Shown piece after piece: positions 1 through 64,000 of a DNA stretch of 64,000 bases (the stretch's first letter is position 1; each line of letters starts with the position of its first letter). The position numbers and the translations under genes were made by a program. The stretch spans positions 1,240,001 to 1,304,000 of the forward strand of contig NC_019936.1 in assembly GCF_000327065.1 (NCBI RefSeq). Reading direction: 5' to 3'. This DNA comes from Stutzerimonas stutzeri RCH2 (lineage in GTDB: Bacteria; Pseudomonadota; Gammaproteobacteria; Pseudomonadales; Pseudomonadaceae). The notes under the pieces are model-generated. The model was not told the origin of the DNA. It did no database searches and worked only from the letters and a program-made list of their open reading frames with translations.

Positions 1-133
1 GGGACGTCCTGTCACTCTTGCCGTAGGGCGGGCGCTGACACGTCGAATCGTTATAATGACCGCGCATTCTCAACCGTCAAGACACGCGCGCTCGGCACAT
101 GCGGCCCGTCGCGCTACATAGTGGAGGAATCCC

Positions 134-613
134 ATGCCCTCGTTCGACGTGGTGTCCGAACTGGACAAACACGAAGTCACCAACGCGATCGACAACGCCA
201 TGAAGGAACTGGATCGTCGTTACGATCTGCGCGGCAAAGGCAGCTTCGAGCAGAAGGACCTGACCGTGCAGCTGACGGCGGATGCCGAGTTTCAATTGGA
301 GCAGATGCTCGAAATCCTCAAGTTGAGCCTGGTCAAGCGCAAGATCGATATCCAGTGCCTGGAAATCAAGGATGCCTATGCGTCCGGCAAGAGCACCAAG
401 CAGGAAGTGGTGCTGCGCGAGGGGATCGACAAGGAGCTGGCGAAGAAGATTGTCGCCTACATCAAGGACGCCAAGCTCAAGGTACAGGCCGCCATCCAGG
501 GCGAGCAGGTACGCGTGACCGGCAAGAAACGCGATGATCTGCAGGAAGCCATCGCCCTGCTGCGTGGCCACGAATTCGGCATGCCGCTGCAGTTCAACAA
601 CTTCCGCGACTGA
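134..613 (+). CDS. yajQ: YajQ family nucleotide (c-di-GMP) binding protein
   Basis: A 159-residue protein that begins [15 protein letters not shown] and ends in LQFNNFRD, both typical of the YajQ family, at the normal family length. Family members have two ferredoxin-like folds. They bind nucleotides or RNA, and some pseudomonad and xanthomonad members bind cyclic di-GMP and influence transcription. The start is supported by a GGAGGAA ribosome site a few bases upstream. A TATAAT-like -10 lies at 52-57, but I see no matching -35. The gene is followed by mscS and ampG, the same order I recall from P. aeruginosa. The family call is secure; c-di-GMP binding is inferred from relatives. Confidence 0.95.
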
Positions 614-703
614 TTTTCTCTCCGCGTCCAGGCGCGTGCTTTACACCCCCGCTTTTCGTCGGTGCCCGTTCTCCGGGCACTGATGCCTTGAAGGAGTATC
701 TCC

Positions 704-1528
704 ATGGACCTCTCCGTCGACTACCTGGTCGATCTTTCCGAATCCTGGCTGCCCGTCGTGCTGCAATACGGCGCGCAGGTAACGCTGGCGCTGCTGACGT
801 TTCTGTTCGGCTGGTGGCTGATCAACACCCTGACCGCCAAGGTCAGCAGCCTGCTGCAGCGCCGGCAGGTGGACCCGACCCTGCATGGCTTCATCGGCAG
901 CCTGGCCAGCGTGGTGCTCAAGGTGCTGCTGCTGGTCAGTGTGGCATCGATGATCGGCGTAGAAACCACATCCTTCATCGCGGTGATCGGCGCTGCCGGT
1001 CTGGCCATCGGCCTGGCGTTGCAGGGTAGCTTGGCGAACTTCGCTGGTGGTGTGCTGATCCTGCTGTTCCGTCCGTTTCGCGTTGGCGAGTGGATCGAGG
1101 CGCAAGGTATCGCGGGCACCGTCAACTCCATCCAGATCTTTCATACGGTGCTCAAGACCGGCGACAACAAGACCGTGGTGGTGCCCAACGGGGCGCTGTC
1201 CAACGGGCACATCACCAACTTCTCCCGCGAGCCGCGGCGCCGTGCCGACATCAACATTGGCATCGACTACAGCAGCGACATCAAGTTGGCGCGCCAGGTA
1301 TTGCTGGAGATTGCCGAGGACCCACGGGTACTGCGCGAACCCGAACCGGTGGTGTTCGTTACCGGGCTTGGCGACAGCTCGGTGAATCTGTCCCTGCGTG
1401 TGTGGGTGGCGACCGCTGATTTCTGGCCGGTGACCTTCAGCTTCACCGAGCAGGCCAAGGAGCGACTGACTGCCGTAGGCGTCGGAATTCCGTTCCCGCA
1501 GCGGGTAGTGCATCTGGTGCAGCGCTGA
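704..1528 (+). CDS. mscS: MscS-type small-conductance mechanosensitive channel
   Basis: A 274-residue membrane protein with three hydrophobic segments in the first 110 residues. The third is the Gly/Ala-rich pore helix (around GAAGLAIGLALQGSLANFAGG), followed by the MscS beta domain (FRVGEWIEAQGIAGTV and VVPNGALSNGHITNFSREPRRR). It releases solutes on hypo-osmotic shock from the inner membrane. The length matches E. coli MscS (about 286 aa). AAGGAGTATCTCC precedes the ATG. A strong hairpin after the stop separates it from convergent ampG. Confidence 0.94.
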   Translation: MDLSVDYLVDLSESWLPVVLQYGAQVTLALLTFLFGWWLINTLTAKVSSLLQRRQVDPTLHGFIGSLASVVLKVLLLVSVASMIGVETTSFIAVIGAAGLAIGLALQGSLANFAGGVLILLFRPFRVGEWIEAQGIAGTVNSIQIFHTVLKTGDNKTVVVPNGALSNGHITNFSREPRRRADINIGIDYSSDIKLARQVLLEIAEDPRVLREPEPVVFVTGLGDSSVNLSLRVWVATADFWPVTFSFTEQAKERLTAVGVGIPFPQRVVHLVQR

Positions 1529-1544
1529 TTCGACTGCAGACAGA

Positions 1545-1576
1545 ACGAAGCCGGCATCTGCCGGCTTCGTCATTTT
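1545..1576. terminator. Bidirectional hairpin terminator between mscS and ampG
   Basis: A 12-bp perfect stem (ACGAAGCCGGCA / TGCCGGCTTCGT, 2-nt loop) lies between the convergent mscS and ampG stops and is followed by CATTTTC. It could serve both strands. Confidence 0.75.
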
Positions 1577-3276
1577 CAGCTGCGCTCCGAGACGCCTTCG
1601 CGTACCCCGTCATCCGGTTGCCCTCGGCTCCGGGTCCACTGCCAGGCAATCAGCACCAGCGTCGGGATGCCCAGCAGGGCGGTGACCAGAAAGAAGTTGC
1701 TGTAGCCAAGGCTTTCGACCATCACGCCGGAGTAGCCGCCAAGCAGGCGCGGCAACAGCAGCATCAGCGAGCTGAGCAAGGCATATTGCGTGGCGGAGAA
1801 CTTCAGATTGGTCAGGCTCGACAGGTAGGCAACGAACGCGGTGGACGCCAGGCCGCCACTGAAGTTGTCGCAGGAAATGGTGACGATGAGCATCTGCAGG
1901 TTCGCACCCATCTCCACCAGCAGCATGAACATCAGATTGGTCGCCGCCGAGGCGACACCGCCGATGAAGAGGATCGGCAGGATGCTGAAGCGCACGATGA
2001 GCAAACCGCCGAATGCGGCGCCAAGCAGTGTCATGACCAGACCGAACAGCTTGCTGACGCTGGCGATCTCGTCCTTGGAAAATCCTTGGTCGATGTAGAA
2101 CACGTTGGCCATTACGCCCATCACCGTGTCCGACATGCGATAGGTGGCGATCAGCCCGAGCAGCAACAAGGCCTGCCAGCGGTAGCGGACGATGAAGTCG
2201 GTGATCGGCGTCAGCACCGGGCCCATCAGGATGCGCCCGGGTGCCGACAGGCAGCCCCAGCAGATCAGCAGGTACATGGTGCCGCGGGGCCAGTAGCCGC
2301 CCCAGTAGGACTGGAACATGCCCGTGGTGGAAACCATCAGGATGATCAGCACGATCACCGATACCGCCTGATGGGCGAAGTCGAAGCGCGTCGGCCGTTG
2401 GCGTTCCTTGGCTTGGCTGAAGATGTGCCGTACCGGGACGAACAGCGCCCGTCCTACGGGCGAAATCGTCCCGAGAATGAACAGCGCGTAGAGTGTTGCC
2501 CGTGGCCAGGCCTGAGCGATCAGCGCATTGATCATTGCCGGTACCGAGATCAGCAGCACCAAAAGCAGGCCGACCGCTGCCAGTTGATGGTTGAAGCTGA
2601 AGCGTGACGGCTCGTTGGGGAGCGGGATGCCTGCATCCGGCTCACGGATCACCAGGCTGGTGATCAGGCCGGGAACGATCAGCAGCGCAAAGACCAGATA
2701 GGTGGTGGTCCAGGCCGCCTGGTTGTAGTCGAGGCTGCTCGATCCCAGCCATTCGGCGAGGAACAGCGCGCCAGCGCTGGCCAGCAGCATGGCGATCCGG
2801 TAGCCGGTCATGTAGCTCGCGGCCAGGGTCGCCTGCAACTTGTCCTCGGCTATTTCCAGGCGATAGGCATCGATGGCGATGTCCTGGGTGGCCGAGGAGA
2901 AGGCCACCACCACCGCCAGCGCGATGAGCATGGTCAGGTTGTGCTGCGGATTGCACAGCGCCATGCCGATCAGGCCGATGGCGATCAGCGCCTGCGACAG
3001 CACCAGCCATGAGCGCCGGCGGCCAAGGCTGCCGATCCAGGGCAGGCGCCACTGGTCGAGCATCGGCGACCAGACCCACTTGAAGGCATAGGCCAGACTG
3101 ATCCAGCTGGCGAAACCGATGGTCTCCCGGGAAACGCCCGCTTCGCGCAGCCAGACCGACAGCGTGGAGAACACCAGTACGGCGGGAAGGCCCGCGGCGA
3201 AACCCAGCAACAGCAGGGCCAGCGTAGCGGGGCTGGCGTAGGCGGCTAGCGCATCGCGCCAGGTTTCACGGGACAT
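1576..3276 (-). CDS. ampG: AmpG muropeptide permease (MFS)
   Basis: A 566-residue multi-pass protein of the major facilitator superfamily. The N-terminus has the AmpG signature region (LLLGFAAGLPAVLVFSTLS, then TIGFASWISLAYAFKWVWSP) and ATQDIAIDAYRLE follows in the cytoplasmic loop. AmpG imports GlcNAc-anhydroMurNAc peptides from the periplasm for cell-wall recycling, and so controls AmpR-dependent beta-lactamase induction in pseudomonads. The protein is longer than E. coli AmpG (491 aa), as in P. aeruginosa, because of extra hydrophobic stretches in the middle. It converges with mscS and sits downstream of the divergently placed Atl gene. Confidence 0.93.
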   Translation of the reverse strand: MSRETWRDALAAYASPATLALLLLGFAAGLPAVLVFSTLSVWLREAGVSRETIGFASWISLAYAFKWVWSPMLDQWRLPWIGSLGRRRSWLVLSQALIAIGLIGMALCNPQHNLTMLIALAVVVAFSSATQDIAIDAYRLEIAEDKLQATLAASYMTGYRIAMLLASAGALFLAEWLGSSSLDYNQAAWTTTYLVFALLIVPGLITSLVIREPDAGIPLPNEPSRFSFNHQLAAVGLLLVLLISVPAMINALIAQAWPRATLYALFILGTISPVGRALFVPVRHIFSQAKERQRPTRFDFAHQAVSVIVLIILMVSTTGMFQSYWGGYWPRGTMYLLICWGCLSAPGRILMGPVLTPITDFIVRYRWQALLLLGLIATYRMSDTVMGVMANVFYIDQGFSKDEIASVSKLFGLVMTLLGAAFGGLLIVRFSILPILFIGGVASAATNLMFMLLVEMGANLQMLIVTISCDNFSGGLASTAFVAYLSSLTNLKFSATQYALLSSLMLLLPRLLGGYSGVMVESLGYSNFFLVTALLGIPTLVLIAWQWTRSRGQPDDGVREGVSERS

Positions 3277-3314
3277 ACATCGAGGTTCTGTACAGTTCGG
3301 ACGAAGGGGGCACT

Positions 3315-3674
3315 CTAACCGCTGTGCTCCGTCGAATGCCAGCCGTGCCGACGCAAGTCCACCCGGTCGTTGACGATGGTGAGCCCTTCGGCGCGCAGGC
3401 GCATGCGCTGCTCGTGTCCGGCGGCTGTGCCAGCTGGCAGGCTGAGGCGGCCGCCCGCGGCGATCACTCGGTGCCAGGGCAGGCTGGTGTCATCGGGTAG
3501 CTGTGACATCAGCCGGCCAACCCAGCGAGCAGCGCGGCCCAGCCCGGCCATGGCAGCCAGTTCGCCGTAGCTGACGACCTTGCCGGGCGGAATCTGCGAC
3601 ATAACCAGGTAAACGGCCGCGCGCCGCGTTTCAGCGTCGGCAGAGGGCGGTAGCAGCGGTGCGTGGTCAATCAT
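3315..3674 (-). CDS. Alkyltransferase-like (ATL) DNA-binding protein, MGMT family
   Basis: A 119-residue protein matching the C-terminal DNA-binding domain of O6-alkylguanine-DNA alkyltransferases (IPPGKVVSYGELAAMAG, then LPWHRVIAAGGRL). The catalytic PCHR motif of true methyltransferases reads PWHR here, so the acceptor cysteine is replaced by tryptophan. That is the hallmark of ATL proteins (E. coli YbaZ, yeast Atl1), which bind O6-alkylguanine without repairing it and hand lesions to nucleotide excision repair. The length fits stand-alone ATLs. It is probably a single gene, between ampG and the DUF481 gene. Confidence 0.9.
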   Translation of the reverse strand: MIDHAPLLPPSADAETRRAAVYLVMSQIPPGKVVSYGELAAMAGLGRAARWVGRLMSQLPDDTSLPWHRVIAAGGRLSLPAGTAAGHEQRMRLRAEGLTIVNDRVDLRRHGWHSTEHSG

Positions 3675-3810
3675 GCAGGAGGCTTCCGGATGATGTGAGA
3701 GCCGGCGGCAGCGAACTCACGCTCCATTCGGCGGTCTGTGCTTGCTGTAGCTCAATGCATAGGGATAATGCCAGCCTTTCAACCGTCTTCGACAGATTTG
3801 CAGCCCTCAT

Positions 3811-4815
3811 ATGCTCACCAGAACCCTGCTTTGCGCGACCCTTTGCGCCGTTGCCCTGCCATCGTTCGCCGACACCGTTTGGCTGAAGAACGGTGATCGC
3901 CTGACCGGCAAGATCAGCGTGCTCGACGGCGGCAAACTGCTTATCGAAACCGAATACGGCGGCTCTATTCCACTGAAGTGGAACCAGATCGCCACGCTGG
4001 AAAGCGACCGCAAGCTGCTCGTCAAACAGGACGACGTCTCCGGCGAAATCGCGCATTCGCTGCAGGCCTCCGATCCAGGCAAGGTCACCCTGGTCAACGG
4101 TGCCGCGCCGCGCACGGTGGAGCTGGCGAGCATCACCCAGATCATCCATCCCAAGCCGCTGATTCAGGATTTGACCTGGAAAGGCAACATCGACGTGGCG
4201 ATGGATTACAAGCGTGCGGAAACCGATACGGATGATTACGACGTCTCCTTCGATACCAAGGCGCGTCATGGCCTGTGGCGGCACAACGGCACCGGCAACT
4301 ACAACCGCGAATACCGCGACGGTGTGACCGTTACCGACAACTGGGACGCCGAGTACGCGCTGGACCGTTTCCTCGATCAGCACTGGTTCTGGCAGGGGCG
4401 CCTGAGCTACAAGCGCGACCAGATCGAAGACGTGCGCCGTCAGCGCACCATCGGTACCGGTCCGGGTTACCAGTTCTGGGACAACGAGTTGGGCGCATTC
4501 TCGCTGGCCGGGCTGATCAACCGCAGCGACTACGAGTTCGCCGATGGCGACAAGGAAAACTTCTACCTGGCCGCGGTCAAGTGGGATTACAACCGCTACC
4601 TGGTCGGCAAGACCTTCGAGCTGTTCAGTACTGGCGAGCTTGGCAAGCCGCTGGAAAACGTTGCCGACTACGCGCTCGATGCCGAGGTTGGTTTGCGCTA
4701 CAAGGTGACCGACTGGGCCTCGCTGAACATGAAGGCGCAGAAAGACATCATCAGCGGCGCCGACAACGACCTTGACGAGACACGCTACAGCATCGGGTTC
4801 GGGGTGGGCTGGTAA
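3811..4815 (+). CDS. DUF481 (YdiY-like) outer-membrane-associated protein
   Basis: A 334-residue exported protein. A short signal peptide (MLTRTLLCATLCAVALPSFA) is followed by DTVWLKNGDRLTGKI, the typical start of the mature form of DUF481 proteins. The C-terminal two thirds have alternating aromatic/charged strands ending in RYSIGFGVGW, consistent with an outer-membrane beta-barrel. The molecular role of the family is unknown; E. coli YdiY is acid-inducible. It is a single gene with its own terminator. Confidence 0.85.
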   Translation: MLTRTLLCATLCAVALPSFADTVWLKNGDRLTGKISVLDGGKLLIETEYGGSIPLKWNQIATLESDRKLLVKQDDVSGEIAHSLQASDPGKVTLVNGAAPRTVELASITQIIHPKPLIQDLTWKGNIDVAMDYKRAETDTDDYDVSFDTKARHGLWRHNGTGNYNREYRDGVTVTDNWDAEYALDRFLDQHWFWQGRLSYKRDQIEDVRRQRTIGTGPGYQFWDNELGAFSLAGLINRSDYEFADGDKENFYLAAVKWDYNRYLVGKTFELFSTGELGKPLENVADYALDAEVGLRYKVTDWASLNMKAQKDIISGADNDLDETRYSIGFGVGW

Positions 4816-4842
4816 GCGAAACCCGCCGATTTGCACATATAT

Positions 4843-4875
4843 AAAGAAGGCAGCCCGATGGCTGCCTTCTTTTTG
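4843..4875 (+). terminator. Rho-independent terminator of the DUF481 gene
   Basis: Perfect 12-bp stem AAGAAGGCAGCC / GGCTGCCTTCTT with a 4-nt loop, followed by a T run, about 30 bases after the stop. It can also act on the convergent SDR gene. Confidence 0.85.
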
Positions 4876-4890
4876 GGGGCGACGACGCGA

Positions 4891-5658
4891 TCAGAGGCGC
4901 AGGCCGCCATCGAGTTCGAGAATGCGCCCGGTGTAGTAGTCATTCTCGAAGATGTACGCCACCGAATGGGCGATCTCGGCCGGCTTGCCCATACGCTTGA
5001 GCGGAATGCCTGAAGTCATTTTCTCCAGCGCTTCGGGTTTCATGCTGGCAACCATCTCCGTCTCTATGAATCCCGGGGCCACGCCAGCGACGCGGATGCC
5101 GTAACGCGCCAGTTCCTTTGCCCAGACCACCGTGGCAGACGCCACCCCAGCTTTGGCAGCGGAGTAGTTGGTCTGCCCCATATTGCCGGCGCGGGAGATC
5201 GACGAGATGTTGATGATCGCGCCTTCGCTCTTCAGCTCGACCATCTTTGCGGCGACTTCGCGGGTGCAGAGGAACACGCCGGTCAGGTTGACGTCGATCA
5301 CCGCCTGCCACTGCGCCAGGCTCATCTTGCTGATTTCGCCATCCTTGACCTTCAGTAGCAGGCCGTCGCGCAGGATGCCGGCGTTGTTAACCAGCCCGTG
5401 CAGGCCGCCGAAGTCCTCTGCGACGCGCGCGACCATATCGGTCACCTGTTCCTCATTGGCGACATTGCACAGGTAGGCCCGGGCATCCCCGCCGGCCGCC
5501 TTGCAGGCAGCGACAGCTTCGTCCAGGCGCTCCTGGTTCAGATCGACCAGCGCCAGCCGGGCACCCTTGCCCGCCAGATATTCGCCCATGGCGCGGCCGA
5601 GGCCCTGACCGCCGCCGGTGACGATGATGACCTTGTCTTGAAGCTGCATGCTGCTCAT
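4891..5658 (-). CDS. Short-chain dehydrogenase/reductase, FabG-like
   Basis: A 255-residue classical SDR. The Rossmann cofactor motif [12 protein letters not shown] is near residue 15, NNAG in the middle, the active-site Ser in INISSIS, and the catalytic YSAAK motif near residue 165. The C-terminal half ([15 protein letters not shown]) is FabG-like. It probably reduces a 3-oxoacyl or similar carbonyl with NAD(P)H in the cytoplasm. The substrate cannot be read from sequence, and the neighbours give no acyl-carrier or polyhydroxyalkanoate context. An AGGAGATGAGC ribosome site precedes the start. Confidence 0.88.
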
Positions 5659-5756
5659 CTCCTGTTGTCGTTCTAATACGGGGCAAACGACGCCCGCCGG
5701 GGAAACCGTTATGCTGAGCGCTCCGTCGACCCGGACCCGTCTTTCGAGGAGCCCCA

Positions 5757-6464
5757 GTGAGCGCCGAAGCCCGCAAGCATGCCCGACAACTCCTGCTCAA
5801 GGAATACCGCGGCGTGCTCTCTACCCATTCCCAGGCGATGCCCGGTTTTCCGTTCGGTTCGGTGGTTCCGTACTGCCTGGACGCTAACGGCTGGCCGTTG
5901 ATCCTGATCAGCCGCATCGCCCAGCACACCCGCAATCTCAAAGCTGATGGTCGCTGCTCGCTGCTGGTCGGCGAACGCGCCGCCGAGGATGTACAGGCGG
6001 CCGGGCGACTCACGCTGCTGGCACAAGCCCGTCAGCTCGATGAGCCGGCGGCGATCGAGTCGGCTGCGCAGCGCTATTACCGCTATTTCCCCGAATCACG
6101 CGATTACCATCGCGTGCATGATTTCGATTTCTGGGTGCTGGAGCCGGTGCGCTGGCGCTATATCGGTGGCTTCGGCGCGATTCATTGGCTGGACGACGTC
6201 GCCCTAGCCAATCCCTTCGCGGTCGAAAGCGGCGAGGTGGAGCAGGGCATGGTCGAGCACATGAACGAAGATCATGCTGCCGCCATCGCCCGTTACGTCG
6301 AGCAGGCGGGGTTGCCGCAGAGCCCCGCCGCGCAGATGGCTGGAGTCGACAGCGAGGGCTTTCATCTGCGCATCGGTCAGGCGCTGCATTGGTTGGCATT
6401 CGCGCAGCCATGCGAAACGCCGATGGCGGTGCGCCAGGCGTTGGTTGCCATGGCGCGTGGTTGA
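5757..6464 (+). CDS. HugZ-like pyridoxamine 5'-phosphate oxidase-fold protein with DUF2470 domain
   Basis: A 235-residue protein with a split-barrel flavin/haem-binding fold (around [19 protein letters not shown]) and a C-terminal DUF2470 segment with [18 protein letters not shown]. The arrangement matches HugZ/HutZ-type proteins, some of which degrade haem, and the [18 protein letters not shown] strand is typical. It starts at GTG, supported by AGGAG seven bases upstream. Haem degradation is possible, but no haem-uptake genes are adjacent, so substrate and activity are inferred only from the family. Confidence 0.82.
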
Positions 6465-6590
6465 TTCAGCTTCACTTCAGCGGCGTTACGCATAATCCGG
6501 TTACAGGCAATTTCTCACCCGGGTTGAATTAGACCCGTCATGCCGCCATCTACAGAGGACAGGAAGCTGATCTTCCGCCAAGGACCATCG

Positions 6591-7049
6591 ATGCGAATCT
6601 TCTTTGTGCTGTTTCTGTTGTTTCCGCTGGCCGAGCTGTACGTGCTGATCAAGGTCGGCAGTTCCATCGGTGCGCTGGCGACCATCCTGCTGCTGGTGCT
6701 CAGCGGTATCGCCGGCGTACTACTGCTGCGCCTGGCCGGCTTCGCCACCGCCTGGCGCGCGCGTGAGCGTCTGGCGCGCGGCGAACTGCCCGAGCGCGAA
6801 ATGCTGCAGGGGCTGATGATGGCTATCGGCGGCGGCTTGCTGTTCCTGCCCGGCTTCATCAGTGACGTGCTGGCGCTGATCGTGCTGTTCCCGCCGACCC
6901 GCAACTTCCTGTTTCGTCAGATCAATCGGCGGATCGAAGCGCAGATGCGCCGCCAACGCGCCTTTGCCGACGATCTGCAGGCGCGCTCCAACCCGCAGCG
7001 ACCTAACGTGATCGAGGGTGAGTGGGAGCGCGATGACCGCGACCGCTAA
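6591..7049 (+). CDS. fxsA: FxsA family inner-membrane protein
   Basis: A 152-residue protein beginning MRIFFVLFLLFPLAELYVLI, with three or four hydrophobic helices and the FxsA signature MMAIGGGLLFLPGFISDVLAL, followed by a basic hydrophilic tail. An upstream in-frame ATG at 6540 exists, but ATG 6591 has the ribosome site (AAGGA) and matches family N-termini. In E. coli FxsA overproduction relieves phage T7 exclusion by F plasmid PifA; its normal role is unknown. It lies just upstream of groES, as in other pseudomonads, but a terminator separates them. Confidence 0.9.
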   Translation: MRIFFVLFLLFPLAELYVLIKVGSSIGALATILLLVLSGIAGVLLLRLAGFATAWRARERLARGELPEREMLQGLMMAIGGGLLFLPGFISDVLALIVLFPPTRNFLFRQINRRIEAQMRRQRAFADDLQARSNPQRPNVIEGEWERDDRDR

Positions 7050-7064
7050 GCCGATCACCCGGCA

Positions 7065-7098
7065 TCCCGGCACGCCAGCAGGCGTGCCGGTTTCGTTT
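7065..7098 (+). terminator. Rho-independent terminator after fxsA
   Basis: 10-bp perfect stem CCGGCACGCC / GGCGTGCCGG with an AGCA loop, followed by TTTCGTTT. It insulates fxsA from groESL. Confidence 0.8.
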
Positions 7099-7123
7099 GT
7101 GGCCATGAAAATTTCATCTGCGC

Positions 7124-7154
7124 CCCTTGAAATGCTCTTGAACGCCCGCATGTA
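7124..7154 (+). promoter_or_regulatory. Sigma-32-like heat-shock promoter of groES-groEL
   Basis: CCCTTGAAA (7124-7132) followed after about 13 bases by CCGCATGTA (7146-7154). This closely resembles the RpoH consensus (CTTGAAA and CCCCATnTA), 140-150 bases upstream of groES. No CIRCE inverted repeat was seen, consistent with sigma-32 control in pseudomonads. Confidence 0.7.
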
Positions 7155-7297
7155 GCGGACACCGCAAGGTCGCTGTCGTATTCGACAGTCCGTCTTCTGC
7201 GGCTCGCATTGCGGGCCGCAACCGGCAACGCCGGATTTGCCCAACCCGCCGATGAAGGGTCATCGGCATGGAACCACTCTACTAGGAGAGATCGACA

Positions 7298-7591
7298 ATG
7301 AAGCTTCGTCCTCTGCATGACCGCGTCGTGATTCGTCGCAGCGAAGAAGAAACCAAGACCGCAGGCGGCATCGTCCTGCCGGGCTCCGCTGCCGAGAAGC
7401 CGAACCGTGGCGAAGTCGTTGCTGTGGGTACCGGCCGCGTGCTGGACAACGGCGAAGTACGCGCCCCGGCCGTGAAGGTCGGTGACAAGGTGGTGTTCGG
7501 CCCTTACTCCGGCAGCAACACCGTCAAGGTCGACGGCGAAGATCTGCTGGTGATGAGCGAGAACGAAATTCTCGCCGTCGTCGAAGCCTGA
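7298..7591 (+). CDS. groES: Co-chaperonin GroES
   Basis: A 97-residue protein starting [18 protein letters not shown], with the mobile loop ([18 protein letters not shown]) that docks on GroEL and the roof region. It forms the heptameric lid of the GroEL folding chamber in the cytoplasm. The start is supported by TAGGAGAG upstream. It is co-transcribed with groEL 48 bases downstream. Confidence 0.98.
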
Positions 7592-7627
7592 TCACCCGCG
7601 AATCTCCGTAAATAATTCACGAATTGA

Positions 7628-9289
<1,662 letters not shown>

Positions 9290-9316
9290 GCCGCCCGGCT
9301 CCTGAGCTGTAAAAGA

Positions 9317-9345
9317 AAAACCCCGCCTGGTGCGGGGTTTTTTTT
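9317..9345 (+). terminator. Rho-independent terminator after groEL
   Basis: GC-rich stem (ACCCCGC / GCGGGGT) followed by eight or more T residues, 25-55 bases after the groEL stop. Confidence 0.9.
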
Positions 9346-9461
9346 GCCTTGCGACAGGCGCGTCGTAACAGGGGGAATGCAGCCGTTCGTCCAAAAGCCT
9401 GCCGGAATTAACCAGCTAGGCTACGGTCAGTTAACTATCCGACTAATCAAGGGCTTACGCC

Positions 9462-9683
9462 ATGAAGCTGGAAATTGCTCGAGGATTGTTTCTGGTCGGC
9501 GCGCTTGGAGTCACCACCCTGTGCGTGGCGGCCTGGAATGAGCCGGGTGCCGCCCTGGTACAAAGCAGTGTAGAGCGCAGCTATTGCCCACTACCGCCTA
9601 ACGGCAAGTCCCGGTTCGACGCTGCACGCCCCGACCAGGATCTGCTGTTGCTGCTGTACGGCCTGTCCCAGGGGATGCGCTGA
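9462..9683 (+). CDS. Small exported or membrane-anchored hypothetical protein
   Basis: A 73-residue protein with a hydrophobic N-terminal segment (about residues 8-26, RGLFLVGALGVTTLCVAA) and a short polar remainder containing a single Cys (SYCPLP). It could be a signal anchor with a small periplasmic tail. I recognise no family beyond a conserved small protein at this place in pseudomonads (downstream of groEL, convergent with the RND pump). Codon use is like its neighbours. Function unknown. Confidence 0.6.
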   Translation: MKLEIARGLFLVGALGVTTLCVAAWNEPGAALVQSSVERSYCPLPPNGKSRFDAARPDQDLLLLLYGLSQGMR

Positions 9684-9701
9684 AACGACAACGCCCGGCC
9701 T

Positions 9702-12700
9702 TTAGCTGACGGCGATCCCGGCGTGCTCGCTTGGGCTGCGGTCCGGTTGGGCTACCAGGTCATAGACTGCCGGTAGCACGAACAGGGTGAACAACGTTCC
9801 CACCGACATGCCGGTGGCGATCACCAGGCCGATATCGAAGCGGCTCACCGCACCGGCACCACTGGCGATGATCAGCGGCACCATGCCGAACACGGTGGCT
9901 GCGGTAGTCATCAGCACCGGCCGCAGGCGGATCGCCGCCGCTTCTTCCACCGCTTCGCGCCGGCTCAGCCCCTGTTCGCGGCGAAGCTGATTGGCGAACT
10001 CGACGATCATGATGCCGTGCTTGCTGATCAACCCGATCAGCGTCACCAGGCCCACCTGCGTATAGATGTTCATGCTCGACAGGCCGAGGAACAGCGGCAC
10101 CAGCGCGCCGCAGACCGACAGCGGTACGGTGACCAGGATCACCAGTGGATCGCGGAAGCTTTCGAACTGCGCGGCCAGGACCAGGAAGATCACCGCCAAT
10201 GCCAGCGCGAAAGTCATGTATAGCGCGTTGCCTTCCTGAATGTACTGCCGCGACGCGCCGGCGTAATCGAAACCGAAACCATCGGGCGCTTCTTCGCGGG
10301 CGATGGTCTGCAGTGTATCGATCGCTTCGCCCATGCTGACGATTGGAAAGCCCTGAATCATTGCCGCATTGAGTTGCTGGAACTGCTTGAGCTGAGTCGG
10401 TCGTGCGCGGTCGCGCACCTTGATCAGCGTCGACAGCGGCAGCATCTGGCCTTGCCCGTTGCGCACGTAGTAGTTGCTCAGCCAATCGGGGTTGTCACGA
10501 TAAGCGCGCTCGACCTGGGCGATGACCTTGTAGCTGCGGCCTTCGATGGTGAAGCGGTTGATCTCGCCCTCGCCGAGCAGGGTGCTCAGGGTCAGGCCGA
10601 GTTCTTCCATGGACACGCCCATCTGCGCGGCCTTCTCACGGTCGATCTCGACCACGATTTCCGGCTTATCGAAGGCCAGGTCCACATCGAGGAAGGCGAA
10701 CTTGCCGGACTCTTCGGCACGCTTGCGGATGCGCTCGGTCACCTGCAGCAGCGTCTCGTAGTCGTTGGCGGTGTTGATGACGAACTGGAAGGGCAGGCCC
10801 TCGCCAGTACCGGGCAGCGAAGGCAGGTTGAAGCCGAAGATCTGCAGGCCCGGCAGGCGATCGAGCTTGGCCTGAACCTCCGGCAGGATTTCCATCTGCG
10901 AGCGCTCGCGCTCGTCCCAGGGCTTGAGCAGGAAGCCGCCGATACCGCTCTGCACGCCGTCGAAACCATTGATCTGGAACCAGGAGTAGTACTCCGGAAA
11001 ACTCTTGAAGATCTCCAGGAACTGGTCGGTGTAGGCGTTCAGGTAGTCCAGGTTGGCGGTCTTCGGCGCGCTGGCCATCATGAAGACGATGCCCTGGTCT
11101 TCTTCCGGCGCCAGCTCGCTCTCGGTGAACATCAGCAGGGCGGGAATCAGCGCGAGAACCAGCACGGCGAACACCAGCACCACCGGGCGGGTATTCAGCG
11201 TGCCGTGCAATGCACGCTGGTAGCGCTGCTTTAGCCGTTCGAACAGCTCGTCCAGGCGATGGGCGAAGCCGCTGGGATTCTCCTCATGACGCAAGAGTTT
11301 CGAACACATCATCGGCGACAGGGTCAGCGCCACGACGCCGGAGATCAGCACCGCGCCGGCCAGGGTCAGCGCGAACTCCTGGAACAGCGCGCCGGTCAGC
11401 CCCTGCAGGAAACCGATGGGCGCATAGACCGCCGCCAGGGTGATGGTCATCGTCACCACCGGCATGGCGATTTCCCGTGCGCCGTCGATCGCCGCCTGAA
11501 ATGGTGACTTGCCCTGTTCGATATGCCGGTGGATGTTCTCCACCACGACGATGGCGTCGTCCACCACCAGACCGATCGCCAGCACCATGGCCAGCAGTGT
11601 CAGCAGGTTGATCGAATAACCCATGGCCTGCATGAAGAACATCACGCCGATCATCGACAGCGGGATGGTCACCACCGGGATCAGAACGGTACGCAGCGAG
11701 CCGAGGAAGAGGAACACCACGACGATGACGATCACCGCGGCCTCGGCCAGAGTCTTCACCACCTCGTCGATGGAGGCCTGGATGAACTCGGTGGCGTCGT
11801 AGGCGATGCTCGCCTTGAGGCCCGGCGGCAGCTGCGCCTCGATCTGCGGCATGATCGCGCGCACTTCCTTGATCACATCCAGCGGGTTGGCGCTGGGCGT
11901 GCCCTTGATGCCGATGTAGACAGAGGGAATGCCGTCGAACGAGCTGATCGAGTTGTAGCTCTCGGCGCCCATTTCCACTCGCGCAACGTCACCCAGCAGT
12001 ACGCGGCTGTCGCCCTGGGTCTTGAGCGGGATGGCGGCGAACGCTTCCGGCGTCTTCAGCTCGGTGTCGGCGTTGATGCTGGTGACCACATACTGGCCCT
12101 TCACTTCGCCGGCCGCGGAGAGGAAGTTGTACTTGCGCACCGCCTCGTTCACATCACCGGCGGAGACGCCATAGGCGGCCAGTTTCACCGGGTCCAGCCA
12201 GAGGCGCATGGCGAACACCTGGTTGCCGAGGATTTCCGCTTCGGCCATGCCCGGTAGCGTCGCCAGCTTGGGCTGGATCACCCGCGACAGGTAGTCGGTG
12301 ATCTGCGGGTTGGACAGCTGGTCGCTGTAGAAGCTGATGTACATCAGCGCCGTGGAGTCGGCCGCCTGCTTGTTCAGTACCGGGTCCTCGGCGGCTTGCG
12401 GCAGCTGGTTCTTCACCGAATTGGCCTGGCTGAGCAGCTCGGTGTAGAGCCGATCGGTGTCGGCACCGATGCGCGCATAAACCGAGATCACCGAGGCGTT
12501 CTGCTGGCTGACCGAGGTCATGTAGTCCACGCCTTCGGCGCTGGCCAGACTCTGCTGCAGCGGTTGGGTGATGTAGCCCTGGATGGTTTCGGCATTGGCG
12601 CCCGGGTAGGCGGTGGTCACCGTGATCAGGGCGCTTTCCATCTGCGGATACTGGCGAATGGTCAGGCTGTTGAACGCCTGCATGCCGAGCAGCACGATCA

Positions 12701-12758
12701 GCAGGCTGATGACGCTCGCCAGTACCGGGCGGCGGATGAAGGGATCGGTGAAGGCCAT
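9702..12758 (-). CDS. mexW: RND multidrug efflux transporter, MexW-like
   Basis: A 1018-residue inner-membrane RND pump. An N-terminal helix (MAFTDPFIRRPVLASVISL) is followed by two porter domains and helices carrying the proton-relay Asp pair in AIGLVVDDAIVVVENIHRH. The final helices follow ITRLIG-type sequences (VGLVTLIGLISKHGIMIVEFANQ). It exports drugs using proton influx. A TTG two codons earlier is possible, but ATG 12758 gives 1018 residues, the length I recall for P. aeruginosa MexW. It follows mexV directly. No outer-membrane factor gene is present, so it must borrow one (OprM in P. aeruginosa). Confidence 0.9.
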   Translation of the reverse strand: MAFTDPFIRRPVLASVISLLIVLLGMQAFNSLTIRQYPQMESALITVTTAYPGANAETIQGYITQPLQQSLASAEGVDYMTSVSQQNASVISVYARIGADTDRLYTELLSQANSVKNQLPQAAEDPVLNKQAADSTALMYISFYSDQLSNPQITDYLSRVIQPKLATLPGMAEAEILGNQVFAMRLWLDPVKLAAYGVSAGDVNEAVRKYNFLSAAGEVKGQYVVTSINADTELKTPEAFAAIPLKTQGDSRVLLGDVARVEMGAESYNSISSFDGIPSVYIGIKGTPSANPLDVIKEVRAIMPQIEAQLPPGLKASIAYDATEFIQASIDEVVKTLAEAAVIVIVVVFLFLGSLRTVLIPVVTIPLSMIGVMFFMQAMGYSINLLTLLAMVLAIGLVVDDAIVVVENIHRHIEQGKSPFQAAIDGAREIAMPVVTMTITLAAVYAPIGFLQGLTGALFQEFALTLAGAVLISGVVALTLSPMMCSKLLRHEENPSGFAHRLDELFERLKQRYQRALHGTLNTRPVVLVFAVLVLALIPALLMFTESELAPEEDQGIVFMMASAPKTANLDYLNAYTDQFLEIFKSFPEYYSWFQINGFDGVQSGIGGFLLKPWDERERSQMEILPEVQAKLDRLPGLQIFGFNLPSLPGTGEGLPFQFVINTANDYETLLQVTERIRKRAEESGKFAFLDVDLAFDKPEIVVEIDREKAAQMGVSMEELGLTLSTLLGEGEINRFTIEGRSYKVIAQVERAYRDNPDWLSNYYVRNGQGQMLPLSTLIKVRDRARPTQLKQFQQLNAAMIQGFPIVSMGEAIDTLQTIAREEAPDGFGFDYAGASRQYIQEGNALYMTFALALAVIFLVLAAQFESFRDPLVILVTVPLSVCGALVPLFLGLSSMNIYTQVGLVTLIGLISKHGIMIVEFANQLRREQGLSRREAVEEAAAIRLRPVLMTTAATVFGMVPLIIASGAGAVSRFDIGLVIATGMSVGTLFTLFVLPAVYDLVAQPDRSPSEHAGIAVS

Positions 12759-12812
12759 GGGCAAGTACCTGGAACTGTTCGATGTGGCGCTGCCGCCTGA
12801 GCGGCAGGCCCC

Positions 12813-13946
12813 TTATTCGGACGCCGGCTCGGTGCCGTCGAGCTTGAGCGTGCGGTTTTCGGCGATGGCGACATGAGCGCCGCTGTCCAGCTTGAGCTGG
12901 CCGGCGGTGATCACCTGCTCGCCGCCTTCGAGACCTTCGAGGATGACCGTCACGCCATCGCGCCGCTCACCGGTGGTGACGAAGCGGCGCTCGACCACCA
13001 GATAGGGCTCGTCGGTGGTGACGCCCTCCGGCGGCGTACCTTCGGTCACCAGCAGTACCGAGTTGCCGTACAGCGTGTAGGTGATGGCGGTTTCCGGCAC
13101 GACCACCTGCGCCGTTTCGGTCGGCAGCAGGACCTGCAGGTCGGCAAACATGCCGGGCAACAGGCGTCCGTCCGGGTTGGCCAGCTCGGCGCGCACCTGC
13201 ACGTTGCGGGTAGTGGTTTCCACTTTCGGGTTCAGCGCCGTGATCACGCCTTCGAAACGCTGGTCGGGATACGCCGCCACGCGCAGCTGCACCTTCTGTC
13301 CGAGGGCCAGCAGCGGCACATGTTGTTCGGCCAGGAAGAAGTCGACATAAAGCGTGGAGAGATCCTGCAGTGTGGCGATCGGCGTGCCGGCGGCGATGTA
13401 GTCACCTACGTCCACCTGACGAATGCCGATGGTGCCGGCAAAGGGCGCCAGAATGCGCTTCTTGGCCAGGCTGGCACGCAACTGGGCCACGCTGGCCTCG
13501 GCCTTCTGCGATTCGGCGTTGAGCCGGTCGTATTCGCTGCGGGAAATGGCCTGACGGTCCAGCAGGCTGCGCGCCCGCTGGAATTCCACACGAGACAGAT
13601 TGAGGTCCGCTTCGGCGCTGGCCAGGCTGGCGCGTTCCATCTCGCTGTCCAGCAGCACGATAGGCTGCCCCTTGCTGACCTTTTCACCAGACTGGAACTG
13701 CACATCGGTAATCGTCCCGGCGATCTCGACGCTGAGGTCGATGCCCTGGGAGGCCCTGAGCGTACCGATTGCCGGCAGACGGCTCTGCCAGTCCATGCGT
13801 CGGGCGAGCTCGGTCTCGACGTCGATCGCCGGCTTGGGTGCCTGGAACTGCTGGATCTGTTGGTAGATGGAATTGAACTTGAGCGCGGCGAGGATCGCAA
13901 CGACGACGACCACCGCGCCCAGCATGAACAGCATGCGGCGCAACAT
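12813..13946 (-). CDS. mexV: RND periplasmic adaptor (membrane fusion protein), MexV-like
   Basis: A 377-residue adaptor. A single N-terminal membrane helix (MLFMLGAVVVVVAILAAL) is followed by lipoyl half-motifs (IAGTITDVQFQSGEKVSKGQ and FAGTIGIRQVDVGDYIAAG) around a coiled-coil hairpin, then beta-barrel domains. It links the inner-membrane pump to an outer-membrane channel. AAGGAAATCGGAAA precedes the ATG. It is the first gene of the two-gene operon with mexW, 54 bases upstream of it. No local regulator gene is adjacent. Confidence 0.9.
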   Translation of the reverse strand: MLRRMLFMLGAVVVVVAILAALKFNSIYQQIQQFQAPKPAIDVETELARRMDWQSRLPAIGTLRASQGIDLSVEIAGTITDVQFQSGEKVSKGQPIVLLDSEMERASLASAEADLNLSRVEFQRARSLLDRQAISRSEYDRLNAESQKAEASVAQLRASLAKKRILAPFAGTIGIRQVDVGDYIAAGTPIATLQDLSTLYVDFFLAEQHVPLLALGQKVQLRVAAYPDQRFEGVITALNPKVETTTRNVQVRAELANPDGRLLPGMFADLQVLLPTETAQVVVPETAITYTLYGNSVLLVTEGTPPEGVTTDEPYLVVERRFVTTGERRDGVTVILEGLEGGEQVITAGQLKLDSGAHVAIAENRTLKLDGTEPASE

Positions 13947-14131
13947 TTTCCGATTTCCTTGGAGATGTGAGCCGGCTGTCTACTGCCGTGATCGAGGCAG
14001 CCGTTCGAACGGTCCGATCATCGTCACGATGGACGATCGCTGGCACTGGCGCAGCTGGAACGGGGAGGGAGGAACTTAGCCCCGAATCGGAGGCAAGTAA
14101 AGGGGGAGAGAGGGCGGAAGACCAGTGAAAT

Positions 14132-14165
14132 GCGGGGCGGGCGACAGACTGTCAGCCCGCCCCGT
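14132..14165 (-). terminator. Hairpin downstream of the chemoreceptor gene
   Basis: Ten-base stem (CGGGGCGGGC / GCCCGCCCCG) with a 12-nt loop just past the stop of the minus-strand MCP gene. The following T content is low, so it is a probable but imperfect intrinsic terminator. Confidence 0.55.
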
Positions 14166-14171
14166 TTATCG

Positions 14172-15794
14172 TCAGCCGGCGAGGCGTTGGGTGACTTCGG
14201 TCAGTTGCGCCGACAGCCCGTGGAGGTTCTGGCTGGCCGTTTCGGTGCGCTCGACGTTCTGCTGGTTGATGGTGGCGATCGAGGTGATCTCGGTGATGTT
14301 GCGCGAGATGTCTTCGGCGACAGCAGTCTGCTCCTCGGCAGCGGTGGCGATCTGGCGGTTCATGTCACGGATGGCTTCTACCGCTTCGGTGATGCGCTGC
14401 AGCATCAGACCGGCCTCGGTTACCTGGCCGACGCCCTGTTCGCTGCGGGCCTGGCCGCTCTCGATGGCGCGCACCGCATTGCTCGCGCCGGTCTGCACGG
14501 TATCGATGATCTGGTGAATCTCGGCGGTGGACTCGGCCGTGCGCTGCGCCAGGGTGCGCACTTCATCGGCGACCACGGCAAAGCCGCGTCCGGCATCGCC
14601 CGCACGGGCCGCCTCGATGGCGGCATTGAGCGCCAGCAGATTGGTCTGGTCGGCGATCCCGCGGATCACTTCCAGCACCTTGCCGATGCGGCCGCTGTCG
14701 CCTTCCAGGCGGCGAATGACCTCAGCGGTGCTGGCGATCTCGCCGCTCACGTCGGTGATGGTGGCGATCGTTGCGCGCATCACCGCTTCGCCCTGTTGTG
14801 CCGAATGGTCAGCGGCATCAGCGGCCTGCGCCGCTTCGGCAGCGTGTCGCGATACCTCCTGGGCGGTGGCGGACATCTCATGCATCGCCGTGGCGACCTG
14901 GTCGGTACGCGAGAACTGCTCGCGAGTGCCGTCTGCCATCAGCCTGGCGATGGCGCTCAGCTCGCCGCTGGCGCTGTCGAGATTGGACGTGCTCTGCTGC
15001 AGGCGGGTGAAAGTGTCGGCAAGAAAATCGCGCAGCACGTTGGCGGCGACGGCCAGGCGGCCCAGTTCGTCGGCGCGGCTGGCATCCACACGGTCGGCAA
15101 ACTTGCCCTGGCTGAGGCGCGCGATGTGCTCGATCAGGCTGCGGATCGGCTCGATGATCCGGCGATTGACCAGCCACAGGCTGAACAGTGCGACCACCAC
15201 GCTGGCGAGGATCATGATGAGCGGGCCGAGGGATGCGGTGCTCTGTGCATCGGCACGGATGGTTTCCGAACGCTGCACGGCAGCGTCGCCCAGCTGTTTG
15301 ACCAGCTCGCTCAACTGAGCGCTGGTCGCCCGGTCGATACCGGCTACCGCGGCGTCCCCGGCGAGCGGGTCGCTGTCGGCGGCAATGTAGGCATCCAGGC
15401 CCTTGCGATAGGCAACGCCGAGAGTGCGGTGCTCGCTACGCAGGCTCTCGATCTGCTTGGCCAGTTCCGGTTCGTCGGCGGTCAGTACCAGTAGATCGCC
15501 CAGAATCTTCTGCACCTTGGCTTCCTGGCCCTCGAACTGGCTCCAGTAGCGGTTGCGAGAGTCCGGCTGTTTGCCGCGCAGCAGCACGTTCTTCCATTCC
15601 TGGACCTGCACCTTGAACTCGAGGTTGGCCTCGTCGACCAGTTGCAGCTCTTCCAGCGGGCCGTCGAGCAGCGCCTGGAAATTGTCGATATTGCTACTGA
15701 GCAGACGGATGCAGGCGAGCGCAATCAGCACTGTGAGCAGCAGACTGCCGCCGATCAGCGCGAGAATCTGCGCGCGCAGGGACTTCTGAAACAT
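14172..15794 (-). CDS. Methyl-accepting chemotaxis protein
   Basis: A 540-residue transducer. The first helix is near residues 7-29, followed by a periplasmic, mostly helical ligand domain of about 150 residues, a second helix around 190-210, a HAMP domain and a cytoplasmic signalling hairpin. The conserved tip reads around [20 protein letters not shown], followed by [16 protein letters not shown] 15794 (MFQKSLRAQ) is preferred to an upstream in-frame start because the transmembrane helix follows directly, as in the family. No CheR-docking pentapeptide is seen at the C-terminus. The ligand cannot be predicted. It is a single gene between mexVW and the imelysin cluster. Confidence 0.92.
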
Positions 15795-15875
15795 GGGCAA
15801 GGCCTCGTATGAAAAACTCGATGAGGCATCCCTGCCGTAGCCTGCATGCATCGGCGGTGTGGTGCGTTTCTTGAG

Positions 15876-16970
15876 CTAGACGATGCGTAAATGGTTGTCC
15901 CAGAGCCCGGCCGGCAACTCCAGCGGCGTGCTGGCGATGCCTTTGCCACGGCAATCGAACAGGCGGCAACGACCTTGGCCAGAGCTGACCACGAAGCCCT
16001 CGGCGACTGCCGCGACGCCAGCGCAGTCGGGCAGGTGGGCTTCCTGGCGTAGCTCGGTACTGTCCAGATCCCAGATGAAGACCTTGTTACCTCGTGGTGC
16101 GGTTACCGCCAGCAGGCGCAATTCGTCGTGAATGGCGAGGCTCGCGGTGTACTGGTTCATGATCTGCCGCTGCCTTTCGCCCAGCGGGAAGTGCTGGAAG
16201 GCCTGCCCGGGCCGCTTGATCGCCAGCAGCGGTACGCGGTCCATGGCATCGCCCTCGTACTGCTGGCCACTGACGATGGTGCCGTCGGCGGCGATCGCAA
16301 GATGACGCACGCTGTTCATCCGCTCCGGCAGCTGTTCCTTGCTGATCAGGCGGCCGTCGCGGCGCAGCAGCACCAGGCTCGGCTCCATGGCATCGAGATT
16401 CATCATCGCGCGGCTGTCCGCTTCGGTGCGGATGCCGCCATTGGCGATCACCAGGGTTTCGTTGTCCGGCATCCACAGGAGCTGATGTGGGCCGATGCCG
16501 TGGGTCGCGTGCTCGCCGACGCGCACCAGCTGTCGATCTTCCAGACGGTAGACACCGAGCACGCCACGGCCGGCATCGGCGGTGTCGTTCTCGGTGGTGT
16601 AGAACCATTCACCATCCTGGTGAAACACGCCATGACCGTAGAAATGGCGATGTGGCGGCGACGCCAGCACCTGCAACAGCCGACCGTCACGCGAATCGAT
16701 CAGATAGCTTTCGCGGCTCGGGCGACGCCCGACGAATACTGCGAGCGGCAGATAAGGATGGGGGTAGACATCGTGGCAGCGCTCGGCGACCGGCGTGGCG
16801 AATACCTGACTGCCGTCGAGACGATAACCGACGGCGTAATGCTTGCCGTCCTTGTCGTTGCGTGCCGACAGCAGCACCGGCTGGTCCCCCTGACGGGTCA
16901 GTGTCCAGCCGGCAATGCCGCCGGCTGCAAACATGGCGCCGGTCAGGCCAAGCAGGGTTCGGCGCCTCAT
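15876..16970 (-). CDS. Tat-exported DUF1513 beta-propeller-like protein
   Basis: A 364-residue protein with a twin-arginine-like signal (MRRRTLLGLTGAMFAAGG) and repeats with WD/beta-propeller-like spacing (for example GHGVFHQDGEWFYTTENDT and HGIGPHQLLWMPDNETLVI). It matches DUF1513, a family regularly found with imelysins. It is the last gene of the four-gene iron cluster, starting 2 bases after the second imelysin gene. Tat export suggests folding, perhaps with a cofactor, before secretion. Its biochemical role is not established; a part in periplasmic iron handling is inferred from context. Confidence 0.82.
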   Translation of the reverse strand: MRRRTLLGLTGAMFAAGGIAGWTLTRQGDQPVLLSARNDKDGKHYAVGYRLDGSQVFATPVAERCHDVYPHPYLPLAVFVGRRPSRESYLIDSRDGRLLQVLASPPHRHFYGHGVFHQDGEWFYTTENDTADAGRGVLGVYRLEDRQLVRVGEHATHGIGPHQLLWMPDNETLVIANGGIRTEADSRAMMNLDAMEPSLVLLRRDGRLISKEQLPERMNSVRHLAIAADGTIVSGQQYEGDAMDRVPLLAIKRPGQAFQHFPLGERQRQIMNQYTASLAIHDELRLLAVTAPRGNKVFIWDLDSTELRQEAHLPDCAGVAAVAEGFVVSSGQGRCRLFDCRGKGIASTPLELPAGLWDNHLRIV

Positions 16971-16972
16971 GC

Positions 16973-18049
16973 TCAGTCTCCGTCGTGCGCGTTGAAACCG
17001 ATCTGCACGCCAAGGGCGCGGGCCAGTTCCAGCTGATGCAGGCGATGCAGGCCGTCGATGCGCTTGTACAGCGCGTCGAGCTCGCCCCGCCCCGCCTCGT
17101 TACCCATCAGCTCGGCGAAGGGCTGATTCATGCCTGCCAGCTGCTGCAACAGCTCGGCATAAGCGGCGTCGATGCGCTTGGCCAGATCGACCTGCTCGGC
17201 ACTGAGCAGCTTGCGCAGGCCGTCTTCGTTGGCGCCCAGCCACAGGCTTTCGGCACCCGTGATCGCTGAGGTGACGTTGGCCAGCGTCGTGTCGCTGCGC
17301 CAGCCTTCAGCCTGATAGGGCTGCGGATGGCCCTTGGTCTGACGGCCGAGCGGGGCGCCGAGCTTCTTCTTCAGGCCATCGAGTGCGGCGACCTGAACGC
17401 GCAGCAGCTCGGCGATCGCTTCACTCGGCTCGGCGTAACGCTCATTGGGAAAATGGCGCAGTTGGTCGGCCACACCGTCCTTGTCCTGCCATTGCTGCAG
17501 CACGCTGGCGGCAAGCTGCTGCTGGTGCTCGCCGATCGCCGTAAGCAGCGGGCAATAGCGCTGCTTGGTAGCAGCATCGTCGAGGGAGATGCTCTTATCG
17601 AAAAGAATGTACTCGTAGGCGCTAAGACCCTGGACCACGACGCTGGCACCATCCAGATCGGCCTGGGTGAGGTCGGGTTTGCTGTTGAGCAATGCGCTGA
17701 CCTGGCGCGCGACGAGATTCTTCTTGTCCGGCCAGAACTGCACCTGCCAGGCCAGGTTGCCTTCGCCCATTGGGCCGATCAGCAGCGGCTGCAGGCCGGC
17801 CCAGGCGGTCTGCGCATGCACGAAGGCTTCGCGCGCTTCCTCGGTGGTCTGGTTGTCGGCGCAATAGGCGATTGCGCTCGCGGCGAGGCGGCGGTCGGCT
17901 TCGGCCCACTGGCTATAGCTCGGCAGCAGTACGCCATCGGTCAGTGCCTTGCTGGTTTCGGCGCGCGGGTCAGCCGGGGTGCAGGCGCTCAGCAGCAGGG
18001 CGGTCAGCAGGCCGCCGCTGGCAATGCGCAGGGAATAGGAGCGGATCAT
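16973..18049 (-). CDS. Imelysin family periplasmic lipoprotein (second copy)
   Basis: A 358-residue lipoprotein-like protein (signal ending LLLSACTP) of the imelysin/EfeO-like peptidase_M75 fold, mostly helical. Where most imelysins have GxHxxE, this reads GLSAYEYILFD: the Glu is kept but the His position is Ser. It sits 45 bases after the di-haem gene and 2 bases before the DUF1513 gene, so it is clearly co-transcribed. It probably acts in periplasmic iron binding or delivery with IcmP, perhaps with altered metal coordination. Despite the M75 name, protease activity is doubtful for this family. Confidence 0.85.
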   Translation of the reverse strand: MIRSYSLRIASGGLLTALLLSACTPADPRAETSKALTDGVLLPSYSQWAEADRRLAASAIAYCADNQTTEEAREAFVHAQTAWAGLQPLLIGPMGEGNLAWQVQFWPDKKNLVARQVSALLNSKPDLTQADLDGASVVVQGLSAYEYILFDKSISLDDAATKQRYCPLLTAIGEHQQQLAASVLQQWQDKDGVADQLRHFPNERYAEPSEAIAELLRVQVAALDGLKKKLGAPLGRQTKGHPQPYQAEGWRSDTTLANVTSAITGAESLWLGANEDGLRKLLSAEQVDLAKRIDAAYAELLQQLAGMNQPFAELMGNEAGRGELDALYKRIDGLHRLHQLELARALGVQIGFNAHDGD

Positions 18050-18094
18050 GGTGTCCTCATAGGCTTTAGCGCGGAAAGCTGGATTGAATGGTAT

Positions 18095-19513
18095 TCAGAG
18101 CGATTCGAGGAAGCTCAGCAGCGCGTTGCGTTCTTCCTGGTTGAAACCCAGTACGACCTGGCGGGCTTTCTCTGCTTCGCCGCCGTGCCAGAGTATCGCT
18201 TCGAGCAGATTGTGGGCGCGGCCGTCGTGCAGGAATTGGCTATGCCCGCTGACCGTCTGGGTCAGGCCGATACCCCATAGAGGCGCGGTGCGCCACTCAC
18301 GGCCGCTGGCCTCGAACTCGGGGCGGTGATCGGCCAGGCCTTCGCCCATGTCATGCAGCAGCATGTCGGTGTAGGGGCGGATGAGCTGGTTGGCCAGCTC
18401 CGGTTCCGCTGCGTCGGCGGCGGTGGTGAACTGCGGTACATGGCAGCTCTGACAGCCGGCACGGTGGAACAGCGTCTTGCCGGCGAGCACCTGCGGATCG
18501 CCGACGTTGCGCCGCGCCGGCACGCCGAGATTGCGGGTGTAGAACAATACCTGGGCAAGGATATTGTCACTGACTTCCGGCTCGCCGCCGTCAGGCATGG
18601 CGCGGCACTCAGTCTGTCGCTCGGTGCAGCTGCTGCCACTGAGCAGGCTGCTGGACAGCCCCATGTCGTTGAAGAAGGCGTCGGCGTTCTGCTGATTCAG
18701 GCTCGGCTGGCCGGCCTTCCAGCCGAAGCGACCCATCACGGTTTGCCGGGTGGTTTGGTCGAAGACCCGGTTCGGGCGCCCGGAAATGCCGTCGCCGTCG
18801 CGGTCATCGGGGTCGGCATTGGCCAGCAGCGCCTCCTCGGGGATCGCTTCGAGCAGGCCGAGGCCGATCATCGGCGGCGCAATGCGCAGCGACATCTGGG
18901 TATCCGGCTGCATATCGCCGTAGCCCAGTTCGCTCAGCTCGATGATCGGTTTGCGTAATTCGATCTCGGTACCGTCGGCAAACTGCACGCGCTCGCTCGA
19001 ATAGCGCAGACGTACCTTGCCCTCTGGCGCGACGCCGGGAACCGCCATGTCCTGCAGCTGGCCGCCATAGCTCGGCTCGGGGGCGATGCCGCGCTCGCGG
19101 ACGACCTCGGCGTGCTCTGGCCCCGCCGGAATCGACAGCCGCACCAGCATCGAGACGGCGCTTGCCGCATCCGGCGCCGGCGGATGTCCGCGGCCGTCCT
19201 TTATATGACAGTTCTGGCAGGCGTTGGTGTTGAACAACGGGCCGAGGCCGTCGCGCGCCGTGGTGGACGCGGGGGCGATGACCCAGGGGTTGCGGAAGAA
19301 GCTGTTGCCGACGCTGAAGTCGAGCCGACGTGTCGGCGCGAGGTTGGCCGAAGGCATGGAGAAGGCGTTCTGGTCGAACCTCATGACCGTGGTGGTGCCG
19401 CCCGAGAGGGCTTCGCCGGGTTCGGCCTGTTCGAAGCGCGGCGTTTCATCGGTGCCGCAGGCGGCCAGAGCCAGGGCCAGCAACGGAAAGAGGCGGCGAA
19501 ACAGCGGGCGCAT
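18095..19513 (-). CDS. Di-haem oxidoreductase (DUF1111, putative thiol oxidoreductase/peroxidase)
   Basis: A 472-residue exported cytochrome. Its lipoprotein-type signal ends LALAACGTD. It has two c-type haem motifs, NACQNCHIKDGRGHP in the N-terminal third and GCQSCHVPQF in the C-terminal third. The organisation fits the DUF1111 family, distantly related to MauG and di-haem peroxidases. In this operon it probably performs redox chemistry on iron or a ligand in the periplasm (inference). It lies 166 bases downstream of icmP and 45 bases upstream of the second imelysin gene. Confidence 0.88.
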   Translation of the reverse strand: MRPLFRRLFPLLALALAACGTDETPRFEQAEPGEALSGGTTTVMRFDQNAFSMPSANLAPTRRLDFSVGNSFFRNPWVIAPASTTARDGLGPLFNTNACQNCHIKDGRGHPPAPDAASAVSMLVRLSIPAGPEHAEVVRERGIAPEPSYGGQLQDMAVPGVAPEGKVRLRYSSERVQFADGTEIELRKPIIELSELGYGDMQPDTQMSLRIAPPMIGLGLLEAIPEEALLANADPDDRDGDGISGRPNRVFDQTTRQTVMGRFGWKAGQPSLNQQNADAFFNDMGLSSSLLSGSSCTERQTECRAMPDGGEPEVSDNILAQVLFYTRNLGVPARRNVGDPQVLAGKTLFHRAGCQSCHVPQFTTAADAAEPELANQLIRPYTDMLLHDMGEGLADHRPEFEASGREWRTAPLWGIGLTQTVSGHSQFLHDGRAHNLLEAILWHGGEAEKARQVVLGFNQEERNALLSFLESL

Positions 19514-19642
19514 GGAGAATACCTGCGGAGCGTGAATTAAGCCGCGCGATCTTAGCAGGCTAAGCGAGATGGAATAAGAGGGATTTGCATTTGCGTGGAG
19601 GCCGCAGCATTGCGCATTAGCGTTTGGTGTGGATCCAAGGGG

Positions 19643-19671
19643 GACACGGGCGCAGGGGCTGCGCCCGTGTC
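19643..19671 (-). terminator. Strong hairpin between icmP and the di-haem gene
   Basis: A 13-bp perfect stem GACACGGGCGCAG / CTGCGCCCGTGTC with a 3-nt loop, just past the icmP stop. No T run follows on the minus strand. It may attenuate transcription or stabilise the icmP mRNA rather than terminate fully. Confidence 0.55.
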
Positions 19672-19679
19672 AGAGCCGA

Positions 19680-21014
<1,335 letters not shown>

Positions 21015-21075
21015 GTGCGGGTTCCTTTGCGTGCGAATGAACGAAGCCGAGTGCTGCTCGGAAGCGCTCAATAAT

Positions 21076-21094
21076 GCGAAAGATTTTCATTTTG
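21076..21094 (-). promoter_or_regulatory. Candidate Fur box upstream of the imelysin cluster
   Basis: Read on the minus strand, CAAAATGAAAATCTTTCGC matches the 19-bp Fur consensus GATAATGATAATCATTATC at 13 positions. It is 62-80 bases upstream of the icmP start in an otherwise high-GC area, and also lies in the gap shared with divergent lemA. Assigned by eye only. Confidence 0.55.
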
Positions 21095-21183
21095 TGCAAA
21101 GCCAATGCGTGCACGGCCTCTCTCTTCCGTGTCAGCGCAACCGGTAGAATGCTGGCGTTTTGAAGCCAAGGTATGGAGATGTC

Positions 21184-21756
21184 ATGAGCCTGAGCGCGGT
21201 GGTTGTGCTGGTGGTGCTGTTTCTCGTCGCCGCCTATGCGGTGATCCTCTACAACGGCCTTGTGCGGCTCAAGCATGGCGTCGGCAAGGCGTGGGCGAAC
21301 ATTGACGTGCTGCTGCGCCAGCGCCATGAAGAGCTGCCCAAGCTGGTGGAAACCTGTCGGCAGTACATGCAACACGAACGCAACACGCTGGAGCAGGTGA
21401 TCAGCGCGCGCAACGCGGTGTCCAGTGCTCGGGAGCAGGGCGATGTCGGTGCGCTGGGACAGGCCGAGACCGGCCTGCGTGCTGGGTTGGGGCGGCTGTT
21501 CGCGCTGGCTGAGAACTACCCTGAGCTGAAGGCCAATGACAGTTTCCGCCATCTGCAACAACGCATCAGTGGGCTCGAAAGCGGCATCGCTGACCGCCGC
21601 GAGCTGTACAACGAGGCGGTAAACCTGAACAACGTGCGCATCGAGCAGTTCCCCGATGTGCTACTGGCCCGGGCGTTCGGCTTCAAGGAGGCCGCGCTGT
21701 TGCAGTTCAGCGAGGCGGAGAAGGCCGACGTCGATCTGAAGGCGCTGTTCGGCTGA
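21184..21756 (+). CDS. LemA family protein
   Basis: A 190-residue protein with one N-terminal membrane helix (MSLSAVVVLVVLFLVAAYAV) and a cytoplasm-predicted helical domain with LemA signatures (YNGLVRLKHGVGKAWANIDVLLRQRHEELPKLV, split by short variable stretches; ENYPELKANDSF; YNEAVNLNNVRIEQFPD). The function of LemA proteins is unsettled. They often sit next to membrane proteins of the GIDE or TPM type. ATG 21184 is chosen over an upstream in-frame ATG because it has a GGAG ribosome site and starts at the membrane helix. It is translationally close to the next gene (1-base gap). Confidence 0.9.
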   Translation: MSLSAVVVLVVLFLVAAYAVILYNGLVRLKHGVGKAWANIDVLLRQRHEELPKLVETCRQYMQHERNTLEQVISARNAVSSAREQGDVGALGQAETGLRAGLGRLFALAENYPELKANDSFRHLQQRISGLESGIADRRELYNEAVNLNNVRIEQFPDVLLARAFGFKEAALLQFSEAEKADVDLKALFG

Positions 21757-21757
21757 A

Positions 21758-22651
21758 ATGGATCTCGGCCAGTTTTTCAGCCTCGCGCTGGCTGCTGCGC
21801 TGTGCATCGGTGGTGCCTGGATCTGCATCGGGCGCTGGTCGCGCGCACGGCATCTGCTCGATACCCCGACGTCACGCATCCGCTCTGCGGCGCAGGGCTA
21901 TGTCGAGCTGGTCGGCATTCTGCGTGAGCTGGGCGTGCCACAACCCACCGCGCCGCTTACCGATGAGCATTGCCTCTGGTGGCGCTACTGCATCGAAGAG
22001 TATCGCTCCAATGGCAAGCGCAGCAGCTGGAATGTGCTGGAGCGAGGCACCAGCGAGGCCTGGTTACGCCTGGCCGATGCCACCGGCGAGTGCCTGATCG
22101 ACCCGCGTGGCGCCGATGTGCATCCTGCTTTTCGCAAGGTCTGGACCGGCAGCCTGCGCCACCCCCGTGGCGTCGCGCCAAGTGGCTGGCTGGGCCTGCT
22201 CAGTAGCGGCAAACGCTATCGCTACACCGAGGAACGGCTACACGACGGTGAACCGCTGTATGCGATCGGCGACTTTCGCACCACCGGCGGCGGTCGCCAC
22301 GGCCTCGACCTGTCATCAGCCAAGCGTGAAGTGATCCGACAGTGGAAGGGTGACTACGCCGGTTTGCTGCAGCGTTTCGATAGCAACGCCGACGGGCAGC
22401 TCGACGAGCAGGAGTGGAATCGCGTCCACTTGGCCGCGCGGCTCGAGGCAGAGGACCGTCACCGCCAGAGCAGCGCTGCTCCGGAACAGCATCAATTGGC
22501 TCGCCCCAATGAAGCGCTGCCCTTCGTGCTGTCCAGTCATGGTGAGGAAGTCATTACCCGGCGTTTCTACTGGCAGGCAGCGGGAGGCGCGGCGATGTGC
22601 CTGGTGGGCGCCGTATGGCTGGCAATGCAGCTGGGTATAACCGCCTGGTAA
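21758..22651 (+). CDS. GIDE/BAM-type membrane protein with an embedded EF-hand
   Basis: A 297-residue protein with a membrane helix at about 6-25 and another at about 274-293, matching the two-helix layout of bacterial GIDE (MULAN-related) proteins. The middle contains the conserved CLWWRYCIEEY and CLIDPRGADVHP regions. Residues 208-219 form a textbook EF-hand loop: D208, N210, D212, G213, L215 and E219 occupy positions 1, 3, 5, 6, 8 and 12. No RING finger is present, so it is not a ubiquitin ligase despite the family name. It begins one base after lemA ends; the pair likely forms one membrane complex. Function unknown; calcium responsiveness is an inference. Confidence 0.75.
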   Translation: MDLGQFFSLALAAALCIGGAWICIGRWSRARHLLDTPTSRIRSAAQGYVELVGILRELGVPQPTAPLTDEHCLWWRYCIEEYRSNGKRSSWNVLERGTSEAWLRLADATGECLIDPRGADVHPAFRKVWTGSLRHPRGVAPSGWLGLLSSGKRYRYTEERLHDGEPLYAIGDFRTTGGGRHGLDLSSAKREVIRQWKGDYAGLLQRFDSNADGQLDEQEWNRVHLAARLEAEDRHRQSSAAPEQHQLARPNEALPFVLSSHGEEVITRRFYWQAAGGAAMCLVGAVWLAMQLGITAW

Positions 22652-22665
22652 CCGCTAGCCGCCGC

Positions 22666-23349
22666 TCAGCGATTGCGCTTTTCGGCGATCCAGATGGTGT
22701 GGCGTGTGCCGCGGTTGCCATGAGCGAACACCTGCACTTCCTCGGCCTTGAAACCAGCCTTGGCAAGCTTGTCGGAGAAGGCCCGGTCGGCGCTGGCCGA
22801 CCACACGGCGAGCACGCCGGACGGGCGCAGTGCGCGGGCGCAGGCGTTCAGACCATCCAGTGAATAGAGCCAGCTGTTGCTCTTCTGCGTCAGGCCTTCA
22901 GGACCGTTGTCCACGTCCAGCATGATTGCATCGAAGCCCTGAGGCTGCTGTTGCAGCAGTTCGGCGACGTCCTGATTGAGCACCTGGCTGCGGCGGTCGC
23001 GCACAGGATGTCCGGACTTCGCGCCGAGCGCGCCGTGGTTCCACTCGATCACCCCCGGCACCAGTTCCGCTACCAGTACCTCGGCATCAGGTCCCAAATG
23101 GCGCAGGGCGGAAGCCAGGGTAAAGCCCATGCCCAATCCACCGATCAGGACGCGTACCTGCGGCCGGCCGGCGATCCGCTTGCAGGGAATCTCCGCCAAC
23201 GCGTCTTCCGAGCCGTGGGTACGCGTGTTCATCAGCTGGTTGCCGTTACCGCCCTGGATCTTGATGACGAAGTCATCGCCATATTCGAACAGGCACAGGG
23301 TGCCACCGGTGGGGATCGCAGCGGTGTCCAGAAGTACGAAACGTTTCAT
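22666..23349 (-). CDS. Spermidine synthase-like methyltransferase-fold protein
   Basis: A 227-residue Rossmann-fold protein with VLIGGLGMGFTLASALRHLG (cofactor-binding glycine loop), VLVAELVPGVIEWNH and DAIMLDVDNGPEG, resembling spermidine synthase family proteins. The family includes true aminopropyltransferases and many uncharacterised proteins. It is shorter than E. coli SpeE (288 aa) and no speD is nearby, so polyamine synthesis is unproven. Convergent with the lemA-GIDE pair. Confidence 0.75.
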   Translation of the reverse strand: MKRFVLLDTAAIPTGGTLCLFEYGDDFVIKIQGGNGNQLMNTRTHGSEDALAEIPCKRIAGRPQVRVLIGGLGMGFTLASALRHLGPDAEVLVAELVPGVIEWNHGALGAKSGHPVRDRRSQVLNQDVAELLQQQPQGFDAIMLDVDNGPEGLTQKSNSWLYSLDGLNACARALRPSGVLAVWSASADRAFSDKLAKAGFKAEEVQVFAHGNRGTRHTIWIAEKRNR

Positions 23350-23474
23350 CGAGGGCTCGTCGCAGGCCGCGGATGGCGAAAAGGGGCGGGAAGTGTGGCC
23401 GAAGTCCCTGCGGCTGGCCAGCGTTTGGGCTCGTGAGCCAAATGATTAAGATGGCGAGGACTTGCTGACCTGAT

Positions 23475-25535
23475 CTAGCGGAATTCGGAGTTGACGGCCC
23501 GGTCGAACGGCGCCGACTGGCGCAGCAGCAGGTCGAGATCGCGAGCCGGCAGCGGCTTGCTGTAGTAGTACCCCTGGCCCTCCTGGCACCCTTCGGCGAT
23601 CAGGTAGGCTTCCTGCGCCGGCGTTTCAACGCCCTCGGCGATCACCGTCATGCCCAGGCTCTTGCCCAGCTGGATGACCGCTCGGACGATGGTCGCGCCT
23701 TCGTCCTGACCGATGTCCTGAACGAAGCTCTTGTCGATCTTGATCTTGTCCAGCGGCAGGCTCTTGAGATAGCTGAGCGAGGAATAACCGGTACCGAAGT
23801 CATCGATCGCAATCAGCGCGCCGGAACGCCGCAGGCTGTGCAGGTTGTTCGCCGCGGCGTCGATGTCCTCCATCAGCCCGGTTTCGGTGACCTCCAGCTC
23901 AAGGGTTTCTGCGGGCAGCTGATGCTTGTGCAGCAGCTCGCCGATCATCGCTGGCAGCTGCGGATGACGCAGTTGCACCGTGGAAAGGTTCACCGCCACG
24001 CGAAGGCCGGTATGACCCTGAGCGTGCCATTGACGCAGCTGGCTGCACGCCTGATCGAGCACCCACTGGCCGATCTCGATGATGCTGCCGTTCTGCTCGG
24101 CCAGCGGAATGAACAGATCTGGCGGTACCAGTTTGCCCTGCGGATGCTTCCAGCGAATCAGCGCCTCGACGCCGGTGATGCGGTTGTGCCGGTAGTCCAC
24201 CTGCGGTTGGTAGACCAGATGAAACTCGTTGCGCTTGAGCGCTTCGCTGAGATCCTTCTCCAGCTCCCTGCGGGCGCGCATCTCGCTGTCGATACTGGCG
24301 ACATAAAACTGGTAGCGGTTGCGCGAGCGGCTCTTGGCCAGGGTCATGGTCTGCTCGGCCTTCTGCAGCAGCTTCTCGGTGTTATCACCATCTTCCGGAT
24401 AAAGCGTGATGCCGATGGTCGCACGCAGTCGAATCGGGTGGCCGTCCAGCTCGATCGGGTTCTCCAGATCGTCGAGCACCGCCTGGGCCAGCTCGGCGGC
24501 CTCGTAGGGTTGCTCGATGCCACTCAGTACCAGCACGAACTGGTCGCCGCCCAGTCGCGCCAGCGCGCCCAGGCGCGTCTCCGAGGCGCGTAAACGATCG
24601 GCCAGGGCCTGCAGCATGTAGTCGCCGGCCTGGTAGCTGTACTGCTCGTTGACGCCCTTGAAGTCATCAAGGCCCAGGCAGAGCACAGCGATACGTCGCT
24701 GCAGGCGGCGCGCTTCGTCGAGGATATGGTCGAGCTGGCTCTGCAGTTGCTGGCGGTTGGGCAGACCGGTCAGCGAGTCGTACTGGGTCAGGCGATGCAG
24801 GCTACTTTCGGCCTCCTGACGCAGGTGCATATTGTGTTCGATGGAGGCGAGCAGGCCGTTGGCTGTTTCCACCCAGAGGCCCAGCTCGTTGCGCTCGTGT
24901 CCCCTGATCATCGGCAGCTTGTGCTCGCCGGGCCGGTCGGGATTGATCTGCGCGAGGTGCTCGATGAGCTTGGTCAACGGACGGGTCAGCAGCCACTGGT
25001 AGATCAGAAAGAGCACAAAGCCGAGGGTCAGTGCGCGCAGGAGGCCAAGGATAAAGATGACGACGGAGTCGTTGACGAACTCCTGGCCATACTGGGCGGT
25101 GTCCAGCGTGATGCGCAGTTCGCCGTAGTACTCGTTGTAGGGCGGCTTGCCGATCAGCGGGATCGAGAATTGCTGGTCGCGACCAAGAATCGGATCGGTC
25201 AGCCAGCGGGTCGGCAGGCTGATGGGAGGTCTGATCTTCAGCGCCAGCATGCCTTCATCCGGATGACCGATCGATGCCATGCGAATCGATTCATGCTGAA
25301 ACAGGCCTTCCATCACCTGGGCGCCCATCTCCCGGTCGAGACTGTAGATCGCCTGCGTGGAGGGGTCGCGCGTCATACGCAGGATGCGCTGGGCATCGGC
25401 CTCGATCAGCTGGCGCGTCTTGTACGCGCCGAAGATGATCTGCGCGCAGCTGAGTACCAGTCCTACCGCCAGCGCCGATAGCAGGACGACACGCAGGAGT
25501 TTACGCGACAGGCTATTGCGTATTTCCAGCTTCAA
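23475..25535 (-). CDS. bifA: Cyclic di-GMP phosphodiesterase BifA
   Basis: A 686-residue inner-membrane protein. Helix 1 is at about 12-36, a periplasmic sensor region follows, helix 2 is at about 158-182, and then come HAMP-like, GGDEF and EAL domains. The GGDEF site is degenerate (GGDQF, residues 329-333), while the EAL domain is intact (EALIRWKH at about 457, LEVTETG, DDFGTGYSS, AEGVETPAQ). This combination, the length, and the location beside sodB identify BifA, which degrades c-di-GMP and so promotes swarming and limits biofilm in pseudomonads. The start is a TTG preceded by AAAAGGA; no ATG fits. Confidence 0.93.
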   Translation of the reverse strand: MKLEIRNSLSRKLLRVVLLSALAVGLVLSCAQIIFGAYKTRQLIEADAQRILRMTRDPSTQAIYSLDREMGAQVMEGLFQHESIRMASIGHPDEGMLALKIRPPISLPTRWLTDPILGRDQQFSIPLIGKPPYNEYYGELRITLDTAQYGQEFVNDSVVIFILGLLRALTLGFVLFLIYQWLLTRPLTKLIEHLAQINPDRPGEHKLPMIRGHERNELGLWVETANGLLASIEHNMHLRQEAESSLHRLTQYDSLTGLPNRQQLQSQLDHILDEARRLQRRIAVLCLGLDDFKGVNEQYSYQAGDYMLQALADRLRASETRLGALARLGGDQFVLVLSGIEQPYEAAELAQAVLDDLENPIELDGHPIRLRATIGITLYPEDGDNTEKLLQKAEQTMTLAKSRSRNRYQFYVASIDSEMRARRELEKDLSEALKRNEFHLVYQPQVDYRHNRITGVEALIRWKHPQGKLVPPDLFIPLAEQNGSIIEIGQWVLDQACSQLRQWHAQGHTGLRVAVNLSTVQLRHPQLPAMIGELLHKHQLPAETLELEVTETGLMEDIDAAANNLHSLRRSGALIAIDDFGTGYSSLSYLKSLPLDKIKIDKSFVQDIGQDEGATIVRAVIQLGKSLGMTVIAEGVETPAQEAYLIAEGCQEGQGYYYSKPLPARDLDLLLRQSAPFDRAVNSEFR

Positions 25536-25768
25536 ATGAAGGTCCTTTTCCGTGCCGACGCCCGGTCGCAGAAATGTTGATAGTCATTCGGCAATCGTCA
25601 AAGAGGCCGTTAACCCCGGGATTCGCAGCTTAAGCACGTGCGGCACCTCGCTGGATGCAAGGGCAATCCCGTATTACTAAGCAAAGATAGCGTATTGAAT
25701 CATTTCACGGAGACATCCGTTGAGCACGAATACCAATCTATAGCGGCAGACCCGGGCCAAGCCTTAAA

Positions 25769-25802
25769 TGAAAATGCCCGCGTGGGGGCGGGCATTTCAT
25801 TA
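25769..25802 (-). terminator. Rho-independent terminator after sodB
   Basis: On the minus strand, GAAATGCCCGC / GCGGGCATTTTC forms a strong stem with a short C-rich loop followed by TTTTCATTTAAGG, directly downstream of the sodB stop. Confidence 0.8.
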
Positions 25803-25817
25803 CTGCGGTCTGGCTGC

Positions 25818-26399
25818 TTAGCCTGCGAAGTTCTTCGCGACGAAGTCCCAGTTGACCAGGTTCCAGAACGCTTCGACGAATTTCGGACGAGCGTTGCGGT
25901 AGTCGATGTAGTAGGCGTGCTCCCAGACGTCGCAGGTCAGCAGCGGCTTGTCGCCAGCGGTCATCGGGTTGCCGGCACCGATGGTGCTCGCCAGGCCGAG
26001 GCTGCCGTCGGACTTCTTGACCAGCCAGGCCCAGCCGGAGCCGAAGGTGCCGATAGCGGTCTTGGTGAACTCTTCCTTGAACTTGTCGAAGGAACCGAAA
26101 GAAGCGTTGATGGCCTCAGCCAGGGCGCCAGTCGGCTGGCCACCGGCGTTCGGCGCCAGGCAGTTCCAGAAGAAGGTGTGATTCCAGACCTGAGCGGCGT
26201 TGTTGAAGATGCCACCCGAAGAGGTCTTGATGATGCTTTCCAGATCCTTGCCTTCGAACTCGGTGCCCGGGATCAGGTTGTTCAGGTTGGTCACGTAAGC
26301 AGCATGGTGCTTGTCGTGGTGGAACTCGAGCGTCTCGGCGGACATGTGCGGCTCGAGAGCATTCTTTTCGTACGGCAGCGGCGGCAATTCGAAAGCCAT
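25818..26399 (-). CDS. sodB: Iron superoxide dismutase
   Basis: A 193-residue cytoplasmic Fe-SOD. It starts [18 protein letters not shown] and carries the metal ligands in [23 protein letters not shown] and [21 protein letters not shown] and SGWAWLV favour the iron over the manganese subtype. ATG 26399 has TAGGAGATACATC upstream; longer frames upstream are not conserved. It converts superoxide to hydrogen peroxide and oxygen. Single gene with its own terminator. Confidence 0.97.
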
Positions 26400-26800
26400 G
26401 ATGTATCTCCTACTCAGGTGTCGAGGATTGATGCGGCCAGCTGGAAGGAGCGTACGAGGCGTGCCGGACATTGCCGGTGAACAGGTGCGAATGCGCGTCC
26501 CGCCCTGACCTCTGTCGTTCCCTTCGCTCGCTACATGCTTGCGCAATCTCTGGCCGTTCACGGTCGGCCGAACAGACAGACTGAAGCCTTCCGCTCCATG
26601 TCTGCGAGCCAGCGATCATAGCACCCGACCTGCGGCAAAACCACGCGGCAACTGTATGGAATATAGGTTCCAGAGGGGTTGGCGGTGTGATGCCATCGGT
26701 TGCGAAAGACTGGCTGCGCCTTGCGTGGACCGCGTCACCTGCTCGGGCGTTCCTTGCGAGCTGCCAATCGGTGCGCGGTGGGATGCCGCGGGCAACGGCC
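26400..26800. other. 401-base intergenic stretch between sodB and the ArgO-like gene
   Basis: It holds the sodB leader and promoter region next to 26400. I could not identify a clear promoter, operator, RNA or gene. Open frames here are either antisense to the ArgO-like gene or without a ribosome site. Confidence 0.5.
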
Positions 26801-27409
26801 TCAGCCAGCGAATGCCAGTTGCGTGGCGATCGCGAACATCATGGCCGCAACGCCAAGGTCGATCAGGCGCCAGGTCAGCGGACGCGCCAACCAGGGTGCA
26901 AGCCAGGCGCCACCGAGCGCCAGGGTCATGAACCACAGCGTCGACGCGCTGGCTGCGCCGAGCGTGTAGGCACCTGGCTCGGGTTGCTGCGCGCCGAGAG
27001 ATCCGATCAGGACCACCGTATCGAGATAGACGTGGGGGTTGAGCAGGGTCACGGCCAGTGCGGCCAGCAATACCGCGCGCAGCGGACGCGGTTGTGCGTC
27101 GGCGCTGCGCAGACTCTGCGGCTTCGCCGCCCGGCGCAATGCCAGGGTGCCGTACCAGACCAGGAAAGCGACACCGCCCCAGCGAGTGATTTCCAGCAGC
27201 AGCGGATTGCTCGCCAGTACCGCCGCCAGACCAAACACGCCGACGCTGACCAGCAGTACGTCACAGACGATACACAGCGCGGCCACGGGCAGATGGTGTT
27301 CCCGACGCAGGCTCTGCGCGAGGACGAAGGCGTTCTGCGCGCCGATGGCCATGATCAACCCGGCCGCCACCAGTAGACCGTTGATATAGCTTTGCCAGAT
27401 CGCATTCAT
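26801..27409 (-). CDS. argO: LysE/ArgO family amino-acid exporter
   Basis: A 202-residue protein with five to six membrane helices and the LysE signature (GLIMAIGAQNAFVLAQSLRR at about residues 17-36; LLNPHVYLDTVVLIG in the second half). Relatives export arginine or lysine. It is divergent from an ArgP-type LysR regulator, the arrangement expected for ArgP-activated argO. Substrate specificity is inferred from this pairing. Confidence 0.9.
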   Translation of the reverse strand: MNAIWQSYINGLLVAAGLIMAIGAQNAFVLAQSLRREHHLPVAALCIVCDVLLVSVGVFGLAAVLASNPLLLEITRWGGVAFLVWYGTLALRRAAKPQSLRSADAQPRPLRAVLLAALAVTLLNPHVYLDTVVLIGSLGAQQPEPGAYTLGAASASTLWFMTLALGGAWLAPWLARPLTWRLIDLGVAAMMFAIATQLAFAG

Positions 27410-27502
27410 GTCCGCACGCCTCGTTCGAATTCTGCTGGCGAGTCTGGTGACTGACGGTCTATAAGAGAAACAAATTATCGTCAGGTAGCATTAGGAAAGC
27501 TG

Positions 27503-28393
27503 ATGTTCGATTACAAGCTGCTCGCTGCTTTGGCGGCGGTCGTGGAACAGGCGGGGTTCGAGCGTGCCGCACAGGCGCTTGGGCTTTCGCAATCGGCAGT
27601 ATCACAGCGGATCAAGCTGCTCGAGGCACGTGTCGGGCAACCCGTGCTGCTGCGTGATGCCCCGCCGAGGCCGACCGAGCTGGGCCAACGCTTGCTCAAT
27701 CATGTTCAGCAGGTGCGCCTGCTCGAGCGCGACCTGCAGGGCCAGGTCCCGGCGCTGGACGAGAACCGCTTGCCCGAACGGCTGCGGATCGCCCTCAATG
27801 CGGACAGTCTGGCTACCTGGTGGGCAGCTGCGGTCGCACCCTTCTGCGCCGAGCATCGGGTGTTGCTTGACCATGTGGTGGAGGATCAGGCCGTCGGTCT
27901 CAAAAGGATGCGGGCGGGCGAGGTGGCTGCGTGCGTATGCGCTGCGGAGCGCCCGCTGGCGGGTGCGCGTAGCCAGTTTCTCGGGGCGATGCGCTACCGT
28001 GCGCTGGCCAGCCCGGCGTTCATCAGTCGTCATTTCAAGCAGCTGCCAGCGGCGACGGATCTGGCGCGGGTACCGGCTGTGGTCTTTGGTCCGGACGATC
28101 AGTTGCAGCATCGCTACATGGCGTCAATCGGCGGCGGTGAGGCTTTCATCCACCATCTGTGCCCGTCTTCCGAGGGATTTGTGCGTCTGTTGCACAGCGG
28201 ACTGGGCTGGGGGCTGGTGCCGGAGTTGCAGGTGCGCGGCGAACTTGCGCGTGGGGAATTGGTCGATGTGCTGTCCGGGCCGCCGATCGACGTGCCGTTG
28301 TACTGGCACCACTGGCGTAATGGCGGGCAGTTGCTCGATGAACTGACCCGGCATCTGGTGCATTGCGCCAGCGGCTGGTTGCTGGTCGATTGA
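27503..28393 (+). CDS. argP: LysR-type regulator ArgP (IciA)
   Basis: A 296-residue LysR regulator. The N-terminal helix-turn-helix (ALAAVVEQAGFERAAQALGLSQSAVSQRIK, interrupted here by no gaps but spanning residues 6-35) is typical of ArgP, and a substrate-binding domain follows. In E. coli ArgP binds lysine or arginine and activates argO. Here it is divergent from the ArgO-like gene with a 93-base shared promoter region, which supports the assignment. GAAAGC upstream is a weak ribosome site. Confidence 0.88.
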   Translation: MFDYKLLAALAAVVEQAGFERAAQALGLSQSAVSQRIKLLEARVGQPVLLRDAPPRPTELGQRLLNHVQQVRLLERDLQGQVPALDENRLPERLRIALNADSLATWWAAAVAPFCAEHRVLLDHVVEDQAVGLKRMRAGEVAACVCAAERPLAGARSQFLGAMRYRALASPAFISRHFKQLPAATDLARVPAVVFGPDDQLQHRYMASIGGGEAFIHHLCPSSEGFVRLLHSGLGWGLVPELQVRGELARGELVDVLSGPPIDVPLYWHHWRNGGQLLDELTRHLVHCASGWLLVD

Positions 28394-28398
28394 CAGCT

Positions 28399-28668
28399 TC
28401 AGGCGAGAACTCGCTGGCCCCGATAGATGCGCACGGTAGCACTGCCTGAGTTCCGCGACGGAGGCGGCGCAGGCGCCGGCAACTGATCGCTGAAGGCGGC
28501 GAGCTGGCGGCCGAGTTCGCGCGTCAGTTCGTCATTCGAGCGCACGCAGCCGGCCAGCATGGCCGATACCGCGTCCGGTTGATTGAGATGGATGTCGAGT
28601 TGCTGCTCATCGCGAAGTCTGCGTCGCAGGCTGCGCATGCAGTCGATAACCGCTTTGTTCAGCTCCAT
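28399..28668 (-). CDS. Conserved hypothetical small protein
   Basis: An 89-residue hydrophilic protein that is helical at the N-terminus (MELNKAVIDCMRSLRRRLRD) and proline-rich near residue 65 (LPAPAPPPS). It has no membrane segment or recognised motif. A GAGG ribosome site precedes the ATG. Convergent with argP, 5 bases apart. Function unknown; no family recognised. Confidence 0.6.
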   Translation of the reverse strand: MELNKAVIDCMRSLRRRLRDEQQLDIHLNQPDAVSAMLAGCVRSNDELTRELGRQLAAFSDQLPAPAPPPSRNSGSATVRIYRGQRVLA

Positions 28669-29026
28669 GCTGTGTTCCTCGTGATTGCCCTAAGGCCCGA
28701 CATCCGTGTCGGAAGTGTCTATCCGCTGGCATGAGAGATAGAGCAAGCGGCGTACCAAGTCGTGCCCGACACCCGTCGAAAACCGGCGCAGCGCCGCGCA
28801 GGGCACAGCTGACGAGGTTTGTACCTTACCCATCGTGATTGGCCCGCGATGCGCAGGCGTCTCGCAGGAAGGCGAACTCGATGTTTTGTGCACCGTGATG
28901 CGTTTCACAGCCAGCGCCATGCTCTAACGCGGTGCATCTGGCTAGCAAGGCAGCCGTCGCTGATGGCTGCGTCCCGAATCGTTATACTGCGCGCTGTTTT
29001 TCGCTCCGCGCCATTGAAGGTACCCC
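28669..29026. other. 358-base intergenic stretch upstream of the poly-glycine protein
   Basis: It contains a TATACT -10-like element shortly upstream of the following gene but no convincing -35 partner. A 76-codon frame on the minus strand has no ribosome site or recognisable product. No RNA gene was recognised. Confidence 0.45.
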
Positions 29027-29953
29027 ATGCGCAACGATGCTCACGACGAACTGGACAATATCCCCAGCCTGACCGCAGGCCGTGATCGCGTGGAGCCCTA
29101 TCCGGCGCCGGATCTCGAGCCGATTCGGCGTACGGCTGCCGAGCCTGTCGACGATGGTCGCTCACGGCAGAAGCGCCGCGCCGGTGGCGGTGGTGGTGGT
29201 GGTGGTGGTGGTGGTGGTGGTGGTCGAGCGAGCTCGGCGCCGCTTTGGGTCATGGTGCTGGCCTTGCTGATCAGCCTTGGCGCGCTTGGCTGGTGGAGCT
29301 ACCAGAAGATCGCGATGCTGGAAATGCAGTTGGTCGCCACGCAGGAGAGTTTCGCCCGTATCAGCGAAGACGCCGCGGGGCGCCTGCAGGATATTTCCGG
29401 CAAGGTTGTCGCGACCGAGTCCAACGTGACCACCGAAAGCGAGGCCGTGAAGCTGCGCATCAAGCAGCTGGAGCAGCAGACCGTGGAGCTCGGCCGCAAG
29501 CAGCAGGCCTTCGCCACCGAGCAGCAGAGTCTGGCCGGTCGCCAGGGCAATCAGGATCAGCGTCTGGAAGAGCAGGGCAAACGTCTCGAGCGCCTGGGCA
29601 ATGATCTTCAGACTCAGCAAGGCACCACGGCGTCTCTGGCGGAATCCGTCAAGACGCTGGGTAGCGAGCAGGCGTCGCTGAAGTCGACGCTGGATGAGCA
29701 GGCCAAGCTGGCGGGACGGATCGATAGCCTGAGCAAGGATGTGGCAACACTGAAGCAGGGCGGCAATCAGAATCAGGCGATCAGCCGTCTGGAGCAGGAC
29801 ATCCTGGTGCTGCGCAGCCAGCTGGACAACCGTCCGGCACCGAGCGCCGCCAACACCGCCGAGTTCGACTCCTTCCGGGCTCAGGTTACCCGTACCATCA
29901 ATGCCATGCAGAGCCAGATCGCCAATCTGCAGGGGCAGATTGACGGTCGCTGA
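29027..29953 (+). CDS. Single-pass membrane coiled-coil protein with 14-glycine linker
   Basis: A 308-residue protein. The N-terminal hydrophilic part (1-52, ending RQKRRA) leads into 14 consecutive glycines (53-66), then a membrane helix (about 72-92, LWVMVLALLISLGALGWWSY), then about 210 residues of Gln/Glu/Lys/Leu-rich heptads predicted as coiled coil and probably periplasmic. The basic stretch before the glycines suggests a cytoplasmic N-terminus. Similar proteins occur in pseudomonads without known function. The glycine run is encoded mainly by a GGT repeat. AAGG precedes the ATG. Confidence 0.75.
   Translation: MRNDAHDELDNIPSLTAGRDRVEPYPAPDLEPIRRTAAEPVDDGRSRQKRRAGGGGGGGGGGGGGGRASSAPLWVMVLALLISLGALGWWSYQKIAMLEMQLVATQESFARISEDAAGRLQDISGKVVATESNVTTESEAVKLRIKQLEQQTVELGRKQQAFATEQQSLAGRQGNQDQRLEEQGKRLERLGNDLQTQQGTTASLAESVKTLGSEQASLKSTLDEQAKLAGRIDSLSKDVATLKQGGNQNQAISRLEQDILVLRSQLDNRPAPSAANTAEFDSFRAQVTRTINAMQSQIANLQGQIDGR
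29183..29224 (+). repeat. GGT trinucleotide microsatellite (14 Gly codons)
   Basis: GGT GGC followed by twelve GGT units in frame, encoding residues 53-66 of the coiled-coil membrane protein. Slippage would change linker length without a frameshift. Confidence 0.95.
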
Positions 29954-30013
29954 CCCGCAGTTCGCCGCCGCGCCTGTCGCGGCGGCGGCTTATCCCTCCT
30001 CCGGCGAGTCCTG

Positions 30014-31915
30014 TTACAAATCCCAGGCCAGTGACAACCCCAGCCCCTGGTCGCGGTTGTCGTTGCCCCGGTAGTTATAGTTGGCGCGCAAGGACAGGCC
30101 TGGGTTCAAGCGGTGCGCCAGGCCAAGGCTGAAACGAGTCTGGTCGCCGGTCGGCATCGCTCCCGGCAGCTCGAAGCTGTTGCCTGGCACGCTGTTCAGC
30201 GACATGCGCAGATCTTTTCGATCCTCATCCTCTCGCTCCACCTCCCGCGCCACCTCGCCGAACAGCCGCGTGCGGTCCGTCAGCGCGTACTCGCCGAACA
30301 GCCCTAGCGACAGACGCAGCGATTTCAGCTCCTGGTCGTGGTAGCTCAGCGCGGTTGATCGCGCACCTTTCTCGCTGTAGCCGTCGACGTCGACCTTCTG
30401 GTAGCTCGCGCCGATAAAGGGACCGAACTGTAGCTGGTCGCCTGGCTGCATGAGATTGAAGCCAGCCTTGGCGGCCGCGCCCCATAGCGTGCCTTCGGTA
30501 TCGCCTTTTTCCGCGCGTTCGGTGATGCCGAGGGCGAAGGTGCGCTTGAGGTCGTGGTAATCGAGGTAACCGGCGCTGAGGCTGAAGTCGGCGAACAGGC
30601 GTTGATGTTCGTAACGGGCGAAGGCCGTGGCCAGGTAGCTGCGCATGTCGTAATCGGAGTCGTTTCTTCCCAGTTCCAGAGAGTTTTCCGCCAGTCCCAG
30701 GCTAATGCCGGCCAGCCAGGCTTCGCTCAGACGCTGGGTAACACCCACGGACAGGCTCAGCCCATGACCGTCGCCGCCACCGTAACCATCGTACTCAGGT
30801 CGGTTGTAACCGCCTTGGACGAAGGTGCGCCAGGCACCGACCGCCTGCCAGTCGCCACGTTGGGCCGACAGTTCGTTATCCAGTTGCTGCAGGTGGGCGC
30901 GCAGCGCAGAGCGACCCATTTCCGGTAGCAGTGAGATTTCCCACGGGGCGGCGATGATCGAGTAGAGGTAGTCGGCGCTGATCTGATGAACTGCGGTGGT
31001 TGGATGGACGCCATCATTGAACATCAGGCGACTCGGGTCCGGCGCGGCGCCGCCGAGGCCGTAGGTCGGGTCCGGCAGGCAAGGGGTCGAAGATGAAGAG
31101 TCGAAGCAAACAGCGGTTTGCGCCACGTTCGGGTCGAAGCCGAATGCGGCCAGGTCAGCGCGTACCTCGGCGAGCAACAAACGGTTATTCACCAGCACGT
31201 AGTTGCCGCCTTGGGCCTGCAGGCGGCTAGCCAGCTCGGTATTGAACGCTGTACTCAGGCCATTCCAATAGTCGGTCACGTTATTAGCTGCGCCAAGCGG
31301 CGTGCTGCCGACATCGGGCAGATCGGAGACGATAATGTAGCGGGCCCCGGCGGCCTGCAGGGCTCGGACGCCCTCCGCCAGGTCGCGCGCTGCCGCGACC
31401 ATGTCACGCCCCTGAAAGATGTCGTTGCCGCCGCCGTTCAGGTAGTAGAGGGCGTTGGCATCGGCGCGCGGGTTCTCAACCAGATAACCCAGCCTGGTGC
31501 GGGTCATGCCACTGATCGAGACGGTTGAATTTCCGTTGATCGAGTCGAGGATCTGGTCAGTTCGATAGCCGCCGACCGCATAGTTGGTGCCGTCTGGGTT
31601 GCCCGTCACAAGCGCCGGCAGCAGCGGTGTGGAAGGCAGCGATTGGAGGCCCAGCAGGCCAGCCAAACGCTGGGTGCCGACCTCGCCGCTGTATTCGCCA
31701 GCACCATAAGTCGGCCCGGTTCGGTTGGTGAAGCGCAAGCCACCGGTGGGCAGACCGCCGAGCGTTGGGCTTTGCAGGTCAGGGAAGTTGCCGGCATCAC
31801 TCAACGAGTCGCCGAAGACGACAAACTGGCTGAACGGGCTGCTGTTTGCGGTAGCCGTTCCGGCCGCACAGGTGAGCAAAATGACTGCCGCAAGCGGTTT
31901 GAGAGCGCTCTGCAC
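30014..31915 (-). CDS. estA: GDSL autotransporter esterase EstA
   Basis: A 633-residue type V secreted esterase. A signal peptide ends near TATANS. The GDSL motif is FGDSLSDAGNFPD with the catalytic Ser, block III is GGGNDIF, and the Asp-His pair is in FNDGVHPT. A C-terminal 12-strand beta-barrel ends in LSLAWDL. P. aeruginosa EstA stays on the cell surface and affects rhamnolipid production and motility. The start is GTG 31915, seven bases after AAGGAG; the longer upstream frame lacks a ribosome site. Single gene. Confidence 0.93.
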   Translation of the reverse strand: MQSALKPLAAVILLTCAAGTATANSSPFSQFVVFGDSLSDAGNFPDLQSPTLGGLPTGGLRFTNRTGPTYGAGEYSGEVGTQRLAGLLGLQSLPSTPLLPALVTGNPDGTNYAVGGYRTDQILDSINGNSTVSISGMTRTRLGYLVENPRADANALYYLNGGGNDIFQGRDMVAAARDLAEGVRALQAAGARYIIVSDLPDVGSTPLGAANNVTDYWNGLSTAFNTELASRLQAQGGNYVLVNNRLLLAEVRADLAAFGFDPNVAQTAVCFDSSSSTPCLPDPTYGLGGAAPDPSRLMFNDGVHPTTAVHQISADYLYSIIAAPWEISLLPEMGRSALRAHLQQLDNELSAQRGDWQAVGAWRTFVQGGYNRPEYDGYGGGDGHGLSLSVGVTQRLSEAWLAGISLGLAENSLELGRNDSDYDMRSYLATAFARYEHQRLFADFSLSAGYLDYHDLKRTFALGITERAEKGDTEGTLWGAAAKAGFNLMQPGDQLQFGPFIGASYQKVDVDGYSEKGARSTALSYHDQELKSLRLSLGLFGEYALTDRTRLFGEVAREVEREDEDRKDLRMSLNSVPGNSFELPGAMPTGDQTRFSLGLAHRLNPGLSLRANYNYRGNDNRDQGLGLSLAWDL

Positions 31916-32263
31916 GGAGTATCTCCTTATTGTTTTTCTTGTGGATACGTCGCTCACGCAGACGCGGGCGACCTGGCTCACGCTAATGGCTGGAGCAGGT
32001 GCGTATAAGCGCTCGAAAGGGCGAATCGTTCTCGTCTGACGGCTAGTTCTTTTGGCGTACTGGCTATTTGCCTTCAGGTTTATTGCTTTGGCTCAAAGGA
32101 TTTCACTGTCGAGCTGCGTACCATCCAGCGGCTTCGCTTGCGAGCCGGCTGGCTGGCGAATACCGCAGCGGCTGTTTAAAAGGGAATTGGAGGACCCGAG
32201 GTCGGCAGCTATCGACCCGGGCTGAGCAAAGAAAACCATCCCGACCTGGGAGCAAAACAATAA
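31916..32263. other. 348-base divergent intergenic region between estA and the diguanylate cyclase gene
   Basis: It contains the estA ribosome site (AAGGAG at the left edge) and GACCCGAGGTCGG-type partial inverted repeats close to the cyclase. I found no match to a c-di-GMP riboswitch core and no gene. Confidence 0.4.
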
Positions 32264-33457
32264 ATGCCAGCGTTTCTCGATCTGTTACGTGACCGTCTGT
32301 CCTCGCTGCTGCCCAGCGAGTTGAAACCCAATGAGCTTCGTCATCTGCTCAGCCCGCGGCGCCATCCGCTGCTGCTGTGCCAGCGGCGCGCAACCTTGAT
32401 CGTCAATCGCGTACGCCTGTTCGCCTTCCTTTTCGCCGTGCTGACGCCGTTGTGGAGTCTGATCGATCTGATGGTGTTTGAGCCCAAGCTGTGGGCGGCG
32501 CTGGCCGGGTTCCGGATGATGGCCTGCCTGGCGTTCACCTGCCTGCTGCTGTTCTATCGCCCGAGCGGCAACCTGTTGGATGCCTACCGTGCAATAGCGA
32601 TCCTGTTCGCCATTCCAACTATCTTTTATATCGCCTCGCATACCCTGCTTGGCAGCTACCAGCTGGCGCAGTTCTCCGCGGTGGTCGGTGCCGGCTACGC
32701 ATTTCTGCCGTTCGTGCTGATGGCGGGACTGACGATATTCCCGCTGACTCTGGTGGAGAATCTGGTGCTTTCCAGCCTGCTGCTGCTCGCCCAGGCGCTG
32801 GCTGGCTATCTCAGCTGGGCCACGCTCAACTGGCCATCGTTTGCCGGGGCGTTCTGGCTGCTGATCCTGATCGCCGGCGTCGCCAGCCTGGCCAGCATGA
32901 GCCAGCTGGCGTTCATGTTCGCCCTGGTACGCCAAGCTATCCGTGATCCGCTTACCGGGGTGTTCTCTCGCGGCAGCGGTGAGGAAATCCTCCGTTTGCA
33001 ATGGGACAGCGCCCAGCGCAAGAACGGCGCGCTGGCCTTGGCCTTCATCGATCTCGACCACTTCAAGACCATCAACGACAACCATGGCCACGAAGCCGGG
33101 GATCAGGTGCTGCGCGAAGCGGCCAGACGGCTGGTCGCGGCCTTGCGTGCTTCCGACAGCCTGCTGCGCTGGGGCGGTGAGGAGTTTCTGTTGATCATGC
33201 CGGACACCGACATGCTGCAGGCGCGCCAGGCACTCGAGCGCATCGTTGGTCAGGGGCTGGGGCAGCGTCCGGACGGCGCGGCGCTGACGGCAAGTATCGG
33301 TCTGGCCGAACGGCGCTGCGATCAGGTCGCCGACTACCGCGATCTGCTGGAGCTGGCGGACAAGCGCATGTACCGCGCCAAGACAAGCGGGCGCAATCGC
33401 CTCTGCGTGATGGAGCCGGAAGCCCTGGAGCAGGGCACATTCGTACTCGGCGCCTAG
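32264..33457 (+). CDS. Membrane-bound diguanylate cyclase
   Basis: A 397-residue protein with about six hydrophobic segments between residues 45 and 222, then a GGDEF domain (RDPLTGVFSRGSGEE, FIDLDHFKTINDNHGHEAGDQ). The active site reads GGEEF and is preceded, five residues upstream, by RASD, which fits the RxxD inhibitory site, so product feedback is expected. It makes c-di-GMP from two GTP. The membrane part resembles no sensor domain I can name. The ribosome site is poor (GGGAG about 11 bases upstream). Confidence 0.9.
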   Translation: MPAFLDLLRDRLSSLLPSELKPNELRHLLSPRRHPLLLCQRRATLIVNRVRLFAFLFAVLTPLWSLIDLMVFEPKLWAALAGFRMMACLAFTCLLLFYRPSGNLLDAYRAIAILFAIPTIFYIASHTLLGSYQLAQFSAVVGAGYAFLPFVLMAGLTIFPLTLVENLVLSSLLLLAQALAGYLSWATLNWPSFAGAFWLLILIAGVASLASMSQLAFMFALVRQAIRDPLTGVFSRGSGEEILRLQWDSAQRKNGALALAFIDLDHFKTINDNHGHEAGDQVLREAARRLVAALRASDSLLRWGGEEFLLIMPDTDMLQARQALERIVGQGLGQRPDGAALTASIGLAERRCDQVADYRDLLELADKRMYRAKTSGRNRLCVMEPEALEQGTFVLGA

Positions 33458-33495
33458 CTGCGGCGGCAGGAAGATACCGGTTCGCGGCGGGCCGC

Positions 33496-34698
33496 TCAGC
33501 TGGCGTCAACCTTGAAGACATGGCGCAGATAACTAAGGAACGCGGCGTCGCGGCACATGGTCTTGCCCGGTGAATCCGACAGTTTCGCCACTGGCTGACC
33601 GTTGCAGCTGGTCATCTTGATGACCATGTTGGTTGGCTCGACCCCAGGGATATCGCAGGTAAGCCCGGTACCAATACCGAAGCTGGCGTGGGTACGCCCG
33701 GCCAGCGCGCGATGTATTTCCAGCGCCTTGGCGAAGTTCAGCCCATCGGAAAAAATCAGCTGGCGGGTTCGTGGGTCGATGCCCAGGCGCTGATAGTGCG
33801 CGATCGCTTTCTCGGCCCAGACCAGCGGATCACCCGAATCATGTCGCAGGCCGTCGAACAGCTTGGCGAAGTAGAGATCGAAGTCGCGCAGAAAGGCATC
33901 CATGGTGATGCAATCGGTCAGCGCGATCCCCAGCGCCCCGCGGTATTCGCGTACCCAGCAATCGAGTGCCGCGACCTGGCTGTCGATCAGCCGCGGGCCA
34001 AGTTGCTGGTGCGCCATGATCCATTCGTGGGCCATGGTGCCCATTGGCTTCACCTGCTGCACGCGCGCCAGGTGCACATTGCTGGTGCCGACGAAACGGC
34101 CCGGAAAATCCTGTTGCAGCCGTTCGACCACCATCGCCTGAACCGCGTAGGAGAAGCGCCGACGCGTGCCGAAGTCCGCCAGGGTGAAGTTCGCCAGTTC
34201 CTCGGCGCTAGCCTGGCTGCGTAGCCAGTTCAGCTTTTCGTTCAGCCGCTCGCTTGCCTGTTCCAGGGTTACCTGCGGGTAGCGCGCCCGGTTGCGTACC
34301 TCGCTGACGATGGCCAGTAGCGGCACTTCGAACAGAATCACATGCAGCCAGGGGCCACGCAGGTGCATCACCAGTTCGCCGTCCTCGATGTCGACGCGCA
34401 GGTAACGCAGGTCGAAGCGAAACAGGCCGAGGAAGCGGATGAAATCCGGTTGCATGTAAGGGATGCGTTCGAGATAGGCCAGCTCTTCGGGTGTGATTTG
34501 CAGCTCGGCAAGCGCTTCGATCTGCTGGCGGATCGCATCGAGGAAGGGCGTCAGATTCTCACCGGAGCGGCTGCGAAATGCCCATTCCACTTCTGCATTG
34601 GGGTAGTGATGCAGCACTGCCTGCATCATGGTCAGCTTGTAGAAATCAGTATCCAGCAGGCTCTGGATGATTCGTTCGGAGAATGCAGTGCTGCTCAT
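33496..34698 (-). CDS. pncB: Nicotinate phosphoribosyltransferase
   Basis: A 400-residue enzyme beginning with the PncB-type stretch [20 protein letters not shown] and containing [11 protein letters not shown] (active-site His region), [14 protein letters not shown] and [13 protein letters not shown]. It converts nicotinate and PRPP to nicotinate mononucleotide in the NAD salvage pathway, coupled to ATP hydrolysis. Single gene here, convergent with the diguanylate cyclase. No pncA or nadE is adjacent. Confidence 0.95.
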
Positions 34699-35008
34699 CG
34701 ATCACTCCAGATTCAAAGTCCGGTCTGATGATACGACAAACGGCATCAAGCGCCGGCTGCTTTTGCCGGACGTTTTTGATAGTTCAGCGGAATTTGGTGC
34801 TGGAAAACTGCGCATGCCTGTTTTGTTAGTTGCTGGTGAGTGCAAGGGTGATGATGTGATTTATATATTATTTTGATATCTGCATTTGCTTCGGGTGCAA
34901 TTGCTCGGCTGCTAATTACTCCGCTGATCAGGAAGATAAAAATAACCAGGTATTAAAAAAGAAGGGCAGGTGCCAATCAGGCGCCTGCCCTTCTTTTACC
35001 GTCAGCGC
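34699..35008. other. 310-base AT-richer intergenic stretch
   Basis: It is noticeably AT-richer than the surroundings around 34840-34980, and holds the pncB promoter side and the terminator of the KGG gene. A 69-codon plus-strand frame is unlikely to be a gene, as its start overlaps pncB antisense. Confidence 0.5.
34957..34997 (-). terminator. Rho-independent terminator after the KGG protein gene
   Basis: Minus strand: AAGAAGGGCAGGCGCCTGATTGGCACCTGCCCTTCTTTTTT, a long stem (AAGAAGGGCAGG / CCTGCCCTTCTT) with a T run. Confidence 0.9.
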
Positions 35009-35179
35009 TTAGCTGCTGCGGCCACCGCCGTGGCTGTTCTGGCCACCCTTGCGGCCGGCCTCGGAGGCCTTCTCGCGGTCGTTGGCGAAGTTTCCGCCAC
35101 TGTTGTGACCGCCTTTGCGGCCAGCTTCGGATGCTTTCTCTTTATCGTTGGCGAAGTTGCCTGGGTTGTTATTTGCCAT
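35009..35179 (-). CDS. KGG-repeat stress-induced small protein
   Basis: A 56-residue hydrophilic protein, found by translating the region directly. It starts MANNNPGNFANDKEKASEAG and has two tandem copies of a 22-residue unit, NFANDxEKASEAGRKGGxNS, each ending in the KGG motif. Such proteins (KGG/con-10 type, E. coli YciG-like) are usually intrinsically disordered and stress- or stationary-phase-induced. GAGGAGAAAAAGAC precedes the ATG. It has its own strong terminator. Role unknown at the molecular level. Confidence 0.9.
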   Translation of the reverse strand: MANNNPGNFANDKEKASEAGRKGGHNSGGNFANDREKASEAGRKGGQNSHGGGRSS

Positions 35180-35383
35180 GTCTTTTTCTCCTCAAGTGGA
35201 TAGAGACTTTCACAAAAGGGCTGAAGGAAAGAGATCAATCAGCCTTCACTGTGTCAGAGGGAGTCCGGCGGCAGGAGTTTCGAATAATTAAAATGCGTAG
35301 ACGAATGGTTTTCCCCATGTCGAGTAGGACTATGGCGGAGTGAAATTACAAGCGAAGCGGGGGGATTAATATAGTAAGCAGAC

Positions 35384-35401
35384 TTCTCCATATTTGGAGA
35401 A
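35384..35401 (-). terminator. Possible terminator after the hmp-ppyR unit
   Basis: Perfect 7-bp stem TTCTCCA / TGGAGAA with a 4-nt loop, 15-32 bases past the PpyR-like stop; only a weak T-rich tail on the minus strand. Confidence 0.45.
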
Positions 35402-35415
35402 CGCAGGCGTCCGTT

Positions 35416-35649
35416 TCAGGCCGCGAGTTTGCCGTTGCGCTCGGCCAGAAGCCGCATGACGTAGCCGATCTTCAATGCCGTAGGGCCGAGGATGACCAGC
35501 GCATGGGCCGCAACGATGCCGCCCAGCGCCAGGTGTTGGTCGAACAGGTAAGCACCGCTGATTCCTGCCAGTAGAAGCAGTACGCCAGCGATCATCAGGG
35601 CGTTGGCAGAACTCATCAGGCGCTGCGGGGCGAACGGGTGATAAAGCAT
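35416..35649 (-). CDS. PpyR-like small membrane protein
   Basis: A 77-residue protein with two hydrophobic helices (about 17-34, ALMIAGVLLLLAGISGAYLF, and about 41-58). Its place immediately downstream of flavohaemoglobin matches PpyR of P. aeruginosa, which lies next to fhp and affects psl and pyoverdine expression. The function here is inferred from size, topology and context. GAAGGAGATTCAGCC precedes the ATG. Likely co-transcribed with hmp (51-base gap). Confidence 0.7.
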   Translation of the reverse strand: MLYHPFAPQRLMSSANALMIAGVLLLLAGISGAYLFDQHLALGGIVAAHALVILGPTALKIGYVMRLLAERNGKLAA

Positions 35650-35700
35650 GGCTGAATCTCCTTCGCGAGGAGGCTCGCAGCGAGCGAGCCTCGGGATGGA

Positions 35701-36879
35701 TCAATCGAGGGCGGAAGCGGGGCCGAAGAACTCGTAGCGAGTCTGCTGCTCCGGCACGCCGAGGGCTTTCAGCTGACGGCGAACGGCGGCCATGAATGGC
35801 TTCGGCCCGAGGAAGTAGGCGTCGACATCACGGTCGGCAGGCAGCCATTCGGCAAGCTGACGTTCGCTGAGTCGGCCGACGGCATCCGGTGCAGAAGCCG
35901 TATTGGAATGTTCCTCGTAGCAGTAGAAGCGCTTGAGCTGCGCGTGGCGCTCGGCCAGCGCATCCACGCTGCGGCGAAACGCATGCACGCCAGCGTTGCG
36001 GGCACAGTGGATGAAGTGCACCGGCCGGGCGCTGGCCAGCGCCTGTTCCAGCATCGCCAGGGTTGGCGTAATGCCGACGCCGCCACTGATCAGCACCAGC
36101 GGCTTGTCGCCGGGTTGCAGGGTGAACTCGCCGGCCGGCGCGAACAGCTCCAGCGTTGCGCCTTTGGGCATGTCATGCAGCGCGTTGGATACCACGCCGC
36201 CAGGCTCGCGCTTGACGCTGATGCGGTACTCGCGGCCGTTGCTCGCGGCGGACAGGGAATAGTTGCGCCGCACTTCCTTGCCGTCGATCTCCAGGCGCAG
36301 GCCGATGTACTGGCCCGGGACAAAGTCCATCAACGGCCCGCCGTCCTCCGGCTGCAGGTGGAAAGAGATGATCTCGTCGCTCTCGACCACCTTGCGGGCG
36401 ATGCGAAAACGTCGCGCGCCGCGCCAGCCACCGACGGCCTCGGCCTTGGACTGATAGAGCTGCTCCTCCTGGCCGATGAGGATGTCAGCCAGCTGCTGAT
36501 AGGCGGCGCCCCAGGCATCGATCACCGCGTCGGTAGCGATTTCCTCGCCCAGTACTTCGCGGATGGCGCGCAGCAGGCAGGAGCCCACCAGCGGGTAATG
36601 TTCGGGCAACACCTGCAGGGCGACGTGCTTGTTGATGATCTGTGCGACCAGCGGACCGAGCGCTTCGAGGCGGTCGATATGCCTGGCGTACATCAGCACA
36701 CCGTTGGCCAGGGCGCGTGGCTGCTCGCCGCTGGCCTGGTGGGCCTGGTTGAACAGTGGTTGCACCTCGGGGTGTTCGGAGAGCAGCAGCTTGTAGAAAT
36801 GGTTGGTAAGGGCTTCGCCGCCGCTTTCCAGCAGCGGTACGGTGGCCTTGATCAGGGCGATCTGTTCAGCGCAAAGCAT
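35701..36879 (-). CDS. hmp: Flavohaemoglobin (nitric oxide dioxygenase)
   Basis: A 392-residue three-domain protein. The N-terminal globin (1-140) has the haem pocket including HVALQVLPEHYPLVG. The FAD domain has RRNYSLSAAS, and the NAD domain has LVLISGGVGITPTLAML and the C-terminal YEFFGP. It oxidises NO to nitrate using O2 and NAD(P)H in the cytoplasm. An ANR/DNR-type TTGAC-N4-ATCAA box lies 95-108 bases upstream, so control by an FNR-family regulator is likely. No fhpR-like sigma-54 activator is adjacent. GAGGAGTCATAG precedes the ATG. Confidence 0.96.
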   Translation of the reverse strand: MLCAEQIALIKATVPLLESGGEALTNHFYKLLLSEHPEVQPLFNQAHQASGEQPRALANGVLMYARHIDRLEALGPLVAQIINKHVALQVLPEHYPLVGSCLLRAIREVLGEEIATDAVIDAWGAAYQQLADILIGQEEQLYQSKAEAVGGWRGARRFRIARKVVESDEIISFHLQPEDGGPLMDFVPGQYIGLRLEIDGKEVRRNYSLSAASNGREYRISVKREPGGVVSNALHDMPKGATLELFAPAGEFTLQPGDKPLVLISGGVGITPTLAMLEQALASARPVHFIHCARNAGVHAFRRSVDALAERHAQLKRFYCYEEHSNTASAPDAVGRLSERQLAEWLPADRDVDAYFLGPKPFMAAVRRQLKALGVPEQQTRYEFFGPASALD

Positions 36880-36973
36880 CTATGACTCCTCTGGTGGGAA
36901 AGGCGTCCGGTGATCGTGGTGCGATCACGAAACGTTCTACACAGGTGCTTTCAACAATCGTTCCAGGTTGAAA

Positions 36974-36987
36974 TTGACTTAAATCAA
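36974..36987. promoter_or_regulatory. ANR/DNR (FNR-family) box upstream of hmp
   Basis: TTGACTTAAATCAA matches the TTGAT-N4-ATCAA consensus at 9 of 10 fixed positions. It lies 95-108 bases upstream of hmp and about 150 bases upstream of the divergent DUF2188 gene. Confidence 0.7.
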
Positions 36988-37140
36988 GGTTTGCAGCGGA
37001 TGAGGAGTAAAAAAGACCCGAACTTTTAAGGTCGCATGAACCATCAAAGGTTGTTTTTACCATTGCGCAGTAGCGAACCTCGGACGATGACGGCTTTCAA
37101 AACAAAGCATCCAGAACAAACCGCCAAACCGGAGAACGCC

Positions 37141-37365
37141 ATGGAGACTTATCACATCACCCACGAAGAAGACCGTTGGGTGCTACGCGAAGAAGGCGAC
37201 CAACGCGCGCTGCTCGAAGCGGGCAGCAGGCAGGACATCCTCGACGAGACACGCGACTACATGAAGCTGCGCACGGCGCTGGTCAAGGTACATGGCGAGG
37301 ATGGCGAGGTTGCGGAAGAGCATCGCTACCCGCAGGAGCAAGACCCGCTGGCAACCGGAGGTTGA
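37141..37365 (+). CDS. DUF2188-like small protein
   Basis: A 74-residue acidic hydrophilic protein starting METYHITHEEDRWVLREEGD, the pattern of DUF2188 (a YHV-type strand, then a W-V-R-EG strand, then a helix). The ATG at 37141 has GGAGAACGCC upstream and fits family N-termini; in-frame starts further upstream add an unconserved basic leader. Function of the family unknown. It converges with the urea transporter gene, one base apart, and is divergent from hmp. Confidence 0.75.
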   Translation: METYHITHEEDRWVLREEGDQRALLEAGSRQDILDETRDYMKLRTALVKVHGEDGEVAEEHRYPQEQDPLATGG

Positions 37366-37366
37366 A

Positions 37367-38254
37367 CTAGCGGTTGTGGCTGCGGTGCGGCAGTCGAATC
37401 AGCAGGCCCAGCCAGGTAGCCAGCAGAAAGGGCAGGGTTAGGGTCGGCAGGCCAAGGCTATGCAGAGCCAGCCACAACGCGATAGCGGCGAGCATGCCCA
37501 GTACCGGCAGGCTCCAGCCATCACGCCATTGGGCCAGCGCCAAGGCGGCCAGGGCCGGGTTGAAACCGGCCTGGCCATCGGACCAGGCGGCTCCGATCCA
37601 GCCGCCCACGACCATGCCCAGAGCCGAGCCAGCCAGCAGCCAGAGCGCATCGCGCCAGTTCGCCACGGCGACGGCCAGTACCAGGCTGGCCGCCGCAAGC
37701 CGATCATCGACGAATATCACCTGAGCGACGCCCAACAGCCAGGCACCGAGCAGCGCGCTGGTGTCTGGCGGTAGGTCGGTGGTTGCGGGTACGGGCGCGG
37801 GGGTTGCGGCCAGCAACGTGACGAACCCGATCAGGACGAAGGGAAGGGTGAATCCCGGGAGTCCACCGTGCTGACGCAGGCGGCCGAGCAGCCATGCCTG
37901 GAGCGGACAGCTGGCCAGCGAGGCGGTGGCGATCATGGCCAGGCTCACCGTCGACAGGCCGAAGAGATGGACCAGCAGTGCGCCGAGCAGCACGGCGTTA
38001 TAGCCGTACAGGCCGTCTTCACGGTCGTCCGCAGAGTAGCCTAGCCAGATCGCGCCGCTGTGGGCCATGACGACGGCGAAAAGCGAACCGGCCAGCAACG
38101 CCGGATCGGCCACGGCCAGCGCGAGCATGATCAGGGCGCCACAGCCGGCATGCCGCTGCAGAAAAACCTGGGCAAAGGCATGCAGCAGGGGATGAAGTGC
38201 AACGGGAACACGCATCGGTGAAGTCCGGGCGAACGCAAGGGCGCTGGCCCGCAT
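37367..38254 (-). CDS. Urea transporter (UT family)
   Basis: A 295-residue protein with eight to ten membrane helices and the UT-family pattern GLYGYNAVLLGALLVHLFGLS near residue 75, plus a second internally related half (FNPALAALALAQW). It forms a urea channel. It lies next to the glycerate/glyoxylate operon, and urea is a product of the allantoicase and ureidoglycolate lyase encoded elsewhere in the window, so urea exchange with purine breakdown makes sense. ATG 38254 or ATG 38215 could be the start; neither has a strong ribosome site. Confidence 0.85.
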   Translation of the reverse strand: MRASALAFARTSPMRVPVALHPLLHAFAQVFLQRHAGCGALIMLALAVADPALLAGSLFAVVMAHSGAIWLGYSADDREDGLYGYNAVLLGALLVHLFGLSTVSLAMIATASLASCPLQAWLLGRLRQHGGLPGFTLPFVLIGFVTLLAATPAPVPATTDLPPDTSALLGAWLLGVAQVIFVDDRLAAASLVLAVAVANWRDALWLLAGSALGMVVGGWIGAAWSDGQAGFNPALAALALAQWRDGWSLPVLGMLAAIALWLALHSLGLPTLTLPFLLATWLGLLIRLPHRSHNR

Positions 38255-38309
38255 GGGGCCAGCGGCAGAAGGGCTATCGGTAGCTTGGCCGGGCAGGCGC
38301 CCGGCCGTG

Positions 38310-39725
38310 TCAGCTCAGCACTTCGATGCGCAGCGTGTTGGTGGTGCCGGGCTGGCCGAGAGGCACGCCAGCGGTGATCAGCACCGTGTCGCCGCTTTGC
38401 GCCATGCCCTGCGCACGCGCCAGTTCCAGGGCGTGACTGCTGACCTGTTCCATGTCGCGCATCGGCGCATCCACCACCGAATACACGCCCCAGGCCACGC
38501 TGAGTTTGCGTGCGGTGGCGACGCTTGGCGTCAGGCTGAGGATTGGCGTGGCCGGGCGTTCACGTGAGGCGCGCAGACTGGAGCGGCCGGATTCGGTGTA
38601 GTTGACCAGCACGGCAATCGGCAGGATGCCGCTGATGCGGCGGATCGCGCAGCTGATGGCATCCGGCAGGGTGGCCTCGGCGTTAGGCCGGTGCACGTCG
38701 AGCTGGGCCTGGAAGTCCGGGCCGCTTTCCACCTGACGAATGATCTTGCTCATCATGCTCACCGCTTCCAGCGGGTAGTCGCCGGAAGCGGTTTCCGCCG
38801 ACAGCATCACCGCGTCCGCGCCCTCGGCAACTGCATTGGCCACGTCGGTGACCTCGGCGCGGGTGGGGGCCGGAGCGAAACGCATGGATTCGAGCATCTG
38901 CGTGGCCACCACCACCGGGCGGCCGAGCTGGCGGCAGATGCGCACGATGTCCTTCTGGATACGCGGCACGTTCTCGGCCGGCACCTCCACGCCCAGATCG
39001 CCGCGCGCCACCATGATCGCGTCGGACAGACGGGCGATTTCGCGCAGGTGCTGCACCGCCGATGGCTTCTCGATCTTGGCCATGAGAAAGGCGCGGTCAC
39101 CGATCAGCTTGCGTGCCTCATGGATGTCCTGCGGGCGCTGGACGAACGACAGTGCGACCCAGTCGAAGCCCAGCTGCAGACCGAACGTCAGGTCGCGACG
39201 GTCCTTCTCGGTCAGCGGGCTCAGCTCCAGCACCGCCTCCGGCACGTTCACACCCTTGCGGTCGGACAGCTCGCCGCCGGCGACCACGCGGGTATCGATG
39301 GCCTCGGCATGGCGCTCGGTGACCGTCAGGCGCAAGCGGCCATCGTCGATCAGCAGCTGCATGCCGGGTTCCAGCGCGGCGATGATTTCCGGATGCGGCA
39401 GGTTGACCCGCTGGCTGTTGCCCGGGGTCGGGTCCAGATCCAGGCGAAAGGCCTGATCGCGTTCCAGGCGTACCTTGCCCTCGGCGAAGCGGCCGACCCT
39501 GAGCTTGGGCCCTTGCAGGTCCATGAGAATGCCGATCGGCTGGTTCAGCTCACGTTCGACCTCGCGAATCCAGGCGAAACGCTCGGCATGGTCGGCGTGC
39601 TCGCCATGGCTGAAGTTCAGGCGGAACAGGTTGACCCCGGCGGCGACCAGCGCCCGAACATCATCGATGCTGCGGGTAGTGGGGCCGAGGGTGGCAAGTA
39701 TCTTGACCTTCTTGTCGGGTTTCAT
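38310..39725 (-). CDS. pyk: Pyruvate kinase
   Basis: A 471-residue enzyme. The N-terminus is KVKILATLGPTTRSIDD. The active-site region is FLMAKIEKPSAVQHL followed by MVARGDLGVEVP, and the A-domain signature is VVVATQMLESM, all intact. It converts PEP and ADP to pyruvate and ATP. Its position after glycerate 2-kinase suggests it completes glycerate-to-pyruvate flow in this operon. Confidence 0.96.
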   Translation of the reverse strand: MKPDKKVKILATLGPTTRSIDDVRALVAAGVNLFRLNFSHGEHADHAERFAWIREVERELNQPIGILMDLQGPKLRVGRFAEGKVRLERDQAFRLDLDPTPGNSQRVNLPHPEIIAALEPGMQLLIDDGRLRLTVTERHAEAIDTRVVAGGELSDRKGVNVPEAVLELSPLTEKDRRDLTFGLQLGFDWVALSFVQRPQDIHEARKLIGDRAFLMAKIEKPSAVQHLREIARLSDAIMVARGDLGVEVPAENVPRIQKDIVRICRQLGRPVVVATQMLESMRFAPAPTRAEVTDVANAVAEGADAVMLSAETASGDYPLEAVSMMSKIIRQVESGPDFQAQLDVHRPNAEATLPDAISCAIRRISGILPIAVLVNYTESGRSSLRASRERPATPILSLTPSVATARKLSVAWGVYSVVDAPMRDMEQVSSHALELARAQGMAQSGDTVLITAGVPLGQPGTTNTLRIEVLS

Positions 39726-39757
39726 GGCGGGCTCGCTGGCAGGTGAGCGCCCTCGGT

Positions 39758-41029
39758 CTAGGCCGAGGGCGGCAGAATCAGGATGGCGCGGAAATCGTTG
39801 ACGTTGGTGCGTGTCGGGCCGGTGACGATCAGGTCGTCCAGCGCGGCGAAATAGCCATAACCGTCGTTATTGGCCAGCGCATCGGCGGCGCGCAGGCCCA
39901 GGGTTTCGGCGCGGGCATAGCTGTCCGGCATCATCAGCGCGCCGGCGTTGTCTTCCGAGCCGTCGATGCCGTCGGTGTCGCCGGCCAGCGCATAGACGTT
40001 CGGCAGGCCTTGCAGGTTTTCGGTGAGGGCGAGCAGGAATTCGGCGTTGCGCCCGCCGCGGCCGTTGCCGCGCACGGTCACCGTGGTCTCGCCGCCCGAG
40101 AGGATCACGCAGGGGGCGGCGATCGGCTGGCCGTGCAGCACCACCTGACGGGCGATGCCGGCGTGCACCTTGGCCACCTCGCGCGCTTCACCTTCCAGAT
40201 CACCGAGGATCAGCGGGGTGATGCCAGCGGCACGGGCCACCTCGGCCGCGGCATCGAGGGACTGCTGCGGCGTGGCGATCAGCCGGAAGTGGCTGCGCGA
40301 GAGCATCGGATCGCCCGGTTTCAGCGTTTCCGAGCGTGGGTCTTCGAGCCAGGCGCGCACGTTGGCCGGCACCTCGATGTGATAACGCTCGAGAATTTCC
40401 AATGCCTGCTCCGATGTGGTCGGATCAGCCACGGTGGGACCGGAGGCAATCACCGTTGCCTCGTCACCGGGCACATCGGAAATCGCATAGGTGTAAACGC
40501 TCGCTGGCCAGCAGGCCTTGGCCAGACGTCCACCCTTGATCGCCGAAAGGTGCTTGCGCACGCAGTTCATCTCGCCAATGTGCGCGCCGGAGCGCAGCAA
40601 CGCCTTGTTGATCGCCTGCTTGTCGGCCAGCGAGATGCCTTCGGCCGGCAGTGCCAGCAGCGAGGAGCCGCCGCCAGATAGCAGGAAGATCACCCGGTCG
40701 CTCTCCTCGAGGTTGCTGACCAGCTCCAGCACGCGGCGGGCAACGCGCTCGCCGGCATCGTCCGGGACCGGGTGGGCGGCTTCCACCACTTCGATACGCT
40801 TGCAGTCGGCGTGATGTTCGTAGCGGGTCACCACCAGCCCGGAGAGTTCGCCTTCCCAGACCTTCTCGATGGCTTCGGCCATGGCCGCAGCCGCCTTGCC
40901 GGCGCCAATGACGATGGCCCGGCCGCTGCGGTCTTCGGGCAGATGGTCGGCGAGCACGTGGCGCGGGTGGGCGGCCTCGATGGCGCTGTCGAACAACTGG
41001 CGCAACAGGGCTTGTGGGTCGAGGGTCAT
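39758..41029 (-). CDS. Glycerate 2-kinase (MOFRL family, TtuD/GckA-like)
   Basis: A 423-residue protein of the GckA/TtuD type with SGGGSSLLALPAEG, VRKHLSAIKGGRLA, and the C-terminal MOFRL region (AGDTDGIDGSEDNAGA). Older annotation calls these hydroxypyruvate reductases; the family is now taken to phosphorylate glycerate to 2-phosphoglycerate. ATG 41029 has AAGGAGCTTCAG upstream, and the earlier open frame is not supported. It follows glxR after a 328-base gap, so it may have its own promoter or readthrough. Confidence 0.9.
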   Translation of the reverse strand: MTLDPQALLRQLFDSAIEAAHPRHVLADHLPEDRSGRAIVIGAGKAAAAMAEAIEKVWEGELSGLVVTRYEHHADCKRIEVVEAAHPVPDDAGERVARRVLELVSNLEESDRVIFLLSGGGSSLLALPAEGISLADKQAINKALLRSGAHIGEMNCVRKHLSAIKGGRLAKACWPASVYTYAISDVPGDEATVIASGPTVADPTTSEQALEILERYHIEVPANVRAWLEDPRSETLKPGDPMLSRSHFRLIATPQQSLDAAAEVARAAGITPLILGDLEGEAREVAKVHAGIARQVVLHGQPIAAPCVILSGGETTVTVRGNGRGGRNAEFLLALTENLQGLPNVYALAGDTDGIDGSEDNAGALMMPDSYARAETLGLRAADALANNDGYGYFAALDDLIVTGPTRTNVNDFRAILILPPSA

Positions 41030-41357
41030 CTGAAGCTCCTTGTATGAGGTCTGCAACCGATTCCAGACCTCAGGGCTCGCCAATGCAAGCGCTAAGGTCT
41101 GCAATTGAAATCGACCCGCCCGGCAGTCGGGCCGTGACTCCTTGTGCCGGGCGAATCGAAAAGGTGCCGTCTGGTGACGGCGGTCGGGCTGAGGGACGCA
41201 GGTCATGCTGGTCGTGGGGAGACGCGATGATTCCGACCTGGCGAACCGCTAACCCGACCCTTTGAGCGCGCTGCGTGAGGCTTCACGACTACCCACCACC
41301 TGGTCTGTCTGTCCCTGAAGGTGGGGTCGCTGGCCCATTGCAGCGTGCTCGAAGGCT
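41030..41357. other. 328-base gap between glxR and glycerate kinase genes
   Basis: No gene seen. It contains one long near-perfect hairpin (listed separately) and the glycerate kinase ribosome site. Unusually long for a gap inside an otherwise compact operon. Confidence 0.5.
41111..41159. repeat. Long inverted repeat inside the gcl-pyk operon
   Basis: TCGACCCGCCCGGCA pairs with TGCCGGGCGAATCGA across 15 positions with one two-base mismatch and a 19-nt loop. It could be an operator, an attenuator or an mRNA-stabilising element. Confidence 0.6.
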
Positions 41358-42248
41358 TTACTCCTTGCGGATCGAGAAGTTGGCCATGTGCTCCAGGCCC
41401 TTGATCAGTGCCGAGTGGTCCCAGCCGCTGCCGCCGATGGCTGCGCAGGTGCTGAACACCTGCTGGGCGTTGGCGGTATTGGGCAGGTTCAGGCCCAGCT
41501 CGCGGGCGCCAGCCAACGCCAGGTTGAGGTCCTTCTGGTGCAGGCTGATGCGGAAGCCCGGATCGAAGGTGCCCTTGATCATGCGTTCACCGTGCACCTC
41601 GAGGATCTTCGAGCCGGCGAAGCCGCCCATCAGCGCCTCGCGCACCTTGGCCGGGTCGGCACCGTTGCGTGCGGCGAACAGCAGGGCTTCGGCCACCGCC
41701 TGGATGTTCAGCGCGACGATGATCTGGTTAGCCACCTTGGCGGTCTGGCCGTCGCCGTTGCCGCCGACCAGGGTGATGTTCTTGCCCATCGCCTGGAACA
41801 GCGGCAGGGCGCGGGCGAAGCTTTCTTCGCTGCCGCCGACCATGATCGACAGCGTTGCGGCCTTGGCGCCGACTTCACCGCCCGATACCGGTGCGTCGAG
41901 GTACTGGGCGCCGGTGGCGTTGATTTTCTCGGCAAAGGTCTTGGTGGCGCTGGGTGAGATCGAGCTCATGTCGATCACCAGCTTGTTCGGGCCAACACCT
42001 TCGGCGATGCCGTTTTCGCGGAACAGCACGTCCTCGACATGCGGAGTGTCCGGGACCATGACGATGATGAACTCGGCTTCCTGGGCGACTTCCTTCGGGT
42101 TGGCCAGGGCGACTGCACCGGCCTCGATCAAAGCTGCCGGAGCGGCGTCGTGATGCGTGGACAGAAAGATGTCGTGGCCTGCCTTCTGCAGGTTCTGAGC
42201 CATGGGTAAGCCCATGATGCCGGTGCCGATAAATCCGATCTTAGCCAT
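41358..42248 (-). CDS. glxR: Tartronate semialdehyde reductase (2-hydroxy-3-oxopropionate reductase)
   Basis: A 296-residue beta-hydroxyacid dehydrogenase. The NAD(P) loop is GFIGTGIMGLPMAQNL, the substrate motif is APVSGGEVGAKAATL, and the catalytic Lys lies in NGDGQTAKVANQI. It reduces tartronate semialdehyde to D-glycerate. It sits between hyi (33 bases upstream) and the glycerate kinase, in pathway order after Gcl. GGAGATTACTC precedes the ATG. Confidence 0.95.
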   Translation of the reverse strand: MAKIGFIGTGIMGLPMAQNLQKAGHDIFLSTHHDAAPAALIEAGAVALANPKEVAQEAEFIIVMVPDTPHVEDVLFRENGIAEGVGPNKLVIDMSSISPSATKTFAEKINATGAQYLDAPVSGGEVGAKAATLSIMVGGSEESFARALPLFQAMGKNITLVGGNGDGQTAKVANQIIVALNIQAVAEALLFAARNGADPAKVREALMGGFAGSKILEVHGERMIKGTFDPGFRISLHQKDLNLALAGARELGLNLPNTANAQQVFSTCAAIGGSGWDHSALIKGLEHMANFSIRKE

Positions 42249-42280
42249 GAGTAATCTCCTTCAATTCGATTCAGTTCGGG

Positions 42281-43063
42281 TCAGATGGCGTTGTGGCTCT
42301 TCAGCCAGCCAAGGCCTGCTTCGGTGGTGGTGGCCGGCTTGTACTCGCAGCCGACCCAGCCTTGGTAGCCGATACGGTCCAGGTGCTCGAACAGGAAGTG
42401 GTAGTTGATCTCGCCGGTGCCCGGTTCGTTACGGCCTGGGTTGTCGGCCAGCTGGATATGGTTGATCGCGTCCAGGTTGGCTTCGATGGTCCGCGCCAGG
42501 TCTCCCTCCATGATCTGCATGTGGTAGACGTCGTACTGCAGGAACAGGTTGGGGTGACCGACCTTGCCGCGGATCTCCTGCGCCTGGGAGGTGTTGTTGA
42601 GGAAAAAGCGCGGGATGTCGCGGGTGTTGATCATCTCCATCACCAGGCGGATGCCAGCCTCTTCGAGCTTCTGCGCGGCATAGCGCAGGTTCTCGATAAA
42701 GGTCATTTCCAGCTCGCCGAGATCGGCGCCACGCGGGGCGATGCCGGCCAGGCAGTTGACCTGGGTATTGCCGAGCACCTTGGCATAGGCGATGGCCTGG
42801 TCGACGCCGGCGCGGAACTCCTCGACCCGCTCCGGCAGGATGGCGATACCGCGCTCACCGCTTGCCCAGTCGCCGGCCGGCAGGTTGAACAGCACCTGGG
42901 TCAGCTTGTTGGCGTCCAGCCGGGCCTTGATCTCCTCGGCCGGGTAGTCGTAGGGGAACAGGTATTCGACTCCGGTAAAGCCGGCTGCGGCAGCGGCGGC
43001 GAAGCGATCGGTGAAGTCCTGCTCGGTGAACAGCATCGACAGGTTGGCGGCAAAGCGGGGCAT
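42281..43063 (-). CDS. hyi: Hydroxypyruvate isomerase
   Basis: A 260-residue TIM-barrel protein beginning MPRFAANLSMLFTEQDF, with metal-binding and catalytic segments (LVMEMINTRDIPRFFLN, LQYDVYHMQIMEGDL, GWVGCEYKPA). It interconverts hydroxypyruvate and tartronate semialdehyde, next to Gcl and GlxR. CAGGAGAGAGAACC precedes the ATG. Confidence 0.95.
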   Translation of the reverse strand: MPRFAANLSMLFTEQDFTDRFAAAAAAGFTGVEYLFPYDYPAEEIKARLDANKLTQVLFNLPAGDWASGERGIAILPERVEEFRAGVDQAIAYAKVLGNTQVNCLAGIAPRGADLGELEMTFIENLRYAAQKLEEAGIRLVMEMINTRDIPRFFLNNTSQAQEIRGKVGHPNLFLQYDVYHMQIMEGDLARTIEANLDAINHIQLADNPGRNEPGTGEINYHFLFEHLDRIGYQGWVGCEYKPATTTEAGLGWLKSHNAI

Positions 43064-43143
43064 GGTTCTCTCTCCTGATCTGTAGGGATCAAATTCGGTT
43101 CTGCATTACGGTGGTGTGGTGACCACCCTGGGTGTTGCGTTGC

Positions 43144-43237
43144 GGTGGATATGCTTCGCGATACCCACCCTACGGTTGCACTGCACTGCACTGCACTGGC
43201 GTGGCGTAGGGTGGAAAACCGCGAAGCGTTTTCCACG
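43144..43237. repeat. REP-like inverted pair (BIME) with GCACT pentamer repeat
   Basis: Two hairpins in opposite orientation lie in the hyi-gcl gap: GGTGGATATGC...ACCCACCCTACG (43144-43174) and CGTAGGGTGGAAAACCGCGAAGCGTTTTCCACG (43205-43237). The second has a perfect 9-bp stem GTGGAAAAC / GTTTTCCAC. Between them a TGCACTGCACTGCACTGCACTG run gives four GCACT units (43177-43198). The layout is that of pseudomonad REP/BIME elements. Confidence 0.7.
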
Positions 43238-43251
43238 CGTGTGGGTGATGC

Positions 43252-45033
<1,782 letters not shown>

Positions 45034-45059
45034 TGTTCTTCCTCCTGATTCTTGGAATC

Positions 45060-45178
45060 ACGATCTGCTGCGCGTCGGCCCTGCTGCGTTAAAACCAGGC
45101 TCGGAATGCTCATTTGCACCAGCAAACTCCGCTTCCTCGCCTGCTTTTGCCTTGCAGGTCTCTAGCTCGCTAGATCGT
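45060..45178. repeat. 119-bp imperfect palindromic intergenic element
   Basis: Bounded by ACGATCT and AGATCGT (perfect 7-bp terminal inverts). The centre is TTTGCACCAGCAAA, flanked by imperfectly mirrored CCAGGCTCGGAATG and CTTCCTCGCCTG. It resembles, from memory, a dispersed ERIC-like intergenic palindrome of pseudomonads. It fills much of the gap between gcl and the divergent LysR gene. Confidence 0.6.
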
Positions 45179-45285
45179 GGCTGTCTTTTTATTCGATAGT
45201 TTTTCTACGTGGATCAAGCATGCCGCCCTGGATTCGCAGGCGGAATTGGCCGAGACTTCAGTTCTGTCGATATCAGGAGTATCGA

Positions 45286-46194
45286 ATGGATCGTTACACG
45301 ACCCTGCGCAGCTTCGTGCTGGTGGCCGATTGCGGCAGCTTCGCCGCGGCTGCGCACAAGGAAAACGTCACTCCAGTGGTGATGGGGCGGCGGCTGGATG
45401 CGCTGGAGCGGCACCTGGGTGTGAAGCTGATGCACCGCTCGACGCGCGGGCTGTCATTGACCGATCTGGGCGAGCAGTATCTGGAGCGCGCCCGTGGGCT
45501 GCTGAAGGATTTCGACGAGGTGGATGCCAGCATCAGCCACGACCGCACTTCGGTGCGTGGCCATCTGGTGGTATCGGCGCCGGCAGCATTCGGGCGGCGA
45601 CATATCGGCCCGCACGCGCCGGCATTCCAGGCGCGTTATCCCGACCTGCAACTGTCGTTCAACTTCACCGACAGCGTGGTCGATCTGGTGCGCCACGGCT
45701 ATGACATGGGCATTCGCATCGGCGAGGTGACCGACCCCAACTACGTGGCGGTGCGGCTGTTTCCGAACAGGCGGGTGGTCTGCGGTTCGCCGGAATATTT
45801 CGCCCGCCACGGCACGCCGACGGCATTGGAGGAGCTGACCGAGCACAACTGCCTGGCCTTCAACCTGCAGGGCGGCCAGCAGCGTGGCTGGACCTTCCTG
45901 CGTGACGGCAGGCAGGTGGCGATCCGCGTGGCCGGCAATCTGGACTGCAATGACGGTGAGCTGCTGTTCGACTGGGTCAAGCAGGGGCTGGGCATCGGCT
46001 GGCGCTCGACCTGGGAGATCCAGGCCGAGCTCAAGCGCGGCGAGCTGGTCACGGTACTCGACGAGTACGCGCTGCCGGCCTACGACATCCAGGCGGTGTA
46101 CCCGCAGCAGCGCTACCTGCCGGCCAAGGTGCGTTTCTTCATCGACTACCTGAAGGACATCTACAACGCACCGGGCTATTGGGAAGTGCGCTGA
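45286..46194 (+). CDS. LysR-type regulator, divergent from gcl
   Basis: A 302-residue LysR regulator starting MDRYTTLRSFVLVADCGSFA, with a helix-turn-helix in the first 60 residues and a substrate-binding domain (YDMGIRIGEVTDPNYVAVRL). It is divergent from gcl across a 252-base gap, so it is the natural candidate to control the glyoxylate-to-pyruvate operon. The inducer is not known. ATG 45286 has CAGGAG seven bases upstream. Confidence 0.88.
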   Translation: MDRYTTLRSFVLVADCGSFAAAAHKENVTPVVMGRRLDALERHLGVKLMHRSTRGLSLTDLGEQYLERARGLLKDFDEVDASISHDRTSVRGHLVVSAPAAFGRRHIGPHAPAFQARYPDLQLSFNFTDSVVDLVRHGYDMGIRIGEVTDPNYVAVRLFPNRRVVCGSPEYFARHGTPTALEELTEHNCLAFNLQGGQQRGWTFLRDGRQVAIRVAGNLDCNDGELLFDWVKQGLGIGWRSTWEIQAELKRGELVTVLDEYALPAYDIQAVYPQQRYLPAKVRFFIDYLKDIYNAPGYWEVR

Positions 46195-46199
46195 GCGGC

Positions 46200-46610
46200 T
46201 CAGTTGCCGCGGTAGGTGGAGAAGCCGTAAGGGCTCAGCAGCAGCGGGATGTGATAGTGCTCGACGCTGCCATCGGCTTCGAAGATCACTGGAACTTCGG
46301 GGAAAAAGGTGCTGGCCTTGTGCGCGGCGAACCAGTCGCCGGTCTTGAAGGTGACGCGGTAGGTACCTTTTTCCAGCGCCTTGCCTTCGGGGTACAGCGC
46401 GGTGATGCGGCCCTGGGCGTTGGTCTCGCCACTGTTGAGTGATTTCCAGCTGTCGCCCTGGCGCTGTTCCAGGGTGACACGGACGTCCGGCGAAGGCAGG
46501 CCGTCTTGCAGATTCAGCACATGCACGCTGAGGGGGTTGCCAGCGGCCAGGGACAGACCGGACAGGCCGCTGAGCATCAAACCGGCGGCGATGGAACGTA
46601 ATGCTTTCAT
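46200..46610 (-). CDS. hiuH: Periplasmic hydroxyisourate hydrolase (HiuH/transthyretin-like)
   Basis: A 136-residue exported protein (signal KALRSIAAGLMLSGLSGLSLA) of the transthyretin-related HIUase family. It keeps the catalytic His in LSVHVLNLQDG, the Arg in QGRITAL, the His in EHYHIPLLLSPYG and the C-terminal YRG motif (YRGN here, usually YRGS). It strongly resembles E. coli HiuH, which is also periplasmic and sits next to HprRS. It hydrolyses 5-hydroxyisourate; its physiological role in the periplasm is not settled. It starts 16 bases after the HbpS-like gene in a two-gene unit. Confidence 0.85.
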   Translation of the reverse strand: MKALRSIAAGLMLSGLSGLSLAAGNPLSVHVLNLQDGLPSPDVRVTLEQRQGDSWKSLNSGETNAQGRITALYPEGKALEKGTYRVTFKTGDWFAAHKASTFFPEVPVIFEADGSVEHYHIPLLLSPYGFSTYRGN

Positions 46611-46626
46611 GGGGTTTTCCTTTTCT

Positions 46627-47130
46627 TCAGTGGGAGGAGGGCAGCAGTTTTTCGATGGCGGCCATGGCGCAGGCCTCGTCGTTCTTGGCACCGCCGGCGC
46701 CGGCCACGCCGATGGCGCCGATCACCTCGTTGCCGACCTTCAGCGGCACGCCACCGCCGAGCAGCAACAGCTCATCCAGCGTGTTGAGGTTGGCGGCGTC
46801 CGGCGTAGCGGCGGCGCGCTCGGCGAACAGACGGGTCGGGGTCTTGCTCGACAGCGCGGTGTAGGCCTTGCGCTGCGCGGCGAGGGTGTTGTGCGGGCCG
46901 ACGTTGTCGTCCCGGCGCAGGGCAACCAGGTTGCCGCCGCGATCGACCACCGCGACCACCGCCGTGCGGTTTTCCGCGTGGCACTGGTCCAGCGTGGCCT
47001 GGATCAGGCCATCGGCCAGGGCCAGCGAGACGTTCTGCTGGGTTAGCGGTGCCGGTGTGGCGGCGTTGGCGCTCAGGGCCGGGGTAAGTAATGCCAGGGT
47101 CAGCAATGACAGTGTGGCTGCGAGACGCAT
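46627..47130 (-). CDS. Exported GlcG/HbpS (DUF336) haem-binding-like protein
   Basis: A 167-residue protein with a signal peptide (MRLAATLSLLTLALLTPALSANA) and a DUF336 domain (VVAVVDRGGNLVALRRDDN; LLLLGGGVPLKVGNEVIGAIGVAG; CAMAAIEKL). Streptomyces HbpS is an extracellular haem-binding oxidative-stress sensor partner of the SenS-SenR two-component system. Here the gene is divergent from an HprRS-type system and upstream of hiuH in the same unit. AAGGAAACCGAT precedes the ATG. Haem binding is inferred. Confidence 0.82.
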   Translation of the reverse strand: MRLAATLSLLTLALLTPALSANAATPAPLTQQNVSLALADGLIQATLDQCHAENRTAVVAVVDRGGNLVALRRDDNVGPHNTLAAQRKAYTALSSKTPTRLFAERAAATPDAANLNTLDELLLLGGGVPLKVGNEVIGAIGVAGAGGAKNDEACAMAAIEKLLPSSH

Positions 47131-47202
47131 ATCGGTTTCCTTGGGTGACTTGGCTGCGGAGCGCATGGTGCCGATGCCTGCCCGTCAGAACCGTTGCCTG
47201 CG

Positions 47203-47220
47203 CATTACGCTTTTGTAATG
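47203..47220. promoter_or_regulatory. HprR/CusR-type operator between hbpS-hiuH and the two-component genes
   Basis: CATTACGCTTTTGTAATG has perfect 6-bp inverted arms CATTAC / GTAATG with a 6-base spacer, the same arms and spacing I recall for the E. coli HprR/CusR box (CATTACAAAATTGTAATG). It lies 53 bases upstream of the regulator gene and 73 bases upstream of hbpS, able to serve both directions. Confidence 0.75.
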
Positions 47221-47272
47221 GCCGCTTGGTCATCCACTCCCATAACCTATGCGCCATCAGCGAGGTGATCCG

Positions 47273-47947
47273 ATGCGAATTCTGGTGGTGGAGGACGAAG
47301 CCAAGACGGCTGACTACCTCAAGCGCGGGCTGGAGGAATCTGGCTATCGCGTCGAGGTGGCGCGCAACGGCGTCGATGGCAAATACCTGATTGAGGAGGA
47401 GACCTTCGACCTGGTGATCCTCGACGTCATGCTGCCGGGGCTCGACGGCTGGGAGCTGGTACAGGTGGTGCGCAGGCGCTCGGCGCATACGCCGGTGCTG
47501 TTCCTCACCGCGCGCGATGCGGTGGAAGACCGTGTGCGTGGGCTGGAGCTGGGCGCCGACGACTATCTGGTCAAGCCGTTCTCCTACGCCGAGCTGCTGG
47601 CGCGGGTACGCACCCTGCTGCGGCGCGGACCGCCGCGGGAAGTCGAGCGCTTTCAGGTTGCTGATCTTGAGCTGGACCTGTTGCGCCGTCGCGTCAGTCG
47701 CCAGGGCGAACGCATCAGCCTGACCAACAAGGAGTTTGCCTTGCTGCACCTGTTGCTGCTGCGCCAAGGCGAGGTGCTCTCGCGTGCGCAGATCGCCTCG
47801 CAGGTCTGGCAGATGAACTTCGACAGCGACACCAATGTGGTCGACGTGGCGATCCGCCGCCTGCGCGCCAAGGTCGACGACCCCTATCCGCTCAAGCTTA
47901 TCCACACCGTGCGCGGTATGGGCTATGTGCTGGAAGCCGCCACGTGA
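47273..47947 (+). CDS. hprR: Response regulator, HprR/CusR (OmpR) family
   Basis: A 224-residue OmpR-type regulator. The receiver has the Asp/Glu acidic pocket in [20 protein letters not shown], the phospho-Asp in [15 protein letters not shown], and the Lys in [13 protein letters not shown]. The C-terminal winged helix contains [17 protein letters not shown]. The length matches HprR/CusR (about 223-227). It is divergent from hbpS-hiuH across a palindromic operator. HprR is favoured over CusR or CopR because of hiuH and the absence of copper genes, but the symbol is tentative. It overlaps hprS by 4 bases. Confidence 0.82.
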
Positions 47948-49302
47948 GCCTGTTGCCGCGTTCACTCAGCCTGCGCCTGGCGCTGGCCTTCGCCCTGGTG
48001 GCGAGCGTGCTGCTGGGCAGCATCGGCCTGTATCTGTACCGCTCGCTGGAGCGTGAAATCAGTTGGCGTGACGATCAGGCACTACTCGGTCGACTGGGGC
48101 GTATGCAGGCGCTGCTGGACGACAGCGCCAGCATCGAGGCGCTACGGCAACGTCCGCAGCTGTACGAGAACATGCTGGGTAATCGCGACAGCCTGCTCTG
48201 GCTACTCGATGCTCAGGGACGCGCGCTGATCGAGATCAACCCGGCGCGGCTGTCCATTCCGACATTGCCGGCCAGCGCTGCAGCGGAGCTGACCGATACA
48301 GATGGAGCGCGGCTGGCCTGGCGGCGCCTGCCGGGCGAGGCGGGGCTGACCCTGGTCGCCGGGCGCATGCTCGCTGAGCGTGAGCAGATGCTCGCCGCCT
48401 ACCGTGTAAAACTGTGGTGGGCGTTGAGCCTCGGCGCGCTGCTGGCGTCAGTGCTTGGCTGGCTGATCAGTCGGCGCGCCTTGCGTCCGGTGCGCCACCT
48501 GACCCGTCAGGCGCTGGCGATCGACGTGCAGCACCTGCACCTGCGCCTGGACGAATCGGCGATGCCCAGCGAACTCGAGCCGCTGCGTGGGGCGCTGAAC
48601 CAGATGCTCAATCGCTTGGAACAGGGCTTCGCGCGCCTGTCGCGCTTCAGCGAAGACCTTGCCCACGAGATGCGCACACCACTGGGCAATCTCATGGGGC
48701 AGACCCAGCAGCTGTTGCACAAGGACCGCGATGCCTCGGCCTATCACGCGCTGCTGGTGTCGAATCAGGAGGAGTACGAGCGCCTGGCGCGAATGATCGA
48801 CAGCATGCTGTTTCTCGCCCGTGCCGAGCAGCCGGCAACGGCCATCACGCGGCAGGCTTTTTCGCTGCCGGAATTGGTCGAGCAGCTGTGCGAGTACTTC
48901 GAGGGTGTCGCCGAAGAGCGTGGCATCCAGCTGCTCGACGAGACCGAGGGCGAGCTGTTTGGCGATGCCGACCTGATTCGCCGAGCACTGGCAAACCTGC
49001 TGGCCAATGCGCTGCGCTATGGCGCGGGCGACAGCCCTGTGCGCATCGTCAGCGGCTCAGAGGATGGCTGGCGCTGGGTCAGCGTGATCAATCAGGGGTC
49101 GCCGATCGCGGCGGAACAGCTGCCGCGGCTGTTCGACCGCTTCTACCGCTGCGATCCGTCACGCGCGGAACCGGGTGATTCCGGCGGCCTGGGATTGGCC
49201 ATCGTGCGCTCGATCATGCAGCTGCACGGCGGCGAGGTTGATGTGCGTAGCGATTCCCGGCAGACCGAATTCACCCTGCGTTTCGCTGCAACATCAGCCT
49301 GA
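47944..49302 (+). CDS. hprS: Sensor histidine kinase, HprS/CusS family
   Basis: A 452-residue kinase, the same length I recall for E. coli HprS. It has helix 1 at about 11-30, a periplasmic region of about 120 residues, helix 2 near 155-175, HAMP, a DHp H-box ([20 protein letters not shown]) and a catalytic domain (N-box [30 protein letters not shown]). It starts at GTG overlapping the end of the regulator gene. HprS senses H2O2/HOCl, CusS senses copper; the neighbouring hiuH favours the former. Direct sensing residues cannot be read. Confidence 0.85.
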
Positions 49303-49384
49303 TTCCGATTACCGGCACCTCGGACGGATGCCACACCGCGCTGTCACAGCTAATGTCATAACAACGCCTTCGAGAGACACGCCT

Positions 49385-50176
49385 GTGGATCGACTGAAAA
49401 TCGCCACCTTCAACATCAACGGTATCCGTGCACGCCTGCCCAACCTGCTCGAATGGCTGGAGCGCGAACAGCCCGAGGTGGTCTGCCTGCAGGAACTCAA
49501 GGCGCAGGATGCCGACTTCCCCATCGACGATATCCGTGCGGCCGGCTACGGCGCGATCTGGCACGGGCAGAAGTCCTGGAACGGCGTGGCAATCCTCGCC
49601 CGCGACGGAGAGCCGCTGGAGATCCGCCGTGGCCTGCCCGGCGACCCGGATGACAGCCACAGCCGCTACCTGGAAGCGGCGGTGCAGGGCGTGATCGTCG
49701 CCTGTCTCTACCTGCCCAACGGCAATCCGCAGCCGGGGCCGAAATTCGATTACAAGCTGGCCTGGTTCGAGCGCTTCATCGAGCACGCGGCGGGCCTGCT
49801 CGCCAGCGGCCATCCGGTGGTGCTGGCCGGCGACTACAACGTGGTGCCGACCGACGAGGACATCTACAGCCCGCGCTCCTGGAAGAAGGATGCGCTGCTG
49901 CAGCCGGAAAGCCGCGAATGTTACGCGCGCCTGCTGACACAGGGCTGGACCGACGCGCTGCGCAGCCGCTACCCAGACGAGCGCATCTACACCTTCTGGG
50001 ACTATTTTCGCCAGCACTGGCAGAAGAACTCCGGCCTGCGCATCGATCATCTTCTGCTCAGTCCGGACCTCGCGCCGCGCCTGCAGGATGCCGGTGTCGA
50101 CCGCTGGGTACGCGGACAGGAGCATGCCAGTGACCATGCGCCGACGTGGGTCAGTCTGGCGATGGGCAAGGGATAG
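49385..50176 (+). CDS. xthA: Exodeoxyribonuclease III
   Basis: A 263-residue exonuclease/AP endonuclease with IATFNINGIRARLPNLLEWL, catalytic Glu in VVCLQELKAQD, GDYNVVPTDEDIY, the ITFWDYF-like YTFWDYF, GLRIDHLLLSPDL and the C-terminal SDHAPTW. It repairs oxidised and abasic DNA. The start is GTG 49385, weakly supported by GAGAG upstream; the longer open frame upstream overlaps the kinase gene and is not conserved. Its neighbourhood (oxidative two-component system) is compatible with oxidative-damage repair. Confidence 0.94.
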   Translation: MDRLKIATFNINGIRARLPNLLEWLEREQPEVVCLQELKAQDADFPIDDIRAAGYGAIWHGQKSWNGVAILARDGEPLEIRRGLPGDPDDSHSRYLEAAVQGVIVACLYLPNGNPQPGPKFDYKLAWFERFIEHAAGLLASGHPVVLAGDYNVVPTDEDIYSPRSWKKDALLQPESRECYARLLTQGWTDALRSRYPDERIYTFWDYFRQHWQKNSGLRIDHLLLSPDLAPRLQDAGVDRWVRGQEHASDHAPTWVSLAMGKG

Positions 50177-50322
50177 CCGGACCTCGTGGCGGTTGGGGCG
50201 GGTAAAGCCGCCGGTCGGTTGGCACAACGCCCCACTGGCCATTCGCTACGGTTTCGCATGTTCTATGTAACAGCGGCCCGGGTAAAAGGAGTCCGCCCGC
50301 CTGCTTGCCAAAGGAGAATTGG

Positions 50323-51573
50323 ATGCTCGCACATTTGCAATCAGCCACGGCTATTACCCGCGATGACCCTGTCGCGATATTGGCGAGACTTGAAGCCGGC
50401 AGCATGCCGATCGGTTCGATGCTCTGCGAGGCGTTGCATGCGGTGCGCAGCCATCTGGGTATGGAAGTGGCGTTCATCGCCGAGTTCAGCGAAGGCGCCC
50501 GCATATTCCGCCACGTCGACGGGAGAACCGAGCGTCTAACGCTCTGCGTAGGGGATTCCAATCCGCTGGAAGACAGTTACTGCCAGCGCGTGGTCGATGG
50601 GCGTCTTCCGGAATTGATCCACGACGCCGCACAGCTGGCCGAAGCGCTGCTGCTGCCGGTGACCACCGAGCTACCGGTCGGTGCGCACCTGAGCGTGCCC
50701 ATTCGCTTCAGCGATGGCGCTCTGTACGGCACGTTCTGCTGTTTCAGCACCCGGTCCGACGGCAGCTTGAATGACCGCGATCTCAATACCCTGCGTCTGT
50801 TCGCGGCGTTCGCCGGGCGGCTGCTGGAGACTCAGGCAAAGAGCCAGCAGGCGCGGCAGACTCAGCAAAATCGGGTCGCGGCAGTGCTCGCCAAGCGTGC
50901 CTACGGCGTGGTTTACCAACCCATCGTGCACCTGGTGGAGAACCGCATCGTCGGTCATGAGGCGCTTGCGCGGTTCACCGACGAGCCTGTGCGCAGCCCG
51001 GACAAGTGGTTCGCCGATGCCGGCCAGGTCGGCTTGCAGCAGGAACTGGAGATCGCCCTGATCGAGGCGGCCTTGCAGGGTTTCGATCTGCTGCCGGCGG
51101 ATAGCTACCTGTCCTTGAACGTTTCACCCGAGACCATTCTGGCCGGAGCGGTCGCCGAGGTGCTGAGCGAGCAGCCGCTGGACCGCCTGATGCTGGAAGT
51201 CACCGAGCATGCGCTGGTCGAGGATTACGAAAGGCTGGCCGACGCGTTGCGGCCACTGCGCAGCAGAGGCCTGCGGCTGGCTGTCGACGACGCCGGGGCC
51301 GGTTATGCGAGTTTTCGCCATATCCTCAAACTCAAGCCGGACGTGATCAAGCTCGACAGCAGCCTGATCCGCAATGTCGACAGCGACATGGGCTGTCGTG
51401 CCCTGGCTGCCGCATTGATCCGTTTCGCCGAGGAAACCGGCTGCAAGGTCGTCGCAGAGGGTGTCGAGACGCATGAAGAACTCGCCATGCTGCGGCGTCT
51501 GGAAGTCAACAAGGCGCAGGGCTACCTGCTGGGCAGGCCGATGCCGCTGCGCAGGCGTGCCGCGACTGGCTGA
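50323..51573 (+). CDS. GAF-EAL domain protein, predicted c-di-GMP phosphodiesterase
   Basis: A 416-residue soluble protein. The N-terminal GAF-like sensor is at about 10-165 (LCVGDSNPLEDSYCQRVVDGR, HLSVPIRFSDGALYGTFCC). The EAL domain has YQPIVHLVENRIVGHEALAR, LNVSPETIL, LEVTEHA, VDDAGAGYASF, IKLDSSLI and VAEGVETHEE, so catalytic Glu, Asn, Asp pair, Lys and metal ligands appear intact. AAGGAGAATTGG precedes the ATG. It lacks a GGDEF domain. It probably degrades c-di-GMP in response to a small ligand bound by GAF. Confidence 0.88.
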   Translation: MLAHLQSATAITRDDPVAILARLEAGSMPIGSMLCEALHAVRSHLGMEVAFIAEFSEGARIFRHVDGRTERLTLCVGDSNPLEDSYCQRVVDGRLPELIHDAAQLAEALLLPVTTELPVGAHLSVPIRFSDGALYGTFCCFSTRSDGSLNDRDLNTLRLFAAFAGRLLETQAKSQQARQTQQNRVAAVLAKRAYGVVYQPIVHLVENRIVGHEALARFTDEPVRSPDKWFADAGQVGLQQELEIALIEAALQGFDLLPADSYLSLNVSPETILAGAVAEVLSEQPLDRLMLEVTEHALVEDYERLADALRPLRSRGLRLAVDDAGAGYASFRHILKLKPDVIKLDSSLIRNVDSDMGCRALAAALIRFAEETGCKVVAEGVETHEELAMLRRLEVNKAQGYLLGRPMPLRRRAATG

Positions 51574-51645
51574 GTCGTCCTGGCACACCGCCTTCCGGCG
51601 GTTTCGCTGAACCTTTGTGGTGCACCGGCAGTCGACTTTTAACGC

Positions 51646-51665
51646 GAGCCGCAGCGATGCGGCTC
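51646..51665. repeat. Hairpin flanked by AGTCGACTT repeats upstream of the DUF2383 gene
   Basis: Perfect 8-bp stem GAGCCGCA / TGCGGCTC with a GCGA loop, bracketed by identical AGTCGACTT copies at 51630-51638 and 51672-51680, just upstream of the ribosome site. Role unknown. Confidence 0.55.
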
Positions 51666-51695
51666 CTCCCGAGTCGACTTGGCAGGAGGTACAAG

Positions 51696-52148
51696 ATGGA
51701 TACGAAAGAGACGATTTCAGTACTCAACGACCTGATAGAGACCAGCAAGGACGGCGAAAAAGGCTTCCTCGAATGCGCCGAAGACCTGCGCGATCCTCAG
51801 CTCAAAAGCACCATGAACCAGCGCTCGCGCGATTGCGCCACCGCCGCGGCCGAGCTGCAGCAGCTGGTGCGCTCGATGGGCGGCGATCCAGAAACCAGCA
51901 CCAGCCTCTCGGCCGACATGCACCGTCGCTGGGTCGATCTCAAGGCGATGATCACTGGCAAGGACGATGAGGCGATTCTCAATGAGTGCGAACGTGGCGA
52001 GGACGTGGCGGTGAAGAGCTACCGCAAGGCGCTGGAAAAGGATTTGCCGGCCGAGGTGCGGATCGTTGTCGAACGCCAGTATCAGGGCGTGCAGCGCAAT
52101 CACGACCAGGTCAAGGCACTGCGCGACGCCGCACGCGCGCGCGGCTGA
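51696..52148 (+). CDS. PA2169-like four-helix-bundle protein (DUF2383)
   Basis: A 150-residue helical protein starting MDTKETISVLNDLIETSKDG, with DLRDPQLKSTMNQRSRDCATAAAELQQ split across helices 1-2 and CERGEDVAVKSYRKALEKDLPAEV across helix 3-4. This pattern is the DUF2383/PA2169 ferritin-like bundle found in stress-induced small proteins. Function unknown; no diiron motif is clear. CAGGAGGTACAAG precedes the ATG. Confidence 0.82.
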   Translation: MDTKETISVLNDLIETSKDGEKGFLECAEDLRDPQLKSTMNQRSRDCATAAAELQQLVRSMGGDPETSTSLSADMHRRWVDLKAMITGKDDEAILNECERGEDVAVKSYRKALEKDLPAEVRIVVERQYQGVQRNHDQVKALRDAARARG

Positions 52149-52176
52149 TAATTCGCGCGTCAGCCAATACGGCATG

Positions 52177-52206
52177 AAAACGCCAGCTTCTGCTGGCGTT
52201 TTTTTG
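52177..52206. terminator. Bidirectional terminator
   Basis: AACGCCAGC / GCTGGCGTT with a TTCT loop, T run to the right and A run to the left, between the convergent DUF2383 and RutR-like genes. Confidence 0.85.
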
Positions 52207-52216
52207 TTTCTGCCAA

Positions 52217-52840
52217 TCAGACCGAGTGGAGTGGGTCGGCGATCTCGCAGCCCTTGAGCACAAGGCGGATGATGGTGTCGGCGGCCGCATCGTAGTCGGC
52301 ATCGTCGAGGCGGGTCTTGCCGGTGACGGTGCTGATTTGCCAGTCGAAGTCAGCGTAGGTTTGCGTCGCCGCCCAGATGCTGAACAGCAGGTGATTTGCG
52401 TCGATATCAGCCATCAGGCCGTCGTCAATCCAGCGCTGGATGCAGGCGATGTTGTGCGCCGCCTGCGCATTGAGCTGCGCGGTGCGCTCAGGTGACAGGT
52501 GCGGAGCGCCGTGCATGATCTCGCTGGCGAACACCTTGGAAGCGCAGGCGTGGTCGCGGGAAATCCTGATCTTGGTGCGGATGTAGGCGCGCAGCACCTC
52601 GGCCGGATGCCCCGGCTGGTTGAACGGCGCCGAGGCTTCGAGCAGCGGTTCGACGATGCTCTCCAGCACCTCGCGATAGAGGTTTTCCTTGGACTTGAAG
52701 TAGTAGTAGACGTTGGGCTTCGGCAGCCCAGCGCGGGCGGCAATGTCGCTGGTTTTGCTCGCGGCGAAGCCTTTTTCGGCGAACTCTTCGCTGGCGGCTT
52801 TGAGAATCAGCTCTTTGTTGCGCTCACGGATACTGGACAT
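52217..52840 (-). CDS. TetR-family regulator, RutR-like
   Basis: A 207-residue regulator. Its N-terminal helix-turn-helix contains FAASKTSDIAARAGLPKPNVYYYF (in two parts). The C-terminal ligand domain (IRTKIRISRDHACASKVFASEI, FSIWAATQTYADFDW) closely parallels E. coli RutR, which responds to uracil and controls pyrimidine and purine-related genes. It leads the nucleoside/purine region, so control of the channels and permeases downstream is plausible. ATG 52840 is favoured by the typical IRERNKELIL start. The ligand here is unknown. Confidence 0.83.
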   Translation of the reverse strand: MSSIRERNKELILKAASEEFAEKGFAASKTSDIAARAGLPKPNVYYYFKSKENLYREVLESIVEPLLEASAPFNQPGHPAEVLRAYIRTKIRISRDHACASKVFASEIMHGAPHLSPERTAQLNAQAAHNIACIQRWIDDGLMADIDANHLLFSIWAATQTYADFDWQISTVTGKTRLDDADYDAAADTIIRLVLKGCEIADPLHSV

Positions 52841-52930
52841 GGGGGCCTTTCGCTGGCTGCCGGCGATACGGACAAGCGTCCGCATGCTAGCACCCTGTTC
52901 GCGAGCCCCTCAACCGAACGGCGAGGGAAG

Positions 52931-52955
52931 GCGAAGGGGCGCGTTGCCCCTTCGC
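52931..52955 (-). terminator. Terminator after the first Tsx-like gene
   Basis: Minus strand stem GCGAAGGGGC / GCCCCTTCGC with a 5-nt loop, then CTTCCCT, directly past the stop. Confidence 0.65.
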
Positions 52956-52963
52956 AGCAGCGC

Positions 52964-53776
52964 TTAGAAATGCGCCTTGACGATGGCGCTGAAGGTGTTC
53001 TGGTCGGTCTTGCCAACGAAGTTCTGGCTGACGTAACCGCCGTCCTCGATGCCGTACTTGTTGGTCCAGTAGTCGTACTCGATGCCGACGTACAGCTGCT
53101 TCTCGCCCCAGTTCATCGCCTTGCCCAGGTCGTACTTGATCTGCGGGTTGAAGTGGAAGTTGGCGTGGTATTCCTCGCCGCGAGAGTTGCGGTCGTTGTC
53201 GACTACCCAGTCGATGAAGCCGTCGATGAGGATGTCGGAATTGCCCACTGGCAGGGTGTAGCCCCATACCGGGGTGATCTGCCAGACGCCGTCCCCCACG
53301 CGGTCACCGTCGGTGTTGCGGTGGTAGAAGTTCACGGAGAAGTAGTCGAAGCCGGGAACGTTGAGGTCGAAGCCCGGGCCGATCATGTAGGTTTCCACAT
53401 CGCCTTCACCGAACTCGTAGGTCATGGCGACCAGCACGTCGGTGATCGGGCCGATGCTCAGGTCACGCTGGAAGATCTTGCCGAACGACAGGCGTGGCGA
53501 GAATTCGCCGTAAAAGGAGCTGTCGTCTCGGCCGTTGTCGTTACCCTTGCCGTTGTAGTGGATCGAGTCGACGAAGAAGAAGGTGTCGCCATACTTCCAG
53601 CCGTTGGCGTGCTCGAAGGTGACGGTCTGCTGGATCGGCGAATCGATCTTGTAGTCCTTGCCGTACAGGTAGGTCAGGCTGTTGCTCTGCCAGTGCAGCA
53701 GACCTTCGGCCATTACCGGAGCGGTCAGCAGGCTGCCGGCAAGCGCGACGGCGAGTGGGGCGGTCTTGATGTGCAT
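52964..53776 (-). CDS. Tsx/OmpK-like outer-membrane nucleoside channel (copy 1)
   Basis: A 270-residue outer-membrane protein with a signal peptide (HIKTAPLAVALAGSLLTAPVMA), then LLHWQSNSLTYLYGKDYKID and many amphipathic strands ending in NTFSAIVKAHF (terminal Phe). This is the Channel_Tsx pattern (GQWWHxSxxYLxG-like start). It lets nucleosides cross the outer membrane. It is a tandem paralogue of the next gene. Likely substrate class is supported by the purine permease and ureide genes nearby. Confidence 0.87.
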   Translation of the reverse strand: MHIKTAPLAVALAGSLLTAPVMAEGLLHWQSNSLTYLYGKDYKIDSPIQQTVTFEHANGWKYGDTFFFVDSIHYNGKGNDNGRDDSSFYGEFSPRLSFGKIFQRDLSIGPITDVLVAMTYEFGEGDVETYMIGPGFDLNVPGFDYFSVNFYHRNTDGDRVGDGVWQITPVWGYTLPVGNSDILIDGFIDWVVDNDRNSRGEEYHANFHFNPQIKYDLGKAMNWGEKQLYVGIEYDYWTNKYGIEDGGYVSQNFVGKTDQNTFSAIVKAHF

Positions 53777-53976
53777 ATGGTTTGTCCCTAGCGGTGCGTT
53801 TAGTTGATGGCTACTGGTCATATTGTCTGCGAACCACGACCGTGCGAGAAGCGCGTCAAATCAAGGGATTGCCGCTTTCAGATGATTTATCAGGACATGG
53901 TGTCGCAGTCGACGTCGTGGCTGTCATGAGGCATGAACGGGACACCCCGACTGGGCGGCCCCGTTCTGTGCGGCCG

Positions 53977-54804
53977 TCAGAAGTGCGCCTTGACGATGAG
54001 GTTCGCCACGTTGTTATCGGTGTTGAAGTTGCGGCTGTCCTCAATCGCGTACTTGTTGGCCCAATAGTCGTATTCGATGCCGACATAGAGCCGGCCTGGC
54101 TGGCTATCCATGGCTTTGCCGAGGTCGTACTTCACCTGTGGGTTGAAGTGGAAGTTCTTTGCCAGGTAGTTGCCGCGTGCCTTGGAGCCGGCGTCGTTGA
54201 CCACCCAGTCGATATAGCCGTCGAACAGGATGTCGGATTTGCCCACCGGGATGGTCATGGCCCAGGTCGGAGTGATCTGCCACTGACCGCTTGGCTTGCC
54301 GGTAGCGCCGTCGGGTTTGCGGTAATAGGTATTGACGGCGAAACGGTCGAAGCCGGGTACCCTGAGGTCGACGGCCGGCCCGAGCAGGTAGTTCTGGTTG
54401 GGTGTCCCGTTCGCCAGGCTTTCACCGCGCTCGTAGGTGGCGGAGATCAGCACATCGTTGACCGGGCCTAACGAAAGCTCGGTGCCGGTGAGTTTCCCGA
54501 GCGACAGCCGCGGGCTGAATTCGCCGTAGTAAGTGCGGCCGTCCTTGCCGGAGTGGCCATTGAACCACTTGTGGTCGACGAACAGGAACATGTCGCCCCA
54601 GCTCCAGCCGCTGGCGTGTTCGAAGGTGATGGTCTGCTGGATCGAGGCTTCGCGGCCGTCCTCGCCCGAGTCCACAGCGAAGTTCTTGCCGTACAGGTAG
54701 GTCAGGCTGTTGTTCTGCCAGAGCATCAGGTCGGCAGCCAGGGCAGGGGTGGTCAGCAGAGCGCCGGTGAGCGCCAGGCAGCAGGGGGCAGTCTTCAGTC
54801 GCAT
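53977..54804 (-). CDS. Tsx/OmpK-like outer-membrane nucleoside channel (copy 2)
   Basis: A 275-residue paralogue of the preceding gene with the same layout: signal (PCCLALTGALLTTPALA), LMLWQNNSLTYLYGKNFAVD, QVKYDLGKAMDS, VGIEYDYWANKYAIEDS, ending in LIVKAHF. It starts 84 bases downstream of the NCS2 permease stop and may be co-expressed with it; a 200-base gap separates it from copy 1. Two copies suggest different substrate preference or expression. Confidence 0.87.
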   Translation of the reverse strand: MRLKTAPCCLALTGALLTTPALAADLMLWQNNSLTYLYGKNFAVDSGEDGREASIQQTITFEHASGWSWGDMFLFVDHKWFNGHSGKDGRTYYGEFSPRLSLGKLTGTELSLGPVNDVLISATYERGESLANGTPNQNYLLGPAVDLRVPGFDRFAVNTYYRKPDGATGKPSGQWQITPTWAMTIPVGKSDILFDGYIDWVVNDAGSKARGNYLAKNFHFNPQVKYDLGKAMDSQPGRLYVGIEYDYWANKYAIEDSRNFNTDNNVANLIVKAHF

Positions 54805-54887
54805 GGGGATTCCCTTGTGTTTTTGTTATAGGCAGGGCCGCACGACCGGCACTGCTCCGGTCGCACGGCTTGTAGCGAAGGGGGGGA

Positions 54888-56429
54888 TCAGCCTTTGAAG
54901 TCGGCGCCTGCGGGTTGCGGCAAGGCGTCGCGACGGTGGCCGTCGTGCCCCCGGTAATCGGGGATGTTCACCGACAGGGTGTTGGTGCCCACGGCGTCCT
55001 CGATCAGCTCATCCGGGTCGAACACGTCGCGCTCGGATGCTTCGCGCGGCAGGAACAGGTTGAGGAGGATGGCGCTGAAGGCACCGATGGTGATCGGCGA
55101 ACCGAAGATGTTCTTCAGTACGTCGGGCATCGCGCTCAGCACTTCCGGCACGCTGGCAACGCCCAGGCCCATGCCGAGGGAGATCGAGACGATCAGCATG
55201 TTGCGCCGGTGCAGGCCCGCTTCGGCGAGGATCTTGATGCCGGCGATGGCCACCGTGCCGAACATGATAAGCGTGGCACCGCCGAGCACCGGCTTGGGCA
55301 TCGCCTGCAGCACGCCGCCGACCGCCGGGAACAAGCCCAGCAGTACCAGCAACCCGGCGATATAGAAGCCCACATGGCGGCTGGCGACGCCGGTCAGCTG
55401 AATCACACCGTTGTTCTGGCTGAAGGTGGTCATCGGCAGGCTGTTGAACACGGCGGCGGTGGCCGAAGCGCAGCCGTCGGCGAGAATGCCGGACTTGATG
55501 CGGCGCATGTACAGCGGCCCGCGCACCGGCTGGCGCGAGATCATCGAATTGGCGGTGAGGTCGCCTGCGGTTTCCAGCGGAGTGATCAGGAAAATGACGG
55601 CGATCGGGATGAATGCCATCCAGTCGAAGGCGAAGCCGAAGCGGAACGGCTGCGGCACGCTGACCAAGGGCAGGTCGCCCAGGCCGGACAGATCGACCTT
55701 GCCCATCGCCAGTGCCACGGCGTAGCCGATGGACAGTGCGACGATCACCGCGGACAGTCGCAGCACCGGCCAGGGGAAGCGGTTGAGCACCACGATGATG
55801 CCGATCACCAGACCCGCCAGGGCGAGGTTGGACAGTGCACCCAGGTCAGGCGCGCCGTAACCGCCAGCGATGTCGGTCATCGCCACCTTGATCAGCGACA
55901 GCCCCATCAGGCAGATGATCGTTCCGGTGACGACAGGGGTGATCACCCGGCGCAGCTTGTTGATGCACTGGCTGAAGGCGATTTCGACGAAGGCCGCGCA
56001 GAAACTCACGCCGAACAGCGTGGCGAGAATCTCTTCAGGCGTGCCGCCGCGTGCCTTGACGATGAAGCCGGCACTGAGGATTGCGCTGAGAAAACCGAAG
56101 CTGGTGCCCTGCAGACAGAGCAATCCGGAGCCGATCGGGCCGATGCGCTTGGCCTGGACGAAGGTACCGAGGCCGGAGACGAACAGCGCCATGCTGACCA
56201 GATAGGGCACATAGGCACCCAGGCCCAGGGCGCTGCCGACGATAAGGGTAGGGGTGATGACGCCGACGAAACTCGCCAGTACGTGCTGCAGCGCCGCGAA
56301 GAGTGCCGGAAGGGGAGCCGGGCGATCGTCCAGCCCGTAGATCAGATCCTGCTGAGGTGCAGCAGCGGTGCCGCTGCTCGAATCGGTTGCGGTCATGGTC
56401 AAGCCTGCCATTTGTTGTTGTACGGTCAT
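54888..56429 (-). CDS. NCS2 nucleobase:cation symporter (xanthine/urate permease type)
   Basis: A 513-residue transporter with about 14 membrane segments and the NCS2 signatures PLPALFAALQHVLASFVG, LLCLQGTSFGFLS and the QN motif FSQNNGVIQLTGVASRHVG, typical of purine (xanthine/uric acid) rather than uracil members. It has a longer C-terminal tail than most. ATG 56429 lacks a ribosome site; ATG 56396 with CAGG upstream is an equal alternative. It is expected to import purine bases for the downstream ureide pathway. Confidence 0.88.
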   Translation of the reverse strand: MTVQQQMAGLTMTATDSSSGTAAAPQQDLIYGLDDRPAPLPALFAALQHVLASFVGVITPTLIVGSALGLGAYVPYLVSMALFVSGLGTFVQAKRIGPIGSGLLCLQGTSFGFLSAILSAGFIVKARGGTPEEILATLFGVSFCAAFVEIAFSQCINKLRRVITPVVTGTIICLMGLSLIKVAMTDIAGGYGAPDLGALSNLALAGLVIGIIVVLNRFPWPVLRLSAVIVALSIGYAVALAMGKVDLSGLGDLPLVSVPQPFRFGFAFDWMAFIPIAVIFLITPLETAGDLTANSMISRQPVRGPLYMRRIKSGILADGCASATAAVFNSLPMTTFSQNNGVIQLTGVASRHVGFYIAGLLVLLGLFPAVGGVLQAMPKPVLGGATLIMFGTVAIAGIKILAEAGLHRRNMLIVSISLGMGLGVASVPEVLSAMPDVLKNIFGSPITIGAFSAILLNLFLPREASERDVFDPDELIEDAVGTNTLSVNIPDYRGHDGHRRDALPQPAGADFKG

Positions 56430-56541
56430 GGGCTTTCGAGGGTCACGGCTCCTCTATCCGCTGCACCGGCTGTAGGGTCGGTGATCGGATGGCCCGACTA
56501 TAGCAATGTGTGGACAGGCGTTGGAACAATAAATTTTTGGA

Positions 56542-56551
56542 TTGTGTACAA
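56542..56551. promoter_or_regulatory. TTGT-GT-ACAA candidate operator upstream of the NCS2 permease
   Basis: TTGTGTACAA in an AT-rich patch (AATAAATTTTTGGATTGTG), about 115 bases upstream of the permease. Such arms are used by GntR-type and other purine-catabolism regulators. By-eye assignment only. Confidence 0.35.
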
Positions 56552-56571
56552 GATGACCGATGGTCGCACCC

Positions 56572-58119
56572 TCATCTTGATTCCAGCTCCCGTGCGACGT
56601 TTTCGGCCAGGCCGGCACCGGCCTCGCTCATGGTCAGATAGGTACGGTCGGCGCCGGCTTCCTGAATGCGCTGGGCGATGTCCTCGTACATGGCGTGGGA
56701 GACGACCAGCCCGCGGAAGCCGCTTTCGCGCAGCTTGCGAGTGGAGATGATCTTGGCCTCCGGGTCGTTCATCGCCAGGATCACGGCCTCGACCTGGTTC
56801 ATCTCCAGGCTCTGCCAGAACATCTGGTCCTCGGCGTCGGCGAAGAGAATCTTGCGCCCTTCCTGGGTGCTTTTTTCTACCATCACCGGGTCTGAATCCA
56901 GGCTAATCAGGCGAAAGCCCTTCTGCGCCAGATAATCGTAGGCGGCCCGCCCCGTGCGCCCCATGCCCATGATCAGGATGCGCGCGTCGCCCAGCGACAC
57001 CGGTTGCTCGTCGGGGTGGCGAATGTTGCGCTCGCAGCGAATCAACCGCGGCGCCAGGCGTTCGTACAGCGGGTGGGCGATGCGGTTGAGCTGTGCGGAA
57101 ATGATGAATGACAGGGCGACCGTGATCGCCAGGGGCATCAACCATTGCGGCAGTACCACGCTGGCGACGATCAGGCCGAACTCGCTGTAGTTGGTCAGGC
57201 TGGCCGCGCTGAGAAAGGCGCTGCGTGCGCGCAGGCGGAAGGCGATGAACAGGCCGAAGAACAGCACGCCCTTGAGCGGTAGCAGCAACGCCATGGCGAA
57301 GGCGAACCACAGGGCGTCGGCATCCGGTAGCCCGCCGATGCCGATCTTCAGGAAGAAGCCGACCAGGAACACTTCCTTGATCGCCCACAGCGAGTTGGAT
57401 AGCTCGCTGGCGCGCTTGTGCTTGGCGAGCATGGCACCGAAGGCCAGGGCGCCCAGTTCGGAACTCAGGCCCACGTATTCGAAACCGAGGCCGCCCGCGA
57501 CCAGTGCCAGCATCAGGCCGAGCAGTACCATCAGTTCTTCGTGACCGCTGTGGTCGAGCAGGCGGAACAGCACGGGGCGCAGCAGCGGCAGCAGAAACAC
57601 CAGCAGCGCCCAGGCGGAAGGCAACTTGCCGGCGGCGAGGCTCATCACCACCAGGGCGATGAGGTCCTGGATGATCAGCACGCCGATGGCGACGCGGCCG
57701 TGGAAGGCGCGCAGCTCGCGCTTGCTTTCCAGCACCTTGGCCGCCAGCACGGTGCTGGAGAATGACAGGGCAATGGCCAGCAGCATTGCTTCGCGCCAGT
57801 CGCTGTCGAGGATCAGCATGATCGCCGGCAGCACCAGTACGCTGGATATGAAGAAGTGCAGCAGGCTGCCGCCAATGACTTCGCGGCGCACCAGATTGCC
57901 AAGCTTGAGCTTGAGCCCCACGGTGAACAGCAGCAGGAGCACGCCCAGATGCGCCAGATGGTCGAGGATGATGCTGTCGTCCTGGGTGACGCCGACATAG
58001 TCACCGGCCGCGGCCAGCGCAAAACCGGCGCCCAGATAGCCGATCAGTGGCGGAAGGCCAATGAAGCGGGCAAGCAGCCCGAGGGCGAAGGCGAAGGCAA
58101 TCCAGCTGGCTTCAATCAC
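56572..58119 (-). CDS. CPA2-type monovalent cation/proton antiporter with RCK domain (YbaL/KefB-like)
   Basis: A 515-residue protein: an N-terminal Na+/H+ exchanger domain with about 11-12 helices (LLLFTVGLKLKLGNL, LSFSSTVLAAKVLESKRE), then a cytoplasmic TrkA-N nucleotide-binding domain (RILIMGMGRTGRAAYDYLAQ). It exchanges K+ or Na+ for H+. Its start is GTG with no clear ribosome site. It sits between the two NCS2 permeases without an obvious pathway link. Confidence 0.87.
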   Translation of the reverse strand: MIEASWIAFAFALGLLARFIGLPPLIGYLGAGFALAAAGDYVGVTQDDSIILDHLAHLGVLLLLFTVGLKLKLGNLVRREVIGGSLLHFFISSVLVLPAIMLILDSDWREAMLLAIALSFSSTVLAAKVLESKRELRAFHGRVAIGVLIIQDLIALVVMSLAAGKLPSAWALLVFLLPLLRPVLFRLLDHSGHEELMVLLGLMLALVAGGLGFEYVGLSSELGALAFGAMLAKHKRASELSNSLWAIKEVFLVGFFLKIGIGGLPDADALWFAFAMALLLPLKGVLFFGLFIAFRLRARSAFLSAASLTNYSEFGLIVASVVLPQWLMPLAITVALSFIISAQLNRIAHPLYERLAPRLIRCERNIRHPDEQPVSLGDARILIMGMGRTGRAAYDYLAQKGFRLISLDSDPVMVEKSTQEGRKILFADAEDQMFWQSLEMNQVEAVILAMNDPEAKIISTRKLRESGFRGLVVSHAMYEDIAQRIQEAGADRTYLTMSEAGAGLAENVARELESR

Positions 58120-58216
58120 GGGCGGCGTCCGGCGCAGAGGAGGGGCGCGGCATTTTAACGGGATGTACCGGCTTGTCGAGCTGACCTCGTGGCGGCAGAG
58201 CGAAGGATGTAGGTGG

Positions 58217-58237
58217 GGCGGCCCGGCACGGGCCGCC
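58217..58237 (-). terminator. Hairpin after the second NCS2 gene
   Basis: Perfect 9-bp stem GGCGGCCCG / CGGGCCGCC with a 3-nt loop, about 10 bases past the stop; no T run, so it may be a REP-like or mRNA 3'-end element. Confidence 0.5.
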
Positions 58238-58246
58238 AGTGGACGC

Positions 58247-59587
58247 TCAGGCGTGAGCCGAACCGGTCAGGGCCTCGCGCTCAGGGCCGCCGAGCACATT
58301 GAAGAGCAGGTTCAGCGCCACCGCGCTCAGTGTTGCCAGGGCGATGCCGCTGTGGGTGATCGGCTCCAGCCAGTGCGGCAGCTGGGCGAAGAACTCCGGG
58401 CGAATCACCGGAATCATGCCCAAACCGATGCTCACGGCGACCAGCAGCTGATTGCGTCGATCACTGATATCGGCTTCCTGGAGAATCTTGATGCCGGTCG
58501 CCGCGACCATGCCGAACATGGCGATACCGGCGCCGCCGAGCACTGCGGCGGGTATCGAGGCGACCAGGAATGCCGCTTTCGGCAGCAGGCTCAGGGCGAT
58601 CAGGATCAGCCCGGCGATCGCGGTGACGTAGCGGCTGCGCACGCCGGTCATCTGCACCAGGCCGATGTTCTGCGCGAACGATGAATGGGTGAAGGTATTC
58701 ATGAAACCGGCCAGGAAGGTCGCGCCGGCATCGCACAGCAGGCCGCGGCGCAACCGTTGCGGGTCGACCGTCTCGCCGGTGATCCGCCCGAGCGCCAGGA
58801 ACATGCCCGCCGACTCGACGAAGATGATCACCACCACCAGGCACATCGACAGGATTGGCGCCAGCGAGAAAGTCGGCGCGCCGAAGTGGTTCGGCGTGAC
58901 CACCTGCACGGCAGGTGCGGCGGCCATGCCGGAGAGGTCGACCATGCCCAACGCGCCGGCCAGGGCGTAACCGAGGCCCATGCCGATCAGCACCGATACG
59001 TTGACCCAGAAGCCGCGCAGGAAGCGATTCACCAGCAGAATGGTGCCGAGCACCGCAGCCGCGATACCGAGGTAATGCACGCTACCGAACTGGCTGGTAC
59101 TGCTGCCGCCGCCGGCCCAGTTCACCGCCACCGGGAACAGCGAAAGGCCGATGGCGGTAATCACGGTGCCGGTCACCAGCGGTGGAAAGAAGCGCACGAT
59201 GCGGCAGACGAACGGCGCGATCAGCAGGCCGAAGGCGCCGGCGGCAATGGTTGCGCCGAAGATACCGGTCATGCCGACGCCTGGCATGCCGGCCATGACC
59301 ACCATGCTGCTCACCGCGGCGAAACTGGCGCCCATCATCACCGGCATGCGGATGCCCAGCGGGCCGATGCCCAGCGACTGCACCAGCGTGGCGATGCCGG
59401 CGACCAGCAGGTCGGCATTGATCAGAAAGGCAATTTCGTCGCGGGACAGTCCGGCGGCCTGGCCGACGATCAGCGGGACGGCGACGGCGCCGCCGTACAT
59501 CAGCAGCACATGCTGCAGGCTCACCAGCAATTGCTGCAGCCAGGGCAGCCGATTCGCCCCGGCGGGGCGGGCGTTCAGATCGTTCAT
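58247..59587 (-). CDS. NCS2 nucleobase:cation symporter, probable uric acid/xanthine permease
   Basis: A 446-residue transporter with the NCS2 pattern (LPWLQQLLVSLQHVLLMYGG, LGIRMPVMMGASFAAVS, FAQNIGLVQMTGVRSRYV). It has the QN and SR motif positions shared with uric acid transporters of the UacT/PucJK type. ATG 59587 (MNDLNARP) has GAGG upstream; the longer frame is not favoured. It is directly followed on the chromosome by puuD, supporting urate as substrate. Confidence 0.88.
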   Translation of the reverse strand: MNDLNARPAGANRLPWLQQLLVSLQHVLLMYGGAVAVPLIVGQAAGLSRDEIAFLINADLLVAGIATLVQSLGIGPLGIRMPVMMGASFAAVSSMVVMAGMPGVGMTGIFGATIAAGAFGLLIAPFVCRIVRFFPPLVTGTVITAIGLSLFPVAVNWAGGGSSTSQFGSVHYLGIAAAVLGTILLVNRFLRGFWVNVSVLIGMGLGYALAGALGMVDLSGMAAAPAVQVVTPNHFGAPTFSLAPILSMCLVVVIIFVESAGMFLALGRITGETVDPQRLRRGLLCDAGATFLAGFMNTFTHSSFAQNIGLVQMTGVRSRYVTAIAGLILIALSLLPKAAFLVASIPAAVLGGAGIAMFGMVAATGIKILQEADISDRRNQLLVAVSIGLGMIPVIRPEFFAQLPHWLEPITHSGIALATLSAVALNLLFNVLGGPEREALTGSAHA

Positions 59588-59696
59588 GCAAGATACCTCG
59601 GGCGCGTTTGTTATTGATTGTCGCGACAGCCCCCTGCACGGAGGGGCCGGTATGGCCTGCACCGGGGGCGTGCCCGACGGTGAAACGGCGTTGCAT

Positions 59697-59727
59697 AAAA
59701 AAGCCGCACGCTATGCGTGCGGCTTGC
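59697..59727 (-). terminator. Rho-independent terminator after puuD
   Basis: Stem AAGCCGCACGC / GCGTGCGGCTT with a 3-nt loop and an A run on the plus strand (T run on the minus strand), about 10 bases past the puuD stop. Confidence 0.85.
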
Positions 59728-59734
59728 AGCAGGC

Positions 59735-60961
59735 TCAGTTGACCCTGGCGCCCTTGGCGATCCAGTCACCGAGCAGGTCGCGCTCTTCCTGAGTCATCTG
59801 AGTGATGTTGCCCAGCGGCATGATCTGGCTGGCCACGGTCTGAGCGTGGATCTTCGCCGCCTGCTGGCGGATCTGTTCGGCGCTGTCGAACATGACACCG
59901 GCCGGCGCGGCACTGAACATCGGGCTGCTCGGGTTGGCCGAATGGCAGACGGTGCAGCGCTCATGAATCACCGCGTTGACCTTGGCGAAGTCGGCGGCGC
60001 CGGCAGTGGCCTGGTTCGCCATGCTCGCCTGCTCCGGCGAGGTCGCGGTGAGGTTTGGTGCCGGTTGGCGGTTCGGTGCAGTGACGTAGGCCAGACAGAT
60101 CATGCCCAGCGCCGCGGCCGGCAGCGCCCAGGCGAAGCGGTTGCCACTGTGGCGGGTGTTGAAGTAGTGGCGTGCCAGCACCGACAGCGCGCCGAGGGCG
60201 GCGAGGATCAGCCAGTTGTACTGGCTGCCGTAGGTGCTCGGGAAGTGGTTGCTGATCATGATGAACAGCACCGGCAGAGTGAAGTAGTTGTTGTGTCGCG
60301 AACGCAGCAGACCCTTGGCCGGCAGCACCGGATCGGGCGTGCGGTTCTGCTCGATGGCGGCGACCAGTGCGCGCTGCGCCGGCATGATGATGCGGAACAC
60401 GTTGCCGACCATGATGGTGCCGATCAGGGCGCCGGTGTGGATATAGGCGGCGCGACCGCTGAAGATCTGCGAATAGCCCCAGCATGCGGCGATCACCAGC
60501 ACGAACAGCACCAGGCCGAGCAGGGCGGGGGTCTTGCCCAGCGGCGAATCGCAGAGCAGGTCATAGACGAACCAGCCGACGATCAGCGAGCCGAAACCGA
60601 TGGCAATGGCCGCAGCGGGGGACAGCTCACTGCCCGGTGCGATCAGGTACAGGCTCGGGTTGAGGTAGTACACCACCATCAGCAGGGCCACACCGGACAG
60701 CCAGGTGGTGTAGGCCTCCCACTTGAACCAGTGCAGGTTCTCCGGCATCTGCGGCGGGGCCAGCTTGTACTTTTCCAGGTGGTAGATACCGCCCCCGTGG
60801 ATGGCCCAGAGGTCGCCCGAAAGCCCCTCGCGTGGGTTACTGCGGTTGAGGTTGTTTTCCAGCCAGACGAAGTAGAAGGAGGCACCGATCCAGGCGATGC
60901 CGACGATCATGTGAATCCAGCGAATACTCAGGTTCAGCCATTCGGTCAGATGTGCGTCCAC
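59735..60961 (-). CDS. puuD: Urate hydroxylase PuuD
   Basis: A 408-residue membrane protein with eight predicted helices (WIHMIVGIAWIGASFYFVWL at the start) and a C-terminal cytochrome-c domain with ERCTVCHSANP (CxxCH). PuuD is the membrane-bound urate oxidase of many proteobacteria, passing electrons to the respiratory chain. It yields 5-hydroxyisourate. The start is GTG 60961 with AGAGG upstream. It is followed by the second NCS2 permease and preceded by allA. Confidence 0.93.
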   Translation of the reverse strand: MDAHLTEWLNLSIRWIHMIVGIAWIGASFYFVWLENNLNRSNPREGLSGDLWAIHGGGIYHLEKYKLAPPQMPENLHWFKWEAYTTWLSGVALLMVVYYLNPSLYLIAPGSELSPAAAIAIGFGSLIVGWFVYDLLCDSPLGKTPALLGLVLFVLVIAACWGYSQIFSGRAAYIHTGALIGTIMVGNVFRIIMPAQRALVAAIEQNRTPDPVLPAKGLLRSRHNNYFTLPVLFIMISNHFPSTYGSQYNWLILAALGALSVLARHYFNTRHSGNRFAWALPAAALGMICLAYVTAPNRQPAPNLTATSPEQASMANQATAGAADFAKVNAVIHERCTVCHSANPSSPMFSAAPAGVMFDSAEQIRQQAAKIHAQTVASQIMPLGNITQMTQEERDLLGDWIAKGARVN

Positions 60962-61048
60962 GTTGATTACCTCTTTGCACGGTCGCCGTAGCGGCCGTCA
61001 TTTCTTCTTATTGGAGTCGGCTTGAGCGCGTCGTGAGTGCGGCTGCAC

Positions 61049-61561
61049 TCAAGTCGATTTCCGTTGGGGGTCGAGGAGGAGTTGCTGATCCTCCGTGAAG
61101 AAGTACTCGTCGCAGTTGTTGCCAGAACCGCTGCGATCGACCACCAGGAATTCATCCCGCTTTTCGATCGTCAGCACCGGGTGGTGCCAGACGCCGCGGT
61201 GGTAATTGACGCCCTGCCTGCCGTTGCTGCGAAAGGCGCGGACGTGACCCGGTACAGGTGCATCGCCAAGTGGCGCGACCACGACCAGAAAAGGGTTGCC
61301 GAGCAGCGGTATGAACGCCTGGCTGCCCTGCGGGTGTCGTTCGAGCATGCGGATGGCCAGCGGCATCTCCAGTGCGTCGGCGGCGAAGATGCTGATGATC
61401 GCCTGGTCTTCCGGCTGCGCGGTCTCGACCGTCGCCAGCTTGTGATAGCGGCGGGTGGAACCGTTATTGATCATGAAATAGTCGCTGCCTTCGGTTTCGA
61501 TCACATCACCGAATGGGGCGAAGGCTTCCTTGGTCAACGGTTCGATCTTGAGTGTGCGCAT
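61049..61561 (-). CDS. allA: Ureidoglycolate lyase
   Basis: A 170-residue cupin-fold enzyme beginning MRTLKIEPLTKEAFAPFGDV, with YFMINNGSTRRYHKLA, VVVAPLGDAPVPGHVRAFRS and GVNYHRGVWHHPVL, the metal/substrate region of AllA. It converts ureidoglycolate to glyoxylate and urea, feeding the gcl operon. It lies between puuD and alc. Confidence 0.95.
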   Translation of the reverse strand: MRTLKIEPLTKEAFAPFGDVIETEGSDYFMINNGSTRRYHKLATVETAQPEDQAIISIFAADALEMPLAIRMLERHPQGSQAFIPLLGNPFLVVVAPLGDAPVPGHVRAFRSNGRQGVNYHRGVWHHPVLTIEKRDEFLVVDRSGSGNNCDEYFFTEDQQLLLDPQRKST

Positions 61562-61627
61562 GCGGTGCTCGTTGTCTTGATTGCTGAATCGAAGGCGGCT
61601 GCAAACCGCCGTTGAGGCTGCCAGATC

Positions 61628-61657
61628 CGTAGCCTGGGCTTCAGCCCACCACGGCTA
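61628..61657. repeat. REP-like hairpin between allA and alc
   Basis: GTAGCCTGGGCTTCAGCCCACCACGGCTAC folds into GTAGCC / GGCTAC and GGGCT / AGCCC stems with a small bulge. Similar to pseudomonad REP sequences. Confidence 0.55.
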
Positions 61658-61671
61658 CCCCGGCTGGTCGC

Positions 61672-62667
61672 TTAGCGGGCCACCTTGCCAAACAGGCGCA
61701 GCCGACTGACGCCGCCGTCCGGGAAGATGTTCAGGCGCACATGGGTGATCGGCCCGAGCCTGGCGATCTGCTCGGCGAACTCGTGTTCGGCGTGCATCGA
61801 GAGCTTCTGGCTCGGCAGTAGCTCGCGCCAGAACAGGCTCTGCGTTTCGATCTGGCTGTCGGTGCCGCCTTTGACGTAAGCCGCCTGGATACTGCAGCTG
61901 TCCGGGTAGTTGCCCTTGAAATGCAGGGTGTCGACGACGATGCGCTCGATCTCGCCCGGGTGGCCGAGGGCGACGATCACCCAGTCGTTGCCCGGCGTGC
62001 GGCGGCGGGCGGTTTCCCAGCCGTCGCCCATGTTTTCGCCACGGTTCGGGTTGAGGATGTTGCTCATGCGGCCGAAGTGCTCGTCGGAGCAGGCCAGTGC
62101 GCGGCCGCCATTGAGTGCGGCGGCGAGGTCGATCTGCTGGTTGTCGCCGACGCTGCTCCAATCGCGGTACGGAATGCCGTGCACGCGCAGGCGGGCGACG
62201 CCGCCGTCCGGGTAGATGTTGAAGCGCAGATGGCTGACCGGCTGGTCGAAGGCGATCTCGTGGTAGTGGTGGCTGTTGCCCTTGAGCTCGACCGCCGGAA
62301 GGATTTCGCTCCAGACGGTGTCGTCGCTCGGCTCGCCGTCGGTGATGTAGCAGGTTTCCAGCGAGGCCGATGGCGGGTAGTTGCCGGTGAAGAAGCTGGT
62401 GTCGATATCCACGCCCTTGATCTGGCCCGGCACGCCCAGGCGAATCACCGCATGGTCGTAGCCTTCGAAACGCTTGCGGCGCGACTCCCAGCCGTCCATC
62501 CACTTGCCGTTGTCATCGAACACGCCTTCCTTCCACACCGCTGGTGTCGGCTGGAACAGGCGGTTGACGTCGGCGAACCAGTCGTCGGTGACGGAGATGG
62601 CGCGCGTGCCCAGGCGGGCATCAGCCAGGTTGACGTATTTTTCGAAGGGTGCGGCGTAAGCTTTCAT
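61672..62667 (-). CDS. alc: Allantoicase
   Basis: A 331-residue enzyme with two jelly-roll repeats, each with the pattern [10 protein letters not shown] / [31 protein letters not shown] / [20 protein letters not shown], and [19 protein letters not shown] / [19 protein letters not shown]. It splits allantoate into ureidoglycolate and urea. Located between uraD and allA in pathway-adjacent order. Confidence 0.96.
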
Positions 62668-62727
62668 GACTCGTCTGCCTTGGCTGAGAGAAGCGGTTTT
62701 ATATCGAGACTGGCTTTGTTGCGGTCG

Positions 62728-63243
62728 TTACATTGCCTGCAGGCGGAACAGGGCGATCTTGTTGATCTCCGCCAGCGCCCGGGCGAACTCCCGCTCGGGG
62801 TCGTTGTGGATGCGCTCTTCGAACGCGGCAAGGATCTGGTGCCGGTTGCTGCCCTTGACCGCCATGATGAAGGGAAAGCCGAACTTGGCCTTGTAGGCAT
62901 CGTTGAGTTCGGTGAAACGGGCGAACTCCTCGGCGGTGCATTCATGAATGCCGGCACCGGCCTGCTCCGAGGTGCTGGCGGCGGTCAGTTCACCGCGCAC
63001 GGCAGCCTTGCCGGCCAGATCCGGGTGAGCGTTGACCAGTGCCAGCTGGGTGTCGTGATCGGCAGCGAGCATGGCCTGCGAGAGGCGGGTGTGCATCACC
63101 TCGACGTAGTCCAGCGTCTCGTCGGCGCCTGCGCCGTAGACCGTCTCGGCGACCCAGGGCGAGTGTTCGTAGACATCGGCGAAGGCGGCGACGAAAGCGT
63201 CGCGGTCCAGCGTCGAAGGTTTGATCGTCTTGAAAGGTGTCAT
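62728..63243 (-). CDS. uraD: OHCU decarboxylase
   Basis: A 171-residue helical enzyme starting MTPFKTIKPSTLDRDAFVAA, with LALVNAHPDLAGKAAV (catalytic His near residue 68) and FGFPFIMAVKG. It decarboxylates 2-oxo-4-hydroxy-4-carboxy-5-ureidoimidazoline to S-allantoin. The ATG overlaps the stop of puuE by 4 bases (ATGA), so translation is coupled. Confidence 0.95.
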   Translation of the reverse strand: MTPFKTIKPSTLDRDAFVAAFADVYEHSPWVAETVYGAGADETLDYVEVMHTRLSQAMLAADHDTQLALVNAHPDLAGKAAVRGELTAASTSEQAGAGIHECTAEEFARFTELNDAYKAKFGFPFIMAVKGSNRHQILAAFEERIHNDPEREFARALAEINKIALFRLQAM

Positions 63244-64000
63244 GCATTGCGCTCCGCAGTGAGAGGGTGGGTGGCATGCCAGTGGCGCGCGATGTCTACG
63301 CGGCGAGCGCACCAGACCTTGTCGAAGCCCTTCACGTATTCGAGGAAACGGGCAAGCGAAGCCAGGCGCGCCGGGCGACCGAGCAGCCGGCAGTGCATAC
63401 CGATGGACAGCATCTTCGGCGCGCCTTCGCAGCCTTCGGCGTAGAGCACGTCGAAGGCGTCCTTGAGGTAGGTGAAGAAATCGTCGCCGGTGTTGAAGCC
63501 CTGGACCTGGGTAAAGCGCATGTCGTTGGTGTCCAGCGTGTAAGGAATCACCAGATGCGGTTTTTCCGGGGTTGATTCCGGGTCCCAGTAGGGCAGGTCA
63601 TCGTCGTAGGTGTCGGAGTCGTAGAGAAAGCCGCCCTCTTCGCGCACCAGACGCCGGGTGTTCGGGCCGGTGCGACCGGTATACCAGCCCAGCGGCCGTT
63701 CGCCGGTGAGCTCGGTGAGGATGCGGATGGCCTCCTGCATGTGCTCGCGTTCTTCGCTTTCATCCATGTGTTGGTAGTCGATCCAGCGATAGCCATGGCT
63801 GCAGATTTCGTGACCGGCACTGGCCATCGCCTGGATCAGCTCCGGATGGCGCTGGGCGGCCATGGCCACGGCGAAGATGGTCAGCGGAATGGCGTGCTGG
63901 TCGAACAGCTTGAGCAGGCGCCAGACACCGGCGCGGCTGCCGTACTCATAGAGCGATTCCATGCTCATGTGACGCACGCCCTGCAACGGTTGCGCTGCCA
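63240..64000 (-). CDS. puuE: Allantoinase PuuE, 5' part cut by window end
   Basis: A polysaccharide-deacetylase-fold allantoinase, with about 253 residues visible. The start lies beyond 64000: codons continue in frame to the edge as AAQPLQGVRHMSMESLYEYG, matching the interior of PuuE proteins (about 308 aa). Motifs include HEICSHGYRWIDYQ and GWYTGRTGPNTRRLV. It opens the allantoin ring to allantoate. The ORF from the TTG at 63986 is therefore not the true start. Confidence 0.93.
   Translation of the reverse strand, partial: AAQPLQGVRHMSMESLYEYGSRAGVWRLLKLFDQHAIPLTIFAVAMAAQRHPELIQAMASAGHEICSHGYRWIDYQHMDESEEREHMQEAIRILTELTGERPLGWYTGRTGPNTRRLVREEGGFLYDSDTYDDDLPYWDPESTPEKPHLVIPYTLDTNDMRFTQVQGFNTGDDFFTYLKDAFDVLYAEGCEGAPKMLSIGMHCRLLGRPARLASLARFLEYVKGFDKVWCARRVDIARHWHATHPLTAERNA

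Follow-up and report, generated by a model that had tools for sequence, protein, structure and literature searches.

A probable HprRS-type envelope-stress unit of Stutzerimonas stutzeri RCH2 that pairs hiuH with an hbpS-like gene

In the window analyzed here, i.e., a stretch of 64,000 nucleotides of the Stutzerimonas stutzeri RCH2 genome (contig NC_019936.1, positions 1,240,001 to 1,304,000), the motif CATTAC-N6-GTAATG is flanked by four genes, with hiuH and an hbpS-like gene on the minus strand and the genes of a response regulator and a sensor histidine kinase on the plus strand (Table 1). The locus probably represents an HprRS-type envelope-stress unit. The kinase would sense an oxidant in the periplasm, with reactive chlorine species or chlorite as the probable signal, via oxidation of the two periplasmic methionines Met77 and Met149, and would then phosphorylate the regulator; the phosphorylated regulator would bind to the box and activate the hbpS-hiuH operon as well as its own genes. 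The HbpS-like protein and HiuH would be exported effectors that handle oxidation products. Because the same four genes and the same switch site recur in many bacteria, the unit appears to be a genuine, widely distributed variant of an established stress-response system. In E. coli, HprSR mediates the induction of hiuH-msrPQ by HOCl (PMC9302797).

Table 1. Features of the four-gene unit (positions refer to the window)
Feature	Position	Strand	Description
hiuH	46200..46610	-	probably exported 5-hydroxyisourate hydrolase, 136 aa
hbpS-like gene	46627..47130	-	probably exported DUF336/HbpS-fold protein, 167 aa
putative operator CATTACGCTTTTGTAATG	47203..47220		centre 81 nt from hbpS start, 61 nt from regulator start
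CATAACCTAT	47241..47250	+	20 nt past the box; putative -10 region (regulator promoter)
response regulator gene	47273..47947	+	OmpR/PhoB type, cztR/silR/copR subfamily, 224 aa
sensor histidine kinase gene	47944..49302	+	HprS-type periplasmic residues, 452 aa

An earlier note on this DNA had described hiuH and a DUF336/HbpS gene as divergent from a regulator-kinase pair of 224 and 452 residues, in agreement with the coordinates, strands and Pfam domains (Response_reg and Trans_reg_C in the regulator; HAMP, HisKA and HATPase_c in the kinase). The open reading frames of the regulator and the kinase overlap by 4 nt. The preferred start of hiuH is the ATG at 46610, 16 nt beyond the end of hbpS, and hbpS is presumably the first gene of an hbpS-hiuH transcription unit. 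Both minus-strand proteins have signal-peptide-like N-termini, judged by eye rather than with a predictor, as the note had also claimed; both are thus probably exported. With the window and 44 family regions lined up by their boxes, CATAACCTAT occupies the place of a CTAGNCT block of the family, and we infer that the regulator promoter may have its -10 region here; a scan of positions 47100-47300 for the sigma-70 consensus did not reveal a promoter.

The E. coli box cited in the note is correctly given according to PMC9302797, and the hiuH-hprR gap of E. coli K-12 contains CATTACAAAATTGTAATG. The locus resembles E. coli HprRS/hiuH-msrPQ in its divergent layout, the exported HiuH, and the arms and spacing of the box, whereas E. 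coli has msrPQ where the hbpS-like gene stands here. No match to MsrP or MsrQ was found at this locus; the sole MsrP relative of the genome is encoded elsewhere (G000:C1:1125914), with no site of the box class in its 8-kb region.

The exact sequence CATTACN6GTAATG occurs once in the 4.6-Mb genome, as does a reversed control pattern. The exact box is present in 30 of 56 genus genomes, with one copy each, 26 of which are located at the hbpS-kinase locus, and the control pattern occurs seven times in total. Close relatives of hbpS (E 2.6e-70 or better) and of the kinase (E 8e-182 or better) co-occur in the same 28 of these 56 genomes, and 26 of these 28 loci have the exact box, the other two a box with one mismatch. 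For the family, contexts were taken from 60 of 100 non-genus hbpS places, mostly the top-ranked ones and a spread of lower ones. The inner box ATTACN6GTAAT is exact at 45 of the 46 family loci at which the system is complete, as compared to an expectation by Markov shuffling of 6.5e-5 per 200-bp region; these loci are related and hence do not count as independent events. The exact ATTAC form was present at none of the 14 fetched family loci without the full system.

Within these 60 family loci, the rule that the box occurs only with the regulator held for the exact ATTAC form. As a general rule, "box only alongside a DNA-binding regulator" was rejected, since a site of the class is found at each of the 14 loci where hbpS-hiuH stands with a receiver-only protein (twelve with one arm changed to ATGAC, one with both arms changed, and one with exact ATTAC). 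The site thus persists where no intact regulator is encoded in cis, and it might be used by a relative acting in trans. The idea that the receiver-only protein is a remnant confined to this locus was likewise discarded, as 16 of 30 receiver loci have neither hbpS nor hiuH within 1.5 kb on each side.

When the best 80 of 488 relatives were considered, 57 of these 80 named-genome loci had all four genes; they belong to Gamma- and Betaproteobacteria, Pantoea and its relatives among them. A site of the class ATKACN6GTMAT was found in 53 of these 57 complete units, 38 of them with exact ATTAC; the four complete units lacking it belong to Comamonas (three) and Pandoraea (one). The HbpS-like partner, which the note had regarded as an addition to the E. 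coli arrangement, is indeed not annotated beside hprRS of strain K-12; it is, however, no local addition but belongs regularly to the unit in both Gamma- and Betaproteobacteria, also within Enterobacterales. In Pantoea, complete units adjoin a regulator named HprR by NCBI. The plasmid locus of Pantoea agglomerans (L157), comprising hprRS, uraH and the gene of a heme-binding protein, has the same four genes and, in their common intergenic region, a site resembling the box, but differs in the order hiuH-hbpS and in its site, ATGACAATATGGTCAT. Where Enterobacterales hbpS genes are remote from hprRS, a class box is located directly upstream (L231, L235, L247), hence hbpS itself looks like a regulatory target. 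E. coli hprRS-hiuH-msrPQ would then be one version of a wider unit with a DUF336/HbpS-fold protein as regular partner of HiuH, and an operator common to many genera makes the roles of exported HiuH and DUF336 proteins testable. In one limited collection of literature, we found nothing pairing HprRS or hiuH with HbpS or DUF336, and no paper linking hydroxyisourate hydrolase with a heme-binding protein and a two-component system in Pseudomonas.

Stutzerimonas chloritidismutans AW-1 is a chlorate reducer. As this strain also carries the unit (L196), chlorite is suggested as a possible natural signal; chlorite also induces hiuH-msrPQ of E. coli.

The periplasmic loop of E. coli HprS contains four methionines (72, 73, 100, and 153), of which just Met72 and Met153 are retained; we take these two to be the sensing residues of HprS. 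According to a review, sensing is accomplished by two methionines of the HprS periplasmic loop. Met77, corresponding to HprS Met72, is present in all 102 kinases encoded at hbpS loci, and Met149, corresponding to Met153, in 100 of them. This set comprises 96 distinct sequences, each spanning 85% or more of the query, and supersedes a preceding count of 77 rows (74/77 and 73/77) that included three presumed non-orthologues with deviating residues throughout. The ligands of copper in CusS, H42, F43 and H176 (PMC10100754), correspond to Glu38, Ile39 and Arg146 in the query kinase, whose periplasmic loop is devoid of histidine; H42 is replaced by Glu in 102 and H176 by Arg in 100 of the 102 kinases. 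E. coli HprS shares the length of 452 residues, the methionine pair and the absence of the CusS copper ligands. Its transmembrane Cys165 has no equivalent in the kinase studied here, which has Leu161 at this position; in six of seven Enterobacterales HprS rows the residue is Ser. The retained methionine pair, together with the loss of the CusS ligands, provides a residue-level lead for separating oxidant-type from metal-type sensors in a sensor subfamily that pipelines annotate as "heavy metal".

A metal-responsive system of the CusRS/CopRS/CzcRS kind (copper, silver, or zinc) that happens to control hbpS-hiuH is an unlikely alternative, although a number of features point in its direction. 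The regulator falls into the cztR/silR/copR subfamily (TIGR01387, 348 bits, cut-off 279) and the kinase into the cztS/silS/copS subfamily (TIGR01386, 445 bits, cut-off 293), as do E. coli CusRS and plasmid SilRS/PcoRS, whose operators are related as well. As a limit on the HprRS-type reading, the regulator (54% identity to HprR, 58% to CusR) does not reach the cut-off of the NCBI HprR equivalog (295 versus 353 bits), which is passed by E. coli HprR (482) and by the regulator of the Pantoea agglomerans locus (396), and it is also below the cut-off of the CusR-type equivalog (301 versus 420). Full-length identity of the kinase is 32% to HprS and 34% to CusS, and its catalytic half is closer to CusS (41.9%) than to HprS (34.5%). 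Also in favor of a metal signal, E. coli hiuH is copper-induced via CusSR (PMC9302797). HprR and CusR of E. coli recognize one and the same sequence, as described in the same paper. The relaxed class has 18 sites in the RCH2 genome, compared with five for the control pattern; among the ten whose gene surroundings were checked, including the hbpS-regulator site, same-class sites also occur in a CzcRS-like region. In view of these sites and the sequence shared by HprR and CusR, the box, which the note had compared with the E. coli HprR/CusR box, matches the E. coli arms and spacing but does not tell an HprR apart from a metal regulator.

The residues of the sensor and the kinase tree argue against metal sensing. 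CusRS, SilRS and PcoRS differ from the system described here by the His/Met copper ligands of CusS and by targets for efflux or copper binding, whereas neither a copper nor an efflux gene was found inside the window's four-gene unit. The two methionines occur together in none of ten copper/zinc-type rows, which include CusS, SilS, PcoS, two copper-linked plasmid kinases and the CzcS-like kinase of strain RCH2 itself. Loss of the CusS histidines is no proof against metal sensing, because both are also missing in two of these ten rows, a copper-linked Burkholderia kinase and the strain's own CzcS-like kinase. The tree was rebuilt without QseC because long branches met with this outgroup. A 99/96 branch parts 24 unit kinases, seven Enterobacterales HprS and two other kinases from the ten copper/zinc-type rows, so that the kinase does not cluster with CusS, SilS, PcoS or the two copper-linked plasmid kinases; clustering with copper sensors, which the note had named as evidence against its reading, is also at odds with the HprS-type residues and the missing CusS ligands. 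The best tree places the unit and the ten copper/zinc rows on one side and HprS with the two other kinases on the other (96/79, unstarred); a single clade of the unit and E. coli HprS was neither recovered nor rejected (p-AU 0.099), and copper rows and HprS as one side were not rejected either (p-AU 0.21). On the whole, the interpretation given in the note is supported in part.

For a three-component system like HbpS-SenS-SenR of Streptomyces reticuli, in which the exported HbpS-like protein would be a sensory accessory of the kinase, the odds appear poor. Both loci combine an exported HbpS-fold protein with a two-component system and a redox theme; Streptomyces HbpS controls the autophosphorylation of SenS, and SenR activates hbpS, senS and senR (PMC3754957). 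The same fold, the adjoining two-component genes, the probable export and the co-occurrence of hbpS and kinase in the 28 genus genomes would fit such a role. On the other hand, an annotated hbpS is lacking next to E. coli hprRS, nine loci (L114, L116-L120, L158, L207, L221) have hbpS and hiuH without a kinase detectable in the stretch searched, and 14 Psychrobacter loci have hbpS without any other probe match; HbpS as an obligate sensor partner was rejected on account of its absence beside E. coli hprRS and of the hbpS loci without kinase. In Streptomyces HbpS, Thr113 serves for heme and Lys108 and E78xxE81 for iron, according to PMC3754957, but a hand count in the alignment shows Leu121, Asn116 and Leu83/Gln86 here, and the partner gene is hiuH. 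This weakens a heme-related reading of the protein; the proposal of a heme accessory in the note derives from the family name and found no backing in the residues.

Still less probable, and in fact very doubtful, is a catabolic unit in which hiuH and a GlcG/DUF336 protein would serve urate or glyoxylate breakdown beside the gcl operon: HiuH belongs to the urate pathway and genes of glyoxylate carboligase, hydroxypyruvate isomerase and tartronate semialdehyde reductase are located at 41358-45033, but both products look exported, and gcl, a neighbor at 15 of 18 Stutzerimonas-group loci, was found at none of the 60 family loci and so does not travel with the unit, for which reason the operon was rejected as a functional neighbor.

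The HbpS-like protein matches Pfam PF03928 with 116 bits, and its structure model (mean pLDDT 86) matches HbpS (3fpw/3fpv), NahX, OrfY and EfgA, the latter being a DUF336 formaldehyde sensor (PMC8153426). All 57 rows have Cys50, His80 and Cys154, in a count that excluded L122-L125; L122 and L125 are contained in alignment A2, where the three residues are invariant, too. It is conceivable, albeit rather unlikely, that HiuH and the HbpS-like protein act as a module that detoxifies, in two periplasmic steps, oxidized-urate products or reactive carbonyls generated by HOCl or chlorite: HiuH would open 5-hydroxyisourate, and the HbpS-like protein would bind or convert a reactive carbonyl or the HiuH product via Cys50, His80 and Cys154. 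If true, HprRS-type sensing would have this module as a second output, an alternative to methionine sulfoxide repair by MsrPQ.

HiuH, scored as a 138-aa version starting two codons upstream of the preferred ATG, matches PF00576 (Transthyretin/HIUase, 127 bits) and TIGR02962 (135 bits, cut-off 87). HIUases are characterized by a catalytic set of His, Arg and His and a C-terminal YRG(S/T), and at least 97% of 85 rows share the motifs HVLN, GR, HYH and YRG. The residue following YRG is Asn in the RCH2 protein and in 28 of 28 rows of the genus, and Ser in E. coli.

The four genes of the unit and the sequence elements between them are listed below. The hbpS-like gene and hiuH are spaced by 16 nt, the regulator and kinase genes overlap by 4 nt, and the products of the latter two passed the heavy-metal regulator and heavy-metal kinase subfamily models, respectively. 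The C-terminus of HiuH (46200–46205) reads YRGN, not YRGS, as in 28 of 28 Stutzerimonas rows and 33 of 56 rows from the bacterial family of the host. The unit is adjoined (41358–46194) by a LysR regulator gene and by genes of a glyoxylate carboligase, a hydroxypyruvate isomerase and a tartronate semialdehyde reductase; gcl lies beside the unit at 15 of the 18 loci from the Stutzerimonas group and at none of 60 family loci.

Features of the unit (window positions)
Feature	Position	Strand	Remarks
hiuH	46200-46610	-	136 aa; HIUase by Pfam/NCBIfam
hbpS-like	46627-47130	-	167 aa; HbpS-like by Pfam/NCBIfam
box CATTACGCTTTTGTAATG	47203-47220		in 142-bp gap; centre 81 nt from hbpS start, 61 nt from regulator start
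CTAGNCT counterpart CATAACCTAT			~20 nt from box towards regulator
response regulator	47273-47947	+	224 aa; OmpR-type by Pfam/NCBIfam
sensor kinase	47944-49302	+	452 aa; HAMP-HisKA-HATPase by Pfam/NCBIfam

The exact box pattern, CATTAC-N6-GTAATG, is present as a single copy in the whole genome and once each in 30 of 56 Stutzerimonas genomes, in 26 of these at the unit locus; a reversed control pattern occurred 7 times in total across the 56 genomes. The inner form ATTACN6GTAAT is exact at 45 of the 46 family loci with the full system, its chance expectation from shuffling being 6.5e-5 per region; the box at the unit is not a chance occurrence. The usual family spacer, (n)AATTT ahead of GTAAT, resembles the spacer in the E. 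coli box CATTACAAAATTGTAATG; this box is given in an excerpt of PMC9302797 and was located in the K-12 sequence, and its arms and spacing are as the earlier note has them. Anchored on the box, a CTAGNCT block recurs about 20 nt to the regulator side in the window and 44 family regions. Because a simple scan for sigma-70 promoters gave no hit in the intergenic region of the unit, promoter positions are putative. Extra bases with a common repeat-like string separate box and regulator in some Stutzerimonas genomes (e.g. loci L009, L020, L024), and at the Stutzerimonas loci L186, L189 and L193 the regulator is about 143 bases more distant.

Close relatives of hbpS and of the kinase co-occur in the same 28 of 56 Stutzerimonas genomes. 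Outside the genus, 60 family loci, a subset of 100 listed hbpS places, were examined, and 46 contain kinase, regulator, hbpS and hiuH in the window layout. A scan of named genomes, leaning to near relatives as it covered the best 80 of 488, revealed all four genes at 57 of 80 loci. Complete units were found in Pseudomonas, Stutzerimonas, Halomonas, Kushneria, Marinobacterium, Aeromonas, Iodobacter, Deefgea, Comamonas, Simplicispira, Hydrogenophaga, Polaromonas and Pandoraea, and with reversed order, hiuH-hbpS, in Kosakonia, Enterobacter, Raoultella and Pantoea. A site AT(T/G)ACN6GT(A/C)AT is present at 53 of the 57 (exact ATTAC form in 38) and was not found at three Comamonas units and one Pandoraea unit; of the remaining 23 loci, 14 are Psychrobacter loci with hbpS alone. 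Across the class as a whole, hbpS matches with E values of 1e-30 or better are limited to 21 of 369 genomes. Of these 21, only the two Stutzerimonas genomes and one of the same order (L165) show the unit, the other loci having been read with 1.5 kb per side. The unit, which was not found described in the literature library searched, is real, conserved and widespread, and is a variation on a known type of system.

According to part of PMC10100754, Ag(I), standing in for Cu(I), is bound by H42, F43 and H176 of CusS near the membrane. The corresponding residues are Glu38/Ile39/Arg146 in the window kinase and Glu36/Leu37/Arg150 in E. coli HprS. The 102 kinases from hbpS loci, 96 of them distinct, all have Glu in the H42 column, and 100 have Arg in the H176 column; Met equivalents of HprS Met72 and Met153 occur in 102 and 100, respectively. 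These are the only two of the four Met of the E. coli HprS loop that are conserved in the unit kinases, and presumably the sensing pair. The ten copper/zinc-type rows (CusS, SilS, PcoS, two copper-linked plasmid kinases, the CzcS-like kinase of the same genome and four uncharacterised Stutzerimonas paralogues) show His at the first ligand column in seven and at the second in eight cases; both His are missing from the copper-linked Burkholderia plasmid kinase and from the CzcS-like kinase. PcoS has the first HprS-type Met, but no row has both. As judged from these residues, the window sensor is HprS-like. In HprS, according to an excerpt of the review PMC10151825, HOCl is sensed by two Met in the periplasm, and a transmembrane Cys is required for signal transduction; this Cys is absent from the window kinase and from six of seven Enterobacterales HprS rows. 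The kinases of L155 (Pantoea SOD02 plasmid; no hbpS or hiuH match at the locus) and L269 (genome G002) belong to a further subgroup; they keep the first Met and the Arg, lack the CusS His pair and carry Thr or Val in place of the second Met.

Whole-length identity of the window kinase (32.3% to HprS, 33.9% to CusS) does not discriminate between the two kinships; the sensor half shares 28.5% with HprS versus 20.7% with CusS, the catalytic half 34.5% versus 41.9%. In a tree built without outgroup, a 99/96 branch separates 24 unit kinases, the seven HprS, L155 and L269 from the ten copper/zinc-type rows. The best tree places unit and ten rows together versus HprS, L155 and L269 (96/79, not starred). 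A clade of unit and HprS was neither recovered nor rejected (p-AU 0.099), and one of copper rows and HprS was likewise not rejected (p-AU 0.21). The HprRS likeness proposed in the earlier note holds for sensor residues and operator.

The box class does not separate HprR-type from metal systems: E. coli cusC and plasmid silC-silR intergenic regions (ATGAC...GTCAT) and pcoE (GTGAC...GTCAT) have sites of the same operator class. In the genome of strain RCH2 (G000:C1), a CzcRS-like region, so labelled from its neighbours (a cation-efflux gene, MerR, an OprD porin), has two same-class sites, G000:C1:663365 and 663410; another, at G000:C1:671040, precedes a gene resembling, by eye, a cation-efflux gene. 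The region and its surroundings, including all three, span G000:C1:655500–671055 (L267, L307, L309). Since three such sites occur there, cross-talk with the window regulator is possible.

The modelled hbpS product adopts the HbpS fold (pLDDT 86), with Foldseek E values of about 1e-10 to HbpS, NahX and OrfY and 2e-9 to EfgA. In Streptomyces HbpS, part of PMC3754957 assigns Thr113 to haem and Lys108 and Glu78/Glu81 to iron binding. By hand count in the alignment, Thr113, Lys108, Glu78 and Glu81 are replaced by Leu121, Asn116, Leu83 and Gln86 in the window protein, which weakens the suggestion of a haem accessory. Cys50, His80 and Cys154 are invariant (57/57 rows), and HiuH keeps the HIUase residues. 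Pairs of hbpS and hiuH without a detected unit-type kinase occur at L116–L120 (five loci, one family genus), L207, L158 (Sphingomonas plasmid, MAPEG gene in between), and, divergently, L114 and L221. At the Enterobacterales loci L231, L235 and L247, hbpS lies apart from hprRS/hiuH with ATGACN6GTCAT directly upstream; at L231 hbpS is divergent from a BOF (OB-fold) gene. Such kinase-less pairs and boxed solitary genes point to hbpS as a target functionally linked to HiuH, more than a fixed sensor accessory. The single relative of E. coli MsrP in the genome is at a separate locus, whose 8-kb region contains no operator-class box.

By analogy with E. coli, in which hiuH-msrPQ is induced by HOCl (PMC9302797) and by chlorite, oxidation of the periplasmic Met pair would most likely activate the kinase, and the regulator would then bind the box and switch on hbpS-hiuH and its own operon; the two probably exported proteins would most likely handle oxidation products.

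In one family genus (g15) the regulator also exists as an HprR-like receiver of 119–122 aa (L108, L110, L111, L113 and L275–L304). Matches at E 2.5e-50 or better occur in 47 of 398 family genomes; the 30 inspected are all receiver-only, and the other 17 lie in open frames of 125–172 aa, too short for a complete regulator. Within the stretches inspected, no kinase match was found at any of the 30 loci and neither hbpS nor hiuH at 16; the other 14 adjoin hbpS-hiuH and have the box, with one arm ATGAC in 12.
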